From NCBI RefSeq assembly GCF_900115815.1, contig NZ_FOXV01000002.1, forward strand, positions 186,001-250,000: a stretch of DNA of 64,000 nucleotides, in the 5' to 3' direction. Position numbers and translations under genes: made by a program. The notes beneath the pieces were generated by a model that was given only the letters and a program-made list of their open reading frames with translations, searched no databases and was not told the DNA's origin. This stretch comes from Roseivivax halotolerans (GTDB lineage Bacteria > Pseudomonadota > Alphaproteobacteria > Rhodobacterales > Rhodobacteraceae). Shown piece by piece: positions 1 to 64,000 of the stretch. How positions within the stretch are numbered: position 1 is the first letter of the stretch; every line of letters starts with the position of its first letter.

Positions 1-1024
1 CCTGAACCGCCTGATGCGCCTGCACCATCGCCTGCTCGGAGGCGTAAAGACAGCAAGCGGCCGCGTCCTGGCGCGTCACGCGCCCCGCATCGCAAGCCTT
101 CGCGACCTCGTAGACATAGGCGCGGGCGGAATTCATGGCGGTGTACATGTCGGCGATCTTCCCCTGCATCAGCTGGAACGAACCGATCGGCTTTCCGAAC
201 TGCTTCCTCTCCGCGAGATAGGGCATGATCTCGTCGAGGCAGGCCGCCATGATGCCGAGCCCGATCCCGGCGAGTACGACACGCTCGTAGTCGAGGCCCG
301 ACATCAGCACCTGCACGCCGCGCCCTTCCTCGCCGAGCACGTTCTCGAACGGCACTTCCACGTCCTCGAAGATCAGCTCCGCCGTGTTCGACCCGCGCAT
401 GCCGAGCTTGTCGAAATGCGGCGAGGTGGAGAAGCCTTTCATCTCCTTCTGGACAAGAAACGCCGTGATCCCCTTGGAGCCGGCGTCCGGGTCGGTCTTG
501 GCATAGACGACCAGCGTATCGGCATCGGGGCCGTTGGTGATCCAGTACTTGTTGCCGTTCAGCACGTAGCGGTCATTGCGCTTGTCGGCCTTGAGGCTCA
601 TCGACACCACGTCCGAGCCGGACCCCGCCTCGGACATGGCAAGCGCGCCCACATGCTCGCCCGAGACGAGACGCGGCAGGTACTCGGCGCGCTGTTCGGC
701 CGTGCCGTTGAGGCGGATCTGGTTCACGCAGAGATTGGAATGCGCGCCATAGGACAGCGACACGGAGGCCGAGGCGCGGGCGACTTCCTCGATCGCGACG
801 GTATGGGCCAGGTAGCCCATGCCCGCGCCGCCATATTCCTCCTCGACGGTGACACCCAGAAGACCGAGGTCACCCATCTCGCGCCACAGCTCGTTCGGAA
901 AGGCGTTCTCCCGGTCGATCGCGGCGGCCATCGGTTTCACTCGCTCCTGCGCCCACCCGTGAACGGTCTCGCGCAGCGCGTCGACATCCTCACCAAGATC
1001 GAACCGCATGACAGCGTTGAACAT
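1..1024 (-). CDS. ivd: Isovaleryl-CoA dehydrogenase, 3' part cut by window edge
   Basis: Only the first 341 codons are in the window; the gene runs off base 1. The product is an FAD-dependent acyl-CoA dehydrogenase, most like isovaleryl-CoA dehydrogenase, which oxidises isovaleryl-CoA to 3-methylcrotonyl-CoA in leucine breakdown. The sequence shows the family order: an N-terminal helical domain, [13 protein letters not shown] near residue 60, the FAD/substrate segment [14 protein letters not shown], the strand [18 protein letters not shown] and the helix with [15 protein letters not shown]. The LDYERV segment favours isovaleryl-CoA dehydrogenase over short-chain relatives. ATG at 1024 is the only start close to the domain. 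A palindromic operator lies 25 bases upstream. The rest of the liu-type pathway would be expected beyond base 1. Confidence 0.88.
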
Positions 1025-1048
1025 GAGGACGGCCCTCCCAAGCCATTA

Positions 1049-1064
1049 TTGAACACTTGTTCAA
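1049..1064. promoter_or_regulatory. Perfect 16-bp palindrome, likely TetR-type operator
   Basis: The bases TTGAACACTTGTTCAA form a perfect inverted repeat (TTGAACA, CT, TGTTCAA). It is centred about 33 bases upstream of the acyl-CoA dehydrogenase start and 106 bases upstream of the divergent gene at 1163. Size and symmetry fit a dimeric TetR-family repressor such as those controlling branched-chain or fatty acid degradation. The regulator is not encoded in this window, so its identity is inferred only. Confidence 0.6.
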
Positions 1065-1162
1065 ATCTATAGGGCCAGAGACCCCCTTCCGTCAATCGGT
1101 CTGGAACCCGGCCGCTCCGCGCAGGGTTGCATGGGAAACCTCACTCGAAAAGGATTCTTCAA

Positions 1163-1633
1163 ATGAGCACCGAGCTGAAACAGACCTTCTGGAAACGCAT
1201 GGACGATGTGACCGCGGGCCTTCTGTCCGCCGCGGGCGAGCGCCCCGTGCCGATGGCGCCCCATGCCGACAAGGATGCCGAAGTCATCTGGTTCGTCTGC
1301 CCACGCGGCTCCGCCGCCGACCGCGCCGCGCATGGCGGTGACGTCGCGACCTTCCAGGTGGCCGATCCCAAGGCGAACCTCTTTGCCAATCTCGACGGCA
1401 AGCTTTCCATCGTCGATGACAGCGACAAGCTCGACGAGATCTGGGACGCGACCGTGGCAGCCTGGTTCCCCGACGGCCGAGACGACGATTCGATCCGTCT
1501 CATCAGCTTTTCCCCCGATGACGGAGAAATCTGGGCCACCGCGAAAAGCATGGGCTTCCTTTACGAAGTTGCAAAGGCCAACGTGACGAAGGATACCCCT
1601 GACGCCGGTCAACACGGTCGGGTCGCGTTCTGA
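1163..1633 (+). CDS. Pyridoxamine 5'-phosphate oxidase-like (general stress protein 26) family protein
   Basis: A 156-residue soluble protein of the split-barrel FMN-binding fold (COG3871-type general stress protein). It begins MSTELKQTFWKRMDD and has the family strands EVIWFVCPRG, ATFQVADPKANLFANLDGKLSIV, KLDEIWDATVAAWFPDG and IRLISFSPDDGEIWA. Family members bind FMN or FAD, but the physiological substrate is unknown. ATG at 1163 was chosen over an in-frame ATG at 1127 because the purine-rich sequence AAAAGGA precedes it at suitable distance and the fold begins there. It stands alone, divergent from the acyl-CoA dehydrogenase, and 14 bases before the next gene. Confidence 0.8.
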   Translation: MSTELKQTFWKRMDDVTAGLLSAAGERPVPMAPHADKDAEVIWFVCPRGSAADRAAHGGDVATFQVADPKANLFANLDGKLSIVDDSDKLDEIWDATVAAWFPDGRDDDSIRLISFSPDDGEIWATAKSMGFLYEVAKANVTKDTPDAGQHGRVAF

Positions 1634-1647
1634 TCGGAGCTTGTCGC

Positions 1648-2100
1648 ATGTTCACCCGGCTTGCCGCCTTATGCCTCTCCCTGGCGGCAACTCCGCTCGC
1701 TGCCGAGGAGATCGGCGAGATCGGCGTCGACTGGGTGGGCAACGATATCATCGTCGAGGCAATCTCGGACCCCGATGTGGCAGGCGTGACCTGCCACATC
1801 GCCTATTTCGACCGAGGGCTGATCGACCGGCTGTCCAAGGGCAACTGGTTCGAGGATCCGTCGAACGCATCCATCTCCTGCCGCCAGACCGGCCCCATCG
1901 AGATCGGCGAGATCGACCGCAGCCCGAGCGGAGAGGACGTCTTCCGCACCTCGCGGTCCATCATCCTGAAATCGCTGCGCGTCAAACGCATTTGGGACGA
2001 AGCCAACCAGACCCTGGTCTACGTCGCCCACGCGGCGGAGCTGACCGATGGCTCGGCGAAAGTTGCGATCTCAACCGTGCCGCTCTACGCGCCGGAATGA
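1648..2100 (+). CDS. CreA-like exported protein
   Basis: A 150-residue protein with a clear cleavable signal peptide (MFTRLAALCLSLAATPLAAEE), so it should act in the periplasm. The mature part resembles the CreA family: IGEIGVDWVGNDIIVEAISDPDVAGVTCHI near the N-terminus and SIILKSLRVKRIWDEANQTLVYVAH near the C-terminus. Two cysteines (in VTCHI and ISCRQ) could form a disulfide. CreA proteins have no settled biochemical function. It follows the stress protein by 14 bases and may be co-transcribed with it. The gene converges on the aminotransferase at 2110 with a 9-base gap. Confidence 0.78.
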   Translation: MFTRLAALCLSLAATPLAAEEIGEIGVDWVGNDIIVEAISDPDVAGVTCHIAYFDRGLIDRLSKGNWFEDPSNASISCRQTGPIEIGEIDRSPSGEDVFRTSRSIILKSLRVKRIWDEANQTLVYVAHAAELTDGSAKVAISTVPLYAPE

Positions 2101-2109
2101 AGCGGCGGG

Positions 2110-3306
2110 TCAGGCCGCCCGATCCGCGAGCGCCTCAATCTCCTCGCGCAGGATACGCGCAATGAGGCGGCAATCCTCTTCGGAAAAAGTCAGTGGCAGA
2201 CGCAGGTCGAACAGACCCGCGAGCACCCTGTCTGTACGTGGCAGCGCCATCGGGGCCGCATAGCGCCAGTGCGCGTAGCGCGACGTGAAGGCGACGGGAT
2301 CCTCCGCGCCGAACCACTTCATCTCGACACCGCGCGCACCGGCACGCGCGACGAGCTCCGCCGCCTTCTCCGGTGGCCAGTCAAGCGCGAGAAACTGGAA
2401 GGACGACGCGACGAATCCCTCAGCGTCGGGCCGGTGCGGCAGCGATATGCCTGGCGCGCCCCAGATCCCCGCCTCGAGCGCACGGTACCGTGCGTTCCAT
2501 GCCTCGGCCCGCTCCGCCAGCCGCGAGAGCTGCGGGCGCAGGATCGCAGCGCGCAGGTTGTCCATCCGGCCCGAGACGTTCGGCACGTCGAGACGCAGCT
2601 CCTCGAAGACCTCCTTCGGCGGCGCGGCGAGATGCCGCTCATAGAGCATGTACGAGCCCGACAGGAGAATCATCCGCGCTGCGAGGTCCGCGTCGTCCGT
2701 CACCAAGAGACCCCCTTCGCCGGAATTCACGTGCTTGTAGGTCTGGGTGGAATAGCAGCCGATCGCTCCGTGCCGCCCCGAGGGCACCCCGTTCCAATGG
2801 GCCCCCATCGTGTGCGCGCAATCCTCGATGAGTGTCAAACCCTTGGCGCGGCAGAGCTCGGTCACGCGTTCCATATCGGCGATATGTCCGCGCATATGCG
2901 ACAGCATCAAGACCCGCGCATCGGCGGCCTTGACCTCGAGATCGTCAAGGTCGATGACCAGATCCTCGGTCGTCTCAACGAAAAGCGGGCGCGCGCCGAG
3001 CGCCGCGATGGCTCCGGGTACGGGCGCAAGCGTGAAGGCATTGGTCAGGACCGCATCGCCCGGCCCGACGCCTGTCGCCCGCAGCGCCGCGCCCAAACCG
3101 TAGCCGCCAGAGGCAACCGCGAGACAATAGCGCGCGCCGGTCAGGGCCGCGAAATCCTGCTCGAGAAGCGCGGTCTCGCCCAGCTCTCCCTCGGCCAGAT
3201 TGTAGCGGTGCAGCCGCCCGTGGCGAAGAACGTCGAGTGCGGCGGCGATTCCCTCTTCCGGGATCGCTTCTTGCTGGGTGAAATTGCCGTGGAAGGTCTC
3301 GCTCAT
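2110..3306 (-). CDS. DegT/DnrJ/EryC1/StrS-family PLP aminotransferase
   Basis: A 398-residue fold-type I aminotransferase of the family that aminates nucleotide-linked keto sugars. Visible features are the cofactor region GGYGLGAALRATGVGPGD, LTLIEDCAHTMGAHW with the pyridoxal-pairing Asp, and the lysine segment YKHVNSGEGG, which carries the Schiff-base lysine and the typical Gly-Glu-Gly-Gly. ATG at 3306 (MSETFHGNF) is preferred. A TTG at 3342 would overlap the preceding phosphatase stop. It lies 32 bases downstream of the phosphatase gene and is probably in the same transcript. No sugar-nucleotide cluster is nearby, so the substrate is unknown; a role in amino-sugar decoration is inference. 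Confidence 0.82.
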   Translation of the reverse strand: MSETFHGNFTQQEAIPEEGIAAALDVLRHGRLHRYNLAEGELGETALLEQDFAALTGARYCLAVASGGYGLGAALRATGVGPGDAVLTNAFTLAPVPGAIAALGARPLFVETTEDLVIDLDDLEVKAADARVLMLSHMRGHIADMERVTELCRAKGLTLIEDCAHTMGAHWNGVPSGRHGAIGCYSTQTYKHVNSGEGGLLVTDDADLAARMILLSGSYMLYERHLAAPPKEVFEELRLDVPNVSGRMDNLRAAILRPQLSRLAERAEAWNARYRALEAGIWGAPGISLPHRPDAEGFVASSFQFLALDWPPEKAAELVARAGARGVEMKWFGAEDPVAFTSRYAHWRYAAPMALPRTDRVLAGLFDLRLPLTFSEEDCRLIARILREEIEALADRAA

Positions 3307-3338
3307 GGCGCTCAGAACACGCGGAAACGCGCGCCCCG

Positions 3339-4004
3339 TCAATCGCCGAGAAGCCGCAGAGCGACGCCGGGCAATTCGTCGTAATGGCCGATGATCGCCT
3401 CGGGCTTGAGTCTGGCGATGCCCGAACCTTCCGGCCCGAAGCCCACGAGAACTGAGGCAAGGCCCGCGGCGCGCGCGGTTTCGCGGTCTGTCTCGGTGTC
3501 ACCGACCAATACCGCGCGGGTCTCAGTGCCGCCTGCGCGCCGGATCGCTTCGCGCAAGGGCTCGGGATCGGGCTTGCGGACCGGCAGCGTGTCCGCGCCG
3601 ATCATGGAGGCAAAAGCGTCGCGGATCTCGAGATCGGCAAGAAGCTGCTCGGCCAACCCCTCGGGCTTGTTCGTGCAGATGCCCACGCGAAACCCGCTCG
3701 TCGATAGCGCCGCCACTGCCTCCATCGCGCCGGGATAGAGCGTGGTGTGCCGTGAAATATCCGCCCCGTACGCCTCGAGGAGCCGGGGATACCATGTCTC
3801 GACCGCGTCCGGGGAATATGCGCCTTCGCGTTCAAGCCCGAGCTTCAGCATGGCGCGCGCCCCGCGAAACGCCGTGCGCGCGTCCATCTGCGGATCGAGC
3901 CGCGTCGTCGCCCCCATCTCGGAGAGGCACAGATTGGCCGCCGCGATGAGATCGCCGCTGGTATCGGCCAGCGTTCCGTCGAGATCGAATATCACGCTTC
4001 GCAT
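3339..4004 (-). CDS. HAD-superfamily phosphatase, phosphoglycolate phosphatase-like
   Basis: A 221-residue HAD hydrolase. Motif I is FDLDGTLADTS (nucleophile Asp and acid/base Asp), motif II is ICTNKP, motif III lysine lies in PVRKPDPEPL, and motif IV is VGDTETDRETARAAG. A helical cap lies between motifs I and II, as in the Gph group. Likely reaction is hydrolysis of phosphoglycolate or a similar small sugar phosphate. ATG at 4004 is preceded by AAGGAG at good spacing. An upstream in-frame start at 4034 lacks this. The gene is divergent from glmU. The annotation phosphoglycolate phosphatase is by family resemblance; substrate is not proven. Confidence 0.83.
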   Translation of the reverse strand: MRSVIFDLDGTLADTSGDLIAAANLCLSEMGATTRLDPQMDARTAFRGARAMLKLGLEREGAYSPDAVETWYPRLLEAYGADISRHTTLYPGAMEAVAALSTSGFRVGICTNKPEGLAEQLLADLEIRDAFASMIGADTLPVRKPDPEPLREAIRRAGGTETRAVLVGDTETDRETARAAGLASVLVGFGPEGSGIARLKPEAIIGHYDELPGVALRLLGD

Positions 4005-4110
4005 TGCCCTGCTCCTTGTCACAGCCGGACACATGCCGTGATCCGTATCGCCTTGCTACCTTGGCATGAGCGGTTAAAACGGGGCCGACGTTAAAGCAAA
4101 GAGATTTTCA

Positions 4111-5466
4111 ATGAGCATTGCCCTGGTCATTCTCGCCGCCGGGAAAGGCACGCGGATGGAATCGGACCTGCCGAAAGTGCTGCACAAGATCGGCGGCGCG
4201 CCGATGCTGCACCATGCCATGCAAGCCGGATCGAGCCTTTCGCCGGAGCGGATCATCGTCGTTGCCGGCCACGGCGCCGAAGCGGTGACGAAGGCGGCGC
4301 AGGATTACGACCCGGATTGCACCGCCGTGATCCAGTCCGAGCAGAACGGCACGGGCCATGCGGTCGATCAGGCGCGGGAGGCACTGGCCGATTTCGAGGG
4401 CGACGTGATCGTTCTCTACGGCGACACGCCCTTCATCAGCCATGAGACGCTGGAAGACATGGCGGTCGCCCGCGGCCGCGCCGATATCGTGGTTCTGGGC
4501 TTCGAAGCTGCGGACCCCGCGCGCTACGGCCGGCTCGTGGCCGAAGGGGATCGGCTCGACAAGATCGTCGAGTACAAGGATGCCAGCGAGGCCGAGCGCG
4601 CCATCACCTTGTGCAATTCGGGCGTGATCGCCGCGGATCGCAAGACCCTGTTCGAGCTGATCGGCAAGATCGGCAACGACAACGCTTCGGGCGAATATTA
4701 CCTCACCGACATCGTCGGTCTCGCACGCGAGGACGGGCTGACGGCGACGGTCGTGACCTGCCCCGAGGCGGAAACGCTGGGCATCAATTCCCGCGCCGAG
4801 CTGGCCCGCGCCGAGGCGATCTTCCAGACCCGCGCCCGTGTCGAGCTGACCGGCAACGGCGTGACCATGCAGGCCCCGGACACCGTCTTCCTGAGCTTTG
4901 ACACGACAATCGGGCGCGACGCGGAGATCGAGCCCAACGTCGTCTTCGGACCGGGCGTCACAGTCGAATCCGGAGCGCGGATCCGTGCCTTCAGCCATCT
5001 CGAAGGCGCGCATGTCTCGCGCGGGGCCGTGGTCGGCCCCTACGCCCGCCTGCGCCCGGGAGCGGAACTCGCCGAGGACGTGCATGTCGGCAATTTCGTC
5101 GAGATCAAGAACGCGTATCTTGGCGAGGGCGCCAAGGCCAATCACCTGAGCTACATCGGCGACGCCGATATCGGCGAGGCGGCCAATATCGGCGCGGGCA
5201 CGATCACCTGCAATTACGACGGCGTCTTCAAGCACCGCACCGAGATCGGCGCACGGGCCTTCATCGGATCGAACACGATGCTGGTCGCGCCCGTGCGCGT
5301 CGGTGACGAGGCACTGACGGGCTCGGGGTCGGTCATCACCGCCGACGTGCCCGATGGCGCTCTCGCGCTGGGCCGTGCGCGGCAAGAAACGAAGACAGGA
5401 TATGGCCGCAAGCTGATGGACATGCTGCGTGCCAAGAAACGCAAATTGACAGAAGGGGCATCCTGA
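4111..5466 (+). CDS. glmU: Bifunctional GlcNAc-1-P uridylyltransferase / GlcN-1-P acetyltransferase GlmU
   Basis: A 451-residue cytoplasmic enzyme, close to the usual 450-460. The N-terminal pyrophosphorylase domain has the signature LAAGKGTRMESDLPKVLH and GYGDTP-type segment VLYGDTPFI, and makes UDP-GlcNAc from UTP and GlcNAc-1-P. From about residue 250 a left-handed beta-helix begins with hexapeptide repeats and carries the acetyl-CoA domain, including KANHLSYIGDADIG and NIGAGTITCNYDG. The product feeds peptidoglycan and lipopolysaccharide. It overlaps glmS by one base (TGATG), so the two consecutive-pathway enzymes are translationally coupled. Confidence 0.97.
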   Translation: MSIALVILAAGKGTRMESDLPKVLHKIGGAPMLHHAMQAGSSLSPERIIVVAGHGAEAVTKAAQDYDPDCTAVIQSEQNGTGHAVDQAREALADFEGDVIVLYGDTPFISHETLEDMAVARGRADIVVLGFEAADPARYGRLVAEGDRLDKIVEYKDASEAERAITLCNSGVIAADRKTLFELIGKIGNDNASGEYYLTDIVGLAREDGLTATVVTCPEAETLGINSRAELARAEAIFQTRARVELTGNGVTMQAPDTVFLSFDTTIGRDAEIEPNVVFGPGVTVESGARIRAFSHLEGAHVSRGAVVGPYARLRPGAELAEDVHVGNFVEIKNAYLGEGAKANHLSYIGDADIGEAANIGAGTITCNYDGVFKHRTEIGARAFIGSNTMLVAPVRVGDEALTGSGSVITADVPDGALALGRARQETKTGYGRKLMDMLRAKKRKLTEGAS

Positions 5467-7283
5467 TGTGCGGGATTGTTGGCGTACTCGGCAAGCACGA
5501 GGTCGCGCCGGTTCTGGTCGAGGCGCTGCGGCGGCTCGAATATCGCGGCTATGACAGCGCGGGCATCGCAACCGTGCATGACGGCCATCTCGACCGCCGC
5601 CGCGCCGTGGGCAAGCTTGTGAACCTCTCGGACCTTCTGGTCCACAACCCCCTGCCCGGCAAGTCCGGCATCGGTCACACGCGCTGGGCGACGCATGGCT
5701 CTCCCACCGAAGTCAACGCGCATCCCCACAAGGCCGGCCCCGTCGCGGTCGTGCATAACGGCATCATCGAGAATTACCGCGAACTGCGCGAAGAGCTGAC
5801 CGGCGCGGGATACGAATTCTCGACCGAGACGGACACCGAAACCGTCGCGCATCTCTGCCAGAGTTACATCGCCGCGGGCCTCAATCACGTCGAGGCCGCC
5901 GAGAAGACGCTCTCGCGGCTCGAAGGGGCGTTCGCACTCGTGTTCCTCTTTGACGGTCAGGAAGATCTTATGATCGCAGCCCGCAAAGGAAGCCCGCTCG
6001 CCATCGGGCATGGCGACGGCGAGGTCTTCGTGGGGTCCGACGCGATCGCGCTGGCCTCGCTGACCGATCAGATCACTTATCTTGACGAGGGCGATCGCGC
6101 GATCCTGACCCGCACCACCTGCGAGATCCGGGACGAAGCGGGCAACCTCGCCAATCGCCCGGTCAAGAAGGTCAATATCGCCGCCACACGGGTCGACAAG
6201 GCGGGCTACCGGCACTTCATGGCGAAGGAGATCGCCGAGCAGCCGACCGTCCTCGCCGGAGCCCTCAGCGCCTATCTCGACGGCGACGACATCGATTTCG
6301 GCGAGGCCGGGCTCGATTTCACGGGCACCGAGCGCCTGACGATGGTGGCCTGCGGCACGGCCTATTACGCGTGCCTTACGGCGAAATACTGGTTCGAGCG
6401 CCTCGCCGGGTTGCCCGTCGAGGTCGATATCGCCTCCGAGTTCCGGTACCGCGAGCCTCCGATCACGAGCGGCACCACGGCCCTCTTCGTCAGCCAGTCC
6501 GGAGAGACCGCGGACACGCTGGCCGCGCTGCGCTATTGCCGGGACAAGGCCGATCGCATCTTGTCGGTGGTTAACGTCGATGAAAGCTCCATCGCGCGGG
6601 AAAGCGATCTGGCGCTGCCGATCCATGCGGGCGTCGAAGTCGGTGTCGCATCGACCAAGGCGTTCACCTGTCAGCTCAACGTCCTCCTGCTCATGGCGAT
6701 CGAGGCGGCCTTCCAGCGTGGTCGGATCACCGCGAAAGAAAAGGCCCAACATCTTGCGGACCTGCGCAGCCTGCCCGGCATTTTCAATGTCGCTCTCGAG
6801 CGCGACGAGATCATCGCCGACTCCGCCCGCGACATGGTCGAGGCGCGCGACGTGCTCTTTCTCGGGCGCGGACTGATGTATCCGCTTGCGCTCGAGGGTG
6901 CGCTGAAGCTCAAGGAAATCAGCTATGTCCACGCTGAGGCCTACGCGTCGGGAGAACTCAAGCACGGCCCCATCGCGCTGATAGACGCAAGCGTGCCCGT
7001 TGTGGTCATGGCTCCGCGCGACTCGCTTTTCGACAAGACGGTGTCGAACATGCAGGAAGTGATGGCGCGCGGTGGGAACGTTCTTCTCGTGACCGATGCA
7101 GCAGGTGCCGCGGCAGCGGGCTCCGAGGTCTGGCGCACGATCATCCTGCCGGAAGTGCCCGAGATGCTCGCGCCCCTACTCTACGCCTTGCCCGCACAGC
7201 TTCTGGCCTATCACGGCGCGGTTGCGAAGGGCACGGATGTGGATCAGCCGCGCAACCTCGCCAAGTCGGTGACGGTCGAGTAG
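5466..7283 (+). CDS. glmS: Glutamine--fructose-6-phosphate aminotransferase (isomerizing) GlmS
   Basis: A 605-residue enzyme making glucosamine-6-phosphate from fructose-6-phosphate and glutamine, the entry to hexosamine synthesis. It begins MCGIVGVLG, so the catalytic N-terminal Cys appears after Met removal. The class II amidotransferase half contains RGYDSAGIA, HTRWATHG and the PHKAGPVAVVHNGIIENY segment. Two SIS domains follow, with SQSGETADT and the C-terminal DQPRNLAKSVTVE. ATG overlaps the glmU stop by one base. No glmS ribozyme is expected here, because there is no leader between the two genes. Confidence 0.97.
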   Translation: MCGIVGVLGKHEVAPVLVEALRRLEYRGYDSAGIATVHDGHLDRRRAVGKLVNLSDLLVHNPLPGKSGIGHTRWATHGSPTEVNAHPHKAGPVAVVHNGIIENYRELREELTGAGYEFSTETDTETVAHLCQSYIAAGLNHVEAAEKTLSRLEGAFALVFLFDGQEDLMIAARKGSPLAIGHGDGEVFVGSDAIALASLTDQITYLDEGDRAILTRTTCEIRDEAGNLANRPVKKVNIAATRVDKAGYRHFMAKEIAEQPTVLAGALSAYLDGDDIDFGEAGLDFTGTERLTMVACGTAYYACLTAKYWFERLAGLPVEVDIASEFRYREPPITSGTTALFVSQSGETADTLAALRYCRDKADRILSVVNVDESSIARESDLALPIHAGVEVGVASTKAFTCQLNVLLLMAIEAAFQRGRITAKEKAQHLADLRSLPGIFNVALERDEIIADSARDMVEARDVLFLGRGLMYPLALEGALKLKEISYVHAEAYASGELKHGPIALIDASVPVVVMAPRDSLFDKTVSNMQEVMARGGNVLLVTDAAGAAAAGSEVWRTIILPEVPEMLAPLLYALPAQLLAYHGAVAKGTDVDQPRNLAKSVTVE

Positions 7284-7292
7284 GCCGCGCGG

Positions 7293-8543
7293 TCAGAGAA
7301 TACGGGTCAGGGCCGACAGGAACGCGGCCACTTCGGCGCGGCTGTTGTAGTGACAGAACGACACCCGCACCGCCGCCTCGATACCGAGCGGATCGAGGAT
7401 GTTCCCCGAATAATGGTCGGCCTTGCGGATATGCGTCCGGATGCCTTCGGCATTCAGCGCATCGACAATATCGGCAGCCGGAACGGTCGCATGAGCGAAG
7501 GTCACAAGTCCCTCGCGTCGGGCATTCTCCGGCCCGCCGATCACCGTGACCCCCTCCATCTCGGCAAGACCGCGCAGGTTGTCGGTCCCGTATAGCGCCG
7601 CGTTGCAGAGCATCTGCTCCTGCCCCCGGATCGCCTCTGCCGCCGCTTCGAGCCGGGCACGGGGATCGGTGTCGTCTGAAACCTCGCCGCCGAGCCAGTC
7701 GAAATAGGAAACGACATCGGACATCGTCGCATAAGCCCCGGTGTCGCGGGTGCCCAACTCCCAACCGCCCGGACCGCCGATCAGTGTGTCATGGCCGAGA
7801 GCGGCCAGCCGGTCCGATGCCCAGGCGATGCCGTATCCGTGGCGTGAGAACACCTTGTAAGGCGAGATCACGTACCCATCGACGTCAGCCGCCGACAGAT
7901 CGATACCGCCGTGGCAGGCGTGCTGAATCCCGTCTACGATGATGAAAGCCTCGGGCGCGATTTTGCGGATCGCCGCCGCGATGGACGCGATATCGTTGCC
8001 GATCCCCGTCACGGGCGACGTGTGCAGGATGGTCGCAACACGCGTCTCGGCGGTCACGAGCCGGGCATAATCGTCCGCAGAGACACTGCCAGTATCGCTG
8101 TCATGCGGCACCTCGACATAGGGCCTCCCAGTCTCGGAGGCCCATCGGCGCAGGGCAGACCGCGACGCCGGATGCTCGACCGACGATCCGATCACCGAGC
8201 CGCCTTCGGGTGCCCCGAGACAGGCCTCGCGAACGAGCCGGAAAAGAAGCTCGGTGCCGCTTTCGCCGACGATCACCGCGCCGCCGGCCGCGTTGAACAA
8301 GCGCCGCACATCGGCGCGGGCCTTGTCGATCACCGCCTGAAGAGCAGCGCTCGCCGGGTTCGCGCGGCCCTGGTTGTCGGGAATCGCGGCATAGGCGCCG
8401 GACGTTTCGACGACACTTTTCAAGGTCAGCGCCCCGCCCGCATTCTCGAAAAAGATGCGCGGGCCGGTGAAAGGACAGGTGTCGACATGAGCAAACCGTT
8501 CGCGCACCTGCGCGATAAGCTGGCCGTTGGTTTCCAAGGTCAA
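7293..8543 (-). CDS. Class V aminotransferase, cysteine desulfurase-like protein
   Basis: A 416-residue fold-type I PLP enzyme of the cysteine desulfurase-like group. It has FENAGGALTLKSVVET at the N-terminus, SSVEHPASRSAL, ILHTSPVTGIGNDI, the pyridoxal Asp region FIIVDGIQHACHGGIDL and the Schiff-base lysine in VISPYKVFSRHG. Whether it desulfurates cysteine or acts on another amino acid cannot be told. The family start falls at TTG 8543, which overlaps the yacG stop as TTGA; a second TTG at 8537 is the alternative. It is the last gene of the infA-maf-RNase-yacG chain. It converges with glmS, 9 bases away. Confidence 0.78.
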   Translation of the reverse strand: MTLETNGQLIAQVRERFAHVDTCPFTGPRIFFENAGGALTLKSVVETSGAYAAIPDNQGRANPASAALQAVIDKARADVRRLFNAAGGAVIVGESGTELLFRLVREACLGAPEGGSVIGSSVEHPASRSALRRWASETGRPYVEVPHDSDTGSVSADDYARLVTAETRVATILHTSPVTGIGNDIASIAAAIRKIAPEAFIIVDGIQHACHGGIDLSAADVDGYVISPYKVFSRHGYGIAWASDRLAALGHDTLIGGPGGWELGTRDTGAYATMSDVVSYFDWLGGEVSDDTDPRARLEAAAEAIRGQEQMLCNAALYGTDNLRGLAEMEGVTVIGGPENARREGLVTFAHATVPAADIVDALNAEGIRTHIRKADHYSGNILDPLGIEAAVRVSFCHYNSRAEVAAFLSALTRIL

Positions 8544-8740
8544 TGCGTGCTCTCCCCGTCTTCGCCCGTCGCGCGGGCCCGAAGCGCCTGATCGACCGCT
8601 TCTTCGATATCTTCGGGATTGTCCGACGGAACCGCGTAGCTGCCGGAGAACCATTTCGACAGGTCCACATCCGCGCAGCGCCGCGAACAGAACGGGCGGT
8701 ATTTCGGATCCGTCTCGTTTTTGCAGATCGGACAGCTCAT
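8540..8740 (-). CDS. yacG: DNA gyrase inhibitor YacG, zinc-ribbon protein
   Basis: A 66-residue protein with the four-cysteine zinc knuckle CPIC and CSRRC, separated by RPF as in YacG (PFCSRRCADVDLSKW), and an acidic C-terminal tail. In E. coli YacG binds GyrB and blocks DNA binding by gyrase. Its ATG overlaps the stop of the upstream RNase gene by 4 bases and its stop overlaps the downstream aminotransferase start by 4 bases. This points to a translationally coupled chain. The length and cysteine spacing match the family well. Confidence 0.9.
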   Translation of the reverse strand: MSCPICKNETDPKYRPFCSRRCADVDLSKWFSGSYAVPSDNPEDIEEAVDQALRARATGEDGESTH

Positions 8741-9759
8741 CGCAGGATCTCCGTCAGCGCGATCCGGTCGCGCTTGCGTTGCAGCTCTATATTCCCCATT
8801 GGCGTCCAGCCGACGAAATTCGTCTCTACCGGATCAGCCCGGAGCGCGGCGCGCAAGACCTGCTCGATTTGCCGGCGCTCTTTCTTGGGGAAGGGCGCAG
8901 GGTCGATGACGATCACGCCGCCCAGACCGCGAACGCGCAACTGACGCGGCAGATCACGCAGCGCGGCGATCGTGGCTTTGAGCCCGGCCGCGGGGGAGGT
9001 ATCCCCGCCGGTATTCACGTCGACCGCGACGAGCGCCCGCGTCTCCTCGACTGCCATGCTCGCACCGCCGCCCAAGGGCACGATGGGCGAGGACAGCGCC
9101 TCGATCGCCTCGAGCGCGCCCGTTGCTTCCAGAGCTTCGGGCCCGCGCTCAACACTCGCTGGCACCGTCCATTCCCGCCACGCCCGCGCTTCCGGGCCGT
9201 CGCCTTCGACCAGAAGCTCGGCCCCCCGGCTCTTGTCCGCCATCACGCTCTCGGCGAGGGTACGCATCTCTGCGATATCCTCCGCGATGGTGGCCTCATC
9301 GGCACCGTCGCACGACGAGCGCAGGATCAGCCCGTATTCCGAGCCCTCCATCAATTCGTGCGCGATCTCGAGAAGCGCATCGCGCAGATCGTCGTCCTTG
9401 ATCTGCCGCGAGACATTGAGCCCCGGCGCTTCCGGCGTCACGATGGCATAACGGCTCTTGAAAAGGATCTTGTGCGTCACCGGAACCGCCTTGCCCGGCT
9501 CGGCATGGCTCGTGACCTGCACAAGGAGTGTCTCGCCGGGAGAGATGCCCTTGATCTGGCGCAGATAGACCGGCCCGTCCGGCGTCTCGAGGAAGATGCC
9601 GCCCTGCCCTTTCATCGGCCGTCCCGCCACGGCGCGGTAGATCGCGCCCGGCACTGGGCCGTCATGGGCCACGAACAGATCGTCGAGCTTTCCGTCCTTC
9701 ATCAGCGCCGCCGCCTCGCGGCCCGCGATCTCGCCCAGAACGATGGTTGCGCCTTTCAT
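8737..9759 (-). CDS. Short ribonuclease E/G family protein
   Basis: A 340-residue member of the RNase E/G family of single-strand endoribonucleases. An N-terminal S1-like part ([21 protein letters not shown]) is followed by the 5'-sensor/RNase H-like region. Both catalytic Asp positions are present, in [11 protein letters not shown] and [11 protein letters not shown]. It ends at [18 protein letters not shown], just before where the zinc-link CPxC and small dimerisation domain of E. coli RNase E/G would follow, so it is a minimal form. ATG at 9759 overlaps the maf stop by 4 bases (ATGA). The longer upstream reading frame is the maf coding region and was excluded. Confidence 0.85.
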
Positions 9760-10337
9760 GATCTGCGTCCTTTCCAGACGGGTATGCCAGCGGCTGCCAG
9801 AAGCTGCGCGGTCTCGGCAAGCGGCAGCCCCACCACCGCTGTGAATGAGCCGGAGATCCACGGGATCAACGCCCCAGCCGGCCCCTGGATGCCATATCCG
9901 CCCGCTTTTCCCTGCCAATCGCCGGTTGCGAGATAGCCCTGAATTTCCTCTTCGGAGAGCCGCTTCATCTTCACTTGCGTGACCACGTCCCGCTCCCAAA
10001 GCTCCGTCCCGCGGCGCACGGCGACAGCGGTAATGACGCGGTGTCGGCGCCCCGACATGGCTCTGAGGAAGGCCTCGGCCTCGCCGGCATCTTCAGGCTT
10101 GCCGAGGATTCGCCGCCCAATCGCGACGGTGGTATCGGCGGAGAGCACCACGTCCTCGGCCTCGGCCGTCACAGCCTCGGCCTTTTCGCGCGCCATGCGA
10201 ATACAGTAAGGACGCGGCAACTCACCCTTGCGGGGCGTTTCGTCGATATCGGGCGGGCGCACGTCGTCGGCCACGAGCCCCAGCTCGGCCAGCAGATCGC
10301 GCCGGCGCGGGCTTCCCGATCCCAGAATGAGTGCCAT
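9756..10337 (-). CDS. maf: Maf-like nucleoside triphosphate pyrophosphatase
   Basis: A 193-residue Maf/HAM1-superfamily protein. Features are [19 protein letters not shown] at the N-terminus, [10 protein letters not shown] and [23 protein letters not shown], all typical of Maf house-cleaning pyrophosphatases that hydrolyse canonical or modified NTPs. Family members have also been linked to septum control. It follows infA with a hairpin in between, and overlaps the RNase E/G gene by 4 bases. Subgroup (YhdE- or YceF-type) was not resolved. Confidence 0.92.
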
Positions 10338-10360
10338 ATCCCTGCTCCCGACATGAAAGA

Positions 10361-10376
10361 GGGGCCCGAAGGCCCC
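10361..10376 (-). terminator. UUCG-tetraloop hairpin between infA and maf
   Basis: On the minus strand GGGGCC-TTCG-GGCCCC forms a 6-bp stem closed by a very stable UUCG tetraloop, followed by TCTTTC. It sits 23 bases after the infA stop and 23 bases before the maf start. The short T tract suggests a partial terminator or a stabilising 3' end for the infA message, with read-through into maf. Confidence 0.6.
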
Positions 10377-10399
10377 CTTTTCGCCTGCGTCGCCGCAGC

Positions 10400-10618
10400 T
10401 TACTTGAAGCGGTAGTTGATCCGGCCCTTCGTCAGATCGTAGGGCGTCATTTCTACCTGAACCTTGTCGCCAGCCAGAACGCGGATGCGGTTCTTGCGCA
10501 TCTTGCCTGCCGTGTGTGCGATGATCTCATGGCCGTTTTCAAGCTCGACCCGGAACGTCGCATTCGGCAGGAGTTCCTTCACGACACCGGGAAATTCGAG
10601 CGTATCTTCCTTGGCCAT
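10400..10618 (-). CDS. infA: Translation initiation factor IF-1
   Basis: A 72-residue S1/OB-fold protein, the standard length. It starts [19 protein letters not shown] and contains [32 protein letters not shown] and the C-terminal [11 protein letters not shown]-1 binds the ribosomal A site during initiation. ATG at 10618 gives the canonical N-terminus; an upstream in-frame ATG at 10663 adds a non-homologous stretch. Placement ahead of maf and an RNase E/G gene is a common alphaproteobacterial order. Confidence 0.97.
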
Positions 10619-10702
10619 GGTCTCTCCTGAATTGCGTCTTTGCACGAAAGAGGCTGCCCCCAATCATGCGATGCATGTAAATGGTCCGGTTCGGGCGCTT
10701 TT

Positions 10703-11605
10703 TCAAGGGCCAATATGGCGCAGGTCAATCCGGGCGGGCACGCCGTCGCGTCCTGCCTGGTCATTCCAATGGGCCCGGTTGAGAACTCCGCCATCGGCCC
10801 GGACATGAGTGATCGCGTCCACGTCAATCTCCGCGAAGGTCCAGCCGGCCGCGTCGAGCCTGCCTTCGGCCAGAACGCCCGTCGCCGGGAAGCCGGTATC
10901 GGGCGGACCGAAGACGCCGCCCGCCCCGCAATTGGTATCCACCGCCTCCGACCAGGCCGCATCGCCCACGGTCGAGGACATCACGCTCACGCATTGCGCC
11001 TCGAGCGCGCGCGCCATCGCACCGATACGGACCCGCGAATATCCGGCCCGCGCCTCGGTGCAGGAGGGCACGAGCAGGATCTCGGCCTCCGACAGCGCCC
11101 GGCCCAGAAGGGGATATTCGCTGTCATAGCAGATGAGGATGCCAATCTTGCCCAACGCGGTCTCGAAGAGCCGCAGCGGCCCGCCGCCCACGACGCCCCA
11201 ATCCTCGCGCTCGAAGCGCGTCATGATCTGCTTGTCCTGGTGCCCCGACATGCCATCGGGCGTAAAAAGCCATGCGCGGTTGACCGGGCGCTTTCCGATC
11301 TCGGTATCGAACACCGTCGCGGAAGCGCCAAGAATGTGGACCCCATGGCGAGCCGCCAGTTCGGCGTGCAGGGCATTCGCCTCGGGCATCCGGTCCGAGA
11401 CGGCGTGAAGCGACTTCTCGAGATCGCCCGCAACATCGAGCCCCGCCAACGTTGCAAGCTCCATCGCGCCGTATTCGGGAAAGACAAGCAGGTCCGCGCC
11501 CTGCCCGGCCGCGTCCGCCACCCAGGACGAGAGCTTGGCCTCGTATGCCGCCCAGTTCGGCAGGATATCGAGCGGATAGGCGGCGGCGGCGACTTTGAAT
11601 GTCAT
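10703..11605 (-). CDS. Carbon-nitrogen hydrolase (nitrilase superfamily)
   Basis: A 300-residue amidohydrolase of the nitrilase superfamily. The catalytic triad is visible: Glu in LLVFPEYGAMEL, Lys in HQDKQIMTRFE and Cys in ILICYDSEYPLLGR. The family cleaves amides or nitriles of small molecules or transfers acyl groups; the substrate cannot be read from the sequence. ATG at 11605 gives MTFKVAAAAYP. It lies 4 bases after the acetyltransferase gene in the same orientation, so it probably ends the CoA-transferase transcript. Confidence 0.83.
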   Translation of the reverse strand: MTFKVAAAAYPLDILPNWAAYEAKLSSWVADAAGQGADLLVFPEYGAMELATLAGLDVAGDLEKSLHAVSDRMPEANALHAELAARHGVHILGASATVFDTEIGKRPVNRAWLFTPDGMSGHQDKQIMTRFEREDWGVVGGGPLRLFETALGKIGILICYDSEYPLLGRALSEAEILLVPSCTEARAGYSRVRIGAMARALEAQCVSVMSSTVGDAAWSEAVDTNCGAGGVFGPPDTGFPATGVLAEGRLDAAGWTFAEIDVDAITHVRADGGVLNRAHWNDQAGRDGVPARIDLRHIGP

Positions 11606-11609
11606 TTCG

Positions 11610-11903
11610 TCAGACCTGGAAGGCGTCCGCCCAGTCGGGATGGCGGCGACGCTGCGCGTTCACGAACGGACAAAGCGGCACGATCTTCACGCCCTCGGCG
11701 CGCGCATCCTCGACGAGCCGTTCGACCAGCGCCTGCCCTGCCCCGGTCCCGCGCATCGCGTCCGGCACCCCCGTGTGGTCGGCGATGATGAGCGTTGGCG
11801 AGGAGATCGAATAGGTCAGCTCCGCCTCCGCGCCGTTCCGGCGGATCACGTAGCGGCCGCGGCTGCCCTCGACCTCGCGGGTGATGTCGAACTCAGTTGA
11901 CAA
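11610..11903 (-). CDS. Small GNAT-like N-acetyltransferase (COG2388/YjdJ type)
   Basis: A protein of about 97 residues with the compact GNAT fold seen in COG2388: [40 protein letters not shown] and the acetyl-CoA loop region [22 protein letters not shown], then [11 protein letters not shown] near the end. The family start most likely is TTG at 11903, which overlaps the scoB stop by 11 bases; an ATG at 11948 would add an unrelated extension. Its target is unknown. It follows scoB in the same transcript. Confidence 0.75.
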
Positions 11904-12522
11904 TGGTGGCTTCGGTCGCGGCGCGGATATCGTCCTCGCTGACACCATCCGCGGTCTCGACGATCTTCAGCCCGCCCTCGACCACGTCCAGAACACCAAG
12001 ATTGGTGATGACGCGATTGACGACGCCGGTACCGGTGAGCGGCAGCGTGCATTCCTTCAGCAGCTTGGACTCGCCGGCCTTGTTCTGGTGATCCATCACC
12101 ACGACGACCCGCTGCACTCCCGCAACGAGGTCCATCGCGCCGCCCATGCCCTTCACGAGCTTGCCCGGGATCATCCAGTTCGCGAGATCGCCGTTCTCGG
12201 CGACTTCCATCGCGCCCAGGATCGCCATCGCGATCTTGCCGCCCCGGATCATGCCGAAGGAGGTCGCGCTGTCGAAATAGGAGGTGTGCGGCAGCTCGGT
12301 GATCGTCTGCTTGCCGGCGTTGATAAGGTCGGGATCGGCTTCTCCCTCAACCGGGAAAGGCCCCATTCCGAGCATGCCGTTCTCCGATTGCAGGGTGACG
12401 TTCACGCCTTCGGGGATGTAATTCGGCACGAGCGTCGGGATGCCGATGCCGAGATTGACATAGGTGCCGTCTTCCAGCTCCTGCGCGGCGCGGGCCGCCA
12501 TCTGCTCACGATCCCAAGGCAT
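11893..12522 (-). CDS. scoB: 3-oxoacid CoA-transferase subunit B
   Basis: A 209-residue beta subunit of a family I CoA-transferase (succinyl-CoA:3-ketoacid type). It has [18 protein letters not shown] and the [12 protein letters not shown] segment whose Glu (E47) is the residue that forms the glutamyl-CoA intermediate. Together with ScoA it moves CoA between succinyl-CoA and acetoacetate, allowing use of acetoacetate or ketone bodies. ATG at 12522 begins [19 protein letters not shown], the typical N-terminus. It is separated from its partner subunit gene by the LOV gene, with 3 bases between LOV stop and scoB start. Confidence 0.92.
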
Positions 12523-12525
12523 GTG

Positions 12526-13587
12526 TCACTTTCCTTCCTGAAGCGTATCGTAGGGGTCCATCGGCACGTCGATCATGACGATCGTTCCGGCCGCGCCCCG
12601 CACGACGTTGATGGTTGCATCGAGGCCGTCCAAGAGGGACGAAATCAGCCGTCCGCCCACCGTCGTCGTCGAGGGCCAGTTGATATTCTGCGGGATGCCG
12701 ACGCCGTCATCGGCGATCAGGAACCGCAAGCCGCCCGCCGCAAGCTGCGTCGCCCGGAGCTCGATATACCCGCTGTCGAGCCCGTCGAAGGCATGGCTGA
12801 ACGCGTTCGAGAGCGCCTCGGAGAGAACGAGGCTCAGCCGCACGGAAGCATCGAGGCTCACGTGCAATCTCTCGAGTTGTTGGGAAAACCGGATGCCGGG
12901 GCGACTTTCGTTATAGGTCACGTTCGCGGCGACCCGCGTCATCAGCGAGCCGAAATCGATCTGGCTGTCACCGCCCGACAATTCGGACGCCTGAAGCTCC
13001 TCGTAGACGAGTTGCAGGCAGTCGAGCCGGCGCGGCAAGGCCTCGATCTCGTGCACCGGGTCGACCTGGCTACGGCCCGGATTGGGATGCGAGATCGACG
13101 CGAGTATCAGAGACAGGTCTTCCTGAACGCGCGAGCGGATCACCTCGAAGGACCGGTCCAGATGCTCGTGCGAATGCGCGGGATCGCGCAGCTCTTTCTG
13201 AAGACCGAGGAAATAGAGCGGCTTGCCATCATCATTGGTGATCGGCGCGATCACCAGACGGTTCGTGAAAGGCTCTCCGGACGCGCGGTAGTTCAGAATG
13301 TCGACCGACACGTCACGACCATTCTCCACGGCGGCCCGGACCCGATCCACGTCTTCCTTGCGGGTGCGTTGACCCTGCAGGAAGCGGCAGTTCCGCCCGA
13401 TCACCGAAGAACGGTTGTAGCCCGTGACACGCTCGAACGCCTCGTTCACGTAAACGATCGGATTGTCGGGCGCATTGGGGTTGGTGATGACCATTGCGAC
13501 CGAAAGGCGCGCGAATCCCGCCAGGGCGGCCCTGTCGTCCAGAACCGCGCTGAGGTTGCGAGACGTGGTCTGGGCCCCGCTCACCAA
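12526..13587 (-). CDS. LOV-domain photoreceptor with degenerate histidine-kinase module
   Basis: A 353-residue soluble protein. Residues about 25-135 form a LOV domain: GRNCRFLQG holds the photoactive Cys67, and flavin-contact residues N99, N109 (NYRASGEPFTN) and Q130 (FLGLQ) are present, so blue-light adduct formation is expected. A HisKA_2/HWE-like helical region follows, but the motif usually reading HRVKNNL here reads SRVQEDL, with Ser152 at the phospho-acceptor position. The C-terminal ATPase keeps an N-box (SEALSNAFSHAF) and DDGVGIP, while the G2 box is altered (TVGGRL). No transmembrane segment. Start is TTG 13587 or GTG 13584, 1-4 bases after the scoA stop. It lies between the two CoA-transferase subunit genes. 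Confidence 0.85.
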   Translation of the reverse strand: MVSGAQTTSRNLSAVLDDRAALAGFARLSVAMVITNPNAPDNPIVYVNEAFERVTGYNRSSVIGRNCRFLQGQRTRKEDVDRVRAAVENGRDVSVDILNYRASGEPFTNRLVIAPITNDDGKPLYFLGLQKELRDPAHSHEHLDRSFEVIRSRVQEDLSLILASISHPNPGRSQVDPVHEIEALPRRLDCLQLVYEELQASELSGGDSQIDFGSLMTRVAANVTYNESRPGIRFSQQLERLHVSLDASVRLSLVLSEALSNAFSHAFDGLDSGYIELRATQLAAGGLRFLIADDGVGIPQNINWPSTTTVGGRLISSLLDGLDATINVVRGAAGTIVMIDVPMDPYDTLQEGK

Positions 13588-13588
13588 A

Positions 13589-14287
13589 TCAGGCTGCCGA
13601 CCGCGTGGTCAGCTTCTCGATGCGCTTTTCATGCTCGCCCTGGATGATGCGATGCACGTAGACGCCCGGCAGATGGATGTGATCGGGGTCGAGTTCGCCC
13701 GGCTCGACGATCTCTTCGACCTCCATGACGCAGACCTTGCCGCACATGGCCGCCGGCGGATTGAAATTGCGCGCGGTCTTGCGAAAAATACAATTGCCGG
13801 TCGTGTCGGCCTTCCACGCCTTCACGATAGACAGATCGGCGAAGATCCCACGCTCGAGAATGTAGGTCTCGCCGTCGAATTCCTTGTGTTCCTTGCCCTC
13901 GGCGATCTGGGTGCCGACACCGGTCTTGGTGTAGAAACCCGGAATACCCGCGCCGCCGGCGCGCATCCGCTCGGCGAGCGTGCCTTGCGGGTTGAATTCG
14001 AGCTCGAGTTCCTCGGAGAGATACTGGCGCATGAATTCGGCATTCTCGCCAACATAGGACGACATCATCTTTCTGACCTGCTTGGTCTGCAAAAGGATGC
14101 CGATGCCGAAATCGTCAACGCCCGCATTGTTCGAGGCGAAGGTCAGATCCTTCACGCCCGCATCGCGGATCGCCGAGAGAAGCAGCTCGGGAATGCCGCA
14201 GAGACCGAACCCGCCGGCCGCGATCAGCATGCCGTCATGCAATAGCCCATCAAGCGCTTCCGCCGCGGATCCGTAGATTTTCTGCAT
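13589..14287 (-). CDS. scoA: 3-oxoacid CoA-transferase subunit A
   Basis: A 232-residue alpha subunit of the same CoA-transferase. Visible are the CoA-binding loop IAAGGFGLCGIPELLLSAIRDAG, FASNNAGVDDFGIG, the GGAGIPGFYTKTGVGT segment and the C-terminal CVMEVEEIVEPGELDPDHIHLPG. ATG at 14287 (MQKIYGSA) is preferred because GGAGGG lies about 10 bases upstream; ATG at 14296 is too close to that ribosome site. It heads the run scoA-LOV-scoB-acetyltransferase-hydrolase. Confidence 0.92.
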   Translation of the reverse strand: MQKIYGSAAEALDGLLHDGMLIAAGGFGLCGIPELLLSAIRDAGVKDLTFASNNAGVDDFGIGILLQTKQVRKMMSSYVGENAEFMRQYLSEELELEFNPQGTLAERMRAGGAGIPGFYTKTGVGTQIAEGKEHKEFDGETYILERGIFADLSIVKAWKADTTGNCIFRKTARNFNPPAAMCGKVCVMEVEEIVEPGELDPDHIHLPGVYVHRIIQGEHEKRIEKLTTRSAA

Positions 14288-14407
14288 CTCTGTCATCCCT
14301 CCGAGCCGTGTTGTGTGGGAGTCTTGGCGCTCCACCGAAAGAGAGTCAATGCGAGCAGGCCCGCCGCCGCTCGGCGGACGCGCGCTGCATTATGGAATGC
14401 TGTGAAC

Positions 14408-14425
14408 CCCCGGCCATGACCGGGG
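14408..14425 (-). terminator. Hairpin downstream of topA
   Basis: CCCCGG-CCATGA-CCGGGG forms a perfect 6-bp stem 9 bases beyond the topA stop. There is no T tract, so it is at best a weak terminator or an mRNA 3' stabiliser. Confidence 0.4.
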
Positions 14426-14434
14426 ACATGAGCA

Positions 14435-17005
<2,571 letters not shown>

Positions 17006-17138
17006 CTGGAACGGACCTTCTTTAAAACTGCAGGCGATATGGCCGGGCAGCATGTGTGGTGCAAGATGTGATTGTCAATCAAGCCGGGAAATCGGCGACG
17101 TCTCGGACCCGCGCGTTCAGAACCTGCCGCGTTGCACG

Positions 17139-17174
17139 AAAAAAGGCCCGACGCCGCGACGGCACCGGACCTTT
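17139..17174 (-). terminator. Intrinsic terminator after the small lipoprotein gene
   Basis: Read on the minus strand, an interrupted stem (AAAGGTCCGGTGCCG pairing with CGGCGTCGGGCCTTT, with small bulges) is followed by TTTTTT. It lies about 30 bases after the lipoprotein stop and ahead of topA, and fits a Rho-independent terminator. Confidence 0.65.
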
Positions 17175-17204
17175 CCTCGCGTCGGGATGCGACGCGATTG
17201 GAGC

Positions 17205-17378
17205 TCAGTCTTCCTCGACCGGATAGGTGTTCACCACGGTCCAGTCGGGCTCGACCACGGTGCCGTCCTTGGCGAGGATCGGATCGTAGGCGAGTTCGAC
17301 GGCATAGAATTCTCCGCCGCCGCAAGCAGCCAGAAGCGTCAGCGGGAGCGCCAGAAGCGCGATACGGGGCAGTCTCAT
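17205..17378 (-). CDS. Small lipoprotein of unknown function
   Basis: A 57-residue protein: a lipoprotein signal with lipobox LAAC (MRLPRIALLALPLTLLAAC) followed by GGGEFYAVELAYDPILAKDG and a short acidic end (PVEED). It should be lipid-anchored in the envelope after cleavage before Cys. I recognise no domain in the 37-residue mature part. ATG at 17378 is chosen because the lipoprotein signal begins there; the in-frame ATG at 17423 would put 15 polar residues ahead of it. It has its own terminator downstream. Confidence 0.7.
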   Translation of the reverse strand: MRLPRIALLALPLTLLAACGGGEFYAVELAYDPILAKDGTVVEPDWTVVNTYPVEED

Positions 17379-17498
17379 GATAAAATCCTTATCGTTCAGG
17401 CAAAGGTTGACCGTCATTCTCACCTGAAAAACCTAGCCAATGAACACAACCGATCAAGAAGATTCACGATTTCGCTGTTGCGCCTTTGTAACGTCGGC

Positions 17499-18653
17499 CT
17501 ACCCGACAAGCGCCAGGAACCCGCCTGGCGCGCGCCTTACCCGGCCCTCCAGTTCGAGATCTGTGAGGATCGGTGCGACCTGACCGGCGGGGCGCGCGAG
17601 ATCCCTCAACAGCTGATCCTCGGTAACCGGAGAGGGGCCGAGCCGGGCCAGGATCTGCCGGTGGAGATCCAAGGTGCCGGGATCGAGCTGGGCCGGCTTC
17701 ATTTGCCGTGGCGCAGACTGCCGTTCCTGCGCGGCGGGCCCTCTCTCGCCGGTCGGCATCGCCGAGATCGCCTCGATCACATCCTCCGGCCCGCGTACCA
17801 GGGCCGCGCCGTCCCGAATAAGCATGTTGCATCCCGCGGCCCGCGCATCGAACGGATGGCCCGGGACAGCCAGCACCTCGCGCCCTTGGTCGAGCGCGGT
17901 GCGCGCGGTGATCAGGGAGCCCGACTTCGCCGCCGCTTCCACCACGACGACAGCGCGGGCAAGGCCCGAGATGAGGCGATTGCGCGCGGGAAAGTGCCGC
18001 GCCTGCGGCGCCAGCCCCATCGCCTGCTCGCTGATCCGCAAGCCGCCCGCGCCGGGTATGTCCTGCGCGAGTTGCGCGTTCTCCTGCGGGTAAAGCACAT
18101 CGACGCCGCCGCCCATCACGCCGATCGTGCCGGTTTTCAGCGTCGCCTTGTGGGCCTCCGCATCGATGCCGCGCGCAAGACCGGAGACCATGACGTAGCC
18201 CGCCTCGCCCAGCCCCGCGGCAAGCGCGCGCGCCATACGCAGACCAAGCGACGAGGCGTTGCGTGCACCGACCACGGCGATCATCGGACGTGCGAGGCAA
18301 GCCGGATCGCCCACCGCCCAGAAAAGCGGCGGTGCGTCGGAAAGATCGCAGAGCGCTTCGGGATATTCGGCCTCGCCCCGGCAGATGAGCCGGGCGCGAT
18401 GAGTGCGGGCCAGCTTCATTTCAGCGGCGACGATACGTTCGGGACAGATCTCGTAGCCGGAGACTCCGGCCTTGGCGGCGATCTCGGGCAATGCGCCCAG
18501 TGCGGCGCGGGCAGTCCCGTGTTCGGCCATGAGGCGGTAGAAGGTCGCCACCCCGACACGCCGCGAGCGCAAGAGACGGAGCCAGTCGAATCGGTCGTCT
18601 TCCGTCCTGGGTGGGAGTAGGGGGTGAGTGGAAGAAGGTGATTCCTCGGCCAT
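17499..18653 (-). CDS. dprA: DNA-processing protein DprA (DNA uptake/recombination mediator)
   Basis: A 384-residue DprA/Smf protein. DprA loads RecA on incoming single-stranded DNA during transformation. An N-terminal SAM-like region (RLLRSRRVGVATFYRLM) precedes the Rossmann-like core with IAVVGARNASSLGLRMA, SGLARGIDAEAHKATL, FPARNRLISGL and SGSLITARTALDQGREVLAVPG. The C-terminal winged-helix domain is present (GPSPVTEDQLLRDL to LELEGRVRRAPGG). Its presence suggests the organism keeps competence-related recombination genes, though no uptake machinery is seen here. Confidence 0.93.
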   Translation of the reverse strand: MAEESPSSTHPLLPPRTEDDRFDWLRLLRSRRVGVATFYRLMAEHGTARAALGALPEIAAKAGVSGYEICPERIVAAEMKLARTHRARLICRGEAEYPEALCDLSDAPPLFWAVGDPACLARPMIAVVGARNASSLGLRMARALAAGLGEAGYVMVSGLARGIDAEAHKATLKTGTIGVMGGGVDVLYPQENAQLAQDIPGAGGLRISEQAMGLAPQARHFPARNRLISGLARAVVVVEAAAKSGSLITARTALDQGREVLAVPGHPFDARAAGCNMLIRDGAALVRGPEDVIEAISAMPTGERGPAAQERQSAPRQMKPAQLDPGTLDLHRQILARLGPSPVTEDQLLRDLARPAGQVAPILTDLELEGRVRRAPGGFLALVG

Positions 18654-18719
18654 TCGCCAACCCCGTCTGCTTGCTGAGCAAGGAGTAGCGCGCCGAGGGT
18701 TAAAAGCTGGTTAAGACGC

Positions 18720-20141
18720 TCAAGATCCCGAGCCGCCGACGGTCAGTCCGCCGATCAGAACGCTCGGCTGACCGACGCCTACGGGCACCCACTGCCCCTG
18801 CTTGCCGCAATTGCCCATGCCGGGATCGAGCGCCATGTCGTCGGCCAGCCCGCGAATCTGCTGGAGCGCCGTCGCGCCGTCGCCGATCAGCGTCGCGCCT
18901 TTGACCGGCGCGCCGACCTTGCCGTCCTTCACCCGGTAAGCCTCGGTGCAGGAGAAGACGAACTTGCCGCTCGTGATGTCCACCTGTCCGCCGCCGAACC
19001 CGGTTGCGTAGATGCCATCCTTCAACTCCGCCACGAGATCGTCTTTCGTAGCCGAGCCGCCGAGCATGTAGGTATTGGTCATCCGTGGCATCGGAATATG
19101 CGCGTAGCTCTCGCGTCGGCCGTTGCCGGTAGGCTCCACACCCATGAGCCGCGCATTCTGGCGGTCCTGCATGTAGCCCACCAGGATCCCGTCCTCGATG
19201 AGCACGTTCCGCGCCGAAGGCGTGCCCTCGTCGTCGATGGTGATCGAGCCGCGCCTGTCGGGCATCGTGCCGTCGTCGAGCACGGTCACGCCGGGTGCCG
19301 CAACCCGCTGCCCCATCAGGCCCGCGAAAGCGGAAGAGCCCTTACGATTGAAATCCCCCTCAAGCCCGTGACCCACGGCCTCATGCAGAAGAATGCCCGG
19401 CCAACCGGGGCCAAGCACGATATCGAAGGTTCCCGCGGGCGCGGCCTCGGCCGAGAGATTGACGAGCGCGATCCGAAGCGCCTCCCGCGCCTTGGCTTCC
19501 CAATCCTCGCGCGCGACGAGGCCATCCAGAAGAACACGTCCGCCGCCGCCTGCGGTGCCGCTCTCGCGGCGGCCGTTCTCTTCGACGATCACGGAGACGT
19601 TGAGCCGCGTCATGGGCCGCGTGTCGGAAACGAGGCTGCCATCGGCCCTCATGATCGTGACTTCCTGCAGCGACGCCGCGAGGCTCGCGGAGACCTGCAC
19701 GACACGGGCATCGAGATCGCGCAGGAAGGCGTCGATCTCGCGCAGCGTGTCGAGCTTGGCCGCGAAGGGCAGGCCCGCGATCGGATCGGCATCCGTATAA
19801 AGACGACGATTCGTTTGCACCGGACCGGGCGACATGACGCCGCCGCCATCCCCCACGGCGAGCCGCGCGGTCTCGCTCGCGCGGCGCAGCGCCGCCTCGG
19901 AAATTTCGGTTGAATGGGCGTAGCCGGCCACCTCGCCCTTCACCGCGCGCAGGCCAAATCCCTCTGACGCATCGTAATTGGCGGTCTTCACCCGACCATC
20001 GTCGAAGAGCACGCTTTCACTGCGCTTGCGCTCGAAAAACAGCTCTCCGTCCTCGGCCCCGTCGAGCGTGTGGCGCAGAATATCCCGCGCGGTGTTGGCG
20101 TCCATGTGGGTTTCGAGGGGGCGGAAAGGCGCGTCGGTCAT
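18720..20141 (-). CDS. tldD: Metalloprotease TldD
   Basis: A 473-residue peptidase U62 protein. The zinc motif is HEAVGHGLEGD (HExxxH) and a third ligand Cys is in FVFSCTEAYRV. TldD with TldE (PmbA) forms a heterodimeric protease that processes unfolded peptides, for example microcin or CcdA in E. coli. The tldE partner is not in this window. ATG at 20141 (MTDAPFRPLETHM) is used; ATG at 20105 is an alternative with little difference. It is divergent from the cytochrome oxidase operon. Confidence 0.94.
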   Translation of the reverse strand: MTDAPFRPLETHMDANTARDILRHTLDGAEDGELFFERKRSESVLFDDGRVKTANYDASEGFGLRAVKGEVAGYAHSTEISEAALRRASETARLAVGDGGGVMSPGPVQTNRRLYTDADPIAGLPFAAKLDTLREIDAFLRDLDARVVQVSASLAASLQEVTIMRADGSLVSDTRPMTRLNVSVIVEENGRRESGTAGGGGRVLLDGLVAREDWEAKAREALRIALVNLSAEAAPAGTFDIVLGPGWPGILLHEAVGHGLEGDFNRKGSSAFAGLMGQRVAAPGVTVLDDGTMPDRRGSITIDDEGTPSARNVLIEDGILVGYMQDRQNARLMGVEPTGNGRRESYAHIPMPRMTNTYMLGGSATKDDLVAELKDGIYATGFGGGQVDITSGKFVFSCTEAYRVKDGKVGAPVKGATLIGDGATALQQIRGLADDMALDPGMGNCGKQGQWVPVGVGQPSVLIGGLTVGGSGS

Positions 20142-20324
20142 GAAGGCTCCGGTCGGAAGGTCGGGGACAAGCGGCTGTTTGCCGCAAGGATGCGGCTTTA
20201 CTCCGTGTGCAAGAATATGGTTTTAACCGGCCTCGAAACAACGGGGGAATCCGTGCGGCGCCCTTCACAGCCGCCTTGCCCTCGACCCGGCCTTACGCGA
20301 ACGACGACAACCACCAGGTGTTAC

Positions 20325-21212
20325 ATGCGACTCAAGACGATGATTGCGGGCATGATCCCGGCATTTCTCTCGGCTCCGGCCTTCGCCCAGAGCGATGAGG
20401 TGATCGGCGCTCCCGTCAATGGCGGCATGGGCTTTCAGCCTGCGGCGACGGAACTGGCCCGCGACCTGCAATGGCTCGACGGAATGATCACGGTCATCAT
20501 CGCAGCCACAACGCTGTTCGTCCTTGGCCTCATGATCTGGTGCATCGTGCGCTACAATCAGCGGTCCAATCCCAAGGCGGCCAGCTTCACCCACAACACG
20601 CCCGTGGAGATCGCCTGGACGATCGTACCGATCCTGATCCTTGTGTTCATCGGCTCCTTCTCGCTGCCGACGCTGTTCAAACAGCAGGAAATCCCGGAAG
20701 GCGACGTCGTTATCAAGGCCACGGGTTACCAGTGGTACTGGGGCTATGAATATATCGGCGAGGACTTTTCCTTCGACAGCTACATGATCGGCTCCCCCGC
20801 GACCGGCGGCGACAACCGCTACACCGACGAAGTCGAGGCACAGCTGACCGAAGCGGGCTACGAGCCCGAGCATTTCCGCCTCGCCACCGACACGCAGGTG
20901 GTCGTGCCCGTGGGCCAGACCATCGTTATGCAGGTGACCGCCGGCGACGTGATCCACTCCTGGACGATTCCGGCCTTCGGCGTGAAGCAGGACGGCGTTC
21001 CGGGCCGCCTCGCGGAGTTGTGGTTCACCCCCGAGCAGGAAGGCATCTACTTTGGCCAGTGCTCGGAGCTTTGCGGCATCGCGCATGCCTACATGCCGAT
21101 CACCGTCAAAGTGGTCAGCGAGGAAGAATACGCCGAATGGCTGACCCAGATGAAAGAGGAATACGCCTCGAACGACGCGCCTCGCGCCGTCGAAGTCGCC
21201 TCGGCCGAGTGA
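20325..21212 (+). CDS. ctaC: Cytochrome c oxidase subunit II
   Basis: A 295-residue precursor of aa3-type oxidase subunit II. It has a signal peptide (MIPAFLSAPAFAQSDE), two membrane helices (ITVIIAATTLFVLGLMIWCIV and VEIAWTIVPILILVFIGSF), the aromatic stretch GYQWYWGYEY for electron entry, and the CuA site: VIHSWTIPAFG, then CSELCGIAHAYM. It accepts electrons from cytochrome c on the periplasmic face. ATG at 20325 is chosen because the signal peptide begins there. It heads ctaC-ctaB-small protein-ctaG-ctaE. Subunit I (ctaD) is not here, as is usual for this group. Confidence 0.96.
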   Translation: MRLKTMIAGMIPAFLSAPAFAQSDEVIGAPVNGGMGFQPAATELARDLQWLDGMITVIIAATTLFVLGLMIWCIVRYNQRSNPKAASFTHNTPVEIAWTIVPILILVFIGSFSLPTLFKQQEIPEGDVVIKATGYQWYWGYEYIGEDFSFDSYMIGSPATGGDNRYTDEVEAQLTEAGYEPEHFRLATDTQVVVPVGQTIVMQVTAGDVIHSWTIPAFGVKQDGVPGRLAELWFTPEQEGIYFGQCSELCGIAHAYMPITVKVVSEEEYAEWLTQMKEEYASNDAPRAVEVASAE

Positions 21213-21278
21213 TCGCAGTACCGGGCGGCCGGATGACGGCCGCCTGCCCTTCCCCAAGCTAACTCCCGTGATGCCTGC

Positions 21279-22223
21279 ATGACCGATGTCAGCCTCCAGA
21301 CCTTCGACGAGCACGAGCCGCAATTCGGCGATTATTTCGCGCTGCTGAAGCCGCGCGTGATGACGCTTGTCGTGTTCACGGCATTTGTCGGGCTTCTGGC
21401 CGCGCCGGTCGCGCTGCACCCCTTCGTCGCCTTCTGCGCGATCCTGTTCATCGCCATCGGGGGCGGCGCGTCGGGGGCGCTCAACATGTGGTGGGACGCG
21501 GATATCGACGCGGTGATGCGTCGGACCGCAAAGCGCCCCGTTCCCTCGGGCCGGGTCAAGGGCGACGAGGCTCTGGCCATAGGGCTTGCCCTTTCGGCCT
21601 TCTCGGTCGTCTTCCTCGGCCTTGCGACGAATTGGTTCGCAGCGGGCCTCCTGGCGTTCACGATCTTCTTCTACGCCGTCGTCTACACCATGTGGCTCAA
21701 GCGCACGACACCGCAGAACATCGTCATCGGCGGCGCGGCCGGCGCATTCCCTCCGATGATCGGCTGGGCCGCTGCGACCGGCGGCGTGTCCGTCGAAAGC
21801 ATCCTGATGTTCGCGCTCATCTTCATGTGGACACCCCCGCATTTCTGGGCGCTCGCACTCTTCATGCGCTCCGACTACGACGATGCCGGCGTTCCGATGC
21901 TGACCGTGACGCATGGCCGCCCGGCAACGCGCCGCCACATCCTTGTCTATACCGTGCTTCTGGCAGCCCTTGCCCTTGCAATGGGCCTGACATCCGCTGG
22001 CGGTCCGATCTATCTCGCAACGGCACTGGTGCTGAACGCGATGTTCCTGAAGGGCGCGGTCGAGATCTGGCGCCGCGACGAGGTCATGGCCGAGGCGGAC
22101 AATTACGGCGTCGAGAAGCGCTTCTTCAAGCTCTCGCTTCTCTACCTCTTCGCCCATTTCGGCGCGATCCTCGCCGATCGGGCGCTCGAGACGCTGGGCT
22201 TTGGCTTCGGAGGTCTGTTATGA
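21279..22223 (+). CDS. ctaB: Protoheme IX farnesyltransferase (haem O synthase)
   Basis: A 314-residue polytopic prenyltransferase of the UbiA superfamily. It shows [20 protein letters not shown] at the first helix, the Mg/prenyl-diphosphate motif [23 protein letters not shown] and the second acidic motif region [21 protein letters not shown]. It adds farnesyl to haem B to make haem O, the precursor of haem A for cytochrome oxidase. It lies 66 bases after ctaC, and its stop overlaps the next small gene's ATG by 4 bases. Confidence 0.95.
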
Positions 22224-22399
22224 GCCTGATCCGCAAGCACGAAATGCATGAGCGCCGCTTCAGCCGGAACCTTGGGGTCGGCCTGACGCTCACCGCGCTC
22301 ATCGCGATCATCTTCGGCCTCACGATGGTGAAGGTGACCAACGACGATTTCTCGCTGAGCGGAAGTGGCGTGCCCACGCAGACTGAGGAGGCGAACTGA
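22220..22399 (+). CDS. Small single-helix membrane protein in cytochrome oxidase operon
   Basis: A 59-residue protein beginning [19 protein letters not shown], with one transmembrane helix ([20 protein letters not shown]) and a short polar C-terminus ([15 protein letters not shown]). The basic N-terminus suggests it stays in the cytoplasm. ATG overlaps the ctaB stop by 4 bases (ATGA) and its last base is the first base of the ctaG ATG, so all three are translationally coupled. Such small proteins occur at this position in relatives. A role in oxidase assembly or stability (CoxF-like) is inferred from position only. Confidence 0.75.
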
Positions 22400-22983
22400 T
22401 GGCGATGGACCAAAAGAACAAGACCCTCTTGCAGCTTGTGGGTGTCGTGACCTTCATGGGCGCGATGGCCTGGGCCTCGGTGCCTCTTTACAACTGGTTC
22501 TGCGCCGTCACCGGCTATGGCGGCACGACCGGTGTCGCGGAAGCCGGGAGCGACCGTGTTCTCGACCAAGAGATCACCGTGCGCTTCGATGCCAATACCG
22601 AGGCGGGCATGGGCTGGGAATTCAAGCCCATGCAGACCGAAATGAAGGTCAAGATCGGCGAAGACGGACTTGCCTTCTATGAGGCCTACAATCCGACCGA
22701 CAAACCGATTGCCGGCCAGGCAGGCTACAACGTGGCGCCCTTCATCGCGGGCGGCTTTTTCGAAAAGGTGCAGTGCTTCTGCTTCACCGAGCAGGTCCTG
22801 ATGCCCGGCGAGCGGGTCGAGATGCCGGTGAACTTCTTCGTCGATCCCGATATCGCCGACGACGCGGATGCGAAGCACCTCAAGCACATCACGTTGTCCT
22901 ACACGTTCTACGAGATCGATATGCCCGAAGAGGTGCAGGCCGAGCTCGACGCCGGTACGGACACCACAACCACAGTCAACTAA
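22399..22983 (+). CDS. ctaG: Cytochrome c oxidase assembly protein CtaG (Cox11)
   Basis: A 194-residue copper chaperone that delivers Cu to the CuB site of subunit I. It has one N-terminal membrane helix (LLQLVGVVTFMGAMAWASVPLYNWFC), the family segment GYGGTTGVAE and the copper-binding CFCF in KVQCFCFTEQVL, followed by PGERVEMPVNFFVDP. The C-terminal domain faces the periplasm. Start overlaps the preceding small gene by one base. Confidence 0.95.
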   Translation: MAMDQKNKTLLQLVGVVTFMGAMAWASVPLYNWFCAVTGYGGTTGVAEAGSDRVLDQEITVRFDANTEAGMGWEFKPMQTEMKVKIGEDGLAFYEAYNPTDKPIAGQAGYNVAPFIAGGFFEKVQCFCFTEQVLMPGERVEMPVNFFVDPDIADDADAKHLKHITLSYTFYEIDMPEEVQAELDAGTDTTTTVN

Positions 22984-23007
22984 GCGGGAGCGAGCGAGGG
23001 AACCGAA

Positions 23008-23808
23008 ATGGCGCACGCAAAGAACCACGATTACCACATCCTGTCGCCCTCGATCTGGCCGTTCCTCGGCGCGGTCGCGGGCTTCATCATGCTGTTCGGC
23101 GCTGTCCTCTGGATGAAGGACATGGGCCCCTGGGCGTTCCTCATCGGCTTCGTCGGCGTGCTATATGTCATGTTCGGCTGGTGGTCGGACGTCGTCGCCG
23201 AAAGCCAGGTCGGCGATCACACGCCGGTCGTGCAGATCGGCCTGCGCTACGGCTTCATCCTCTTCATCATGTCCGAGGTGATGTTCTTCTTCGCCTGGTT
23301 CTGGTCCTTCTTCAAACACGCGATGTACCCGATGGGCCCGAACTCGCCCGCCGAGGACGGCGTCTGGCCGCCCGCGGGAATCGAGACCTTCGACCCCTGG
23401 CATCTGCCGCTCATCAACACGCTGATCCTGCTCTGCTCCGGTGCGGCGGCGACCTGGGCGCACCATGCCCTCGTGCATGAGAACAACCGCCAGGACATGA
23501 AGAACGGCCTGATCCTCGCAGTGGTGCTCGGCCTGATTTTCACGGTGTTCCAGGCTTATGAGTACAGCCACGCGGCCTTCGGCTTCTCTGGCAACATCTA
23601 CGGCGCGAACTTCTTCATGGCGACGGGCTTTCACGGCGCGCACGTGATAATCGGCACGATCTTCCTGTTCATCTGCCTCCTGCGGTTGATGCGCGGGCAT
23701 TTCACCCAGAACAAGCATGTCGGCTTCGAGGCCGCTGCCTGGTACTGGCACTTCGTCGACGTAGTCTGGCTCTTCCTCTTCGCAGCCGTCTACGTCTGGG
23801 GCGGCTGA
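23008..23808 (+). CDS. ctaE: Cytochrome c oxidase subunit III
   Basis: A 266-residue integral membrane subunit with seven predicted helices. Visible family segments are [68 protein letters not shown] and the C-terminal [25 protein letters not shown]. It stabilises the oxidase during proton pumping. It lies 24 bases after ctaG with a GGGAGCGAGCGAGGG purine region upstream. A terminator follows. Confidence 0.96.
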
Positions 23809-23831
23809 CAACGCCTGCATAGAAACTGGAC

Positions 23832-23863
23832 AACGCCCGCTGGACCTTCGGCGGGCGTTTTTC
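23832..23863 (+). terminator. Intrinsic terminator after ctaE
   Basis: AACGCCCGC and GCGGGCGTT form a perfect 9-bp stem with a 10-base loop, followed by TTTTT (starting within the stem end). It lies 24 bases past the ctaE stop and should end the cta transcript. Confidence 0.8.
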
Positions 23864-23900
23864 ATTGGAGCGACGCAACCGAACGGCGAGCGATCGCAGA

Positions 23901-23933
23901 CCCTCGGAACCATCATGGACCATGGTCCGAGGG
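23901..23933. repeat. Long inverted repeat in ctaE-surf1 spacer
   Basis: CCCTCGGAACCAT (23901-23913) pairs with ATGGTCCGAGGG (23922-23933) apart from one bulged A. Its centre also contains the perfect 12-base palindrome GGACCATGGTCC (23917-23928). Lacking a T tract, it looks more like a protein-binding site or RNA structure than a terminator. The surrounding 235-base spacer holds no gene that I can support. Confidence 0.55.
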
Positions 23934-24043
23934 CGGAAATCACCGGCGACACCTGCGCGCTGCGACGCCAAGCCATACGCGGGCGGATTGAACCCGGCCG
24001 CGTCACCGGCTAGAGCAACGCGGACCAAACCGACCGGAGCCTC

Positions 24044-24739
24044 GTGCCGCCCGTGAAACGACTTCTCGCCCCGCTGATCTTTGGCCTCGCCGGATGCGCG
24101 ATCCTGATCGCGCTTGGCGTATGGCAGGTGCAGCGTCTGGCCTGGAAGGAAGGGATCCTCGCCGAGATCGAGGCGAAGATCGACGGCGCAGCCGAGCCCC
24201 TGCCCGACGTAGTCTCGCCATCCGAGCAAAGGTACCAGCCCGTCGCCTTGTCAGGCGAGATCGGCGCAGGCGAGCTGCACGTGCTCGTCTCCGTGAAACA
24301 GCGCGGTGCGGGCTATCGGATCATTGCGCCCTTCACGACCGATGCGGGACGGCAGATTCTGCTGGATCGGGGCTACGTCGAGAACGAGGCTAAGACGTCC
24401 GAGCGGCGGATCGGCGAGACGGAGGTGACCGGCAACCTGCATTGGCCGGACGACCGCACCTCGTCGACGCCTCGGAATGATGTTGAGGGCAACACATGGT
24501 TCGCCCGCGATATCGGCCCGATGGCCGAGGCGCTCGGGACAGAGCCCCTCCTCGTGATCGCGCGAAGCGAGACGCCGCCCGCGCCCGGCATCACGCCGCT
24601 TCCGGTCTCGACAGAGGGTATCCCGAACAACCATCTGCAATACGCGATCACCTGGTTTTCGCTTGCCGCCATCTGGGCGGTGATGACCGGGCTCTACATC
24701 CGCCGCAGCCGTGCGGCCGAGAAAGGCACAGTGACATGA
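24044..24739 (+). CDS. SURF1 family cytochrome oxidase biogenesis protein
   Basis: A 231-residue protein with the SURF1 topology: an N-terminal helix (PLIFGLAGCAILIALGVWQVQRL, where GVWQVQR is a family hallmark) and a C-terminal helix (ITWFSLAAIWAVMTGLYI) around a periplasmic domain. It contains GYRIIAPF, LLDRGYVE and NNHLQYAITWFSLA. SURF1 proteins bind haem A and assist its insertion into subunit I. Start is GTG 24044, with GGAG 4 bases away; GTG 24053 is a possible alternative. It overlaps thrC by 4 bases. Confidence 0.92.
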   Translation: MPPVKRLLAPLIFGLAGCAILIALGVWQVQRLAWKEGILAEIEAKIDGAAEPLPDVVSPSEQRYQPVALSGEIGAGELHVLVSVKQRGAGYRIIAPFTTDAGRQILLDRGYVENEAKTSERRIGETEVTGNLHWPDDRTSSTPRNDVEGNTWFARDIGPMAEALGTEPLLVIARSETPPAPGITPLPVSTEGIPNNHLQYAITWFSLAAIWAVMTGLYIRRSRAAEKGTVT

Positions 24740-26124
24740 ACTACGTCTCGACACGGGGGAAGGCCCCGGTTCTTGGCTTCGAGGAGACGATGCTGTCCGG
24801 TCTCGCGCGCGACGGCGGCCTCTACGTGCCCGAGACCGTGCCGCAAATGTCCGCCGGAGACATCCGCGCGTTGCATGGCCTGCCCTATGAAGAGGTCGCC
24901 TTTCGCGTGATGCGTCCCTTCGTGGCGGACGCGTTCGACGACGACACGTTCGGCAGCCTCATCGAGAACGCTTATCGCGGGTTCGGCCATGTCGCCCGCG
25001 CGCCGCTGGTGCAACTCGCCCCGGGGCATTTCCTCGCCGAGCTCTTCCACGGGCCGACGCTCGCCTTCAAGGACTTCGCGATGCAGCTCATCGGGCAGAT
25101 GTTCGAGGAGGCGCTGAAGCGGCGGGGCGACCGCGTGACAATCGTGGGCGCGACCTCGGGAGATACCGGCTCCGCCGCGATCGAGGCGTTCCGGGGGCTC
25201 GATGCGGTCGACGTCTTCATCCTCTACCCGCACGGGCGCGTCTCCGAAGTGCAGCGGCGGCAGATGACGACGCCGGTCGAAGAGAACGTTCACGCCATCG
25301 CGCTCGACGGGCATTTCGACGATTGCCAGGCACGTCTGAAGGACATGTTCAACCATTTCGAGTTCCGCGACGAGGTTCGGCTCGCGGGTGTCAATTCGAT
25401 CAACTGGGGCCGGGTGCTGGCGCAGGTTGTCTACTACTTCTCCTCGGCCGTGGCGCTCGGCGCGCCGGAGCGCAGCGTCAGTTTCACCGTGCCAACCGGC
25501 AATTTCGGCGACATCTTCGCAGGCTACATCGCCAAGCGCATGGGCCTGCCGATCGACAAGCTGGTCGTGGCCACGAACCAGAATGACATTCTCGACCGCT
25601 GCCTGCGCTCGGGCGCCTACGAGACGGCGGGCGTCGCGCCGTCGATCTCGCCGTCGATGGACATCCAGGTCAGCTCCAACTTCGAGCGCGCGCTCTTCGA
25701 CGCCTATGGTCGGGACGGCGCGGCGGTGGCGCAGCTCATGGACGAGTTGAAGGCGGGCGGCTTCCATGTGAGCCAGGGCGCGCTGGAAAAGCTGCGCGAG
25801 GATTTCACCTCGGGCTGCGCCTCGGAGGAGGAAACGCTCGCGACGATCGCCCGCGCGCACCAGACGATGGGCGAGCTCCTCTGCCCGCACTCGGCGGTGG
25901 GCGTGAAGGTCGCCGAAGAACATCTCGACCCCGCGGTGCCGATGGTCACGCTCGCGACAGCGCATCCGGCGAAATTCCCCGACGCGGTCGAGCGGGCGAC
26001 GGGCATCCGCCCGCCCCTGCCCGAGCGCATGGCCGACCTCTTCGAGCGGCCCGAACGCATGACGCGCGCCGAGAACGACCTCGGCGCCCTCGAAACCCTG
26101 ATCAAGGATCGCATCCCCCTTTGA
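24736..26124 (+). CDS. thrC: Threonine synthase
   Basis: A 462-residue fold-type II PLP enzyme converting O-phosphohomoserine to threonine. It starts MNYVSTRGKAPVLGFEE, typical of the class, with the PLP lysine in FHGPTLAFKDFAMQ and the phosphate loop ATSGDTGSAAIEAFRG. Further conserved stretches are NSINWGRVLAQVVYYF and FTVPTGNFGDIFAGYIAKRMG. ATG overlaps the SURF1 stop (ATGA). Its stop overlaps the TTG start of the M16 peptidase gene. Linkage of thrC to the oxidase assembly gene is common in Rhodobacterales. Confidence 0.95.
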   Translation: MNYVSTRGKAPVLGFEETMLSGLARDGGLYVPETVPQMSAGDIRALHGLPYEEVAFRVMRPFVADAFDDDTFGSLIENAYRGFGHVARAPLVQLAPGHFLAELFHGPTLAFKDFAMQLIGQMFEEALKRRGDRVTIVGATSGDTGSAAIEAFRGLDAVDVFILYPHGRVSEVQRRQMTTPVEENVHAIALDGHFDDCQARLKDMFNHFEFRDEVRLAGVNSINWGRVLAQVVYYFSSAVALGAPERSVSFTVPTGNFGDIFAGYIAKRMGLPIDKLVVATNQNDILDRCLRSGAYETAGVAPSISPSMDIQVSSNFERALFDAYGRDGAAVAQLMDELKAGGFHVSQGALEKLREDFTSGCASEEETLATIARAHQTMGELLCPHSAVGVKVAEEHLDPAVPMVTLATAHPAKFPDAVERATGIRPPLPERMADLFERPERMTRAENDLGALETLIKDRIPL

Positions 26125-27383
26125 CCTGCCAGATCACAACGCTCCCCAACGGCTTTCGCATCGTCACCGAACACATGCCGCATCTGAAATCCGCCGCGCT
26201 CGGCGTCTGGGTCGGCGCAGGCGGGCGGCATGAACGCGAGGCCGAGAACGGGATCGCGCATTTTCTCGAGCACATGGCCTTCAAAGGCACGGCCTCGCGC
26301 TCAGCCCTGAAGATCGCCGAGGAGATCGAGGATGTGGGCGGCTACATCAACGCTTACACCTCGCGCGAGACCACGGCGTTTTTCGCGGGCGTGCTGGAGC
26401 CGGACGTGCCGCTGGCGCTCGATCTTATCGCGGATATCCTGCGCGCCCCCGCCTTCGAGCAACGGGAGATCGAGACCGAGCGCGGCGTGATCCTGCAAGA
26501 GATCGGCCAGGTGCGCGACACGCCCGACGACATCATCTTCGACTGGCTGCAGGAGACAGCCTATCCCGGCCAGGCCATCGGACGGTCGATCCTCGGCCCC
26601 TCTGCCAATGTCTCCCGCTTCGGCAAGGAAGACCTCGCGCGCTTTGTCTCGGAGCATTACGGACCCGACCGGCTGATCCTCTCGGCGGCGGGCGCGGTCG
26701 ATCACGACGCGCTCGTGCGACAGGCGGAGAAGCTGTTCGGCGATCTTGCCCCGCGTGATGCCCGCGATGCCGATCCTGCCCGCTTCGGGGGCGGCGAGAT
26801 CCGCGAGAGCCGCCAGCTCGAACAGGCGCATTTCGCGCTCGCCTTCGAAAGTCCGGGCTACCGCGATCCCGCCTTCTACGCGGCGCAGATCTATTCGACC
26901 GCGCTTGGCGGCGGCATGTCCTCGCGCCTTTTCCAGGAAGCGCGGGAGCGGCGCGGTCTCTGCTACACGATCTTCGCCAATTCGGGCGCCTACGCCGATA
27001 CGGGCACGACCACGATCTATGCGGGCACCTCGGGCGAGGAACTGGACGGACTGGCGCGGCTGACCATCGACGAGATGAAGCGCGCCGCCTCCGATCTGCG
27101 CCCCGAGGAGATCGACCGGGCCCGCGCTCAGTTGAAAGCCGGGCTCCTGATGGGCCTCGAATCGGCGTCAGCGCGGGCGGAGCGGCATGCCCGCATGATC
27201 CAGATCTGGGGCCGCGTGCCCGAGATCGAGAGCACCATCGCGCGCATCGACGCGGTTACGCTCGAAGATGTCCGCACCTTCGCCGAAGACCTCGCGACCA
27301 AGGCACCGGCCGCGATGGCGCTTTACGGGCCCGTGGACAGCGCACCGACGCTCGAGGCACTGAACGAGGCCCGCGCCGCCTGA
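26121..27383 (+). CDS. M16-family zinc peptidase (processing-peptidase-like)
   Basis: A 420-residue peptidase with the inverted zinc motif HFLEHMAFKG (HxxEH) and the downstream Glu in the ERGVILQEI region. The N-terminus TTLPNGFRIVTEHMPHLKSAALGVW is the usual start of bacterial relatives of mitochondrial processing peptidase beta. The C-terminal domain includes GGGMSSRLFQEARERRGLCYTI. It may degrade signal or other peptides; the bacterial substrate is unknown. Start is TTG 26121, whose TTGA overlaps the thrC stop. The homologous N-terminus begins within a few residues, which supports it. Confidence 0.92.
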   Translation: MTCQITTLPNGFRIVTEHMPHLKSAALGVWVGAGGRHEREAENGIAHFLEHMAFKGTASRSALKIAEEIEDVGGYINAYTSRETTAFFAGVLEPDVPLALDLIADILRAPAFEQREIETERGVILQEIGQVRDTPDDIIFDWLQETAYPGQAIGRSILGPSANVSRFGKEDLARFVSEHYGPDRLILSAAGAVDHDALVRQAEKLFGDLAPRDARDADPARFGGGEIRESRQLEQAHFALAFESPGYRDPAFYAAQIYSTALGGGMSSRLFQEARERRGLCYTIFANSGAYADTGTTTIYAGTSGEELDGLARLTIDEMKRAASDLRPEEIDRARAQLKAGLLMGLESASARAERHARMIQIWGRVPEIESTIARIDAVTLEDVRTFAEDLATKAPAAMALYGPVDSAPTLEALNEARAA

Positions 27384-27967
27384 TGCTGACCCGCCGCAGG
27401 AAATTGCGCATCGAGACCGAGCGGCTGACCCTGCGCCCGCCGGTTCATGGCGATTTCAGCGCCTGGTCCGCGCTCCGGCAGGATAGCCGCGATTTCCTTG
27501 TGCCGTGGGAGCCGACCTGGGCGTCGGATCATCTGACGCGGCGGGCCTTCACCAACCGCGTCTATTGGGCCAACCGCTCGATCTCGGGCGGCACGGCGGT
27601 GCCGCTCTTTCTCATCCGCCGCGAGGATCAGATGCTGATGGGCGCGCTGACCCTCGACAATATCCGCCGCGGACCGGCGCAATCGGGCACGTTCGGCTAC
27701 TGGACCGGGCAGCCCTTCGCGCGGCAGGGCTATATGCAGGAAGCGATCGAGGCGATGGTCCATTACGCCTTCGGCAAGCTGGATCTGTCACGGCTCGAAG
27801 CCGCGTGCCTGCCAGAGAACGTCGCCTCGCGCGGCCTTCTGGAGCGGTCAGGCTTCAAATACGAGGGCGTCGCGCAGAGCTATCTGCAGATCAACGGCCG
27901 CTGGCGCACCCATGTGCTTTATGCGAGCCTCAGGAGCGATCGGCGCGGACGCACCCAGGTCGGGTAG
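27383..27967 (+). CDS. GNAT acetyltransferase, RimJ/RimL-like
   Basis: A 194-residue N-acetyltransferase of the ribosomal-protein-modifying type. It shows IETERLTLRPPVHGDFSAW, FLIRREDQMLMGALTLDNIRRGPAQSGTFGYWTG, the acetyl-CoA loop FARQGYMQEAIEAMVHYAFG and LEAACLPENVASRGLLERSGFKYEG. These are the classic RimJ-like motifs A and B. Target protein is not known. ATG overlaps the M16 peptidase stop by one base (TGATG). Confidence 0.88.
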   Translation: MLTRRRKLRIETERLTLRPPVHGDFSAWSALRQDSRDFLVPWEPTWASDHLTRRAFTNRVYWANRSISGGTAVPLFLIRREDQMLMGALTLDNIRRGPAQSGTFGYWTGQPFARQGYMQEAIEAMVHYAFGKLDLSRLEAACLPENVASRGLLERSGFKYEGVAQSYLQINGRWRTHVLYASLRSDRRGRTQVG

Positions 27968-27991
27968 CATCGCGCGATCCGCCAGGGCCGA

Positions 27992-28033
27992 GTGGGGGCG
28001 CTGCCCCCACACCCCCGCGGTATTTCCGCCAAC
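27992..28033. repeat. GC-rich hairpin followed by CCCCCGCGGTATTT, likely dispersed intergenic repeat
   Basis: GTGGGGGC-GCT-GCCCCCAC (27992-28010) is a perfect 8-bp stem, directly followed by ACCCCCGCGGTATTTCCGCC. This combination resembles GC-rich intergenic repeats that I recall from Rhodobacteraceae genomes, but copy number cannot be tested from one window. It may also act as a terminator for the thrC-peptidase-acetyltransferase transcript. A related hairpin occurs at 61215. Confidence 0.45.
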
Positions 28034-28119
28034 CCAAATCAGGAGCGCGGCGCCTCGCGCGGACGTGAAGCGCGGGGGCGCGAAGGCTTGGTAGCCTGAC
28101 CCTCAAAGGGAGGTTTCTC

Positions 28120-28959
28120 ATGCCGCGCGGTCTCATTGCTCTTCTGGCGCTTGTCCTGCTCGGAGCGCTGCCCCAGGCGGGCGCCGCGCAGGATCGACGT
28201 GCCTCGCATTGTATCGCCATCGCCGATGCCGCGCCCGAGATGCAGTATCTTCACAAGGCGTCCTGGCAGGAGCCTGTGGCGGAATATTCCGTGCGGATCC
28301 ACTACATCGCCCATGCCTCCTTCCTGATCCAGACGCGCGGCGGTCTCGATGTCGTCACCGATTACACGGGCTTCATCGGCAATACGGATCTTATCCCGGA
28401 TGTCGTGACGATGAATCATGCCCATGACACGCATTGGACGGCGAACCCCGATCCCGCGATCGGGCACGTCCTGCAAGGTTGGGGCGAGGAATTCGGCGCG
28501 GGTATCGACCATCACGTCGATCTCGGCGAGATGCTGGTGCGGAACGTCTCGACCGATATTCGCTCGCAATTCGGCGGGCGCGAGGACAACGGCAATTCGA
28601 TTTTCGTCTTCGAGGCCGAGGGGCTTTGCATCGGCCATCTGGGGCATCTGCACCACGAGCCGAACGAGGCGCAATACGCCGCGCTCGGCCGGCTCGATGT
28701 CGTCATGGTGCCTGTGGATGGCGGCTATACGATGGCGCGCACCAACATGATCAACGTGCTGGACCGGCTGAAAAGCCGCGTCATCATCCCGATGCACTGG
28801 TTCAGCGGTCTGGCGCTCGAGAATTTCATCGAGGAGATCCGCGAGGACGTCATTGTCGAGCGGCTCGGCGTGCCGAGTCTGGAGATCTCGCTTGCCACGC
28901 TGCCCGACCGGCCGACGGTGATGGTGCTCGATCCCGAATGGCTGACCGATCCGCGCTGA
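28120..28959 (+). CDS. Exported metallo-beta-lactamase-fold hydrolase (UlaG-like)
   Basis: A 279-residue protein with a signal peptide (IALLALVLLGALPQAGAAQD), so likely periplasmic. The mature part has an MBL fold: IHYIAHASFLIQTRGGLDVVTDY, the metal cluster MNHAHDTHW, CIGHLGHLHHEP, VMVPVDGGYTMA and VIIPMHWF, which together supply the usual His and Asp ligands. UlaG-like lactonases and related phosphodiesterases share this pattern. The substrate is unknown. SD-like AAAGGGAGG lies before ATG 28120. It stands alone. Confidence 0.82.
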   Translation: MPRGLIALLALVLLGALPQAGAAQDRRASHCIAIADAAPEMQYLHKASWQEPVAEYSVRIHYIAHASFLIQTRGGLDVVTDYTGFIGNTDLIPDVVTMNHAHDTHWTANPDPAIGHVLQGWGEEFGAGIDHHVDLGEMLVRNVSTDIRSQFGGREDNGNSIFVFEAEGLCIGHLGHLHHEPNEAQYAALGRLDVVMVPVDGGYTMARTNMINVLDRLKSRVIIPMHWFSGLALENFIEEIREDVIVERLGVPSLEISLATLPDRPTVMVLDPEWLTDPR

Positions 28960-29022
28960 TGACCCCTTTCGCTGGACGGGACAGGCAGGCTAAGCCTGAG
29001 GCGTAGCGCTGCAGGACGACCC

Positions 29023-30447
29023 ATGCCCCTGAATTCCATCGACGAGACGTTTCTTGATCGCCTCACGGCTCACTTGCCCGAGGATACGATCCGGCCCGCC
29101 GAGGCCCGCTTTGCCGAAGAGCCGCGCGGACGCTGGAAGGGCGCAGCGCGCCATGTCGCCCTGCCCCGGAGCGCCGAGGAGGTCGCGATCATCGTGCGGC
29201 ACGCCGCAGAGGCGCAGGTGCCGCTTGTTCCCTATGGTGGCGGCACGGGGCTCGTAGGCGGCCAGATCGCCCCCGAGGGCGGCACGGAGCCGTTGCTCAT
29301 CAGCCTCGAGCGGATGAACCGCATCCGCAGTCTCCACCCGCGCGAGAACGTCGCGATCGTCGAAGCGGGCGCGATCCTTCAGGATGTGCAGGACGCGGCG
29401 CGGGCGGCGGATCGCCTGTTTCCGCTCTCGCTTGCTTCGGAGGGATCGGCACGGATCGGTGGGCTGCTGGCGACCAATGCCGGCGGTGTGAACGTCCTGC
29501 GCTACGGCAATGCGCGCGATCTCTGCCTCGGGCTCGAAGCGGTGCTGCCGTCGGGTGAGATCTGGCACGGGCTGCGGCGGCTTCGGAAGGACAATACCGG
29601 CTACGATCTGCGCAATCTGTTGGTCGGCGCGGAAGGCACGCTTGGTATCATCACCGCGGCGTCGCTCAAACTGTCGCCGATCCCCGCAGGCACGGGCACG
29701 GCGCTGCTGGCCGTCGCCTCGCCGGCTGCGGCGCTCGATCTTCTGGCACTGGCGCGGAGCCGCCTTGGCGACGGTGTCTCCGCCTTCGAGCTGATGAGCC
29801 GGGCCGGCTACGACTTTCTTTCCGAGGTAATTCCCGAGCTGCGCCAGCCCTTCGAGACGCCGCCGGACTGGAGCGTTCTGATCGAGGTCGGTCTGCCCGA
29901 GGGCCTCGATCCTGCGGAGGCGCTCGAAGCTGTCTTTGCCGAGGCGTTCGAGGAGGGCCTCGTCCGTGACGGGCTGATCGCGCAATCGCAGGCGCAGGCC
30001 GATGATTTCTGGCAGATCCGCGAACGCATCCCCGAGGCGAACCGGAAGATCGGCGCGGTGTCCTCGCACGACATCTCCGTGCCCATCTCCGCGATCCCGG
30101 ATTTCATTCCCGAGGGCATCGCGCGGCTCGCGCGGATCGACAGCTTCCGCGTCAATTGCTTCGGCCATCTGGGCGACGGCAACCTGCACTACAACGTCTT
30201 TCCCATGCCGGGCCGCAGCCGGGCCGATCACGACCATCAGCGGAGCGAGATCAAGCGCGTGATCCACGATCTGGTGCATGAGATGGAGGGGTCGATCAGC
30301 GCCGAGCACGGGATCGGGCGGCTGAAGGTCGATGATCTAGAACGCTACCAGGATCCCGCGAAGATGGCGGCGATGCGCGCGATCAAGGCGGCGCTCGATC
30401 CGCTCGGCATCATGAATCCGGGCGCGATCCTCAGGGAGAGACGTTGA
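29023..30447 (+). CDS. FAD-linked 2-hydroxyacid dehydrogenase (D-lactate/D-2-hydroxyglutarate dehydrogenase-like)
   Basis: A 474-residue flavoprotein of the VAO/GlcD group. The FAD-binding domain has VPYGGGTGLVGGQ, SEGSARIGGLLATNAGGVNVLRYGNARDL and LLVGAEGTLGIITAASLKL. The C-terminal cap ends with HLGDGNLHYNVFP and EHGIGRLKVDDL, carrying the metal-binding His and Glu, and finally the LDPLGIMNPG signature. It oxidises a D-2-hydroxyacid to the 2-oxoacid. The exact substrate (lactate, 2-hydroxyglutarate or other) cannot be decided. Its 3' end overlaps the convergent lytic transglycosylase gene by 17 bases. Confidence 0.9.
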   Translation: MPLNSIDETFLDRLTAHLPEDTIRPAEARFAEEPRGRWKGAARHVALPRSAEEVAIIVRHAAEAQVPLVPYGGGTGLVGGQIAPEGGTEPLLISLERMNRIRSLHPRENVAIVEAGAILQDVQDAARAADRLFPLSLASEGSARIGGLLATNAGGVNVLRYGNARDLCLGLEAVLPSGEIWHGLRRLRKDNTGYDLRNLLVGAEGTLGIITAASLKLSPIPAGTGTALLAVASPAAALDLLALARSRLGDGVSAFELMSRAGYDFLSEVIPELRQPFETPPDWSVLIEVGLPEGLDPAEALEAVFAEAFEEGLVRDGLIAQSQAQADDFWQIRERIPEANRKIGAVSSHDISVPISAIPDFIPEGIARLARIDSFRVNCFGHLGDGNLHYNVFPMPGRSRADHDHQRSEIKRVIHDLVHEMEGSISAEHGIGRLKVDDLERYQDPAKMAAMRAIKAALDPLGIMNPGAILRERR

Positions 30448-31279
30448 ACACGCAGCCATCCGACAGAAGCATCGGCGGCGTCTTGCAAAGCGCACGCGCC
30501 ACCTCGAACGCCGCGAGGACCTTGGGCACGTAATCGCGCGTCTCCGCGAAATCGGGCACGCCACCGGCATCGGCAATGGCGGTCTCGCCGGCATTGTAGC
30601 CCGCAAGGACCAGGATCGGATCACCCTGGTAGGCGCGCATCAGCGCGTCGAGGAAGGCGATACCGCCCTTGATGTTCTGATCGGGATCGAAGCTGTCCTC
30701 GACATCGAACATCTCGGCGGTCTTGGGCATCAGCTGCATGAGCCCTTCGGCCCCGGTTCGGCTGACGGCGTCGGGCTTGCCGCCCGATTCCACCGACATC
30801 ACCGCAAGCGCGAGCGCGGGAGAGACGTCGGTGCCGACCGAGTGTCGCAGAAGGTGCGTTCCGTAGCGGGCAGCCAGATCCTGAACATGCTGCATGCGCG
30901 GCGCGGGCACGCGTCCGGTCTCTGGCGCGGACTTGAGCACGGCGAGCGAGGGCTCGAGCCGTCCCGGCCCCGTGGCCGACGCACGATCCGGTGCGATCTC
31001 GTCCCAGAACCACGCGAAGCGGGCGGAAGGGGCCTTGGGCGCAATCGCTGCCGATGTCTCGATCACCTCGGGGGCGTCCTCGTCGCTCGGCGCTTTCTCC
31101 GGCGGTGGCAGAACGGCCGGGTTCGCCCGCGGCGCGATCTGGACGGTCACCCGGCGCGACTCGCCGGGCTTCGGCGGCTTCACGAAGCGGGCGGAAAAAT
31201 CCGTGGAGGATGTCTGTGCATGAAGCGGCATCGCGATCGCAAAGGCCGCGAGCACGCTCAGGGCGCGAAATGGATACAT
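30431..31279 (-). CDS. Periplasmic lytic transglycosylase (SLT domain)
   Basis: A 282-residue protein with a signal peptide (MYPFRALSVLAAFAIAMPLHAQ), a Pro/Ala-rich linker of about 100 residues, and a C-terminal SLT domain. The catalytic Glu is in VMSVESGGKPDAVSRTGAEGLMQLMPKTA; NIKGGIAFLDALM and LAGYNAGE complete the family motifs. It cleaves peptidoglycan with formation of 1,6-anhydro-muramic acid. ATG at 31279 is chosen because the signal peptide starts there. Its position beside the pilus locus might serve secretin insertion, but that is inference. Confidence 0.9.
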   Translation of the reverse strand: MYPFRALSVLAAFAIAMPLHAQTSSTDFSARFVKPPKPGESRRVTVQIAPRANPAVLPPPEKAPSDEDAPEVIETSAAIAPKAPSARFAWFWDEIAPDRASATGPGRLEPSLAVLKSAPETGRVPAPRMQHVQDLAARYGTHLLRHSVGTDVSPALALAVMSVESGGKPDAVSRTGAEGLMQLMPKTAEMFDVEDSFDPDQNIKGGIAFLDALMRAYQGDPILVLAGYNAGETAIADAGGVPDFAETRDYVPKVLAAFEVARALCKTPPMLLSDGCVFNVSP

Positions 31280-31619
31280 GCTGCTCTGTCTGCCTCTGGT
31301 CTTCTTTTGCGGGAAGTCTCGCATATTCCGCGCCGCGGCCCAATACGGCGGGCCCAAACCGGGCGAAATTGACAGATTGGCGTGGCTTTCAGCCCAGAAA
31401 AACACTGGTTCCAAACTTTGTTTGTTTCAAAATCAGATACTTATAAGGAATAGCGAAGTTTTCTAAAGGTTAACGGAAATCGATCCATTGCGGTCAAAAT
31501 CGTGCCCCAATCAGACAGCTATATGTGTTCATACCGAGACGGACACGGGATGGATGAGAGACCCCCGACACGGACCGGAACGGTGAAAAAGAGCAAACTT
31601 GAACCCTACGGAGACGAAC
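31280..31619. promoter_or_regulatory. 340-base non-coding region upstream of pilin genes
   Basis: This divergent spacer between the transglycosylase and the first pilin gene is clearly more AT-rich than its surroundings between about 31400 and 31530. It holds TACTTATAAGG near 31438, CTATATG near 31520 and a GTTAAC at 31470, which are candidate promoter or regulator elements, but none has a good -35/-10 pair. TTGACA at 31369 lacks a -10 partner. GGAG at 31610 is the pilin ribosome site. I see no gene or RNA gene here. Confidence 0.45.
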
Positions 31620-31811
31620 ATGTTTAACTTCATCAAGAACTTCCGCAACGACGAAGACGGCGCAGTCACGGTTGACTGGGTTGTGCTCACCGCAGCAGTT
31701 GTCGGCCTCGCGATCGCAGCTTACGGCACCATCTCGACCAACGCTCAGAACCTGATTGGCGATGCGGCAGCTGCTGTCGAAGACGAACGTGAAGCTTTCG
31801 AAGGAGAATAA
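31620..31811 (+). CDS. Flp-type class IVb pilin
   Basis: A 63-residue prepilin: MFNFIKNFRNDEDG leader, then AVTVDWVVLTAAVVGLAIA as the hydrophobic pilin helix and a short acidic tail. Cleavage after Gly14 gives a mature N-terminus whose fifth residue is Asp, where most type IV pilins have Glu. It is expected to be processed by the CpaA-type peptidase at 41751 and assembled by the Tad machinery. ATG at 31620 is preferred (GGAG 7 bases upstream); a TTG at 31599 would add seven residues. It probably forms the pilus fibre. Confidence 0.85.
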   Translation: MFNFIKNFRNDEDGAVTVDWVVLTAAVVGLAIAAYGTISTNAQNLIGDAAAAVEDEREAFEGE

Positions 31812-31833
31812 TCGCTATTGCGGTGACATTCGT

Positions 31834-31855
31834 GGGAGGGCCTCTCGGCCTTCCC
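31834..31855 (+). terminator. Hairpin after the first pilin gene
   Basis: GGGAGGGCC and GGCCTTCCC form a 9-bp stem with one G-T pair and a TCTC loop, 23 bases after the pilin stop. There is no strong T tract, so it may protect the abundant pilin message from decay and dampen read-through rather than stop transcription fully. Confidence 0.5.
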
Positions 31856-31979
31856 ACATACTTTCGGCCAGAACAGGCCTCGGCCCGGGTGGGGTCAGTA
31901 CGGAAAACACATGCCCCATCAAACTGGAACGGCTTCTGCGCATGACGCGCGAGCGCCCAATTGATGCGAGTAGTGTGAC

Positions 31980-32159
31980 ATGATCTGTCAATTCAAGAGT
32001 TTTGCCCGAGACGAAACCGGCGCCGTTACCGTCGACTGGGTCGTCCTTACGGCAGCCGCTGTCGGGCTTGCCATCGCAGCTTTCACTGTGATCGGGACAC
32101 AAACCCGAGGCTTGGCCACGACCACAGCAAATGTGATTCAAGATCGCGCGGACGACTGA
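31980..32159 (+). CDS. Second Flp-type class IVb pilin, 59 residues
   Basis: A short prepilin (MICQFKSFARDETG leader, then AVTVDWVVLTAAAVGLAIA). The core is the same as in the first pilin except for one Val-to-Ala change, including Asp at mature position 5. The C-terminal part (TRGLATTTANVIQDRADD) differs from the first. ATG at 31980 is the only start, because an in-frame TAG lies three codons upstream. The ribosome site is weak, so lower expression than the first pilin is likely. It may be a minor or alternative pilin. It sits 70 bases before cpaB. Confidence 0.82.
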   Translation: MICQFKSFARDETGAVTVDWVVLTAAAVGLAIAAFTVIGTQTRGLATTTANVIQDRADD

Positions 32160-32229
32160 TCCGTAAATCGACACAAGCGCGCCCGGCCTTACCGCCAGAC
32201 GCGCCTAAACCCTTTCGGAGGCCAAGCAG

Positions 32230-33090
32230 ATGCGACTGATTTTCGGACTGGTGCTGATTGCAGGAATCGGCCTGGCAGGCTTTGCCGTTTACCTCGCGCA
32301 AAGTTACATCGGCGCGTATGAGAGCGCGCTCCAGGAGGAACGGGCGAAACAGGCCGAAGTGATCGAAACGCAGCCGATCTTCGTCTCTGCCGCCCAATTG
32401 TCTTATGGTGAGCGGATCACCGAAGACGACGTGAAGCTGGTCGACTGGCCGAAAAACGCGCTCCCCGAGAATTATTTCGACGAGGAAACGCCGCTTTTCG
32501 GTGAAGACGGTCTGACCCGCGTCGTGCTGCGCCAGATCGAGGCGAACGAGCCCTTCATGGCTGCCAAAGTGTCCGAGCCCGGCGGCGATGCCGGCATAAC
32601 CTCGCGCCTTGGCCGGGGCATGCGCGCCTTCGCGATCCGTGTCGACGTGGCCTCGGGCGTCTCGGGCTTTCTGCGCCCCGGCGACCGCGTGGATGTCTAT
32701 TGGACCGGCCGCGTCAGCAGCAACGATCGCTCCATGCCGAGCGGCGATGTGACCAAGCTGATCCAGACGGGCATTGAGCTCATCGCAATCGACCAATCGG
32801 CGAATGCGGACAGTGCGGACAATGCCACCATCGCGCGGACTGTCACGGTGCAAGCGACACCACAGCAGGTCGCGGCGCTCGCGCAGGCGCAATCCACCGG
32901 CGATCTGTCGCTGTCGCTGATGGCGTCGAACGATGACACGATCGCCGAAGCGATCGAAGTCGATCAGCGCTCGCTCCTCGGCCTCGAGAAGGCAGAAGCG
33001 CCGTCGATCAAGAAAGCGCGCGAGGTCTGCACGATCAAGACGCGGAAGGGCTCCGAAGTCGTCGAGATTCCTATCCCGTGCACAAACTGA
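32230..33090 (+). CDS. cpaB: Flp pilus assembly protein CpaB (RcpC)
   Basis: A 286-residue protein with an N-terminal membrane anchor (LIFGLVLIAGIGLAGFAVYLA), an SAF domain (PIFVSAAQLSYGERITEDDVKLVDWPKNALP) and the CpaB segment RAFAIRVDVASGVSGFLRPGDRVDV. The C-terminal region has two Cys residues (VCTIKT and IPCTN). CpaB works in the periplasm with the secretin. It follows the pilins by 70 bases and is closed by a strong terminator before cpaC. Confidence 0.92.
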   Translation: MRLIFGLVLIAGIGLAGFAVYLAQSYIGAYESALQEERAKQAEVIETQPIFVSAAQLSYGERITEDDVKLVDWPKNALPENYFDEETPLFGEDGLTRVVLRQIEANEPFMAAKVSEPGGDAGITSRLGRGMRAFAIRVDVASGVSGFLRPGDRVDVYWTGRVSSNDRSMPSGDVTKLIQTGIELIAIDQSANADSADNATIARTVTVQATPQQVAALAQAQSTGDLSLSLMASNDDTIAEAIEVDQRSLLGLEKAEAPSIKKAREVCTIKTRKGSEVVEIPIPCTN

Positions 33091-33110
33091 CCTAATTTCA
33101 GATGGTTACG

Positions 33111-33137
33111 AAGGGCGCCCCTGCAGGCGCCCTTTTT
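33111..33137 (+). terminator. Intrinsic terminator between cpaB and cpaC
   Basis: AAGGGCGCC and GGCGCCCTT form a perfect 9-bp stem with a 6-base loop, followed by TTTTT. It lies 21 bases past cpaB and splits the pilus locus into at least two transcription units, or attenuates expression of the downstream part. Confidence 0.85.
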
Positions 33138-33295
33138 CGTTCGAACATCGCTTCGGACATCATGTTGCGGCATATCCACATGAACGCTGACCGCAAAGCC
33201 ATTGATTCTTGCAAAAAAATGAAAACTCTCGCAGGCTTCCGCCAACACTGGGCAGAAGACCCGGGCAAAGAGGCGTGATCGGAAAGGCAGGTCAC

Positions 33296-34711
33296 ATGAA
33301 AGTCGAAGGTTTTTTGCGGGCGGCCCTCTTGGGTATCGTCCTTGGCAGCGCACCTGCCCTGACCCCGCAGGCCGATGCGGAAACGTTGCGGGTGGTGCGC
33401 GGCAGCACCAGCGCGCCCTTGTCCGTGGCGATGAACCGCGCGGTCGTGGTCGAAAGCGACATTGCTTTCGCGGAACTCTCGATCGCAAACCCGGCCATCG
33501 CCGATATCTCCTCGCTTTCGGACCGCACGATCTATGTTCTGGGCAAGGCGCCCGGCACGACGACGCTCTCGATGTTCGATGCCGAAGGACGCCTGATCAC
33601 CAATGTCGACGTGCGCGTCGCGGCGGACGTGTCGGAATTCAAGGAACGTCTGCGGCAGATCCTGCCCGGCGAGCCCATCGAGGTTCGCACCGCGAATGAC
33701 GGCGTGGTCATGTCCGGCACGGTCGGGTCGATCCAAGCGCTCGATCGCGCGCTGAGCCTCGCCGAACGCTATGCGCCCGGCCGCGTGTCGAACCTCATGC
33801 AGGTTGGCGGCGTCCAACAGGTCATGCTGAAAGTGCGCTTTGCGGAAATGCAGCGCTCGGTCTCGAAGGCCCTGCGCTCCTCGGTCGGGATCGCAGGCGA
33901 GCTCTTCGGCGACGAGGTCGGACTTGTGACCGAGACCGGCAGCTTCCTCGACGGCGACAATTCGATCACCGGGGCACAGATCAGCCCGGACACCGAGGGC
34001 GGCGCGCTAATCGGCTTCGATGCGGGCGGTCTCGAGGTGGGCATCCTTCTCGAGGCGCTCGAGTCGAAGGGCATGGTCCGGATGCTGGCCGAGCCGAACC
34101 TCACCGCGCTGTCGGGCCAGGAGGCATCCTTCCTCGCGGGTGGCGAATATCCCGTTCCGATCGGTGGCGGGGACGGCCAAATCACCATTGAATTCAAACC
34201 CTTCGGCATTCAGCTCGACTTCGTCCCGCGTGTTGTCGATGGCGATCTGATCAATCTCGAATTGTCGACCGAGGTCTCCTCCATCGACAGCACCTCGGGG
34301 ATCGACCTCGAATTCGTGCGTGTCGACGGCTTCTCGACCCGCAGTGCGAAGACGACGGTTGAGCTGCGCGACGGCGAGAGCTTCGCCATCGCGGGCCTTC
34401 TGCAAGACGATTTCCGCGACTCGAGCAGCCAGCTTCCCTGGATCGGCGATGTGCCGGTGCTGGGCTCGCTGTTCCGCAGCGTCGACTACACACGCGAGCA
34501 ATCCGAGCTTGTCATCATTGTCACCCCGCACCTCGTCACGCCGACGCGCGGCGAGGCCCTCGCCTTGCCGACCGACCGGGTGCGTCCGCCCACAGAGCGC
34601 GATCTCTTCCTCTTCGGCAAGACCCAGGCCGGGCAGCGCCCTGCACGCGGCGCGGCCGGAGAAGTGGCGACGCAGGATTTCAACGGCTCCTACGGCTACG
34701 TGATGGATTGA
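33296..34711 (+). CDS. cpaC: Flp pilus outer-membrane secretin CpaC (RcpA)
   Basis: A 471-residue secretin with a signal peptide (FLRAALLGIVLGSAPALTPQADA). An N-terminal pilus-secretin domain (VVESDIAFAELSIANPAIADI, DRTIYVLGKAPGTTTLSMFD) and a BON-like part precede the secretin core: VQQVMLKVRFAEMQRS, SFLAGGEYPVPIGGGDGQITIEFKPFGIQLDFVP and SELVIIVTPHLVTP. It forms the ring through which the pilus exits. ATG at 33296 is chosen for its signal peptide and GGAAAGGCAGG ribosome site. Confidence 0.94.
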   Translation: MKVEGFLRAALLGIVLGSAPALTPQADAETLRVVRGSTSAPLSVAMNRAVVVESDIAFAELSIANPAIADISSLSDRTIYVLGKAPGTTTLSMFDAEGRLITNVDVRVAADVSEFKERLRQILPGEPIEVRTANDGVVMSGTVGSIQALDRALSLAERYAPGRVSNLMQVGGVQQVMLKVRFAEMQRSVSKALRSSVGIAGELFGDEVGLVTETGSFLDGDNSITGAQISPDTEGGALIGFDAGGLEVGILLEALESKGMVRMLAEPNLTALSGQEASFLAGGEYPVPIGGGDGQITIEFKPFGIQLDFVPRVVDGDLINLELSTEVSSIDSTSGIDLEFVRVDGFSTRSAKTTVELRDGESFAIAGLLQDDFRDSSSQLPWIGDVPVLGSLFRSVDYTREQSELVIIVTPHLVTPTRGEALALPTDRVRPPTERDLFLFGKTQAGQRPARGAAGEVATQDFNGSYGYVMD

Positions 34712-34715
34712 GGCG

Positions 34716-35432
34716 ATGGTGATGCGAGGCTTTCCGAACCGACATAAACGACGCGCGGCGGCCTGTGCTCTTCTGGCCTCGGCCAGTATCCTGACCGCCT
34801 GTGCACGGGAAGCCGGCACCTCCCCCAACGCCACCTATTTCCACCGTGAGGCCGGCTCCGTTCTCGGAACCGGGGATTTCGGCGCCGCGACGAAGAACAA
34901 TGTCGCCGTCATGTCCGGCGAGAAGCGTTACACCTTCGACCTGGCCAACCGTTTCGCCTCCGAAGTGATGACGACGGTCAACTTCGCCTTCAATTCCTCC
35001 GTTCTCGACGAGGGCGCGCGCGACACGCTCCGCGAACAGGCCGCGTGGATTCGTCAGTTCCCCGAACTGAGCTTCCGGGTCTACGGCCATACCGATCTCG
35101 TCGGGAACGATGCCTACAACAAGCGCCTTGGCCTCGCGCGGGCGCAGGCGGTCGTGCATTTCCTTGCGAGCCAGGGCGTGAATCTCAACCGGCTCGAAGC
35201 GGTGGTGTCCTACGGCGAAACGCAGCCTCTGATCGTCACCCAGGGACGCGAACGCCGCAATCGGCGCACCGTGACCGAGGTGTCAGGTTTCGTTCAGAGC
35301 CATCAGAACGTTCTCGATGGCAAATACGCACAGATCGTCTACCGCGAATACGTGAACTCCGCGTCGCCCTCGTCCAGTTTAGGCGGCGGAGGCGGTGATG
35401 GCGGCCTCGGAGCGGGCGGCGGCGGAGAGTAA
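34716..35432 (+). CDS. OmpA-domain lipoprotein of the pilus locus
   Basis: A 238-residue protein with a lipoprotein signal (lipobox region SILTAC) and an OmpA C-like peptidoglycan-binding domain: VNFAFNSSVLDEGARDTLREQAAWI, FRVYGHTDLVGNDAYNKRLGLARAQAV and YGETQPLIVTQGRERRNRRTVTEV. It ends in a Gly/Ser-rich tail (GGGGGDGGLGAGGGG). It takes the place usually held by the secretin-associated CpaD/RcpB protein between cpaC and cpaE, so it may anchor the secretin to the cell wall. Start 34716 or ATG 34722. It follows cpaC by 4 bases. Confidence 0.88.
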   Translation: MVMRGFPNRHKRRAAACALLASASILTACAREAGTSPNATYFHREAGSVLGTGDFGAATKNNVAVMSGEKRYTFDLANRFASEVMTTVNFAFNSSVLDEGARDTLREQAAWIRQFPELSFRVYGHTDLVGNDAYNKRLGLARAQAVVHFLASQGVNLNRLEAVVSYGETQPLIVTQGRERRNRRTVTEVSGFVQSHQNVLDGKYAQIVYREYVNSASPSSSLGGGGGDGGLGAGGGGE

Positions 35433-35449
35433 AAACACCGTCAGCGAAT

Positions 35450-35470
35450 ACCGTACAATTACGGTTTTTT
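35450..35470 (+). terminator. Intrinsic terminator between OmpA gene and cpaE
   Basis: ACCGTA-CAAT-TACGGT followed by TTTTT makes a short stem with a strong T tract, 18 bases after the OmpA stop. The 158 bases between it and cpaE probably hold a separate promoter for the inner-membrane part of the pilus machine. Confidence 0.7.
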
Positions 35471-35628
35471 CGTCCAAATGTTGCCGCCTTTGGTTGCGAC
35501 TTTCCCAATGTACCGAAGTGAGTATCCGGGGCTGAACGCCCCGCGGTTCTGGTGTCGGCACAGGGGGCGCATCCTTGGTAATTTTGCGTCGCCTGTCCGA
35601 CCTACGACAGGCAAAGGACGCAACGCAG

Positions 35629-36891
35629 ATGAGCACAGGGACACACGGCGAGGCAGAAGTCGCTCCGATCCGGGCCTGCACCATCAGCAGGGACGTGCAA
35701 ATCTTCGATCTCCTCATCGAAGACATGGAAACCATGCTTGGTGAAGCATGGGGAGACCTCGGCTTTGCCGAGGCGCTGGCGTTTCTCGGCCAACCCGACG
35801 CGCAGAGTCTCGATTTCGTTGCGCTTGCCATCGATGAAACCGACGAGGAAGACATCGATCAGCTCTTGTCGATCATCGCCACGGCCAAGGCCCGGCGGAT
35901 CAAGGTCGTTCTCATCGCCGAAGACGTCTCGCCCGCGGCATTGCACCGGCTGCTGAAAAGCGGCGCGGACGAGTTCGTCCCCTACCCGCTCCCCGAGGGT
36001 GAACTGGCCGCGGCCGTCGAAAGACTGCATCACGCGCCTGCGCCGCCAGTCGCCGAGGCGTCGTCCGAGCGCGTGAAGCTGGAAACCGGGTGCGACGGGG
36101 TGCTCATCGCAGTGCAGGGACTTGCCGGCGGGGTCGGATCGACAACGTTCGCGGTAAATCTCGCCTGGGAACTCGCGAGCCTCGGCTCCGAGAAGAAGAA
36201 AAAGGACAAAACGCCGGTCGCACCGCGCGTCTGCCTGATCGATCTCGGCCTGCAATTCGGGTCAGTTGCGACCTATCTCGACCTTCCGCGCAAGGAAACG
36301 GTGGTGGAATTCCTCGCCGACATGAGCGCCATCGACCAAGACACCTTCGCGCAGGCACTGCAAAGCTATGACGGGCGTCTCGATGTCTTCACCGCGCCGT
36401 CCGACCTGTTGCCGCTCGACATGATCTCGCAGGAAGATGTGACCAAGCTCCTCGACCTGGCGCGGGAGCACTACGATTACGTCGTTGTCGATATGCCGAA
36501 CGCCGTGACGATGTGGACGGAGACGGTCCTCAACGCGGCGCAAGTCTATTTCGCGCTGACCGAGCTCGACATGCGGTCGGCCCAGAACACCCTGCGCCTG
36601 AAGCGCGCGCTGCAATCGGAGGAACTGCCCTTCGAGAAGATGCGCTTCGTGCTGAACCGCGCTCCGAAATTCACTGATCTGCAAGGCAAGGCGCGCGCGA
36701 AGCGGATGTCCGAAAGCCTCGAGATCTCGCTCGACCTGCATCTGCCCGATGGCGGCAGGCAGGTTCTCAATTGCTGCGATCACGGGGTTCCGCTGGGCTT
36801 GCAGGCTGCCAAGAACCCACTCCGCCGCGAAATCGCGAAGGTCGCCCAATCGCTTCACGCGATCGGCCAGACCGACGCAGAAGCTGCCTGA
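35629..36891 (+). CDS. cpaE: Flp pilus assembly/localisation protein CpaE (TadZ)
   Basis: A 420-residue protein with an N-terminal receiver-like domain lacking a clear phospho-acceptor pocket (residues about 12-130, ending SGADEFVPYPLPEGELAAAVERL) and a MinD/ParA-type ATPase domain. The P-loop is atypical, GLAGGVGSTTFAVNLAW, without the usual lysines, as is known for several TadZ proteins; VCLIDLGLQFGSVATYLDLP follows. TadZ/CpaE proteins place the pilus machine in the cell. ATG at 35629 follows AAAGGACG. The longer start at 35575 was not used. cpaF starts 13 bases later. Confidence 0.9.
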   Translation: MSTGTHGEAEVAPIRACTISRDVQIFDLLIEDMETMLGEAWGDLGFAEALAFLGQPDAQSLDFVALAIDETDEEDIDQLLSIIATAKARRIKVVLIAEDVSPAALHRLLKSGADEFVPYPLPEGELAAAVERLHHAPAPPVAEASSERVKLETGCDGVLIAVQGLAGGVGSTTFAVNLAWELASLGSEKKKKDKTPVAPRVCLIDLGLQFGSVATYLDLPRKETVVEFLADMSAIDQDTFAQALQSYDGRLDVFTAPSDLLPLDMISQEDVTKLLDLAREHYDYVVVDMPNAVTMWTETVLNAAQVYFALTELDMRSAQNTLRLKRALQSEELPFEKMRFVLNRAPKFTDLQGKARAKRMSESLEISLDLHLPDGGRQVLNCCDHGVPLGLQAAKNPLRREIAKVAQSLHAIGQTDAEAA

Positions 36892-36904
36892 GGTCTGACC
36901 CGAC

Positions 36905-38338
36905 ATGTTCTCACGCTACAAGAAGCCCGACCCCAAATCCGCACAGGCCGAGGCCGTCGCAGCCCCGAGAGTGGACGCCGGGGCCACGTCGCGGCCAAGC
37001 GTCGCCATGCGTAAGCCGTCCAAGCGGCCGGCCGAAGCCGTGGCGTCCGACAAGGACAAGAAGCGCAAGGAACGACTCAGCGACATCAAGCTGGAGCTCC
37101 ACCGCGCGCTGCTCGACAACCTCAACCTCGCGGCGCTCGACCAGGCCACGGAAGCCGACCTGCGCGCGGAGATCCAGGCGATCACCACCGAAAGCCTGCA
37201 GGAACGCTCCATCGTTCTGAACCGCGAGGAACGCCAGCAGCTCAACCAGGAACTCTATGACGAAGTGAAGGGCCTCGGCCCGCTTCAGACGCTCCTGAAC
37301 GACGACTCGGTGTCGGATATCCTGGTGAACGGCCCGCAGCAGATCTTTATCGAACGCAACGGCAAGCTGCAGCTCTCGGACGTGACCTTCAAAGATGAGC
37401 GGCACCTGATGCGGATCATCGACAAGATCGTCTCGGCCGTGGGACGTCGCGTCGATGAATCGAACCCATATGTCGACGCGCGCCTTCAGGACGGCTCGCG
37501 TTTCAACGCGATGGTCCCGCCTATCGCCATCGACGGCTCCCTCGTCTCGATCCGTAAGTTCAAGAAGGACAAGCTCGGCATCGACGACCTGGTGCGGTTC
37601 GGCGCCTTTTCCGAAGAGATGGCCGTCTACTTGCAGGCCGCTGTCGCAACGCGCCTCAACGTGATCGTCTCGGGCGGCACCGGTTCGGGCAAGACCACGA
37701 CCCTGAACGCGCTCTCGTCCTTCATCGATGACAGTGAGCGCATCCTGACGATCGAGGATACCGCCGAACTTCAGCTCCAGCAGAGCCATGTCGGCCGGAT
37801 GGAAAGCCGCCCGCCCAACGTCGAGGGCAAGGGCGCGGTGACGCCGCGCGACTGCCTCAAGAACGCGCTGCGGATGCGCCCCGACCGCATCATCGTCGGC
37901 GAGACGCGTGGCGAAGAAGTCATCGACATGCTTCAGGCCATGAATACCGGCCATGACGGCTCGATGACTACGATCCACGCCAACTCTGCGCGCGATGGCG
38001 TGGCACGTCTCGAGAACATGATCGCGATGGCCGGGATCGAGATGCCGCTCAAGGCCATGCGCAGCCAGATTTCCTCGGCTGTGAACCTCATTGTGCAGGC
38101 CTCGCGCCTTCAGGACGGCTCACGCCGGATGACCTCGATCACCGAGGTGACCGGGATGGAAGGCGAGGTGATCTCCATGCAGGAGATCTTCCGCTTCCAG
38201 CGCGTGGGCCTCACGCCCGAGAACAAGATCATCGGCCATTTCACTGCGACCGGTGTCCGCAGCCATTTCTCGGAGCGCTTCAAGATGTGGGGCTACGATC
38301 TGCCGCCCTCGATCTACGAGCCCTTCAGACCGGAGTAA
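36905..38338 (+). CDS. cpaF: Flp pilus secretion ATPase CpaF (TadA)
   Basis: A 477-residue hexameric secretion ATPase. A basic N-terminal region precedes the N-domain; the Walker A is [14 protein letters not shown], the Asp box is [12 protein letters not shown], the Walker B region is [20 protein letters not shown], and the His box is [16 protein letters not shown]. It powers pilus extension and possibly retraction with TadB and TadC. It lies 13 bases after cpaE and 6 before tadB. Confidence 0.96.
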
Positions 38339-38344
38339 GGTCCT

Positions 38345-39310
38345 ATGCTGAACGTCGAATTCATCATCTATGGCGCGATTTTCCTCGGCGTGGTGATCCT
38401 CGTCGAGGGCGTCTATCTCGTCGCCTTCGGCAAATCGATCCGCCTGAACAGCCGGGTCAATCGCCGGCTGCAAATGCTCGACAAGGGCCAGCGGCGCGAA
38501 GAGGTGCTCGCCAAGCTCCGCAAGGAGATGGACCAGCACATGGAAGGGGCGGGCATCCCGCTCTACTCGATGCTGGCCGACCGCGCACAGAAAGCGGCCA
38601 TCGCCTTCACGCCCAACCAGCTCATCCTCTTGATGGTCGGCGTGACGATCGCAGCCTTTCTCGGACTTTCCGCGATGACGGAGACCGGCCTGCCGGTGCG
38701 GATCGTGCTCGCCGTCGGTTTCGGCGTCGGCGGTGTGTTCTTCTGGATCAACTCCAAGGCCAAGAAGCGCCTCGCCATGATCGAAGAGCAGCTTCCCGAC
38801 GCGGTCGAACTGATGGTACGCAGCCTGCGCGTGGGGCATCCATTCTCGTCGGCGATCTCCATCGTCTCGAAAGAGATCCAGGATCCGCTGGCGACGGAGT
38901 TCGGCATCATCGCGGACGAGTCGGCCTATGGCCGGGAGATCGGCGAAGCGCTCAAGCACATGGCGGAACGACTCGATATGCAGGATTTGCGCTTCCTCGC
39001 GGTCGCGGTGACGATCCAGCAGCAATCGGGCGGCAACCTTGCGGAGATCCTCGAAGGTCTTGCCAAGGTGATCCGCGCACGGTTCCGGCTCTTCCGGCGC
39101 GTCAAGGCGATAACCGCCGAGGCGCAATGGTCGGGCAAGTTCCTGTCGGGCTTCCCTGTCATGGCGCTGATCTTCATCCAGGTCACCAAACCCGACTACT
39201 ACGACCCGGTCATCGACCACCCGCTCTTCATTCCGGCATGTTTCGCAGTGGCGATTTTCCTCGTCTTGAACCTCTTCGTCATGCGGATGCTCGTGAACAT
39301 TAAGGTCTGA
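38345..39310 (+). CDS. tadB: Flp pilus inner-membrane platform protein TadB
   Basis: A 321-residue polytopic protein of the GspF/TadB family. An N-terminal membrane helix (FIIYGAIFLGVVILVEGVYLVAFG) is followed by a helix pair (LILLMVGVTIAAFLGLSAM), the cytoplasmic T2SSF domain (MIEEQLPDAVELMVRSLRVGHPFSSAI, LAVAVTIQQQSGGNLAEILEGLAKVIR) and C-terminal helices. With TadC it links the CpaF ATPase to the pilus base. Confidence 0.93.
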   Translation: MLNVEFIIYGAIFLGVVILVEGVYLVAFGKSIRLNSRVNRRLQMLDKGQRREEVLAKLRKEMDQHMEGAGIPLYSMLADRAQKAAIAFTPNQLILLMVGVTIAAFLGLSAMTETGLPVRIVLAVGFGVGGVFFWINSKAKKRLAMIEEQLPDAVELMVRSLRVGHPFSSAISIVSKEIQDPLATEFGIIADESAYGREIGEALKHMAERLDMQDLRFLAVAVTIQQQSGGNLAEILEGLAKVIRARFRLFRRVKAITAEAQWSGKFLSGFPVMALIFIQVTKPDYYDPVIDHPLFIPACFAVAIFLVLNLFVMRMLVNIKV

Positions 39311-39320
39311 GGCACAGCCA

Positions 39321-40286
39321 ATGGAACTCTTCGAAAGCCTGAACGCGCGCGCCACCGACCTGCTCGGCCCCGCGGCACCGCTGTTCATCGTGGCGGGCCT
39401 CGGCCTTTTGCTCCTGCTCATCGCGATCCCGCTGATGCTGTCGCAAAAGCCGGACCCGATGGAAAAGCTCAAGCAGCAGGGCACGCGAAAGACAGAGAAC
39501 AACGCCAAGGCGGTCCTGCGGGAGCGGGCGAAGAACGACAAGCTCAACCGCTACGCACAGTTCCTCGAGCCGCAGAACGAAAAAGAGCTCGGGACGGTCC
39601 GGCTGAAGCTGATGCAGGCGGGCTATGCCTCCAAGGAAGCGGTCCGGTACTACTATTTCCTGCAAGCCGCGCTCGGCCTTCTGGGTCTCGGCCTCGGCAC
39701 GCTCTATTACTCGCTGGCTCTTGGCGACGACAAGACCACGACGGACATGCTGCTCTACGTGCTGGGCCCCGGCGCGGCGGGCTACTACTTCCCGAAATAC
39801 TGGGTCACGCGCCGCGCCGAAGAGCGCAAGCAGCAGATCCAGGACGGCTTTCCCGACGCGCTCGACATGATGCTGGTCTGCGTCGAGGCCGGCCAGTCGA
39901 TGGACCAGTCCATCATCCGCATCGCCAAGGAACTGCGTCCGTCTTTCCCCTTCCTCGCCGAGGAGTTCCAGATCGTGAGCCACGAGATGAAGGCGGGCAA
40001 GGACAAGGCCGCGGTGCTGTCAGACATGTCGGAGCGCTGCGACGTGCAGGACATCTCCTCTTTCGTGACGGTTTTGAACCAATCAGCCACCTTCGGCACC
40101 TCAATCGCTGATGCGCTTCGCGTCTACGCCTCCGAGATGCGTGACAAGCGCGTGATGCGCGCAGAGGAGAAGGCAAACAAGTTGCCTACCAAGATGACTT
40201 TGACCACAATGATGCTGACGGTGCCGCCGCTCCTCATCATTCTCGTGGGGCCTTCCGTGGTGGGCATCATGAACCTAGGGAACTGA
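39321..40286 (+). CDS. tadC: Flp pilus inner-membrane platform protein TadC
   Basis: A 321-residue partner of TadB. It shows an N-terminal helix (PLFIVAGLGLLLLLIAIPLML), a second pair (YYFLQAALGLLGLGLGTLYY), the T2SSF domain (IQDGFPDALDMMLVCVEAGQSMDQSIIRIA, SSFVTVLNQSATFGTSIADALRVYASEMRDKR) and terminal helix LTTMMLTVPPLLIILVGPSVVGI. It follows tadB by 10 bases. Confidence 0.93.
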   Translation: MELFESLNARATDLLGPAAPLFIVAGLGLLLLLIAIPLMLSQKPDPMEKLKQQGTRKTENNAKAVLRERAKNDKLNRYAQFLEPQNEKELGTVRLKLMQAGYASKEAVRYYYFLQAALGLLGLGLGTLYYSLALGDDKTTTDMLLYVLGPGAAGYYFPKYWVTRRAEERKQQIQDGFPDALDMMLVCVEAGQSMDQSIIRIAKELRPSFPFLAEEFQIVSHEMKAGKDKAAVLSDMSERCDVQDISSFVTVLNQSATFGTSIADALRVYASEMRDKRVMRAEEKANKLPTKMTLTTMMLTVPPLLIILVGPSVVGIMNLGN

Positions 40287-40289
40287 TCC

Positions 40290-40856
40290 ATGCGACTTCC
40301 CCGCCGGGGAACGCCGATACTTCTGATCCTTTTCATGGCCGCCTGTTCATCGGGCGGCCAAACGCTGCCGGAGGGTCAGCTTTTCGCACCCGATATCGAC
40401 CCTCGCGGGGAGGCGGTCGATGGACTTCTGGTCGGGCACCGACTGATGGACAGCGGCGAGCCGGAGCTTGCACTCGAAGCCTATATCCGCGCCGCAGCCG
40501 AGCGCGGCCTGACGATCGAGGTGCTCTCGGCCCTCGGTGCCGCCAATCTGGAACTGGGCCGCCTCAACCAGGCCGAAGACCTTCTGCGCGAAGCGGTGAA
40601 GCTCGACGGTGCCGCGCCGGAGGTCTGGAATAACCTCGGCGTCGTGCTCATGGAACTCGGCGAGACCGCGGAGGCGTCCGAAGTCTTCCGCAGGGCTTAC
40701 GCACTCGATAATGGCCAGAATGACTCAATTCGCGACAATCTGCGCTTGGCGCTCGCAAAAATCGAAAATCCGTTTTATGCTGAGGCCAATGAAGAAGAAT
40801 TTGAGCTCGTGCGACGGGGACAGGGCGATTATCTGATCACCGCGTCCGAGCCTTGA
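40290..40856 (+). CDS. tadD: TPR lipoprotein TadD-like
   Basis: A 188-residue lipoprotein (ILLILFMAAC lipobox) with tetratricopeptide repeats from about residue 45: LMDSGEPELALEAYIRAAAE, LGAANLELGRLNQAEDLLREAV, VWNNLGVVLMELGETAEASEVFRRAY. TadD is a pilotin-like or scaffold protein needed for secretin function in Tad systems. It starts 3 bases after tadC. Confidence 0.88.
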   Translation: MRLPRRGTPILLILFMAACSSGGQTLPEGQLFAPDIDPRGEAVDGLLVGHRLMDSGEPELALEAYIRAAAERGLTIEVLSALGAANLELGRLNQAEDLLREAVKLDGAAPEVWNNLGVVLMELGETAEASEVFRRAYALDNGQNDSIRDNLRLALAKIENPFYAEANEEEFELVRRGQGDYLITASEP

Positions 40857-40883
40857 GGCAGAAGCAGGACAAGGACGCAGCAA

Positions 40884-41732
40884 ATGCGCCAATTCCCCCA
40901 GGCTATCCTCTGCATTGCAGGGGCCGTCGCGCTGTCCGCATGCGATGCGGATGAAGGTCAGCGCGTCGACCGGAACTTCCAGGGCGTCAATGCCATCGAC
41001 GGCACCGGGCTGAACGACGTCATGCTGACGGTGGCCGACCCCAACGAGTCGGTCGATTACTTTCGCCGCGCGCTGAAAAGCGACCCCGACAATATCGAGC
41101 ATCGCCGCGGTCTCGCGAAATCCCTCGTCCGCGCCAAGCGTGCCTCCGAGGCGGTCGCCGCCTGGCAGCGCGTGGTCGCCCACGAAGAGGTCACGAATGC
41201 CGACCGGGTCGAACTTGCCGACGCGATGATCCGCACCGGCGATTGGGACCGCGCCGAAGCGACGCTCAACGAGATCCCGCCCACCTACGAGACGTTCGAG
41301 CGCTACAAGCTCGAGGCGATGGTCGCCGACGTCAACCAGGAGTGGCAGAAGGCCGACAGCTTCTACGAGATCGCGCTCGGTCTGACCACCAAACCCGCCA
41401 GCGTCATGAACAATTGGGGCTATTCCAAGCTGACGCGCGGCGAATACCGGGATGCCGAACGGCTGTTCTCCGATGCTCTCCGTCAGGACACGACCCTGTT
41501 CACGGCCAAGAACAACCTGATGTTGGCCCGCGCGGCGCAAGGCGACTACACCATCCCCGCTATCCCGATGAGCCAGATCGAACGCGCGGAGCTCCTGCAC
41601 ACGCTCGCGCTCGCTGCGATCAAGAAAGGCGAGATCGAGACCGGCAAATCGCTTCTGCGAGACGCGATAGAGACCCATCCGCAGCATTTCGAGGCCGCAT
41701 CGTCGAGTCTCGAGGCGCTCGAACGCGGCTGA
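40884..41732 (+). CDS. Second TPR lipoprotein of the pilus locus
   Basis: A 282-residue lipoprotein (lipobox AVALSAC) containing about five TPR units, for example SVDYFRRALKSDPDNIEHRRGLAKSLV, LADAMIRTGDWDRAEATLNEI, VMNNWGYSKLTRGEYRDAERLFSDAL and LALAAIKKGEIETGKSLLRDAI. It is a TadD paralogue in tandem with the shorter one, 27 bases downstream. Division of labour between the two is unknown; interaction with the secretin or with the OmpA lipoprotein is plausible. Confidence 0.85.
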   Translation: MRQFPQAILCIAGAVALSACDADEGQRVDRNFQGVNAIDGTGLNDVMLTVADPNESVDYFRRALKSDPDNIEHRRGLAKSLVRAKRASEAVAAWQRVVAHEEVTNADRVELADAMIRTGDWDRAEATLNEIPPTYETFERYKLEAMVADVNQEWQKADSFYEIALGLTTKPASVMNNWGYSKLTRGEYRDAERLFSDALRQDTTLFTAKNNLMLARAAQGDYTIPAIPMSQIERAELLHTLALAAIKKGEIETGKSLLRDAIETHPQHFEAASSSLEALERG

Positions 41733-41750
41733 CGACCGGGACAACGGCTC

Positions 41751-42245
41751 ATGGATATTCTCTCGAGCGCCGCGTGGTGGTTTCTGCCCTTCGCGCTGCC
41801 GATCTGTCTTTATGTCTGCTACACGGACCTGTCGCGGATGAAGATCACGAACGCGGCCGTCCTCGCGCTCGCACTGGTCTTCGCGCTGGTCGGGCTCATC
41901 GCCCTGCCCTTCGAGAGCTACCTCTGGCGCTACACGCATCTTCTGTCGGTGCTTGCGGCGGGTATCGCGCTCAATGCAGCCGGGGCGCTCGGCGCGGGAG
42001 ATGCGAAATTCGCAGCGGCCGCCGCGCCCTTCGTCCATATCGGCGATTTGCAGATCGTGCTGGCCATCTTCGCTGTGATGATGCTTGCCGCGTTTGTCGC
42101 CCACAGGATCGCGCGGGCGACGGCGCTGCGCCGCCTGGCCCCTCACTGGGAGAGCTGGTCCTCCGGGTCGCGCTTCCCGATGGGGCTCGCCCTCGGGCCG
42201 ACGCTCGCGGTCTATCTCGGTCTCGGCGCGCTCTACGGCGCGTGA
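41751..42245 (+). CDS. cpaA: Prepilin peptidase CpaA/TadV (A24 family)
   Basis: A 164-residue polytopic aspartic protease, the short form without a methyltransferase domain. Both catalytic Asp motifs are present: YTDLSRMKITN and GALGAGDAKFAAAAAP. It cleaves the leader of Flp pilins such as those at 31620 and 31980 after Gly. It starts 18 bases after the TPR lipoprotein gene. Confidence 0.93.
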   Translation: MDILSSAAWWFLPFALPICLYVCYTDLSRMKITNAAVLALALVFALVGLIALPFESYLWRYTHLLSVLAAGIALNAAGALGAGDAKFAAAAAPFVHIGDLQIVLAIFAVMMLAAFVAHRIARATALRRLAPHWESWSSGSRFPMGLALGPTLAVYLGLGALYGA

Positions 42246-42341
42246 GCTCGGACCTCAAAACTCCAAGAGGCGGCCCAACACTCGCCACAAATCTCTGGTG
42301 TCCTCAGGATCGATAACCGGGGCACGAGGATCGATTTCGCG

Positions 42342-43649
42342 ATGAACATGCAGGCCACCAACGTCATGGCGCCGCCACCGCCGAAGCAGCTCGAGGACAT
42401 GAAGCTGCCGATGGTGATGATGCGCGACATCGTCATCAAGACCATGTTCCGCAAGAACGTCAGCACCGTGATGGACCTCGCGAACGCGATCTGCCTGCCG
42501 GTGCCGATCACGCAGGAGCTCGTGGATTACGCGCGCAGCCATCAGCTTCTCGAAGCGATGGGCACGATGTCGGCCTCACGCGGCAACGAGATGGGTTACC
42601 AGCTTACCGAAGCCGGCAAGGCCCGCGCCCTCGATGCGCTGGCCCAATCCGAATATTATGGCGCGATGCCGGTTCCGCTGGACGTCTACCGCGAACAGGT
42701 AAAACGACAGTCGATCCGCAACATCCAGATCACGCGCGAGCAGCTCACCAACGCGATGGGCCATCTGGTCCTGCCCGACAACCTCCTCGACAACCTTGGT
42801 CCCGCTGTGACCTCAGGCCGGTCGATCCTGATGTACGGCCCGCCGGGCAACGGCAAGTCCTCGATCTCGAACGGCATTCGCGACGCGATGGGCGACAAGA
42901 TCTATGTTCCCCGCGCGATCGAATATTCGGGTTCGGTCATCACGGTCTACGATCCGATCGTGCATTCCAAGGCCGAGAGCCTCCGGGACGATCCCACGCA
43001 GCTGCGCCGCCGGATCCTCTACGACACCCGCTACGTTCTCTGCGAGCGGCCCACGGTCATCACCGGCGGCGAATTGTCCCTCAACATGCTGGACCTGGTC
43101 TTCAACCCGACCGCGCGCACCTACCAGGCGCCGCTGCAGCTCAAATCCACGGGCGGCATCTTCATCGTCGACGACCTTGGCCGCCAGGCCGAGCCACCCC
43201 AGAAGCTGGTGAACCGCTGGATCGTGCCGCTCGAGGAGAGCAAGGACATTCTCGCCCTGCAATCGGGCGAAAAGTTTGAAGTCCCCTTCGACACGCTGGT
43301 GATCTTCTCCACCAATTTTCACCCGAACGAGATCTTCGACCAGGCCGCGCTCCGGCGGATCTTCTTCAAGATCAAGATCGACGGGCCCAACCAGGAAGAC
43401 TTCCTCAAGATCTTCGCGCTGGTGGCCCGGAAGAAGCGGATGCAGCTTTGCGAGAAGAGCCTCGTGCACCTGCTCAAGACCAAGTATCCGACGATCGACA
43501 ACATCTACGCGAACTACCAGCCGGTCTACCTGATCGACCAGATGATCTCGGTCTGCGACTTCGAGGGCCTGCCCTACAAGATGACGCCGGAGCTCGTGGA
43601 TCGGGCCTGGGCGAACATGTTCGTGAAGGACGAGAAGATCGTGAAATAG
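42342..43649 (+). CDS. AAA+ ATPase of unknown role linked to the tad locus
   Basis: A 435-residue soluble protein. Residues about 25-105 look like a winged-helix or helical recognition domain (FRKNVSTVMDLANAI, NEMGYQLTEAGKARALDAL). An AAA+ module follows: Walker A GPPGNGKSS (about 166-174), Walker B GGIFIVDDLGRQ, sensor-like FDTLVIFSTNFHPNEIFDQAALRRIFFKI with an Arg-finger candidate. The C-terminal lid contains ANYQPVYLIDQM. No signal peptide or membrane helix. It lies 96 bases after cpaA in the same direction, and nothing else in the locus supplies an AAA+ protein. I do not recognise a named family; a regulatory or remodelling role is inference. Confidence 0.8.
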   Translation: MNMQATNVMAPPPPKQLEDMKLPMVMMRDIVIKTMFRKNVSTVMDLANAICLPVPITQELVDYARSHQLLEAMGTMSASRGNEMGYQLTEAGKARALDALAQSEYYGAMPVPLDVYREQVKRQSIRNIQITREQLTNAMGHLVLPDNLLDNLGPAVTSGRSILMYGPPGNGKSSISNGIRDAMGDKIYVPRAIEYSGSVITVYDPIVHSKAESLRDDPTQLRRRILYDTRYVLCERPTVITGGELSLNMLDLVFNPTARTYQAPLQLKSTGGIFIVDDLGRQAEPPQKLVNRWIVPLEESKDILALQSGEKFEVPFDTLVIFSTNFHPNEIFDQAALRRIFFKIKIDGPNQEDFLKIFALVARKKRMQLCEKSLVHLLKTKYPTIDNIYANYQPVYLIDQMISVCDFEGLPYKMTPELVDRAWANMFVKDEKIVK

Positions 43650-43661
43650 GCCGCGCATTGG

Positions 43662-43686
43662 GCCGGTTTTTTCCGCCAAAACCGGC
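43662..43686. terminator. Hairpin after the AAA+ ATPase gene
   Basis: GCCGGTTTT and AAAACCGGC form a perfect 9-bp stem with a 7-base loop, 12 bases after the stop codon. T and A runs within the arms could help termination in either direction, but no T tract follows. It likely ends the pilus transcript. Confidence 0.55.
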
Positions 43687-43726
43687 TTGACCCGCCGAGG
43701 GGCCTCCTCTAATCAGCGCGCACTCT

Positions 43727-43803
43727 GGCGGAGTAGCTCAGTTGGTTAGAGCAGTGGAATCATAATCCATGTGTCGGGGGTTCAAGTCCCTCCTCCGCTA
43801 CCA
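43727..43803 (+). tRNA. tRNA-Met (anticodon CAU), elongator type
   Basis: A 77-base tRNA with encoded CCA. Acceptor stem GGCGGAG pairs with CTCCGCT (one G-U at the first pair), the D-arm is GCTCAGTTGGTTAGAGC, the anticodon stem GTGGA/TCCAT surrounds the loop ATCATAA with CAT at 43761-43763, and the T-arm is GGGGG-TTCAAGT-CCCTC. The first acceptor pair and lack of three G-C pairs in the anticodon stem exclude an initiator. A lysidine-modified tRNA-Ile(CAU) is possible but the sequence looks more like elongator Met of relatives. Confidence 0.88.
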
Positions 43804-44013
43804 GAGGCCCTTGGCGGGCGCCTCCCGGATCTCAGAAAATTCAGAGCCTTTTGCGTTTCGACACCGGATCGCGCCACTGAACTGCGTCTCGCGTCTCGGC
43901 AAGGCTCCGCTGAAATCATGCAAACTGCAGGAACATTATCCCGGCCTCGTGCCGTTGGGCACGCGAATGTCCGCAGACGGGCATTGCAGTTCAACGTGAC
44001 AAAAGGATCAGAG

Positions 44014-44532
44014 ATGACCCATTCCAAGCTCACCGCGACGACCGCAGCGATTGCCATGATGATGGCCGGAGCCGTTTCCGCTCAGACGACCGAGGACGAC
44101 GACAATGTCGCCGCGCAAGCGGGCGATGTCGCCGAGGAAGTCGGCGAGACGATCTATGCCGTCGGCGAGACCGCGACCGATACCGCCCAGGCGGGCGTCG
44201 ATGCGGTTGGCGATGTCGCACAAGAGCCCTATGGCGGCGCGGCCAACATCTCGGCCCAGCTCGATGCGGCGATCACCGGCGATGCGGTGGTGCGCTCCAG
44301 CGACGGCGAGATTCTCGGCACCGTGTACCGCACCATCAACGATGGCGCGCGCGTGCTGATCGACCTCGACGGCGAGATGGAAGGCGCAGACGAGCGCGCC
44401 ATCGAGAACGCGGCTGTCCGCGTCAGCTCGCTCTCCGCGACCGAGAACGGCCTCGTTCTCGACATGACGCGCGCCGAGTTCTCGACCGCGCTGCAGACCG
44501 CCCAGCAGCAATCGCTGCAAGAGCAGATGTAA
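44014..44532 (+). CDS. Exported protein with PRC-barrel-like region
   Basis: A 172-residue protein with a signal peptide (TTAAIAMMMAGAVSAQ). An acidic, Ala/Val-rich segment with short repeats (VAEEVGETIYAVGETATD) is followed by a region that looks like a PRC-barrel: VVRSSDGEILGTVYRTINDGARVLIDLDGEM. The C-terminus is helical (EFSTALQTAQQQSLQEQ). Function is unknown; such proteins in relatives are annotated as hypothetical. ATG at 44014 has AAAGGA upstream and is the start of the signal peptide. The 210 bases between the tRNA and this gene hold no other gene I can support. Confidence 0.72.
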   Translation: MTHSKLTATTAAIAMMMAGAVSAQTTEDDDNVAAQAGDVAEEVGETIYAVGETATDTAQAGVDAVGDVAQEPYGGAANISAQLDAAITGDAVVRSSDGEILGTVYRTINDGARVLIDLDGEMEGADERAIENAAVRVSSLSATENGLVLDMTRAEFSTALQTAQQQSLQEQM

Positions 44533-44557
44533 GCGCGACCTCTGAACCGATCACGAG

Positions 44558-44584
44558 AAACGGCCGCCTGCGGGCGGCCGTTTT
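44558..44584 (+). terminator. Intrinsic terminator after the exported protein gene
   Basis: AAACGGCCGCC and GGCGGCCGTTT form an 11-bp perfect stem with a TGCG loop, followed by TTTT. It lies 26 bases after the stop codon. Confidence 0.85.
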
Positions 44585-44680
44585 GCGTTCGGCGGCATCG
44601 CACCCGGGCCTTCCCGCGCTCCCGGCAATGGGATAGACCCGGCGCAAGACCGGAAACGGCAGCGCAGGCAGGCCCCAGAC

Positions 44681-46231
44681 ATGAAACCGATCCGCCTTCT
44701 CTCCGGCATGATGACCGTGGGCTTCTGGACCCTGGCGAGCCGGGTTCTGGGCGTCGTGCGCGAGGTGGTAATCCTGGCACTGATCGGGCCGGGGCCGGTG
44801 CTCGATGCGTTCGTCGCGGCGTTTCGCCTGCCCAACATGTTCCGCCGCTTCTTTGCAGAGGGCGCGTTCAACGCGGCCTTCGTGCCGATGTTCTCCAAGC
44901 GGCTGGAGGCGGGGGACGATCCGCTCGACTTCGCCCGCGACGCGCTGTCGGGTCTTGCCACGGTGCTCGTGGTCCTGAGCGCGCTCGCCATGATCTTCAT
45001 GCCCGCGCTCGTGGTCGCGACAGCGGGCGGCTTCGTCGGCGACGAGCGTTTCGACATGACGGTCGCATATGGACGGATCTGCTTTCCCTATATCCTGTTG
45101 ATCTCGCTGGCCGCGCTCTTTTCGGGCGCGCTCAACGCGGGCGGGCACTTCGCTGCCGCCGCAGCCGCGCCGGTCTTTCTCAACATCACCGTGGTCGCCG
45201 CGATGCTGGTCGGCCAGCAGATGGGCGGCGACATCGTGCTGTGGCTCGTCTGGGCGGTGCCCGTCGCGGGCGTCATCCAGCTTGCGCTCGTCTGGATCGC
45301 GGCGGAACGGTCTGGCCTGAAGGTCCGTCCCGGACGTCCGGTCTGGAACGACGAGATGAAAACGCTCGTCCGCGTCGCCGTGCCCGCGGCGCTTGCGGGG
45401 GGTGTCATGCAGATCAACCTTCTGGTCGGGCAGCAGGTCGCGTCCCAGTTCGAGAACGCGGTCGGCTGGCTCTACGCGGCCGACAGGCTCTACCAGCTGC
45501 CGCTTGGCGTGGTCGGCATCGCCGTGGGTATCGTGCTTCTGCCCGACCTCTCGCGACGTCTGAAGGCCGGGGACGAGACCGGCGGACGCGATGCGCTGAG
45601 CCGCGCCGGGGAATACGCACTCGCGCTCACCCTGCCCTCGGCCGTGGCGCTTCTGGTGATCCCGCTGCCGCTCGTCTCCGTGCTGTTCCAGCGCGGAGCG
45701 ACGGGTGCAGACGATGCTGCCGCCATCGCGGTCGCCGTCGCCATCTATGGGCTCGGCCTACCGGCCTTCGTGCTGCAAAAGGTTCTGCAGCCTTTGTTCT
45801 TTGCACGGGAGAACACGAAAGCGCCGTTCCACTACGCGCTCATCTCAATGGTCGTGAATGCGGTCATCGCCATTGGGTTTGCGCCGTTCATCGGCTGGAT
45901 CGCACCGGCAATCGCAACCAGCGCGGCTGCATGGTCGATGGTCTGGTTCCTGTCGCGCGGCACGCGCGGGATGGGCGAGGTTGCCTCGTTCGATGCGCGG
46001 TTCAAGACGCGGATCTGGCGGATCGCGGTCGCCTCGATCCTGATGGGTGTCGTGCTCTGGGGAACCCAAGTGGTCATCGGACCGTTTCTCGCCAGTCCGG
46101 GATGGAGGTATCTGGCACTTCTGGTTCTGATTCTTGTGGGTATGATGTCATACGGCATTCTGGGACAATTGCTGGGCGCGTTCCGTCTCAGTGAATTCGT
46201 CGGCGCATTTCGCCGCAGAAAGGACCGCTGA
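44681..46231 (+). CDS. murJ: Lipid II flippase MurJ
   Basis: A 516-residue MOP-superfamily transporter with about 14 membrane helices that flips lipid II for peptidoglycan synthesis. It begins SGMMTVGFWTLASRVLGVVREVVI, with the family loop FRLPNMFRRFFAEGAFNAAFVPMFSK, then GVMQINLLVGQQVASQF and VLQPLFFARENTKAPFHYALI. It is followed by the PLD-family gene 3 bases later, which is probably co-transcribed. Confidence 0.95.
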   Translation: MKPIRLLSGMMTVGFWTLASRVLGVVREVVILALIGPGPVLDAFVAAFRLPNMFRRFFAEGAFNAAFVPMFSKRLEAGDDPLDFARDALSGLATVLVVLSALAMIFMPALVVATAGGFVGDERFDMTVAYGRICFPYILLISLAALFSGALNAGGHFAAAAAAPVFLNITVVAAMLVGQQMGGDIVLWLVWAVPVAGVIQLALVWIAAERSGLKVRPGRPVWNDEMKTLVRVAVPAALAGGVMQINLLVGQQVASQFENAVGWLYAADRLYQLPLGVVGIAVGIVLLPDLSRRLKAGDETGGRDALSRAGEYALALTLPSAVALLVIPLPLVSVLFQRGATGADDAAAIAVAVAIYGLGLPAFVLQKVLQPLFFARENTKAPFHYALISMVVNAVIAIGFAPFIGWIAPAIATSAAAWSMVWFLSRGTRGMGEVASFDARFKTRIWRIAVASILMGVVLWGTQVVIGPFLASPGWRYLALLVLILVGMMSYGILGQLLGAFRLSEFVGAFRRRKDR

Positions 46232-46234
46232 GCC

Positions 46235-47722
46235 ATGACGCCAAAGCCGCTGATCACCGCGAAGGAAATCTTCCCCGCGCTGGAACGCATGGTGGCGGCC
46301 GCCGAAGAAGAGGTCTTCCTCTCTTTCCGCATCCTCGACCCCGACACGCGCCTGCGCGCGCCCGAGCTGACCGAACGCGGCCTCGAAACCTGGGCCGATC
46401 TGCTGGCTTGGCTGTCTGGCAAGGGAATCTCGATCCGCCTTATCCTGACCGATTTCGACCCGCTCTTCGCCGAGAGCCTGCATCGCGGTGCCTGGGCTTC
46501 GGGCTCTAAATTCGCGGATCGGCTGGAAGGCGACACTCAGATCCTCGTCGCGCCCCACGCTCAGGAGGTGGGCTGGCTCTGGCGCTCGATCCTCTGGCGC
46601 AAGATCGCTCAGAAGCTCCAGGGGTTGCGGAACCAGGAGGCGGAAAAACTCACCCCGGTGCAGCGCGCCTTCCTCAAGCTGCGCCCGAAGCTGCGGCCCG
46701 TCTCGATCCACCAGAAAGTGGCCGTGGTGGACAATCGCCACTGCATCATCGGCGGTCTCGACGTGAACGAGCGGCGCTGGGATACGAACGCGCATCGCGG
46801 TGAGGGCGACAAGACCTGGCACGACGTCTCGGTCGAGATCGAAGGCGATTTCGCCGAGCAGGCCCGCGCGCACCTGGTCGAGACCTGGAATGCCTCGCTC
46901 GAATACGGCGCGGCCGATGTCGGCACCAAGGCGATGCCGATGAAGGTGGGCCCCCGCCCGCAAGGCACTTCTGACCTGCGGCTGGTGCGGACCGTTTCTG
47001 CCCCGCTGCGCGGTCCGTTTGCCTTCGGCCCCTATCCGCGTCATCCGGAGCACGAGAAGACGCTGAAGCATGCTTTCGCTTCGGCCAAGCGGCACATCTA
47101 CCTTGAATCGCAGTTTCTGCGGCATCGTCCGTTGGTCCGCGTGCTCATCGACGCGAAGAAGGCTCGCCCCGACCTGCAACTCGTCATCCTGCTCCCGACA
47201 GAGCCCGAGCGGGTGCTCTATGATGGCGACCGCTCGCTCAACGCGCGTCACGCCCATGCTCTGCAGACCAACGCGCTCAACGATCTCGTCAAAGCCTACG
47301 GCGACGACATCGCGGTCGTTGCACCGGCGCAGAAGATCGCGACCGATGCGGAGCCGCCCGAGAGCCTGCACGGCGCGGCCCCGATCTACGTGCACGCGAA
47401 GGTGGTCATCATCGACGGCGATTTCGGGCTCGTGGGCTCGGCCAACCTCAACGGGCGCTCGCTGAGATGGGATACCGAAGCCTCGATCCTGTTCCGCGAC
47501 AAAGCGGTGGTCCGCGATCTCCACGAACGGCTGGCGAAGAAATGGCTGGGGCCGATTGGGGAGGACCGCGACATCAGCGATGCGCGCGTCTGGAACGAGA
47601 TCGCCAAGTCGAACCGCAAGCTGGAGCCGACCGAGCGCTCCGGCTTCGTGCTGCCCTACCCGCTCGGCCGCGCGCGGCGGTTCGCGCGGTATCTGCCGCT
47701 TTTGCCCGCCGACATGTTCTGA
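46235..47722 (+). CDS. Phospholipase D-like protein, cardiolipin synthase-type
   Basis: A 495-residue protein with two HKD motifs: HQKVAVVDNRHCIIGGLD at about residues 150-170 and HAKVVIIDGDFGLVGSANL near residue 385. Two HKD units in one chain form the active site that uses a phospho-histidine intermediate. Unlike classic cardiolipin synthases it lacks N-terminal membrane helices, so a peripheral phospholipase or phosphatidyl-transferase is likely. Substrate unknown. It is coupled to murJ and converges on the rhomboid gene. Confidence 0.87.
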   Translation: MTPKPLITAKEIFPALERMVAAAEEEVFLSFRILDPDTRLRAPELTERGLETWADLLAWLSGKGISIRLILTDFDPLFAESLHRGAWASGSKFADRLEGDTQILVAPHAQEVGWLWRSILWRKIAQKLQGLRNQEAEKLTPVQRAFLKLRPKLRPVSIHQKVAVVDNRHCIIGGLDVNERRWDTNAHRGEGDKTWHDVSVEIEGDFAEQARAHLVETWNASLEYGAADVGTKAMPMKVGPRPQGTSDLRLVRTVSAPLRGPFAFGPYPRHPEHEKTLKHAFASAKRHIYLESQFLRHRPLVRVLIDAKKARPDLQLVILLPTEPERVLYDGDRSLNARHAHALQTNALNDLVKAYGDDIAVVAPAQKIATDAEPPESLHGAAPIYVHAKVVIIDGDFGLVGSANLNGRSLRWDTEASILFRDKAVVRDLHERLAKKWLGPIGEDRDISDARVWNEIAKSNRKLEPTERSGFVLPYPLGRARRFARYLPLLPADMF

Positions 47723-47725
47723 ACG

Positions 47726-48409
47726 TCAGCGTTCGCGCAGACGCTCCACCAGCCGCGCAAACCCGCCCGGCACCAGAACGATCGTCGCGGCGAACCCCAC
47801 GACGAAGCCCGCGATCTCCGCGATCCAGTACGGCCCTCCGCCGAACAAAAGCCCGAAGACGAGCTGCAGGCCGAGCAGAACGCCAATCAGCGTGAACGCC
47901 CGGATCTGCGCCTCGCCCATCTCGCCAAGCTTGGTCCAAAGCAGGTAGGTGAACGCCCCGATCAACCCGTAGATCGCGGGAAACGCGCCATAGAGCGGCA
48001 CGTTCGGCACGATCAGACCGTAGACGAGCGCCCCCAGAACGGAGCTTGCCACGAAGACCGCCAGCATCCGCACCGGCCCCATCGCCTCGCCGACGATCTT
48101 CCCGAGCGCCAGAAGCATCACGCAGGCAAAGAGCCCCATCGTGAAACTGCCGTGCACGAAGGGGTAGCTCAGGAAGCGCAGAAGATGCTCGGCCGGCCAG
48201 CGCCCGCTCTCGGCCATCCAGTAGGTGATTTCTCCGAGGTAGCCGTAGGTCTCGATCCCCCCGATCCGCCACCCCACGGCCCCGGGCCCACCGAGAATAC
48301 CCCGCGCGCCGAGAGAGAAGGCGATCTCGATCCCGGCCATGAGAAGCACCAGCGCCGTCGTCACCGGCGGAATGGCGTTGAACGGGCTTTCGTTGTGATC
48401 GGAATGCAT
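47726..48409 (-). CDS. Rhomboid-family membrane protein, catalytic residues absent
   Basis: A 227-residue protein with six predicted membrane helices and overall rhomboid layout: [23 protein letters not shown] (helix with the loop His-Gly), [21 protein letters not shown] and [15 protein letters not shown]. In active rhomboids the second segment reads GxSG and the third AHxxG. Here the Ser position is Phe143, followed by Pro, and the His position is Glu198, so it is predicted to be proteolytically inactive. ATG at 48409 is chosen; the upstream ATG at 48475 adds a non-homologous stretch. It is divergent from trpS. Confidence 0.83.
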
Positions 48410-48489
48410 GGGCCAGCCTGCTCTTCTTGACGCCTCTTGGGGGCATGGGTAAGCCACCGGGACGCGAATTTCCACATGCGAGTGCCTTC

Positions 48490-49521
48490 ATGACAGAGCC
48501 CGTCTCCAACCTCGACAAGTTCGCCCCGCGGGTCTTTTCGGGGATCCAGCCCTCGGGCGGACTGACGCTCGGCAATTATCTGGGCGCGATCAAACGCTTC
48601 GTGGACATGCAGGGCGAGGATTACGAGACGATCTACTGCATGGTCGACATGCACGCGATCACCGTATGGCAGGAGCCGGAGGCGCTTCGCCGCAACACCC
48701 GCGAGCTCTGCGCGGGTTTCATCGCCAGCGGCATCGATCCTGAACGCTCGATCCTCTTCAACCAGTCGCAGGTGCCCGAGCACGCCCAGCTCGGCTGGAT
48801 CTTCAACTGCGTCGCACGCATGGGCTGGATGAAGCGCATGACCCAGTTCAAGGACAAGGCCGGCAAGAACGCGGAAGCGGCCTCACTTGGCCTCTTCGGC
48901 TATCCCGCGCTGATGGCGGCCGATATCCTTGTCTATCATGCAACGCATGTGCCCGTCGGCGAGGACCAGAAGCAGCATCTGGAGTTGACGCGCGACATCG
49001 CGGCGAAATTCAACCATGACTACGAGGTCGACTTCTTCCCGCTCACCGAGCCGGTGATCGAAGGCGCGGCAACCCGCGTGATGAGCCTCCGCGACGGATC
49101 GAAGAAAATGTCCAAGAGCGATCCTTCGGACATGAGCCGGATCAACATGACCGACGATGCCGACGCGATCGCCTCCAAGATCCGCAAAGCGCGCACCGAT
49201 CCCGAGGCGCTCCCCTCCGAAGCGGCGGGCCTCAGCGACCGGCCCGAGGCGCGCAACCTCGTCAACATCTACGCCGCGCTCGCGGATACGAGCGTGGACG
49301 GCGTCTTGTCGGAGATGGGCGGCAAGCAATTCTCCGAGTTCAAGCCCGCCCTCGCCGAGCTTGCGGTCGAGAAGATGGCCCCGATCTCCACCGAGATGGC
49401 GCGGCTGATGCAGGAGCCCGCAGAGATCGACGCAATCCTGGCGCGCGGGGCCGAACGCGCGCGCGAATTGGCCGAGCCGATCCTGAAGCGGACCTACGAG
49501 ATCGTCGGGATGGTGCGCTGA
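48490..49521 (+). CDS. trpS: Tryptophanyl-tRNA synthetase
   Basis: A 343-residue class I aminoacyl-tRNA synthetase. The HIGH-equivalent is [13 protein letters not shown] and the KMSKS motif is intact ([10 protein letters not shown]). Tryptophan-pocket segments such as [11 protein letters not shown] and [35 protein letters not shown] are present. ATG at 48490 ([11 protein letters not shown]) is preferred over the upstream in-frame ATGs, as it is nearer the fold. Confidence 0.95.
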
Positions 49522-49563
49522 CGCGCCGTTCCCCCCTCGCTCTGCCGCCCTATCTTCGGGCGC

Positions 49564-50910
49564 ATGAGTGACGACGAGAACCGCTACGCCCCCGTTCCCA
49601 CGGGCCGCGCCGCCCGCATCGGGAGGATGGGCCGCTTTGGCACCGGCCTTCTTGGCCGCGCGGCGCTCGACGGCGCGCGTGCGGTCGCAAGCGGAAAACG
49701 CCCCCGTCTCAATGATCTGGTGATGACCCCCGCCAATGCCGCCCGCTTCGCCGAGGAGCTGTCGCAGATGCGCGGCGCGGCGATGAAGATGGGCCAGCTC
49801 ATCTCGATGGAGGCTGGAGAGGTCATGCCGGCCGAACTCGCCCGGATCATGGAGCGGCTGCGCTCCGAGGCGCATTACATGCCGCCCGGCCAGCTCAAGG
49901 GCGTGCTCGAGGCAAATTGGGGCAAAGGTTTCCAACGCCGCTTCAAAAGCTTCGACGTGCGGCCCATCGCGGCGGCCTCCATCGGGCAGGTGCACCGCGC
50001 TGTCACGAAGGAGGGCCGCGCGCTCGCGATCAAGGTGCAATATCCCGGCATCCGCGCCTCCATCGACAGCGATATCCGCAATCTCGGAGGGCTTTTGCGC
50101 TGGTCGGGTCTTCTGCCGCGCAGGCTCGATCTCGGACCGCTGCTCGAGGAGGCCCGCCAGCAGCTCCACGAGGAAGCCGATTACGAGCGCGAGGCGACCG
50201 CGCTCAGGCGGTTCAGCGACTGGCTGGCGGATGATCCCGATTTCCTCGTGCCCGGCGTCGCGGAGGACTTCACCACGCGCGACATCCTGGCGATGGATTT
50301 CATAGATGGCCGCCCGATTGAGAGCGCCGAGGCCGAGGATCAGGTCACGCGCGACGATATCGCGGCGCGGCTCATCACGCTCGTCTTGCGCGAACTCTTC
50401 GATCTCGGTGCGATGCAGACCGACCCGAACTTCGCCAATTTTCGCTGGCAGCCCGAGACCGGGCGGATCGTGCTTCTGGATTTCGGCGCGGTGCGGGACT
50501 TCGCACCGGATCGCGTGGCGATATTCCGCGATCTCCTCGGAGCGACGCTTTCAGGAGACCGCGCGTGGATGCACCGCGCGGCTATCGCGGTCGGCTACAT
50601 GACCCGGGACACGGAGCCGCGTCACGCAGAGGCGATCCTCGACATGATGGAGATCGCAGCCAGCCCGCTCAGGTCAGACGCGCCCTTCGATTTCCGCGCC
50701 GAACGGCTGGCGACACGGTTCGCCGAAGCCGGTCAGCATTTCGCCGAAGAGCGTGACTTCGCCGTGATCCCGCCCGTCGATGCCCTTTTCCTGCAGCGCA
50801 AGATCGGCGGTCTCTACCTTCTCTGCGCGCGGCTCGGCGCGCGGGTCGAAGTCCGGCCGCTGCTGGAGCCCTTTGCCCGGACTGCAAATTCGCACAATTC
50901 CCCTGCTTGA
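49564..50910 (+). CDS. ABC1/UbiB-like atypical kinase
   Basis: A 448-residue protein of the ABC1/AarF family. The family-specific N-terminal motif KMGQLISMEAGEVMP, the alanine-rich nucleotide loop AAASIGQVHRAV, the Lys in AIKVQYPGI, and the metal/catalytic segment MQTDPNFANFRW with LLDFGAVRDF are visible. Members bind ATP and influence quinone or lipid metabolism; UbiB supports ubiquinone synthesis. It lacks the C-terminal membrane helices of UbiB, so it may be a soluble paralogue. Stands alone after trpS. Confidence 0.88.
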   Translation: MSDDENRYAPVPTGRAARIGRMGRFGTGLLGRAALDGARAVASGKRPRLNDLVMTPANAARFAEELSQMRGAAMKMGQLISMEAGEVMPAELARIMERLRSEAHYMPPGQLKGVLEANWGKGFQRRFKSFDVRPIAAASIGQVHRAVTKEGRALAIKVQYPGIRASIDSDIRNLGGLLRWSGLLPRRLDLGPLLEEARQQLHEEADYEREATALRRFSDWLADDPDFLVPGVAEDFTTRDILAMDFIDGRPIESAEAEDQVTRDDIAARLITLVLRELFDLGAMQTDPNFANFRWQPETGRIVLLDFGAVRDFAPDRVAIFRDLLGATLSGDRAWMHRAAIAVGYMTRDTEPRHAEAILDMMEIAASPLRSDAPFDFRAERLATRFAEAGQHFAEERDFAVIPPVDALFLQRKIGGLYLLCARLGARVEVRPLLEPFARTANSHNSPA

Positions 50911-50972
50911 TGCGATCTTTTCGCACATAAGCGATGGCGATAGATTGCGCTCATCACCGCAGGAGAGCGATC

Positions 50973-51455
50973 ATGTCCAAAGCACCCGACGCCATGACCA
51001 TCGGCCATGTCCATCTGAGAGTCTCCGATCTCGAACGGTCGGTCGCGTTCTATCGTGATGTGATCGGGCTGACCGTCACCCAGCACTATGGCACGGACGC
51101 CGCGTTCCTCTCCGCGGGCGGCTACCACCATCACGTCGGCCTCAATACCTGGATGAGCAAGGGCGCAGCGCCAGGGCCGAAACGCCAGCCGGGGCTTTTT
51201 CATACCGCGTTTCTGTTCCCGGACCGCGCCAGTCTCGGTGCGGCGCTGAAGCGCGCGATCTCGCTCGGCGTCGAGATCGAAGGCGCGGCCGATCACGGCG
51301 TCTCCGAAGCCATCTACTTCTCGGACCCGGACGGAAACGGGATCGAGATCTACCGCGACCGTGCGGAACAGGACTGGCCGCGGAACGCCGAAGGCGGGCT
51401 CGATATGGTCAATGCGCCGCTCGATCTCGACGCGCTTCTGGCCGAGGCCGAATGA
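50973..51455 (+). CDS. VOC-family (glyoxalase/ring-cleavage dioxygenase fold) protein
   Basis: A 160-residue metal-binding VOC protein. It has IGHVHLRVSDLERSVAFYRDVIGL at the N-terminus, FLSAGGYHHHVGLNTW and the closing metal Glu in FSDPDGNGIEIYRDR, as in catechol 2,3-dioxygenase-like and CatE-like proteins. Likely ligands are two His and one Glu. Substrate unknown. ATG at 50973 has AGGAG upstream; the in-frame ATG at 50934 is less likely. Confidence 0.85.
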   Translation: MSKAPDAMTIGHVHLRVSDLERSVAFYRDVIGLTVTQHYGTDAAFLSAGGYHHHVGLNTWMSKGAAPGPKRQPGLFHTAFLFPDRASLGAALKRAISLGVEIEGAADHGVSEAIYFSDPDGNGIEIYRDRAEQDWPRNAEGGLDMVNAPLDLDALLAEAE

Positions 51456-51527
51456 GAAGATCGCGCGTCTAGCCTTTCCTCGCCCACGGCGTTATCCTGC
51501 ACGCGAAGCGACGAGAGGGACAGCGCC

Positions 51528-52397
51528 ATGGCGACGGGACGCAATATCCGCACCTATTTCAACGGCACCTGGCATGAAGGCGACGTGCCGGTCATGCGCG
51601 CGGCCGATCACGGCTCCTGGCTCGGCTCCACGGTCTTTGATGGCGCACGGTTCGTCGACGGCATGGCTCCCGATCTCGATCTGCATTGCGCGCGGGTGAA
51701 CCATTCGGCGCGCGCGTTGATGATCGAGCCCACGCATTCCGATGCCGAGATCCTCGATATCGCCCGCGAAGGTCTCGCCGCCTACCCCAAGGACGCGCAG
51801 GTTTATATCCGCCCGATGTATTGGGCGCTCAATTCCGAGCCTTCCGCGATCATGCCGAAGATCGGCCCATCCGAGACCGGCTTCGCGATCTGCCTCGAGG
51901 AATTCCCGATGCTCGCAGCCGATGACACCGTCACGCTCGGCCGGACGCGGTTCCGCCGCCCGGTGCTCGAGGACAACGTGGTCAACGCCAAGGCAGGCTG
52001 CCTTTACGCCAACAATTCGCGGATGCTGGCCGAGGTGAACGCGCGCGGCTTCGGCAATGCGCTCGTCGCCGATGCGATGGGAAATGTCGCCGAAACCGCG
52101 ACCTCGAACGTGTTCATGGTCAAGGATGGCGTCGTGTTCACGCCGATCCCGAACGGCACGTTTCTTGCCGGGATCACCCGCGCGCGTCATATCGCGAACC
52201 TGCGCGCGGACGGGTTCGACGTGGTCGAGGCGGTTCTGTCCTTCGCCGATTTCGAAGCGGCCGACGAGATCTTCCTGACCGGCAACCTCAACAAGGTGAC
52301 GCCCGTCTCCGCCTTCGAGGACGTGAGCTACGCCACCGGCCCCGTCACCCGCCGCGCCCGCGAGATCTACTGGGACTGGGCAGCTTCGACCGGCTGA
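51528..52397 (+). CDS. ilvE: Branched-chain amino acid aminotransferase (class IV)
   Basis: A 289-residue fold-type IV PLP enzyme. Family segments: HGSWLGSTVFDGARFVDG, VYIRPMYWA, VVNAKAGCLYANNSRMLAEVNARGFGNAL with the Schiff-base lysine, AETATSNVFMVKDGVVFTP and FLTGNLNKVTPV. Expected reaction is transamination of Val, Leu and Ile with 2-oxoglutarate. It could instead be a closely related D-amino acid or 4-amino-4-deoxychorismate type enzyme. A GAGAGGGA ribosome region precedes ATG 51528. Confidence 0.85.
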   Translation: MATGRNIRTYFNGTWHEGDVPVMRAADHGSWLGSTVFDGARFVDGMAPDLDLHCARVNHSARALMIEPTHSDAEILDIAREGLAAYPKDAQVYIRPMYWALNSEPSAIMPKIGPSETGFAICLEEFPMLAADDTVTLGRTRFRRPVLEDNVVNAKAGCLYANNSRMLAEVNARGFGNALVADAMGNVAETATSNVFMVKDGVVFTPIPNGTFLAGITRARHIANLRADGFDVVEAVLSFADFEAADEIFLTGNLNKVTPVSAFEDVSYATGPVTRRAREIYWDWAASTG

Positions 52398-52452
52398 GCT
52401 TGCCCTGCCTCTGCCCCGCTGCCATGATCCGGCGCTATAGGAGGCGGGGATC

Positions 52453-52908
52453 ATGCGTAAGTTCTTGGTCGTGCTCGACGACAGCCGCGAATGTCTGAAC
52501 GCGATGCGCTTTGCCGCAATGCGCGCGGCGAAGACCGGCGGAGGCGTGACGATCCTTTCGGTGATCCGTCCCGAGGAATTCTCGCATTGGGTCGGTGTCG
52601 GGGACATCATGCGCGAGGAGGCCCGCGAGCGGATCGAGGCGCATTACGAGGTCTTCGCCAAGTGGATGCGTGACCGGCAGGGGGTGAACCCCGAACTTGT
52701 CATCCGCGAAGGCGAGCCGGTGCCCCAGATCATCGAACAGGTGAAAGACGATCCCGAGATTGGCGTTCTCGTCCTTGGCGCGGGCGCGGAGAAGGGCGGG
52801 CCCGGCCCTCTCGTCACGCAATTGACGAAGAACGCGGGCAGCCTTCCCGTGCCGATCACCATTGTGCCCGGCGAGCTCTCCAAGGAAGAGCTCGAAGGAA
52901 TCACCTGA
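52453..52908 (+). CDS. Universal stress protein (UspA family)
   Basis: A 151-residue Usp-fold protein. KFLVVLDDSRECLNAMRFAAMRAAKTGGGVTILSVI is the first strand/helix pair and VLVLGAGAEKGGPGPLVTQLTKNAGSLPVPITIVPG is the nucleotide loop and end, matching the G-x2-G-x9-G-S/T ATP-binding pattern loosely. It may bind ATP and respond to stress. Its stop is 3 bases from the convergent gdhA stop. Confidence 0.88.
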   Translation: MRKFLVVLDDSRECLNAMRFAAMRAAKTGGGVTILSVIRPEEFSHWVGVGDIMREEARERIEAHYEVFAKWMRDRQGVNPELVIREGEPVPQIIEQVKDDPEIGVLVLGAGAEKGGPGPLVTQLTKNAGSLPVPITIVPGELSKEELEGIT

Positions 52909-52911
52909 TCC

Positions 52912-54258
52912 TCAGATCGCGCCCATCGCACTGATCGCGCGCGCCACCTTGCGGTAGCCCGCGACATTGGCTCCGCGGCGGTAGTCGATCCACTCGCCCT
53001 TGCCAGCCTCTTCGACGACGCGCCCGTGGATGCCGGTCATGATGTCCCGCAGCGCCTCGTCGACCGTGCCCGGATCGAGCTGACGGCCATGCGCGTTCTG
53101 GCTCATCTCGAGCCCCGAGATCGCAACGCCGCCAGCATTGGCCGCCTTGCCCGGTGCGTGAAGAAGGCGCTTCTTGCGGGCAACCTCCACCGCATCGGCG
53201 GTCAGCGGCATGTTCGCGCCCTCCGCCACAAGCCGGGCGCCGGCATCGATTGCCGCCCTCATCGCATCCGCGTCCATTTCGTTCTGCGTGGCGCATGGCA
53301 GCAGCACATCCGCCTCGACATTGCCCCAGGGGGCCGCACCCTCGCGGTAGTCGAGACCGAGCTTGGCTGGCGGACCGGACAGGTTGCCGCCCTTCCCCTT
53401 GACCTCGCGCACCCAGTCGATCGCCTCCTGTCCGAGGCCATCCTTGGCAATGAGCGCGCCGGAACTGTCCGACAGGCTCACCACCGTCGCGCCGTTCTGG
53501 AGCGCCTTTTCGGCTGCATGCGTTGCCACGTTCCCCGCGCCCGAGATCGCGACGCGCGCGCCGCCGATCTCGCGGTTCTGCGTCGCGAGCATGCACATGA
53601 CGAAATACACAACGCCGTAGCCCGTGGCCTCGACCCGCATCGCTGAGCCACCGAAGCTCTCGCCTTTGCCGGTGATCGAGCCGTGAAACTGGCCGCGATG
53701 CTTCTTGTACGCACCGAAGAGCCAGCCGATCTCGCGCTGGCCGACATTGATGTCCCCGGCGGGCACGTCGTGATCGGGGCCGATATACTTGCAGAGCTCG
53801 GCCATGAAGGCCTGGCAGAAGCGCATGACCTCCGCCTCGCTGCGGCCTTTCGGGTCGAAATCGGCACCGCCCTTGCCACCGCCCAGCGGAAGCCCCGTGA
53901 GCGCGTTCTTCAACACCTGCTCAAAACCGAGAAACTTGAGAACCGACTGCGAGACGGTGGGATGAAAGCGCAAGCCCCCCTTGTAGGGGCCGATCGCGTT
54001 CGACGTCTGAACACGCCAGCCACGATTGATCTCGATCCCGCCATCGTCGCGCTGCCAGACGACCCGGAAGCTGACGATCCGATCCGGTTCGGACAGCTGC
54101 TCCAGAACGCGGGCCTGCGTGAACGCGGCCGAATCCTTCTCGATGGTGATCACATCGTGCACGACCTCTTCCACCGCCTGATGGAAGTCGTCTTCGCCGG
54201 GGCTGCGCGCGCGAAGGTGCTGCATGAAGCTTTCGGTCAGATCGGCACGATCGGGCAT
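52912..54258 (-). CDS. gdhA: NADP-specific glutamate dehydrogenase
   Basis: A 448-residue hexameric-type enzyme, the usual length for the NADP form. Substrate-binding motifs GPYKGGLRFHPTVSQSVLKFLGFEQVLKNALTGLPLGGGKGGADFDPKGRS are all intact, including catalytic lysines, and the Rossmann segment VAISGAGNVATHAAEKALQNGA follows. It aminates 2-oxoglutarate with ammonia and NADPH, for nitrogen assimilation at high ammonium. It is divergent from nfu with a 157-base spacer. Confidence 0.95.
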   Translation of the reverse strand: MPDRADLTESFMQHLRARSPGEDDFHQAVEEVVHDVITIEKDSAAFTQARVLEQLSEPDRIVSFRVVWQRDDGGIEINRGWRVQTSNAIGPYKGGLRFHPTVSQSVLKFLGFEQVLKNALTGLPLGGGKGGADFDPKGRSEAEVMRFCQAFMAELCKYIGPDHDVPAGDINVGQREIGWLFGAYKKHRGQFHGSITGKGESFGGSAMRVEATGYGVVYFVMCMLATQNREIGGARVAISGAGNVATHAAEKALQNGATVVSLSDSSGALIAKDGLGQEAIDWVREVKGKGGNLSGPPAKLGLDYREGAAPWGNVEADVLLPCATQNEMDADAMRAAIDAGARLVAEGANMPLTADAVEVARKKRLLHAPGKAANAGGVAISGLEMSQNAHGRQLDPGTVDEALRDIMTGIHGRVVEEAGKGEWIDYRRGANVAGYRKVARAISAMGAI

Positions 54259-54353
54259 GAGAGGCGGTCCTTTGCATTACATCCCCTTATGAACAACGCC
54301 GGGGCGGATACGTTCCTCGCCGTCGCGCATCACACTTAGAACGGTTCCAAACC

Positions 54354-54382
54354 TTGACCCGCAGCGGCGCAATCCGCATATA
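54354..54382 (+). promoter_or_regulatory. Candidate sigma70-type promoter of the nfu-tsaB-rimI unit
   Basis: TTGACC (54354-54359) and CATATA (54377-54382) are separated by 17 bases, upstream of the NifU-like gene. Transcription would start near 54389 and leave a short leader containing a GAAAGG-type ribosome site. The -10 is only moderately good. Confidence 0.5.
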
Positions 54383-54415
54383 GGGAGAAACCCGAACGAA
54401 AGGCTCAGGTCCGCC

Positions 54416-54982
54416 ATGTTCATCCAGACCGAATCGACTCCGAATCCCGCGACGCTCAAGTTTCTGCCCGGTCAGACCGTGCTCGAAGCGGGCACCGCCG
54501 ACTTTCCCTCGCCCGAGGGCGCAGGCGACAGCCCGCTCGCAACGCGACTTTTCGAAGTCGAGGGTGTGAAGGGCGTCTTCTTCGGCAATGACTTCGTGAC
54601 GGTCACCAAGGCCGACGCGACCGAATGGGACCATGTGAAGCCCGCCATCCTCGGCGCGATCATGGAACATTACCAATCCGGTCAGCCGGTCATGCGCGAT
54701 GAGGCGATGCAGGCCGGATCGGGCCATGCGGAGCATACCGGCGAAGATGGCGAGATCGTCGGCCAGATCAAGGAACTGCTCGACACCCGCGTGCGCCCTG
54801 CCGTGGCTCAGGACGGTGGCGATATCACCTTCCATGGCTTTGAACGCGGTGTCGTCTACCTGCATATGCAAGGCGCCTGTGCAGGCTGCCCGTCTTCGAC
54901 GCTGACGCTGAAGATGGGGATCGAGAACCTCTTGCGGCATTACATTCCCGAGGTGACCGAGGTGCGTCCGGTTGGCATCTGA
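54416..54982 (+). CDS. NifU-like iron-sulfur cluster scaffold/carrier (Nfu)
   Basis: A 188-residue protein with the two usual parts: an N-terminal Nfu_N domain (MFIQTESTPNPATLKFLPGQ to GVFFGNDFVTVTKADATEWDHVKPAI) and a C-terminal NifU-like domain with the Fe-S Cys pair in GACAGCPSSTLTLKMGIENLL. Nfu proteins pass 4Fe-4S clusters to target enzymes. Its last 11 bases overlap the TTG start of tsaB. Confidence 0.94.
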   Translation: MFIQTESTPNPATLKFLPGQTVLEAGTADFPSPEGAGDSPLATRLFEVEGVKGVFFGNDFVTVTKADATEWDHVKPAILGAIMEHYQSGQPVMRDEAMQAGSGHAEHTGEDGEIVGQIKELLDTRVRPAVAQDGGDITFHGFERGVVYLHMQGACAGCPSSTLTLKMGIENLLRHYIPEVTEVRPVGI

Positions 54983-55541
54983 GCCGCTCATCCTCGCATT
55001 TGACACATCGGCCGCGCATTGCGCGGCCGCTTTGCTATCGGGAGACCGGGTTCTGGCGATGCGCGGCGAAGAGATGTCGCGCGGCCAGGCTGAACGGCTG
55101 ATGCCGCTCCTCGAAGAGCTTCTCGCCGAGACTGGCGCCGAGTGGGCGGATCTGAGCCGCATCGGCGTCGGCACCGGCCCCGGCAATTTTACCGGAATTC
55201 GCATTTCGGTCTCCGCCGCGCGCGGCCTTGCGCTGGCGCTTGAAATTCCAGCCATCGGCGTGACGAGCTTCGAGGCAACGCCTGTTTCTGCGGGTCATCT
55301 CCCAGCCGTCCGCGCGCCCCGCGATCAAGTCTATCTCGCCCGCCCCGGTGAAGCGCCGGCGCTCTTCGCCGCGGCCTCGGTGGCAGAGCCGCTGACCTTT
55401 CCGCCCGATCCTGCCGATTTCGCCGTGGAGATCGCGCGTGTCGCAGCGCGCAAAGCGCCCGGTGACGCGCCTGCGCCCCTTTATATCAGGCCCGCAGATG
55501 CTGCCCCCTCGCGGGAGGCGGCACCGAGGATTCTGTCGTGA
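54972..55541 (+). CDS. tsaB: tRNA threonylcarbamoyladenosine biosynthesis protein TsaB
   Basis: A 189-residue ASKHA-fold protein, rather short for TsaB. The first strands PLILAFDTSAAHCAAALLSGDRVL, LMPLLEELLAETGAEWADL and GVGTGPGNFTGIRISVSAARGLALALEIP are family hallmarks. The second half is compact, as in other alphaproteobacteria. It works with TsaC, TsaD and TsaE in tRNA t6A synthesis. Start is taken as TTG 54972, overlapping nfu by 11 bases. rimI overlaps by 4 bases. Confidence 0.88.
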   Translation: MASEPLILAFDTSAAHCAAALLSGDRVLAMRGEEMSRGQAERLMPLLEELLAETGAEWADLSRIGVGTGPGNFTGIRISVSAARGLALALEIPAIGVTSFEATPVSAGHLPAVRAPRDQVYLARPGEAPALFAAASVAEPLTFPPDPADFAVEIARVAARKAPGDAPAPLYIRPADAAPSREAAPRILS

Positions 55542-55957
55542 CCCCCGACGAGATCGCACGCATCCTCGAGGCCGCCTATCGCCATCAGCGCCCCTGGAGC
55601 GCGAAGGATATCGCCGAGACTCTCGAAAGCCCCGGCGCGCGGCTCTTCGCACGAGAGGGCGGCGTCCTGATCGCGCGGCTTTCGGAAGGCGAAGCCGAGA
55701 TCCTCGCCCTTGCCACCCGGCCCGGTGAACAGCGACGGGGCATTGCCCGCCGGCTGATCGAGGATCTGCACGAGACCGCGTCCCGTGCGGGCTGCGAGCG
55801 CATCTTTCTGGAAGTCGCAGACACCAACGCCCCGGCCCGCGCATTCTACGACAGCGAGGGCTATCGGGAGGCCGGACGCCGCCGGGGGTATTACCGGCAG
55901 GAAGATGGCAGCCGAGACGACGCATTGATCCTGTCGCTCAGCCTTTCGGCATCGTGA
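55538..55957 (+). CDS. rimI: Ribosomal protein bS18-alanine N-acetyltransferase RimI-like
   Basis: A 139-residue GNAT enzyme. It has ILALATRPGEQRRGIARRLIEDLHE, the acetyl-CoA loop with Arg-Arg-Gly-Ile-Ala, and VADTNAPARAFYDSEGYREAGRRRGYYR, the RimI signature. In E. coli RimI acetylates ribosomal protein S18. Start is GTG 55538 with a 4-base overlap to tsaB (GTGA). The tsaB-rimI pairing is widespread and supports the name. Confidence 0.88.
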   Translation: MTPDEIARILEAAYRHQRPWSAKDIAETLESPGARLFAREGGVLIARLSEGEAEILALATRPGEQRRGIARRLIEDLHETASRAGCERIFLEVADTNAPARAFYDSEGYREAGRRRGYYRQEDGSRDDALILSLSLSAS

Positions 55958-56001
55958 TGGCTGACGTTGCGAACTGCAGGCCCTGACAGCCGGAAAACCG
56001 G

Positions 56002-56030
56002 TTGACGCCCGTTCCGACGTTGGGCCTACT
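56002..56030 (+). promoter_or_regulatory. Candidate promoter of the nucleoside ABC importer operon
   Basis: TTGACG (56002-56007) is followed after 17 bases by CCTACT (56025-56030), upstream of the solute-binding protein gene. The -10 match is weak, so this is only a candidate. No riboswitch-like structure was recognised in the 154-base spacer. Confidence 0.35.
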
Positions 56031-56111
56031 TGCTGCGATCATCTCGATCCAAGCGGAGGGCGGCATGACGATATGCCGGAACCCGCACCGCATCACAGCT
56101 GGGAGACCCAA

Positions 56112-57116
56112 ATGACCCTGATGAAATCCTTCCTCGGCAGCGCCGCCGCACTGGCTCTGTCCGCGGGTGCCGCGCTCGCCGATCCGGCGCTGATCTACGA
56201 TCTCGGCGGCAAGTTCGACAAGAGCTTCAACGAAGCGGCATTCAACGGTGCGGAGCGTTGGGCCGAAGAGACCGGCGGCTCCTACCGCGATATCGAGCTG
56301 CAATCCGAGGCCCAGCGCGAACAGGCGCTGCGCCGCTTTGCCGAAAACGGCTTCAACCCGATCATCACCACCGGCTTCTCGATGTCGACGCCGATCTCGA
56401 ACGTCGCGGGCGACTATCCCGACACCAAGTTCGTGACCATCGACGGCTTCGTGGACCCCGAAGAGTTTCCGAACGTCAAATCCATCCTCTTCGCCGAGCA
56501 CCAGGGCTCCTATCTCGTCGGCATGATGGCTGCGATGGCCTCCGAGACGGGCACTGTCAGCTTCGTGGGCGGGATGGACATTCCGCTCATCCGCACCTTC
56601 GCTTGCGGCTACGCGCAGGGCGCCAAGGCGGTGAATTCCGACATCGAGGTCATCGCCAACATGACCGGCACGACGCCGGCGGCATGGAACGACCCGGTGA
56701 AGGGGTCCGAGCTGACGCAGGCGCAGATCAGCCAGGGCTCCGACGTTGTGTTCGCGGCAGCGGGCGGCACCGGCATCGGCGTTCTGCAGACCGCCGCCGA
56801 CGAGGGCATCCTGTCCATCGGCGTCGACAGCAACCAGAACTACCTGCATCCAGGCCAAGTCCTGACTTCGATGCTCAAGCGCGTGGACGTAGCCGTATAC
56901 GATGCCATGACGGCCGGCGAAGACCTCGAGACCGGCGTCTCGACCCTCACGCTCGAAGACAACGGCGTCGGCTACGCGCTCGACGAGAACAACGAGGAAC
57001 TCGTTTCCGAAGAGATGAAGACCGCCGTCGACCAGGCACGCGAGGAGATCATCGCGGGCAATACCGAGGTCCACGATTACCGCGAAGACGACAGCTGCCC
57101 GGTGCTCGACTTCTGA
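56112..57116 (+). CDS. BMP-family nucleoside-type ABC transporter substrate-binding protein
   Basis: A 334-residue periplasmic binding protein with a signal peptide (SFLGSAAALALSAGAALAD). The BMP/PnrA core is clear: LIYDLGGKFDKSFNEAAFNGAERWAEE, IITTGFSMSTPISNVAGDYPDTKFVTIDG, SYLVGMMAAMASETGTVSFVGGMDIPLIR and VFAAAGGTGIGVLQTAADEGILSIGVDSNQNY. There is no lipobox, so it is soluble. Relatives bind purine nucleosides. ATG at 56112 has GGGAGA upstream. It leads the importer operon, with 105 bases to the ATPase gene. Confidence 0.92.
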   Translation: MTLMKSFLGSAAALALSAGAALADPALIYDLGGKFDKSFNEAAFNGAERWAEETGGSYRDIELQSEAQREQALRRFAENGFNPIITTGFSMSTPISNVAGDYPDTKFVTIDGFVDPEEFPNVKSILFAEHQGSYLVGMMAAMASETGTVSFVGGMDIPLIRTFACGYAQGAKAVNSDIEVIANMTGTTPAAWNDPVKGSELTQAQISQGSDVVFAAAGGTGIGVLQTAADEGILSIGVDSNQNYLHPGQVLTSMLKRVDVAVYDAMTAGEDLETGVSTLTLEDNGVGYALDENNEELVSEEMKTAVDQAREEIIAGNTEVHDYREDDSCPVLDF

Positions 57117-57221
57117 TCGACCCGGCATCCGATCTTCCGGGCAGCCCGCGCGCTGCCCGCGACCAGGGGCCGCCCCGCGCGGCCCCTGCCCCGTCCTAGA
57201 CAAGCGTCAGGCCAGACATTC

Positions 57222-58820
57222 ATGACCGACACCGCCCCCGCCATCGAGCTGAAAGGCATCTCCAAGGCCTTCGGACCCGTCCAGGCCAACAAGGATATTT
57301 CGATCCGCGTGATGCCCGGCACGATCCACGGCATCATCGGCGAGAACGGCGCGGGCAAATCGACCCTGATGTCGATCCTCTACGGCTTCTACAAGGCCGA
57401 TAGGGGAGAGATCTACGTCAAGGGACAACGAACCGAGATCCCCGACAGCCAGGCCGCCATCGCCGCCGGTATCGGCATGGTCTTCCAGCACTTCAAGCTG
57501 GTGCAGAATTTCACCGTCCTCGAGAACGTGATCCTCGGGGCGGAAGATGGCGGGCTGCTGAAGCCCTCGCTCGCCAAGGCACGGGGCGTTCTCAAGCAGC
57601 TCTCGGAGGAATACGGCCTCTCGGTCGATCCCGACACGCCCGTCGAGGCGCTATCGGTCGGGCACCAGCAGCGGGTCGAGATCCTGAAGGCGCTCTACCG
57701 GCAGGCTGATATCCTCATTCTCGACGAGCCGACCGGCGTTCTGACGCCGGCAGAGGCCGACCACCTCTTTCGTATCCTCGACAACCTGAGGGCCGAGGGA
57801 AAGACCATCATCCTCATCACCCACAAGCTCCGCGAGATCATGGACATCACCGACACGGTGAGCGTGATGCGCCGCGGAGAGATGACAGCGACCGTCAAGA
57901 CCGCCGAGACGAGTCCGCAGGAGCTGGCCGAACTCATGGTCGGGCGCAAGGTGCTGCTGCGCGTCGACAAGGAGCCCGCGAAGCCGAAGGACGCGGTGTT
58001 GTCGGTACGCAATCTGCGCCACGTGGACGGTGACGGGGTCGAACGGCTGCGCGGCATCTCCTTCGATCTGCGCGCGGGCGAGATCCTCGGGCTCGCGGGC
58101 GTCGCGGGCAACGGACAATCCGAACTTCTGGAGGTCCTGGGCGGCTACCGCGACGGCGAGGGCGAAGTCTTGCTGAACGGCGCACCGCTGCCGCTCTCCG
58201 GTCCCGGCTCCGACGGGCAGGCCCGCCGCACGGCCGGCATCGGCCACGTGCCCGAGGATCGCCAGCGCGAGGGCCTCATCATGCCCTATACCGCGTGGGA
58301 GAATACGGTCTTCGGCTATCACCACGACCCCGCGATCCAGCGTGGCGCGTTCATGAACAACGCCGCGATCAAGACCGAAGCAGCCGCGAAGATGGAGCGG
58401 TTCGACGTCCGCCCCCCCGATCCGAACCTCGCGGCTAAGAATTTCTCCGGCGGCAACCAGCAAAAGATCGTTCTGGCCCGCGAGATCGAGCGGAACCCCG
58501 ATGTCCTTCTGATCGGCCAGCCCACGCGCGGCGTCGATATCGGCGCGATCGAGTTCATCCACCAGGAGATCGTGCGGCTGCGCGATCTCGGCAAGGCGAT
58601 CCTGTTGGTCTCGGTCGAGCTCGACGAGATCTTCGCCCTGTCGGACCGCATCGCCGTGATGTTCGACGGCCGTATCATGGGCGAGCGCGACCCGAATGAA
58701 ACCGACCAGCGCGAACTTGGTCTCTTGATGGCCGGCGTGACCGGCGACGCAGGCGAGGATCCGATCAAGACGGTGGATCAGAGCCTCGACGAGAAAGAAC
58801 ATCGCGCGGCGGGAAGGTAA
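57222..58820 (+). CDS. Nucleoside/sugar-type ABC importer ATPase, two ABC domains
   Basis: A 532-residue tandem ATPase. The first domain has Walker A GENGAGKSTLMSILYG and the signature LSVGHQQRVEILKALYRQADILILDEPTGVLTP. The second domain has a degenerate Walker A (GVAGNGQSELLEVLGG), as is normal for this family, with signature FSGGNQQKIVLAREIERNPDVLLIGQPTRGVD. It energises uptake by the two permeases downstream. The substrate is inferred as nucleosides from the BMP partner. Confidence 0.93.
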   Translation: MTDTAPAIELKGISKAFGPVQANKDISIRVMPGTIHGIIGENGAGKSTLMSILYGFYKADRGEIYVKGQRTEIPDSQAAIAAGIGMVFQHFKLVQNFTVLENVILGAEDGGLLKPSLAKARGVLKQLSEEYGLSVDPDTPVEALSVGHQQRVEILKALYRQADILILDEPTGVLTPAEADHLFRILDNLRAEGKTIILITHKLREIMDITDTVSVMRRGEMTATVKTAETSPQELAELMVGRKVLLRVDKEPAKPKDAVLSVRNLRHVDGDGVERLRGISFDLRAGEILGLAGVAGNGQSELLEVLGGYRDGEGEVLLNGAPLPLSGPGSDGQARRTAGIGHVPEDRQREGLIMPYTAWENTVFGYHHDPAIQRGAFMNNAAIKTEAAAKMERFDVRPPDPNLAAKNFSGGNQQKIVLAREIERNPDVLLIGQPTRGVDIGAIEFIHQEIVRLRDLGKAILLVSVELDEIFALSDRIAVMFDGRIMGERDPNETDQRELGLLMAGVTGDAGEDPIKTVDQSLDEKEHRAAGR

Positions 58821-58902
58821 GCCCGGCCGGCGAGGTTTAATTGAGTGGTGATGGCAATGACCTTAAATTTATGTCCAGAGACCCGAATGCAGGCCATTCA
58901 GG

Positions 58903-59088
58903 ATGACCGATCTGGAACGCGAACAACATCATCGCCGGATCGACGCGGAGATCGTGAAGCTTTTCGCCGAAACATCGAAGCCGAACGCCGAAACCGCGAA
59001 ACTGACGAGCGCAAACCGCTTGTACCTTCTCGTTGTGGGCTCCGGCTCGACGCTCGCAATTGCGGCCTTCGCGACGCTCTTCCTCTGA
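58903..59088 (+). CDS. Small membrane protein inside the ABC importer operon
   Basis: A 61-residue protein with an N-terminal charged, heptad-like segment (REQHHRRIDAEIVKLFAETSK, AETAKLTSANRL) and one membrane helix at the C-terminus (LYLLVVGSGSTLAIAAFATLFL). It lies 82 bases after the ATPase gene and 24 bases before the first permease gene in the same direction. Similar small coiled-coil/helix proteins occur scattered in alphaproteobacteria, sometimes near phage genes. Function unknown; it could be a chance insertion or a transporter accessory. Ribosome site is weak. Confidence 0.65.
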   Translation: MTDLEREQHHRRIDAEIVKLFAETSKPNAETAKLTSANRLYLLVVGSGSTLAIAAFATLFL

Positions 59089-59112
59089 TCCAAACGGGCG
59101 GGGTCGCCGCTC

Positions 59113-60207
59113 ATGGATAAGATGCCTGCCTGGGCCGACGCGGTCCTCGTTCCCCTGATCTCCCTCCTCCTGGCCGCCATCCTCTCGGCGCTGGTCATCC
59201 TTGCCATTGGTGAGAACCCGATCGAGGCATTCAACCTCATGGTCGAAGGTGCGCTGATGCGCTCTGCCGGTTGGGGCTACACGCTCTACTATGCGACCAA
59301 TTTCATCTTCACTGGCCTCGCGGTCTCCGTCGCTTTCCACGCCAAGCTTTTCAACATCGGCGGTGAAGGCCAGGCGACCATTGGCGGCCTCGGCGTTGCG
59401 CTCATCTGCCTCTACATCCCCTGGCCTCATTGGTCGCTGGCCCTCATTGGCGCGGCGCTCGGCGCGGCGGCCTTCGGTGCGCTCTGGGCGCTGATCCCGG
59501 CCTATCTGCAGGCCAAGCGCGGCAGCCATATCGTCATCACGACGATCATGTTCAACTTCATCGCGGCGGCGCTTCTGAATTACGTCCTCGTGAATCTTCT
59601 GAAGCCCGCGGGCCAGATGGACCCGGCCTCGCCGATCTTCCCCGCCGCGACGCACCTGCCGACCTTCCAGGACATGTTCGCCACGGATGCCATGCCTCTC
59701 TTCCGCGGCTCGCCCGGCAACGTGACCTTCTTCCTCGCGATTCTCGCCTGCTTCGCGGTCTGGCTGCTGATCTGGCGCACCCGGCTCGGCTACGAGATCC
59801 GCGCGCTCGGCCATTCCGAAAGCGCCGCTCGTTATGCAGGGATCTCACCGGTCCGCACCATCGTGATCGCCATGCTGATCTCGGGCGGCCTTGCCGGCCT
59901 CATGGCGACCAATACCGCGATGGGAGAGGCCGAGCGTCTCGTGATGAATGCGACCGAAGGCGCGGGCTTCATCGGCATCGCCGTGGCGCTGATGGGCCGC
60001 AATCACCCGATTGGCGTGTTCCTCGCCGCGATCCTCTTCGGCTTTCTTTACCAGGGCGGCGCTGAGCTCGCGCTATGGACCAATATCCCGCGCGAGCTGA
60101 TCGTGGTGATCCAGGCGCTCGTGATCCTCTTCACCGGCGCGCTCGACAACATGGTCCGCACGCCTCTGGAACGGGTCTTCGTCGCCATGCGAAAGGAGCG
60201 TGCCTGA
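59113..60207 (+). CDS. ABC importer permease 1 (nucleoside/sugar type)
   Basis: A 364-residue permease of the BPD_transp_2 family with about ten membrane helices. Typical segments: LLAAILSALVILAIGENPIEAFNLM, KLFNIGGEGQATIGGLGVAL, RGSHIVITTIMFNFIAAALLNYVL, IWRTRLGYEIRALGHSESAARYAGISP and ERLVMNATEGAGFIGIAVALMGRNHP. It forms half of the membrane channel with the next gene, whose ATG overlaps its stop by one base. Confidence 0.93.
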   Translation: MDKMPAWADAVLVPLISLLLAAILSALVILAIGENPIEAFNLMVEGALMRSAGWGYTLYYATNFIFTGLAVSVAFHAKLFNIGGEGQATIGGLGVALICLYIPWPHWSLALIGAALGAAAFGALWALIPAYLQAKRGSHIVITTIMFNFIAAALLNYVLVNLLKPAGQMDPASPIFPAATHLPTFQDMFATDAMPLFRGSPGNVTFFLAILACFAVWLLIWRTRLGYEIRALGHSESAARYAGISPVRTIVIAMLISGGLAGLMATNTAMGEAERLVMNATEGAGFIGIAVALMGRNHPIGVFLAAILFGFLYQGGAELALWTNIPRELIVVIQALVILFTGALDNMVRTPLERVFVAMRKERA

Positions 60208-61172
60208 TGGATTTCGCAACTCTCCTGCAGGTGCTCGACTCCACTGTCCGCCTCGCAACGCCGCTGCTGCTTGCGTGCCTCGCAGGTCTCTTCTCGGAAC
60301 GCTCCGGCGTGATCGACATCGGGCTCGAAGGCAAGATGCTGATCGCGGCCTTCTTCTCGGCGGCGATCGCGGCGCTCACGGGCTCGGTCTGGTTGGGACT
60401 GCTCTCGGGTATCGTCTCGGCGATGCTGCTCTCCGGGCTGCACGGCCTCGCCTCGATCACCTTCCGAGGCAACCAGCTCATTTCGGGCGTCGCGCTCAAC
60501 TTCCTCGCGGCGGGCCTGACCGTGCTCATCGCGCAGGACTGGTTCAGCCAGGGGGGCCGCACGCCGTCCCTTCTCGAAGGCGGGCGCTGGGCCGCGCTCA
60601 CGCTGCCGCTGGCCGAGACCCTGCGCCCCGTGCCGATACTGGGCCCGATCTATTACGAGCTGATCTCCGGCCACTCGATCCTCGTCTACGTCGCCTTCCT
60701 GTGCGTGCCCGCGACCTGGTGGATCCTCTTCCGCACTCGGTTCGGCCTGCGCCTCCGCGCCGTGGGTGAAGCACCCGAAGCGGTCGACACGGCCGGTGTC
60801 TCGGTCGTGGCGCTGCGCTACGCCGCCATCGCCATCTGCGGTCTTCTGTGCGGTCTTGCAGGATCTTACCTTGCTACGGGCCTGCAGGCGGGCTTCGTGA
60901 AGGACATGACGGCGGGCCGGGGGTACATCGCCCTCGCCGCGCTGATCTTCGCCAAGTGGCGGCCGTGGTACGCGCTCTGGGCGTGCCTTCTCTTCGGGCT
61001 TCTGCAGGCGGTGGCGCTGCGCTACCAGAATATCGACCTCGGCGGCTTCACCATCCCGGTGCAGTTCATGGACGCGCTGCCCTACATCCTGACCGTCGTG
61101 ATCCTCGCGGGCTTCGTAGGCCGCGCGATCCCGCCGCGCGCGGGCGGCCAGCCTTACGTAAAGGAGCGGTGA
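60207..61172 (+). CDS. ABC importer permease 2 (nucleoside/sugar type)
   Basis: A 321-residue partner permease. It shows ATPLLLACLAGLFSERSGVIDIGLEGKMLIAAF, SITFRGNQLISGVALNFLAAGLTVLI, LFRTRFGLRLRAVGEAPEAVDTAGVSV and FVKDMTAGRGYIALAALIFAKWRP, all normal for the second permease in BMP-type importers. Start ATG 60207 shares a base with the previous stop (TGATG). Last gene of the importer operon; a GC hairpin follows at 61215. Confidence 0.93.
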   Translation: MDFATLLQVLDSTVRLATPLLLACLAGLFSERSGVIDIGLEGKMLIAAFFSAAIAALTGSVWLGLLSGIVSAMLLSGLHGLASITFRGNQLISGVALNFLAAGLTVLIAQDWFSQGGRTPSLLEGGRWAALTLPLAETLRPVPILGPIYYELISGHSILVYVAFLCVPATWWILFRTRFGLRLRAVGEAPEAVDTAGVSVVALRYAAIAICGLLCGLAGSYLATGLQAGFVKDMTAGRGYIALAALIFAKWRPWYALWACLLFGLLQAVALRYQNIDLGGFTIPVQFMDALPYILTVVILAGFVGRAIPPRAGGQPYVKER

Positions 61173-61214
61173 GCGCCGCCCCCTCTTTGGATTGGTAAAA
61201 ATGCCTCGGCGAGC

Positions 61215-61234
61215 GCGAGGGGCTGGCCCCTCGC
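61215..61234. repeat. GC-rich hairpin after the importer operon
   Basis: GCGAGGGGC-TG-GCCCCTCGC is a perfect 9-bp stem, followed by TCCCCCGG. Its form resembles the hairpin at 27992. It may act as a transcript end or be a copy of a dispersed GC-rich repeat. No T tract follows. Confidence 0.45.
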
Positions 61235-61330
61235 TCCCCCGGCCCGTGTCACGAAAAGGCCGGGCCAATAAGACCGCCCTTCGCTTCCATCCCCGTTGCC
61301 TTTCGCCGCAACGCCGCACATGCTGAACCC

Positions 61331-62239
61331 ATGCAACTCTACCTCCCCATCGCCGAGGTCTCGGTCAACCTGATCCTGCTTCTGGGCGTGGGCACGATTG
61401 TCGGTATCCTTTCGGGCATGTTCGGCGTGGGTGGCGGGTTCCTGATCACACCGCTTCTGTTCTTCATGGGCATCCCGCCGGCCGTGGCGGTCGCGACCGG
61501 CGCGAACCAGATCGTCGCCTCCTCGGTTTCGGGTGTGATGGCGCATCTCAAGCGCCGCACCGTGGATCTGAAAATGGGAACGGTGCTGCTCGCGGGCGGG
61601 CTCGTGGGCTCGGCGCTGGGTGTCTGGCTCTTCAATTATCTCAAGGAGCAAGGCCAGGTCGATCTGCTCGTCCGCCTCGCATACGTGATCTTCCTCGGCA
61701 TTATTGGCGGGCTGATGTTTTTCGAGAGCCTCCGCGCGCTCCGCCGGTCCAAATCCGGCGCGCGGCCGAAGCGGCGCGCGCATGTCTGGGTGCACGGTCT
61801 GCCCTTCAAGATGCGCTTCCGCGCCTCGGGTCTCTACATCTCGGCGATCCCGCCGCTGCTCGTCGGGGCCTCGGTCGGGGTGCTGGCGGCGATCATGGGC
61901 GTTGGCGGCGGGTTCATCATGGTCCCGGCGATGATCTACCTCCTGGGCATGCCCACCAAGGTCGTTGTCGGCACGTCGCTCTTCCAGATCATCTTCGTCA
62001 CCGGCTTCACCACGGTTCTGCACGCCACGACCACGCGCACGGTCGATATCGTCCTGGCACTCGCGCTCATCCTCGGCGGCGTGGTCGGAGCGCAGATCGG
62101 CGCGACGCTCGGATCGCGGCTCAAGGCAGAGCAACTCAGGATCCTGCTGGCGAGCCTCGTCCTCGCGGTCTGTTTCAAGCTGGCGCTCGATTTGCTTCTG
62201 ACACCGGACGAGCTGTTCGTGATCGAGCAGACCTCATGA
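61331..62239 (+). CDS. TauE/SafE-family membrane permease
   Basis: A 302-residue protein with two repeats, each carrying the family motif: GTIVGILSGMFGVGGGFLITPLLFF and GASVGVLAAIMGVGGGFIMVPAMIYLLG. About eight membrane helices are predicted. TauE/SafE proteins export sulfite, sulfoacetate or other organic anions. Substrate is not known here. It overlaps the next gene by 4 bases (ATGA), indicating coupled expression with the TIGR02186-type protein. Confidence 0.88.
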   Translation: MQLYLPIAEVSVNLILLLGVGTIVGILSGMFGVGGGFLITPLLFFMGIPPAVAVATGANQIVASSVSGVMAHLKRRTVDLKMGTVLLAGGLVGSALGVWLFNYLKEQGQVDLLVRLAYVIFLGIIGGLMFFESLRALRRSKSGARPKRRAHVWVHGLPFKMRFRASGLYISAIPPLLVGASVGVLAAIMGVGGGFIMVPAMIYLLGMPTKVVVGTSLFQIIFVTGFTTVLHATTTRTVDIVLALALILGGVVGAQIGATLGSRLKAEQLRILLASLVLAVCFKLALDLLLTPDELFVIEQTS

Positions 62240-63003
62240 TCCGCCGTCTCGCAGCCCTTCTCCTCGCTTTGCTTGGCGCAACACCGCTTGCGGCCCAGGA
62301 AGACGTCGTTCTCGGCCTCAGCCGCAACGTGATCTCGATCTCGGCGAATTTCGACGGATCGGATATCCTGATCTACGGCGCGGTGAAGCGCGAGACGCCG
62401 ATCCCGCCAGAGACGGAGCTCGGTGTCGTCATCACCGTCGAAGGACCATACGTGCCGCTCACCGTCTGGCGAAAGGAGCGCCGCTTCGGGATCTGGGTAA
62501 ATACCGAGGCCGTCGAGGTGGATCTCGCGCCATCCTTCTACGCGGTGGCGACCTCGGCTCCGTTCACCAGCGTCATGAGCCATGTCGAGGATCTGCGCCA
62601 CCGGGTCTCGGTCCCGCGCGCGATCAGGTCGGTGGGCGCGCCGATCTCGGTCGAGGACACGCAGGCGTTTTCCGAGGCGGTAATCCGCATCCGGGATGCG
62701 GATGGGCGCTACCAGCTTCTCGAGGATTCAGTGGCGGTTCGTGAACAGACCCTCTTTTCGACCTCTGTCCGCCTGCCCGCGAACCTGACCGAAGGCACCT
62801 ATCGCACCCGCATCTTCCTCACGCGCGACGGCAGCGTCGTCAGCGAGTATGATCGCGATATCGAGGTCCAGAAGGTCGGCATCGAGCGTTGGCTCTACAA
62901 CCTTTCTCAGAGCCAGCCCTTCCTCTACGGGCTGCTCGCGCTGGTCCTCGCCTTGGCCGCCGGCTGGACAGCATCTGCCGTAACACGTCTGATAAGGTCC
63001 TGA
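62236..63003 (+). CDS. TIGR02186-type envelope protein, partner of TauE/SafE permease
   Basis: A 255-residue protein with a signal peptide (LAALLLALLGATPLAAQED), a beta-rich periplasmic domain (VVLGLSRNVISISANFDGSDILIYGAVKRE, VVITVEGPYVPLTVWRKERRFGIWVN) and one C-terminal membrane helix (PFLYGLLALVLALAAGWTASAV) with a basic end. This matches the alphaproteobacterial family I know as TIGR02186, which usually sits beside a TauE/SafE gene. Function unknown; a partner for the permease is inferred from the 4-base overlap. Confidence 0.8.
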   Translation: MIRRLAALLLALLGATPLAAQEDVVLGLSRNVISISANFDGSDILIYGAVKRETPIPPETELGVVITVEGPYVPLTVWRKERRFGIWVNTEAVEVDLAPSFYAVATSAPFTSVMSHVEDLRHRVSVPRAIRSVGAPISVEDTQAFSEAVIRIRDADGRYQLLEDSVAVREQTLFSTSVRLPANLTEGTYRTRIFLTRDGSVVSEYDRDIEVQKVGIERWLYNLSQSQPFLYGLLALVLALAAGWTASAVTRLIRS

Positions 63004-63437
63004 TGTCCCGAACACCGCCTCCCCTTCGTGCCGATTTCCCCGCCTTCCTGCCGATGCAGACCCGCTGGAACGACAATGACGAATACGGCCATCTGAACAA
63101 CGCGACGTACCTGGAGCTTTTCGACACCGCCATCACCTATTGGCAGATGGAGAACGGGATCGATGTGCGCGGCCCCGATGCCTGGCGCTTCGTCGTGGTC
63201 GAGAACGGCTGTATCTATTTCCGCGAAGTAGGTTTTCCGGACAAGCTCGAGGCGGGCCTTCGTATCACGCGCATGGGCTCGTCCTCCTACCGGATCGAGG
63301 TCGCTCTGTTCCGCGACGGAGAGGACGAGGCGGCAAGCCTCGGCTTCTTCGTGAACGTCCTCACAGGCAATGATGCCCGTCCGCGCCCCATGCCCGGTGA
63401 CCTGCGCGGGCGCCTCGCCCGGATCTCTGTGACATGA
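63003..63437 (+). CDS. Acyl-CoA thioesterase, hot-dog fold (4HBT type)
   Basis: A 144-residue thioesterase. FLPMQTRWNDNDEYGHLNNATYLELFDTAITYW contains the Asp of the 4HBT active-site motif (RWNDNDEYGHLNN), and FFVNVLTGNDARPRPMP ends the fold. Expected to hydrolyse short or medium acyl-CoA; substrate unknown. ATG at 63003 shares a base with the TIGR02186 gene stop, so three genes (61331-63437) are coupled. Confidence 0.87.
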   Translation: MSRTPPPLRADFPAFLPMQTRWNDNDEYGHLNNATYLELFDTAITYWQMENGIDVRGPDAWRFVVVENGCIYFREVGFPDKLEAGLRITRMGSSSYRIEVALFRDGEDEAASLGFFVNVLTGNDARPRPMPGDLRGRLARISVT

Positions 63438-63502
63438 TTCAAGTCAAATCGCCGTTGCGATTCTCTGGTATGGTCGTCTCCTGACCTTTCAGGAGAAAAC
63501 CC

Positions 63503-63898
63503 ATGCGGAAGATCGCTCTGTTGCTTGCGGTGTTGGCAAGCCCCGCCTTCGCCCAGACCACGTCGGATGTGCGCTTTGAGCCCGGAAACTTCGGCACAAT
63601 GGTGTCCGGCACTGTCGTCGGAGACGAATATATCGATTATCGCCTTGGCGCGCAGGCCGGGCAAGAGATGTTCACCGAACTCACCGTGACGGACAGCAAT
63701 GGCAGCGGCACCGTCTACTTCAACATCCTGCCTCCAGGCAGCGATAACGTCGCAATCTACAACAGCTCGACCTACGGCAACGCGACGACTGTGGAATTGC
63801 CCGAGGACGGCACCTACACGATCCGGGTCTATCAGATGGGCAACGACCGGGACTCGGAAAGGACGTCGGGGTTCAATATCGACCTGCCGATCCAGTAA
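63503..63898 (+). CDS. Small secreted protein with beta-rich domain
   Basis: A 131-residue protein with a signal peptide (ALLLAVLASPAFAQT). The mature part DVRFEPGNFGTMVSGTVVGDEYIDYRLGAQAGQEMFTEL looks like a beta-sandwich similar to PPC-type or inhibitor-like domains, ending TYTIRVYQMGNDRDSERTSGFNIDLPI. The pattern GDEYIDYRLGAQAGQ resembles small proteins annotated as DNA breaking-rejoining-like hypotheticals in relatives, which is uninformative. Function unknown. An AGGAG site precedes ATG 63503. Confidence 0.75.
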   Translation: MRKIALLLAVLASPAFAQTTSDVRFEPGNFGTMVSGTVVGDEYIDYRLGAQAGQEMFTELTVTDSNGSGTVYFNILPPGSDNVAIYNSSTYGNATTVELPEDGTYTIRVYQMGNDRDSERTSGFNIDLPIQ

Positions 63899-63908
63899 AT
63901 CGGCCGCC

Positions 63909-64000
63909 CTACCCTTTCTCGTGGAAATGGCCGTAGATCTTTTCGGCCAGGGCCTCGCTCACGCCCTCGACGGCCTTCAGGTCGGCGAGGTTCGCGCGGC
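63909..64000 (-). CDS. uvrC: Excinuclease ABC subunit C, C-terminal end only
   Basis: The last 29 codons and the TAG stop are present; the rest lies beyond base 64000. The sequence RANLADLKAVEGVSEALAEK followed by IYGHFHEKG is the helix-hairpin-helix end of UvrC, needed for the incision in nucleotide excision repair. A different HhH protein cannot be fully excluded from such a short piece. Confidence 0.75.
   Translation of the reverse strand, partial: RANLADLKAVEGVSEALAEKIYGHFHEKG

Follow-up and report, generated by a model that had tools for sequence, protein, structure and literature searches.

A probable LdaP-type LOV antirepressor gene carried between the CoA-transferase genes scoA and scoB of Roseivivax halotolerans

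Between scoA and scoB, Roseivivax halotolerans carries a gene for a blue-light receptor of the LOV type, which, judging from its sequence and genomic context, is probably the ldaP gene of a Roseivivax-type phototroph. LdaP (Dshi_1135) was described in Dinoroseobacter shibae as a LOV protein that counteracts PpsR, which represses the photosynthesis genes (PMC10890935). The sequence-only reading of this DNA, a window of 64,000 nucleotides, had placed the LOV gene between the two CoA-transferase genes, which our analysis bears out, and knew of no described function for such an arrangement. LdaP now provides a described function for the protein, though not for the gene order, and we found no description of a LOV gene nested in the sco pair in the open-licence literature searched.

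All three genes lie on the minus strand (Table 1), with a single base (13588) between scoA and the LOV gene and three bases (12523-12525) between the LOV gene and scoB. The enzyme is predicted to be a 3-oxoacid CoA-transferase, as both subunits exceed the curated cut-offs of their TIGR families (ScoA, 229.6 bits with TIGR02429, cut-off 128.5; ScoB, 331.5 bits with TIGR02428, cut-off 243.55). The scoA frame is open from a GTG at 14335 to the stop at 13589, and its start is likely the ATG at 14287, ten bases 3' of a CGGAGG, with the ATG at 14296 as an alternative. The LOV gene starts at TTG 13587 or GTG 13584, which share one frame, and its stop ends at 12526; scoB runs from ATG 12522 to a stop ending at 11893. 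The duplex energies of the ribosome-binding sites are -10.0 for scoA, -3.3 for the LOV gene and -6.5 for scoB, and the purine-rich site of scoB overlaps the end of the LOV frame, which recurs in other members of the genus. From this layout, co-transcription and co-translation of the three genes appear likely.

Table 1. Features of the scoA-LOV-scoB block, in window coordinates
Feature	Position	Strand	Basis
scoA, 3-oxoacid (succinyl-CoA:3-ketoacid) CoA-transferase subunit A	13589..14287	-	TIGR02429, PF01144 E 6e-75
ldaP-type gene (probable), LOV + DHp-like + GHKL ATPase, 353 aa	12526..13587	-	PAS/LOV + GHKL ATPase by Pfam
scoB, 3-oxoacid CoA-transferase subunit B	11893..12522	-	TIGR02428
AGGAAGG, scoB ribosome-binding site	12533..12539	-	within 3' end of LOV ORF; sequence
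Gap between topA and scoA, presumably holding the promoter of the block	14288..14434		candidate only
LOV (PAS) domain, residues 30-132	13192..13500	-	PF13426 E 1.1e-19; GRNCRFLQG motif
Codon of Cys67, predicted to be photoactive	13387..13389	-	Cys in 20/20 clade members; corresponds to C61 of LdaP
Ser152, phosphoacceptor place (H142 of EL346, R148 of LdaP)	13132..13134	-	alignment
Asp157, five residues past the lost phosphoacceptor	13117..13119	-	Asp in 20/20 clade members
GHKL ATPase, best-matched part, residues 238-306	12670..12876	-	PF13581 E 6.7e-8

Within the gap between topA and scoA, we found no sigma-70-like promoter, the two matches of the region falling elsewhere, and no PpsR-type TGT-N12-ACA site; PpsR feedback on the sco block was discarded on this ground. 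One such site is located at 11885, in the scoB/GNAT overlap, and the window contains seven in total, with 3.8 expected from simulated sequence.

The LOV protein shares its succession of LOV, DHp-like and ATPase domains with EL346 of Erythrobacter litoralis (PDB 4r3a), the nearest solved structure both by sequence (E 1.1e-69) and by fold, where an AlphaFold model matches it with an E of 1.6e-31 (31 sequences were used in the structure-model step). EL346 is an active kinase and keeps its H142 within HRVKNHL, whereas the window protein has SRVQEDL, with Ser152 and Asp157, and thereby lacks the H-box histidine of an active HWE/HisKA2 LOV kinase. Its GHKL ATP-binding residues N261, D293, D294, G295 and G297 are kept.

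LdaP agrees with the window protein in domain order, LOV cysteine, lost phosphoacceptor and an aspartate at position +5. The window protein carries its cysteine (Cys67) within the GRNCRFLQ motif and has serine in place of the phosphoacceptor histidine, where LdaP has arginine. An ORF of 338 residues (L007, genome G035) with GRNCRFLQ at 58-65, C61 and R148 reproduces the numbers published for LdaP, and from these four numbers we would identify it as the D. shibae protein. This ORF likewise sits between scoA and scoB, in a genome with PpsR and reaction-centre genes, and is 51% identical to the window protein over 335 columns. The two differ in that the window gene has a TTG/GTG start one base after scoA. 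In a phylogeny from which the H-box columns were excluded, both fall into a clade of 20 rows with a support of 99/98, values that are rough by the program's own warning, and the intact kinases lie outside, in line with common descent of the window protein and Dshi_1135 apart from these kinases. The tree omits L036 and L037, which come from the same genomes as L119 and L118, as well as L042, L043 and L123-L125. Finally, the genome of R. halotolerans encodes PpsR (TIGR02040, E 1.8e-126) and photosynthesis genes (two PF00124 matches).

Among the 20 clade members, a count that includes L025 (genome G230), the phosphoacceptor place is taken by S, N, R, A, D, E or G and never by His, and the H, K and N of HRVKN are all replaced. 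Both ATP-site aspartates are found in all 20 and the N-box asparagine in 19, L025 having lost it. The column of Asp157 is Asp throughout the clade, versus His in 23 of the 23 compared rows with an intact phosphoacceptor, and with L025 and L021 left out it is the only strict switch column. L021, considered apart, has Ser at the phosphoacceptor and His at this second place. Of the more distant intact kinases, L042 and L123-L125 have His and L043 has Asn at the same position, so the histidine is not invariant among them. The open-licence literature searched yielded no description of the fixed aspartate.

The survey of gene order proposed with the sequence-only reading found scoA-LOV-scoB in all nine genomes sampled from the genus and in at least 19 of the 294 other genera sampled from the family, a lower bound because only the best 29 other LOV loci were opened. 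Mesobaculum littorinae and Kandeliimicrobium roseum have this order too, and in one further, partial case besides the 19 genera (G159) the contig ends after scoA-LOV. The block is thus conserved across genera and not unique to one genome. Beyond the family, none of the 288 other genomes sampled from the class has a match to the LOV protein at E <= 1e-45; at least three of these genomes belong to the same family after all. Three genomes have the LOV gene near topA without surrounding sco genes. Conversely, scoA matches occur in 259 and scoB matches in 257 of 290 genomes; among the 90 genera common to the 149 listed for scoA and the 146 listed for scoB, 60 have the two genes within 100 bases of each other and therefore no LOV gene between them, while 16 pairs show LOV-sized gaps and 7 short gaps. 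In other genera, unrelated genes occupy the junction.

The histidine-less proteins occur largely alongside photosynthesis genes. In this genome, PpsR and the reaction-centre genes are about 7 kb apart on one contig (C32), of which a 60-kb stretch holds 14 TGT-N12-ACA sites against 3.6 expected. Reaction-centre genes are present in 13 of 13 histidine-less genera versus 3 of 13 with an intact H-box at the same locus, and PpsR in 12 versus 4; over all rows, puf accompanies 6 of 16 intact kinases. The tree places two losses of the histidine, so that a pair test against PpsR or puf has just one or two independent contrasts, too few for the link to become significant once relatedness is considered. 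Moreover, each of the three intact kinases off the sco locus (G065, G284 and G286) comes from a genome that also has PpsR and reaction-centre genes; phototrophy therefore needs no histidine loss. The genome G300 (99% complete) has a histidine-less gene and PpsR and lacks reaction-centre genes, and in the histidine-less G264 (77% complete) no PpsR was found. Two further ideas were dropped. Mutual exclusion with BLUF proteins is not apparent, as these occur in 8 of 13 histidine-less genera versus 12 of 19 phototrophic controls, hand-picked from 119 such genera and with AppA pooled with other BLUF proteins; this genome has no BLUF match. Nor is there support for a loss of PhyR as the reason for the lost histidine, since this genome has two PhyR-type matches and 176 of 290 genomes have such matches.

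LdaP itself is reported to photocycle, with C61 essential, to contact PpsR and to be required for photosynthesis gene expression, and a colourless ldaP mutant of D. shibae was complemented in trans (PMC10890935). Binding of PpsR and relief of repression are reported there for D. shibae LdaP alone, and by analogy may apply to the window protein. In darkness, it would then bind PpsR and derepress the photosynthesis cluster, and in blue light, formation of the cysteine-flavin adduct would end this antirepression. The dark-on model for LdaP depends on bait normalisation and a western blot; the raw PpsR peptide counts in the pull-down were higher in light (white 7, blue 7, dark 1) (PMC10890935). 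AppA is likewise a blue-light antirepressor of PpsR, but it is an unrelated protein with a BLUF/FAD sensor (PMC10890935). RT-HK (RT349) of Rubellimicrobium thermophilum, a member of the LOV kinase family, is also reported to be on in the dark and off in light; it autophosphorylates on His and passes the phosphate to a PhyR (PMC12148442).

Placed where it is, the LOV gene would share the transcript of the sco genes and be translated weakly and in coupling with them, and its TTG/GTG start and poor ribosome-binding site would fit a low-dose regulator; the arrangement can be explained without any LOV action on the CoA-transferase. A bolder version, which we regard as rather doubtful, has the sco block dose photosynthesis metabolically, storage-carbon or ketone use setting the amount of antirepressor and light its activity, with LdaP as a former histidine kinase turned ATP-binding, non-phosphorylating switch in which Asp157 is the fixed new part.

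Other readings fare worse. It is quite improbable that the protein still signals as a kinase, phosphorylating a response regulator such as PhyR through another residue or in trans with a second LOV kinase: the kept ATP-binding residues, the PhyR-type matches and a second, canonical LOV kinase with an intact H-box (L002) in this genome would suit it, but the clade-wide replacement of the HRVKN residues argues against it, as do the absence of autophosphorylation and of a Phos-tag shift and the lack of a response regulator in the pull-down that are reported for LdaP (PMC10890935). We give still less credence to the proposal made from the sequence alone, that the LOV protein contacts ScoA and ScoB, or is produced along with them, and in this way makes acetoacetate or ketone use respond to light. 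The tight gaps, the conserved order and the scoB ribosome-binding site within the LOV gene speak for it. However, the reported partner of LdaP is PpsR, which is listed in the pull-down table, whereas ScoA and ScoB are missing from it, the table giving only the enriched ones among 260 eluate proteins (PMC10890935); and scoA and scoB both have stronger ribosome-binding sites than the LOV gene, contrary to equal dosage. Light control of ketone use by the LOV protein is unlikely because of this table, and because the LOV gene and the scoAB pair also occur apart and other genes fill the junction. As slight is the chance that the gene is a decaying passenger, a relic of stepwise kinase loss in an insertion-tolerant junction with no present role, for although the lost phosphoacceptor, the missing asparagine of L025, the weak start and ribosome-binding site and the unrelated genes at other junctions would agree with this, the gene has a dN/dS of about 0.13-0.33 in five pairs (NG86, L025 and L021 left out), its frame is open in nine of nine genus members, the LOV cysteine and Asp157 are invariant and the ATP-site asparagine nearly so in the clade, and the pigment of D. 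shibae requires LdaP (PMC10890935).

With the LdaP-type reading, a hitherto unexplained gene order has a named candidate function, and the scoA-scoB junction stands out as a site, within a metabolic gene pair that is otherwise conserved, at which regulators and unrelated genes take up residence. On at least two occasions, it seems, the phosphoacceptor of a light-sensing kinase was lost while the ATP site was retained, and in each case the genomes concerned have photosynthesis genes. The larger clade fixed one aspartate, which marks Asp157 as a residue to mutate. LdaP-type LOV control of aerobic anoxygenic photosynthesis may hold in the genus of R. halotolerans and in eleven other sampled genera, and perhaps also in one further genus that lost the histidine independently.

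The genes of the region are collected in the table. The sequence-only reading had placed the LOV gene between scoA and scoB on the minus strand, with flanking gaps of about 1 and 3 bases; this placement was borne out, and the gaps measure exactly 1 and 3 bases.

Genes at the scoA-LOV-scoB locus, in reading order
Gene	Position	Strand	Description
topA	ORF end at 14435	-	first of the six listed
scoA	13589-14287	-	3-oxoacid CoA-transferase subunit model, curated cut-off passed
LOV gene	12526-13587	-	LOV/PAS domain and GHKL ATPase domain
scoB	11893-12522	-	3-oxoacid CoA-transferase subunit model, curated cut-off passed
small GNAT gene	11610-11948	-	overlaps scoB
carbon-nitrogen hydrolase	10703-11605	-	last of the six listed

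By sequence, the closest solved relative of the LOV protein is EL346 (4r3a, E 1.1e-69). The same structure is the top Foldseek match (E 1.6e-31, TM 0.74 by query length, rmsd 5.1) of an AlphaFold2 model built with 31 aligned members (mean pLDDT 82.9, pTM 0.77), in which confidence is low around residues 150-156 (model numbering). The R. halotolerans genome encodes a second LOV kinase (L002, 37%) on another contig, with an intact H-box.

A survey for conservation of the order, proposed in the sequence-only reading, found scoA-LOV-scoB in 9/9 sampled genomes of the genus and, in full, in at least 19 of 294 other genomes of the family (one per genus, the best 29 loci opened); in one further genome, G159, the contig ends after scoA-LOV. 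Mesobaculum littorinae and Kandeliimicrobium roseum share the order. Measured from the nearest possible LOV start, a choice that biases toward short gaps, the distance to the scoA stop is at most 39 bases in 28 of the 30 distinct full loci; the LOV stop lies at most 26 bases from the scoB start in 27. No LOV-protein match at E <= 1e-45 was obtained in 288 other sampled genomes of the class.

Dshi_1135, a LOV protein of Dinoroseobacter shibae that emerged from a pigment screen and was later renamed LdaP, photocycles, does not autophosphorylate and contacts PpsR, the repressor of photosynthesis genes (PMC10890935). The published protein has 338 aa, GRNCRFLQ at 58-65 with C61, and R148 where the phosphoacceptor would be (PMC10890935); an ORF in our sample (L007, genome G035) agrees in all these features and is therefore probably LdaP. 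This ORF is flanked by scoA and scoB, downstream of topA. It shares 51% identity with the window protein over 335 columns, and both fall into a single 20-row clade (support 99/98, bootstrap values that the program itself warned are rough) in a tree from which the H-box columns were omitted. PMC10890935 mentions none of Dshi_1134, Dshi_1136 and ketoacid. In the open-licence literature, supplements excluded, we found nothing pairing LOV with CoA-transferase; of the papers listed for EL346, LdaP/PpsR, D. shibae LOV and scoA/scoB, none describes the nesting in its title or the abstract shown, and a search for a LOV histidine kinase with Rubellimicrobium thermophilum returned none.

The scoA-scoB junction also accommodates other genes. 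Among the matches listed, spacing was measured in 90 pairs: no more than 100 bases lie between the two genes in 60, whereas 16, the window's included, are separated by 1051-1372 bases with the LOV gene inside, and the remainder by 191-528 (7 pairs), 928 (1) or 1869-3308 bases (6). The junctions of L167, L163 and L169 hold a GSCFA protein (PF08885), a TOD1/MUCI70-like glycosyltransferase and a family 9 glycosidase, respectively; the ORFs of 262-275 aa in L164-L166 match nothing in Pfam. Inserts of about 1.9-2.1 kb occupy the junction in five genera (L164-L168, from G072, G213, G087, G239 and G020). In two genera the gap is taken up by ORFs of 78-82 aa that resemble each other by eye (L158, 1709-1957; L159, 1610-1846), neither with a Pfam match above cut-off; of three small junction ORFs compared with Pfam, two gave no match and that of L158 one far below cut-off. 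As topA is found immediately upstream of scoA in 14/20 LOV-free loci, short flanks notwithstanding, topA-scoA-scoB is a common order that has received insertions. In a weakly resolved scoAB tree (60 rows, 30 with LOV), LOV-bearing and LOV-free loci are intermingled, with 17 changes, a pattern that frequent loss, frequent gain or a swap of the middle gene via conserved flanks could each produce. Furthermore, three genomes (G187, G177 and Pseudoroseicyclus aestuarii) have the LOV gene near topA and no sco gene within the surrounding 9-14 kb, and in G177 scoA adjoins scoB elsewhere in the genome; thus, neither requires the other as a neighbour.

The H-box is altered throughout the clade. The place of the EL346 phosphoacceptor, H142 (PMC10890935), is taken by S, N, R, A, D, E or G in 20/20 members, and both K and N in HRVKN have likewise been substituted. 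Five residues further on, Asp stands in 20/20 members versus His in 23/23 intact-phosphoacceptor rows compared; L043, a more distant intact kinase outside that set, has Asn. The LOV cysteine (20/20), the N-box Asn (19/20) and the G1 aspartates (20/20) are retained, which, together with a dN/dS of about 0.13-0.33 (NG86, five close pairs), indicates at the sequence level that purifying selection acts on a protein whose light sensor and ATP site are intact and whose usual phosphate acceptor is gone. A subgroup without phosphoacceptor was already noted by Dikiy et al. 2023 (PMC10359499), whose abstract and first part of the Results contain neither the fixed Asp nor the gene context. In L025 (G230), a clade member at the sco junction, the N-box Asn is missing as well and the G1 region carries an insert, with LOV cysteine and fixed Asp both retained. 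L021 (G058) lost the phosphoacceptor independently and kept His at the second place; G058 is a phototroph with two EL346-like genes, L021 at the sco junction and L174 on another contig.

Among the sampled genera, the histidine-less form tends to go together with phototrophy. With one genome per genus and a Fisher test that ignores kinship, reaction-centre genes (PF00124) occur in 13/13 histidine-less genera versus 3/13 in which the same locus encodes the intact form (1e-4; family baseline 119/290), and PpsR (TIGR02040) in 12/13 versus 4/13 (0.0036). The tree holds only two histidine losses, too few for a pair test to decide. Several genomes speak against a strict rule. In G065, G284 and G286, intact kinases off the sco locus accompany PpsR and reaction-centre genes. 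G300, a member of the genus (99% complete; L121, L181), has a histidine-less LOV protein and a PpsR match and lacks reaction-centre genes, perhaps through recent loss of phototrophy or because PpsR was put to new use. PpsR was not found in G264 (histidine-less, 77% complete); in G159, which is 89% complete and has the intact form, PpsR is present without a reaction-centre match. In R. halotolerans, about 7 kb separate ppsR from the reaction-centre genes; the surrounding 60 kb hold 14 TGT-N12-ACA sites, some clustered, versus 3.6 expected; the window holds 7 versus 3.8 (30 first-order Markov simulations per stretch). One match, at 11885-11902 in the scoB/GNAT overlap, resembles the photosynthesis-cluster sites and may be due to chance.

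The sequence-only reading suggested that light may tune acetoacetate or ketone use through the nested gene. The LdaP pull-down was reported to enrich 15 proteins, including PpsR and RNA polymerase subunits; ScoA and ScoB are absent from the table of enriched proteins (PMC10890935). The D. shibae ldaP mutant was complemented in trans (PMC10890935), so its phenotype is not polar on scoB. PpsR peptide counts were higher in the light than in the dark; allowing for bait amount and citing a western blot, the authors favour binding in the dark (PMC10890935). Ribosome-binding sites score -10.0 for scoA, -6.5 for scoB and -3.3 for the LOV start, and the weak LOV site would fit a low-dose regulator translated by coupling. 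The best reading is that expression of the LOV gene would be a passenger of the sco block, and that the window protein would act as an LdaP-type antirepressor of PpsR that works in the dark and is turned off by blue light.
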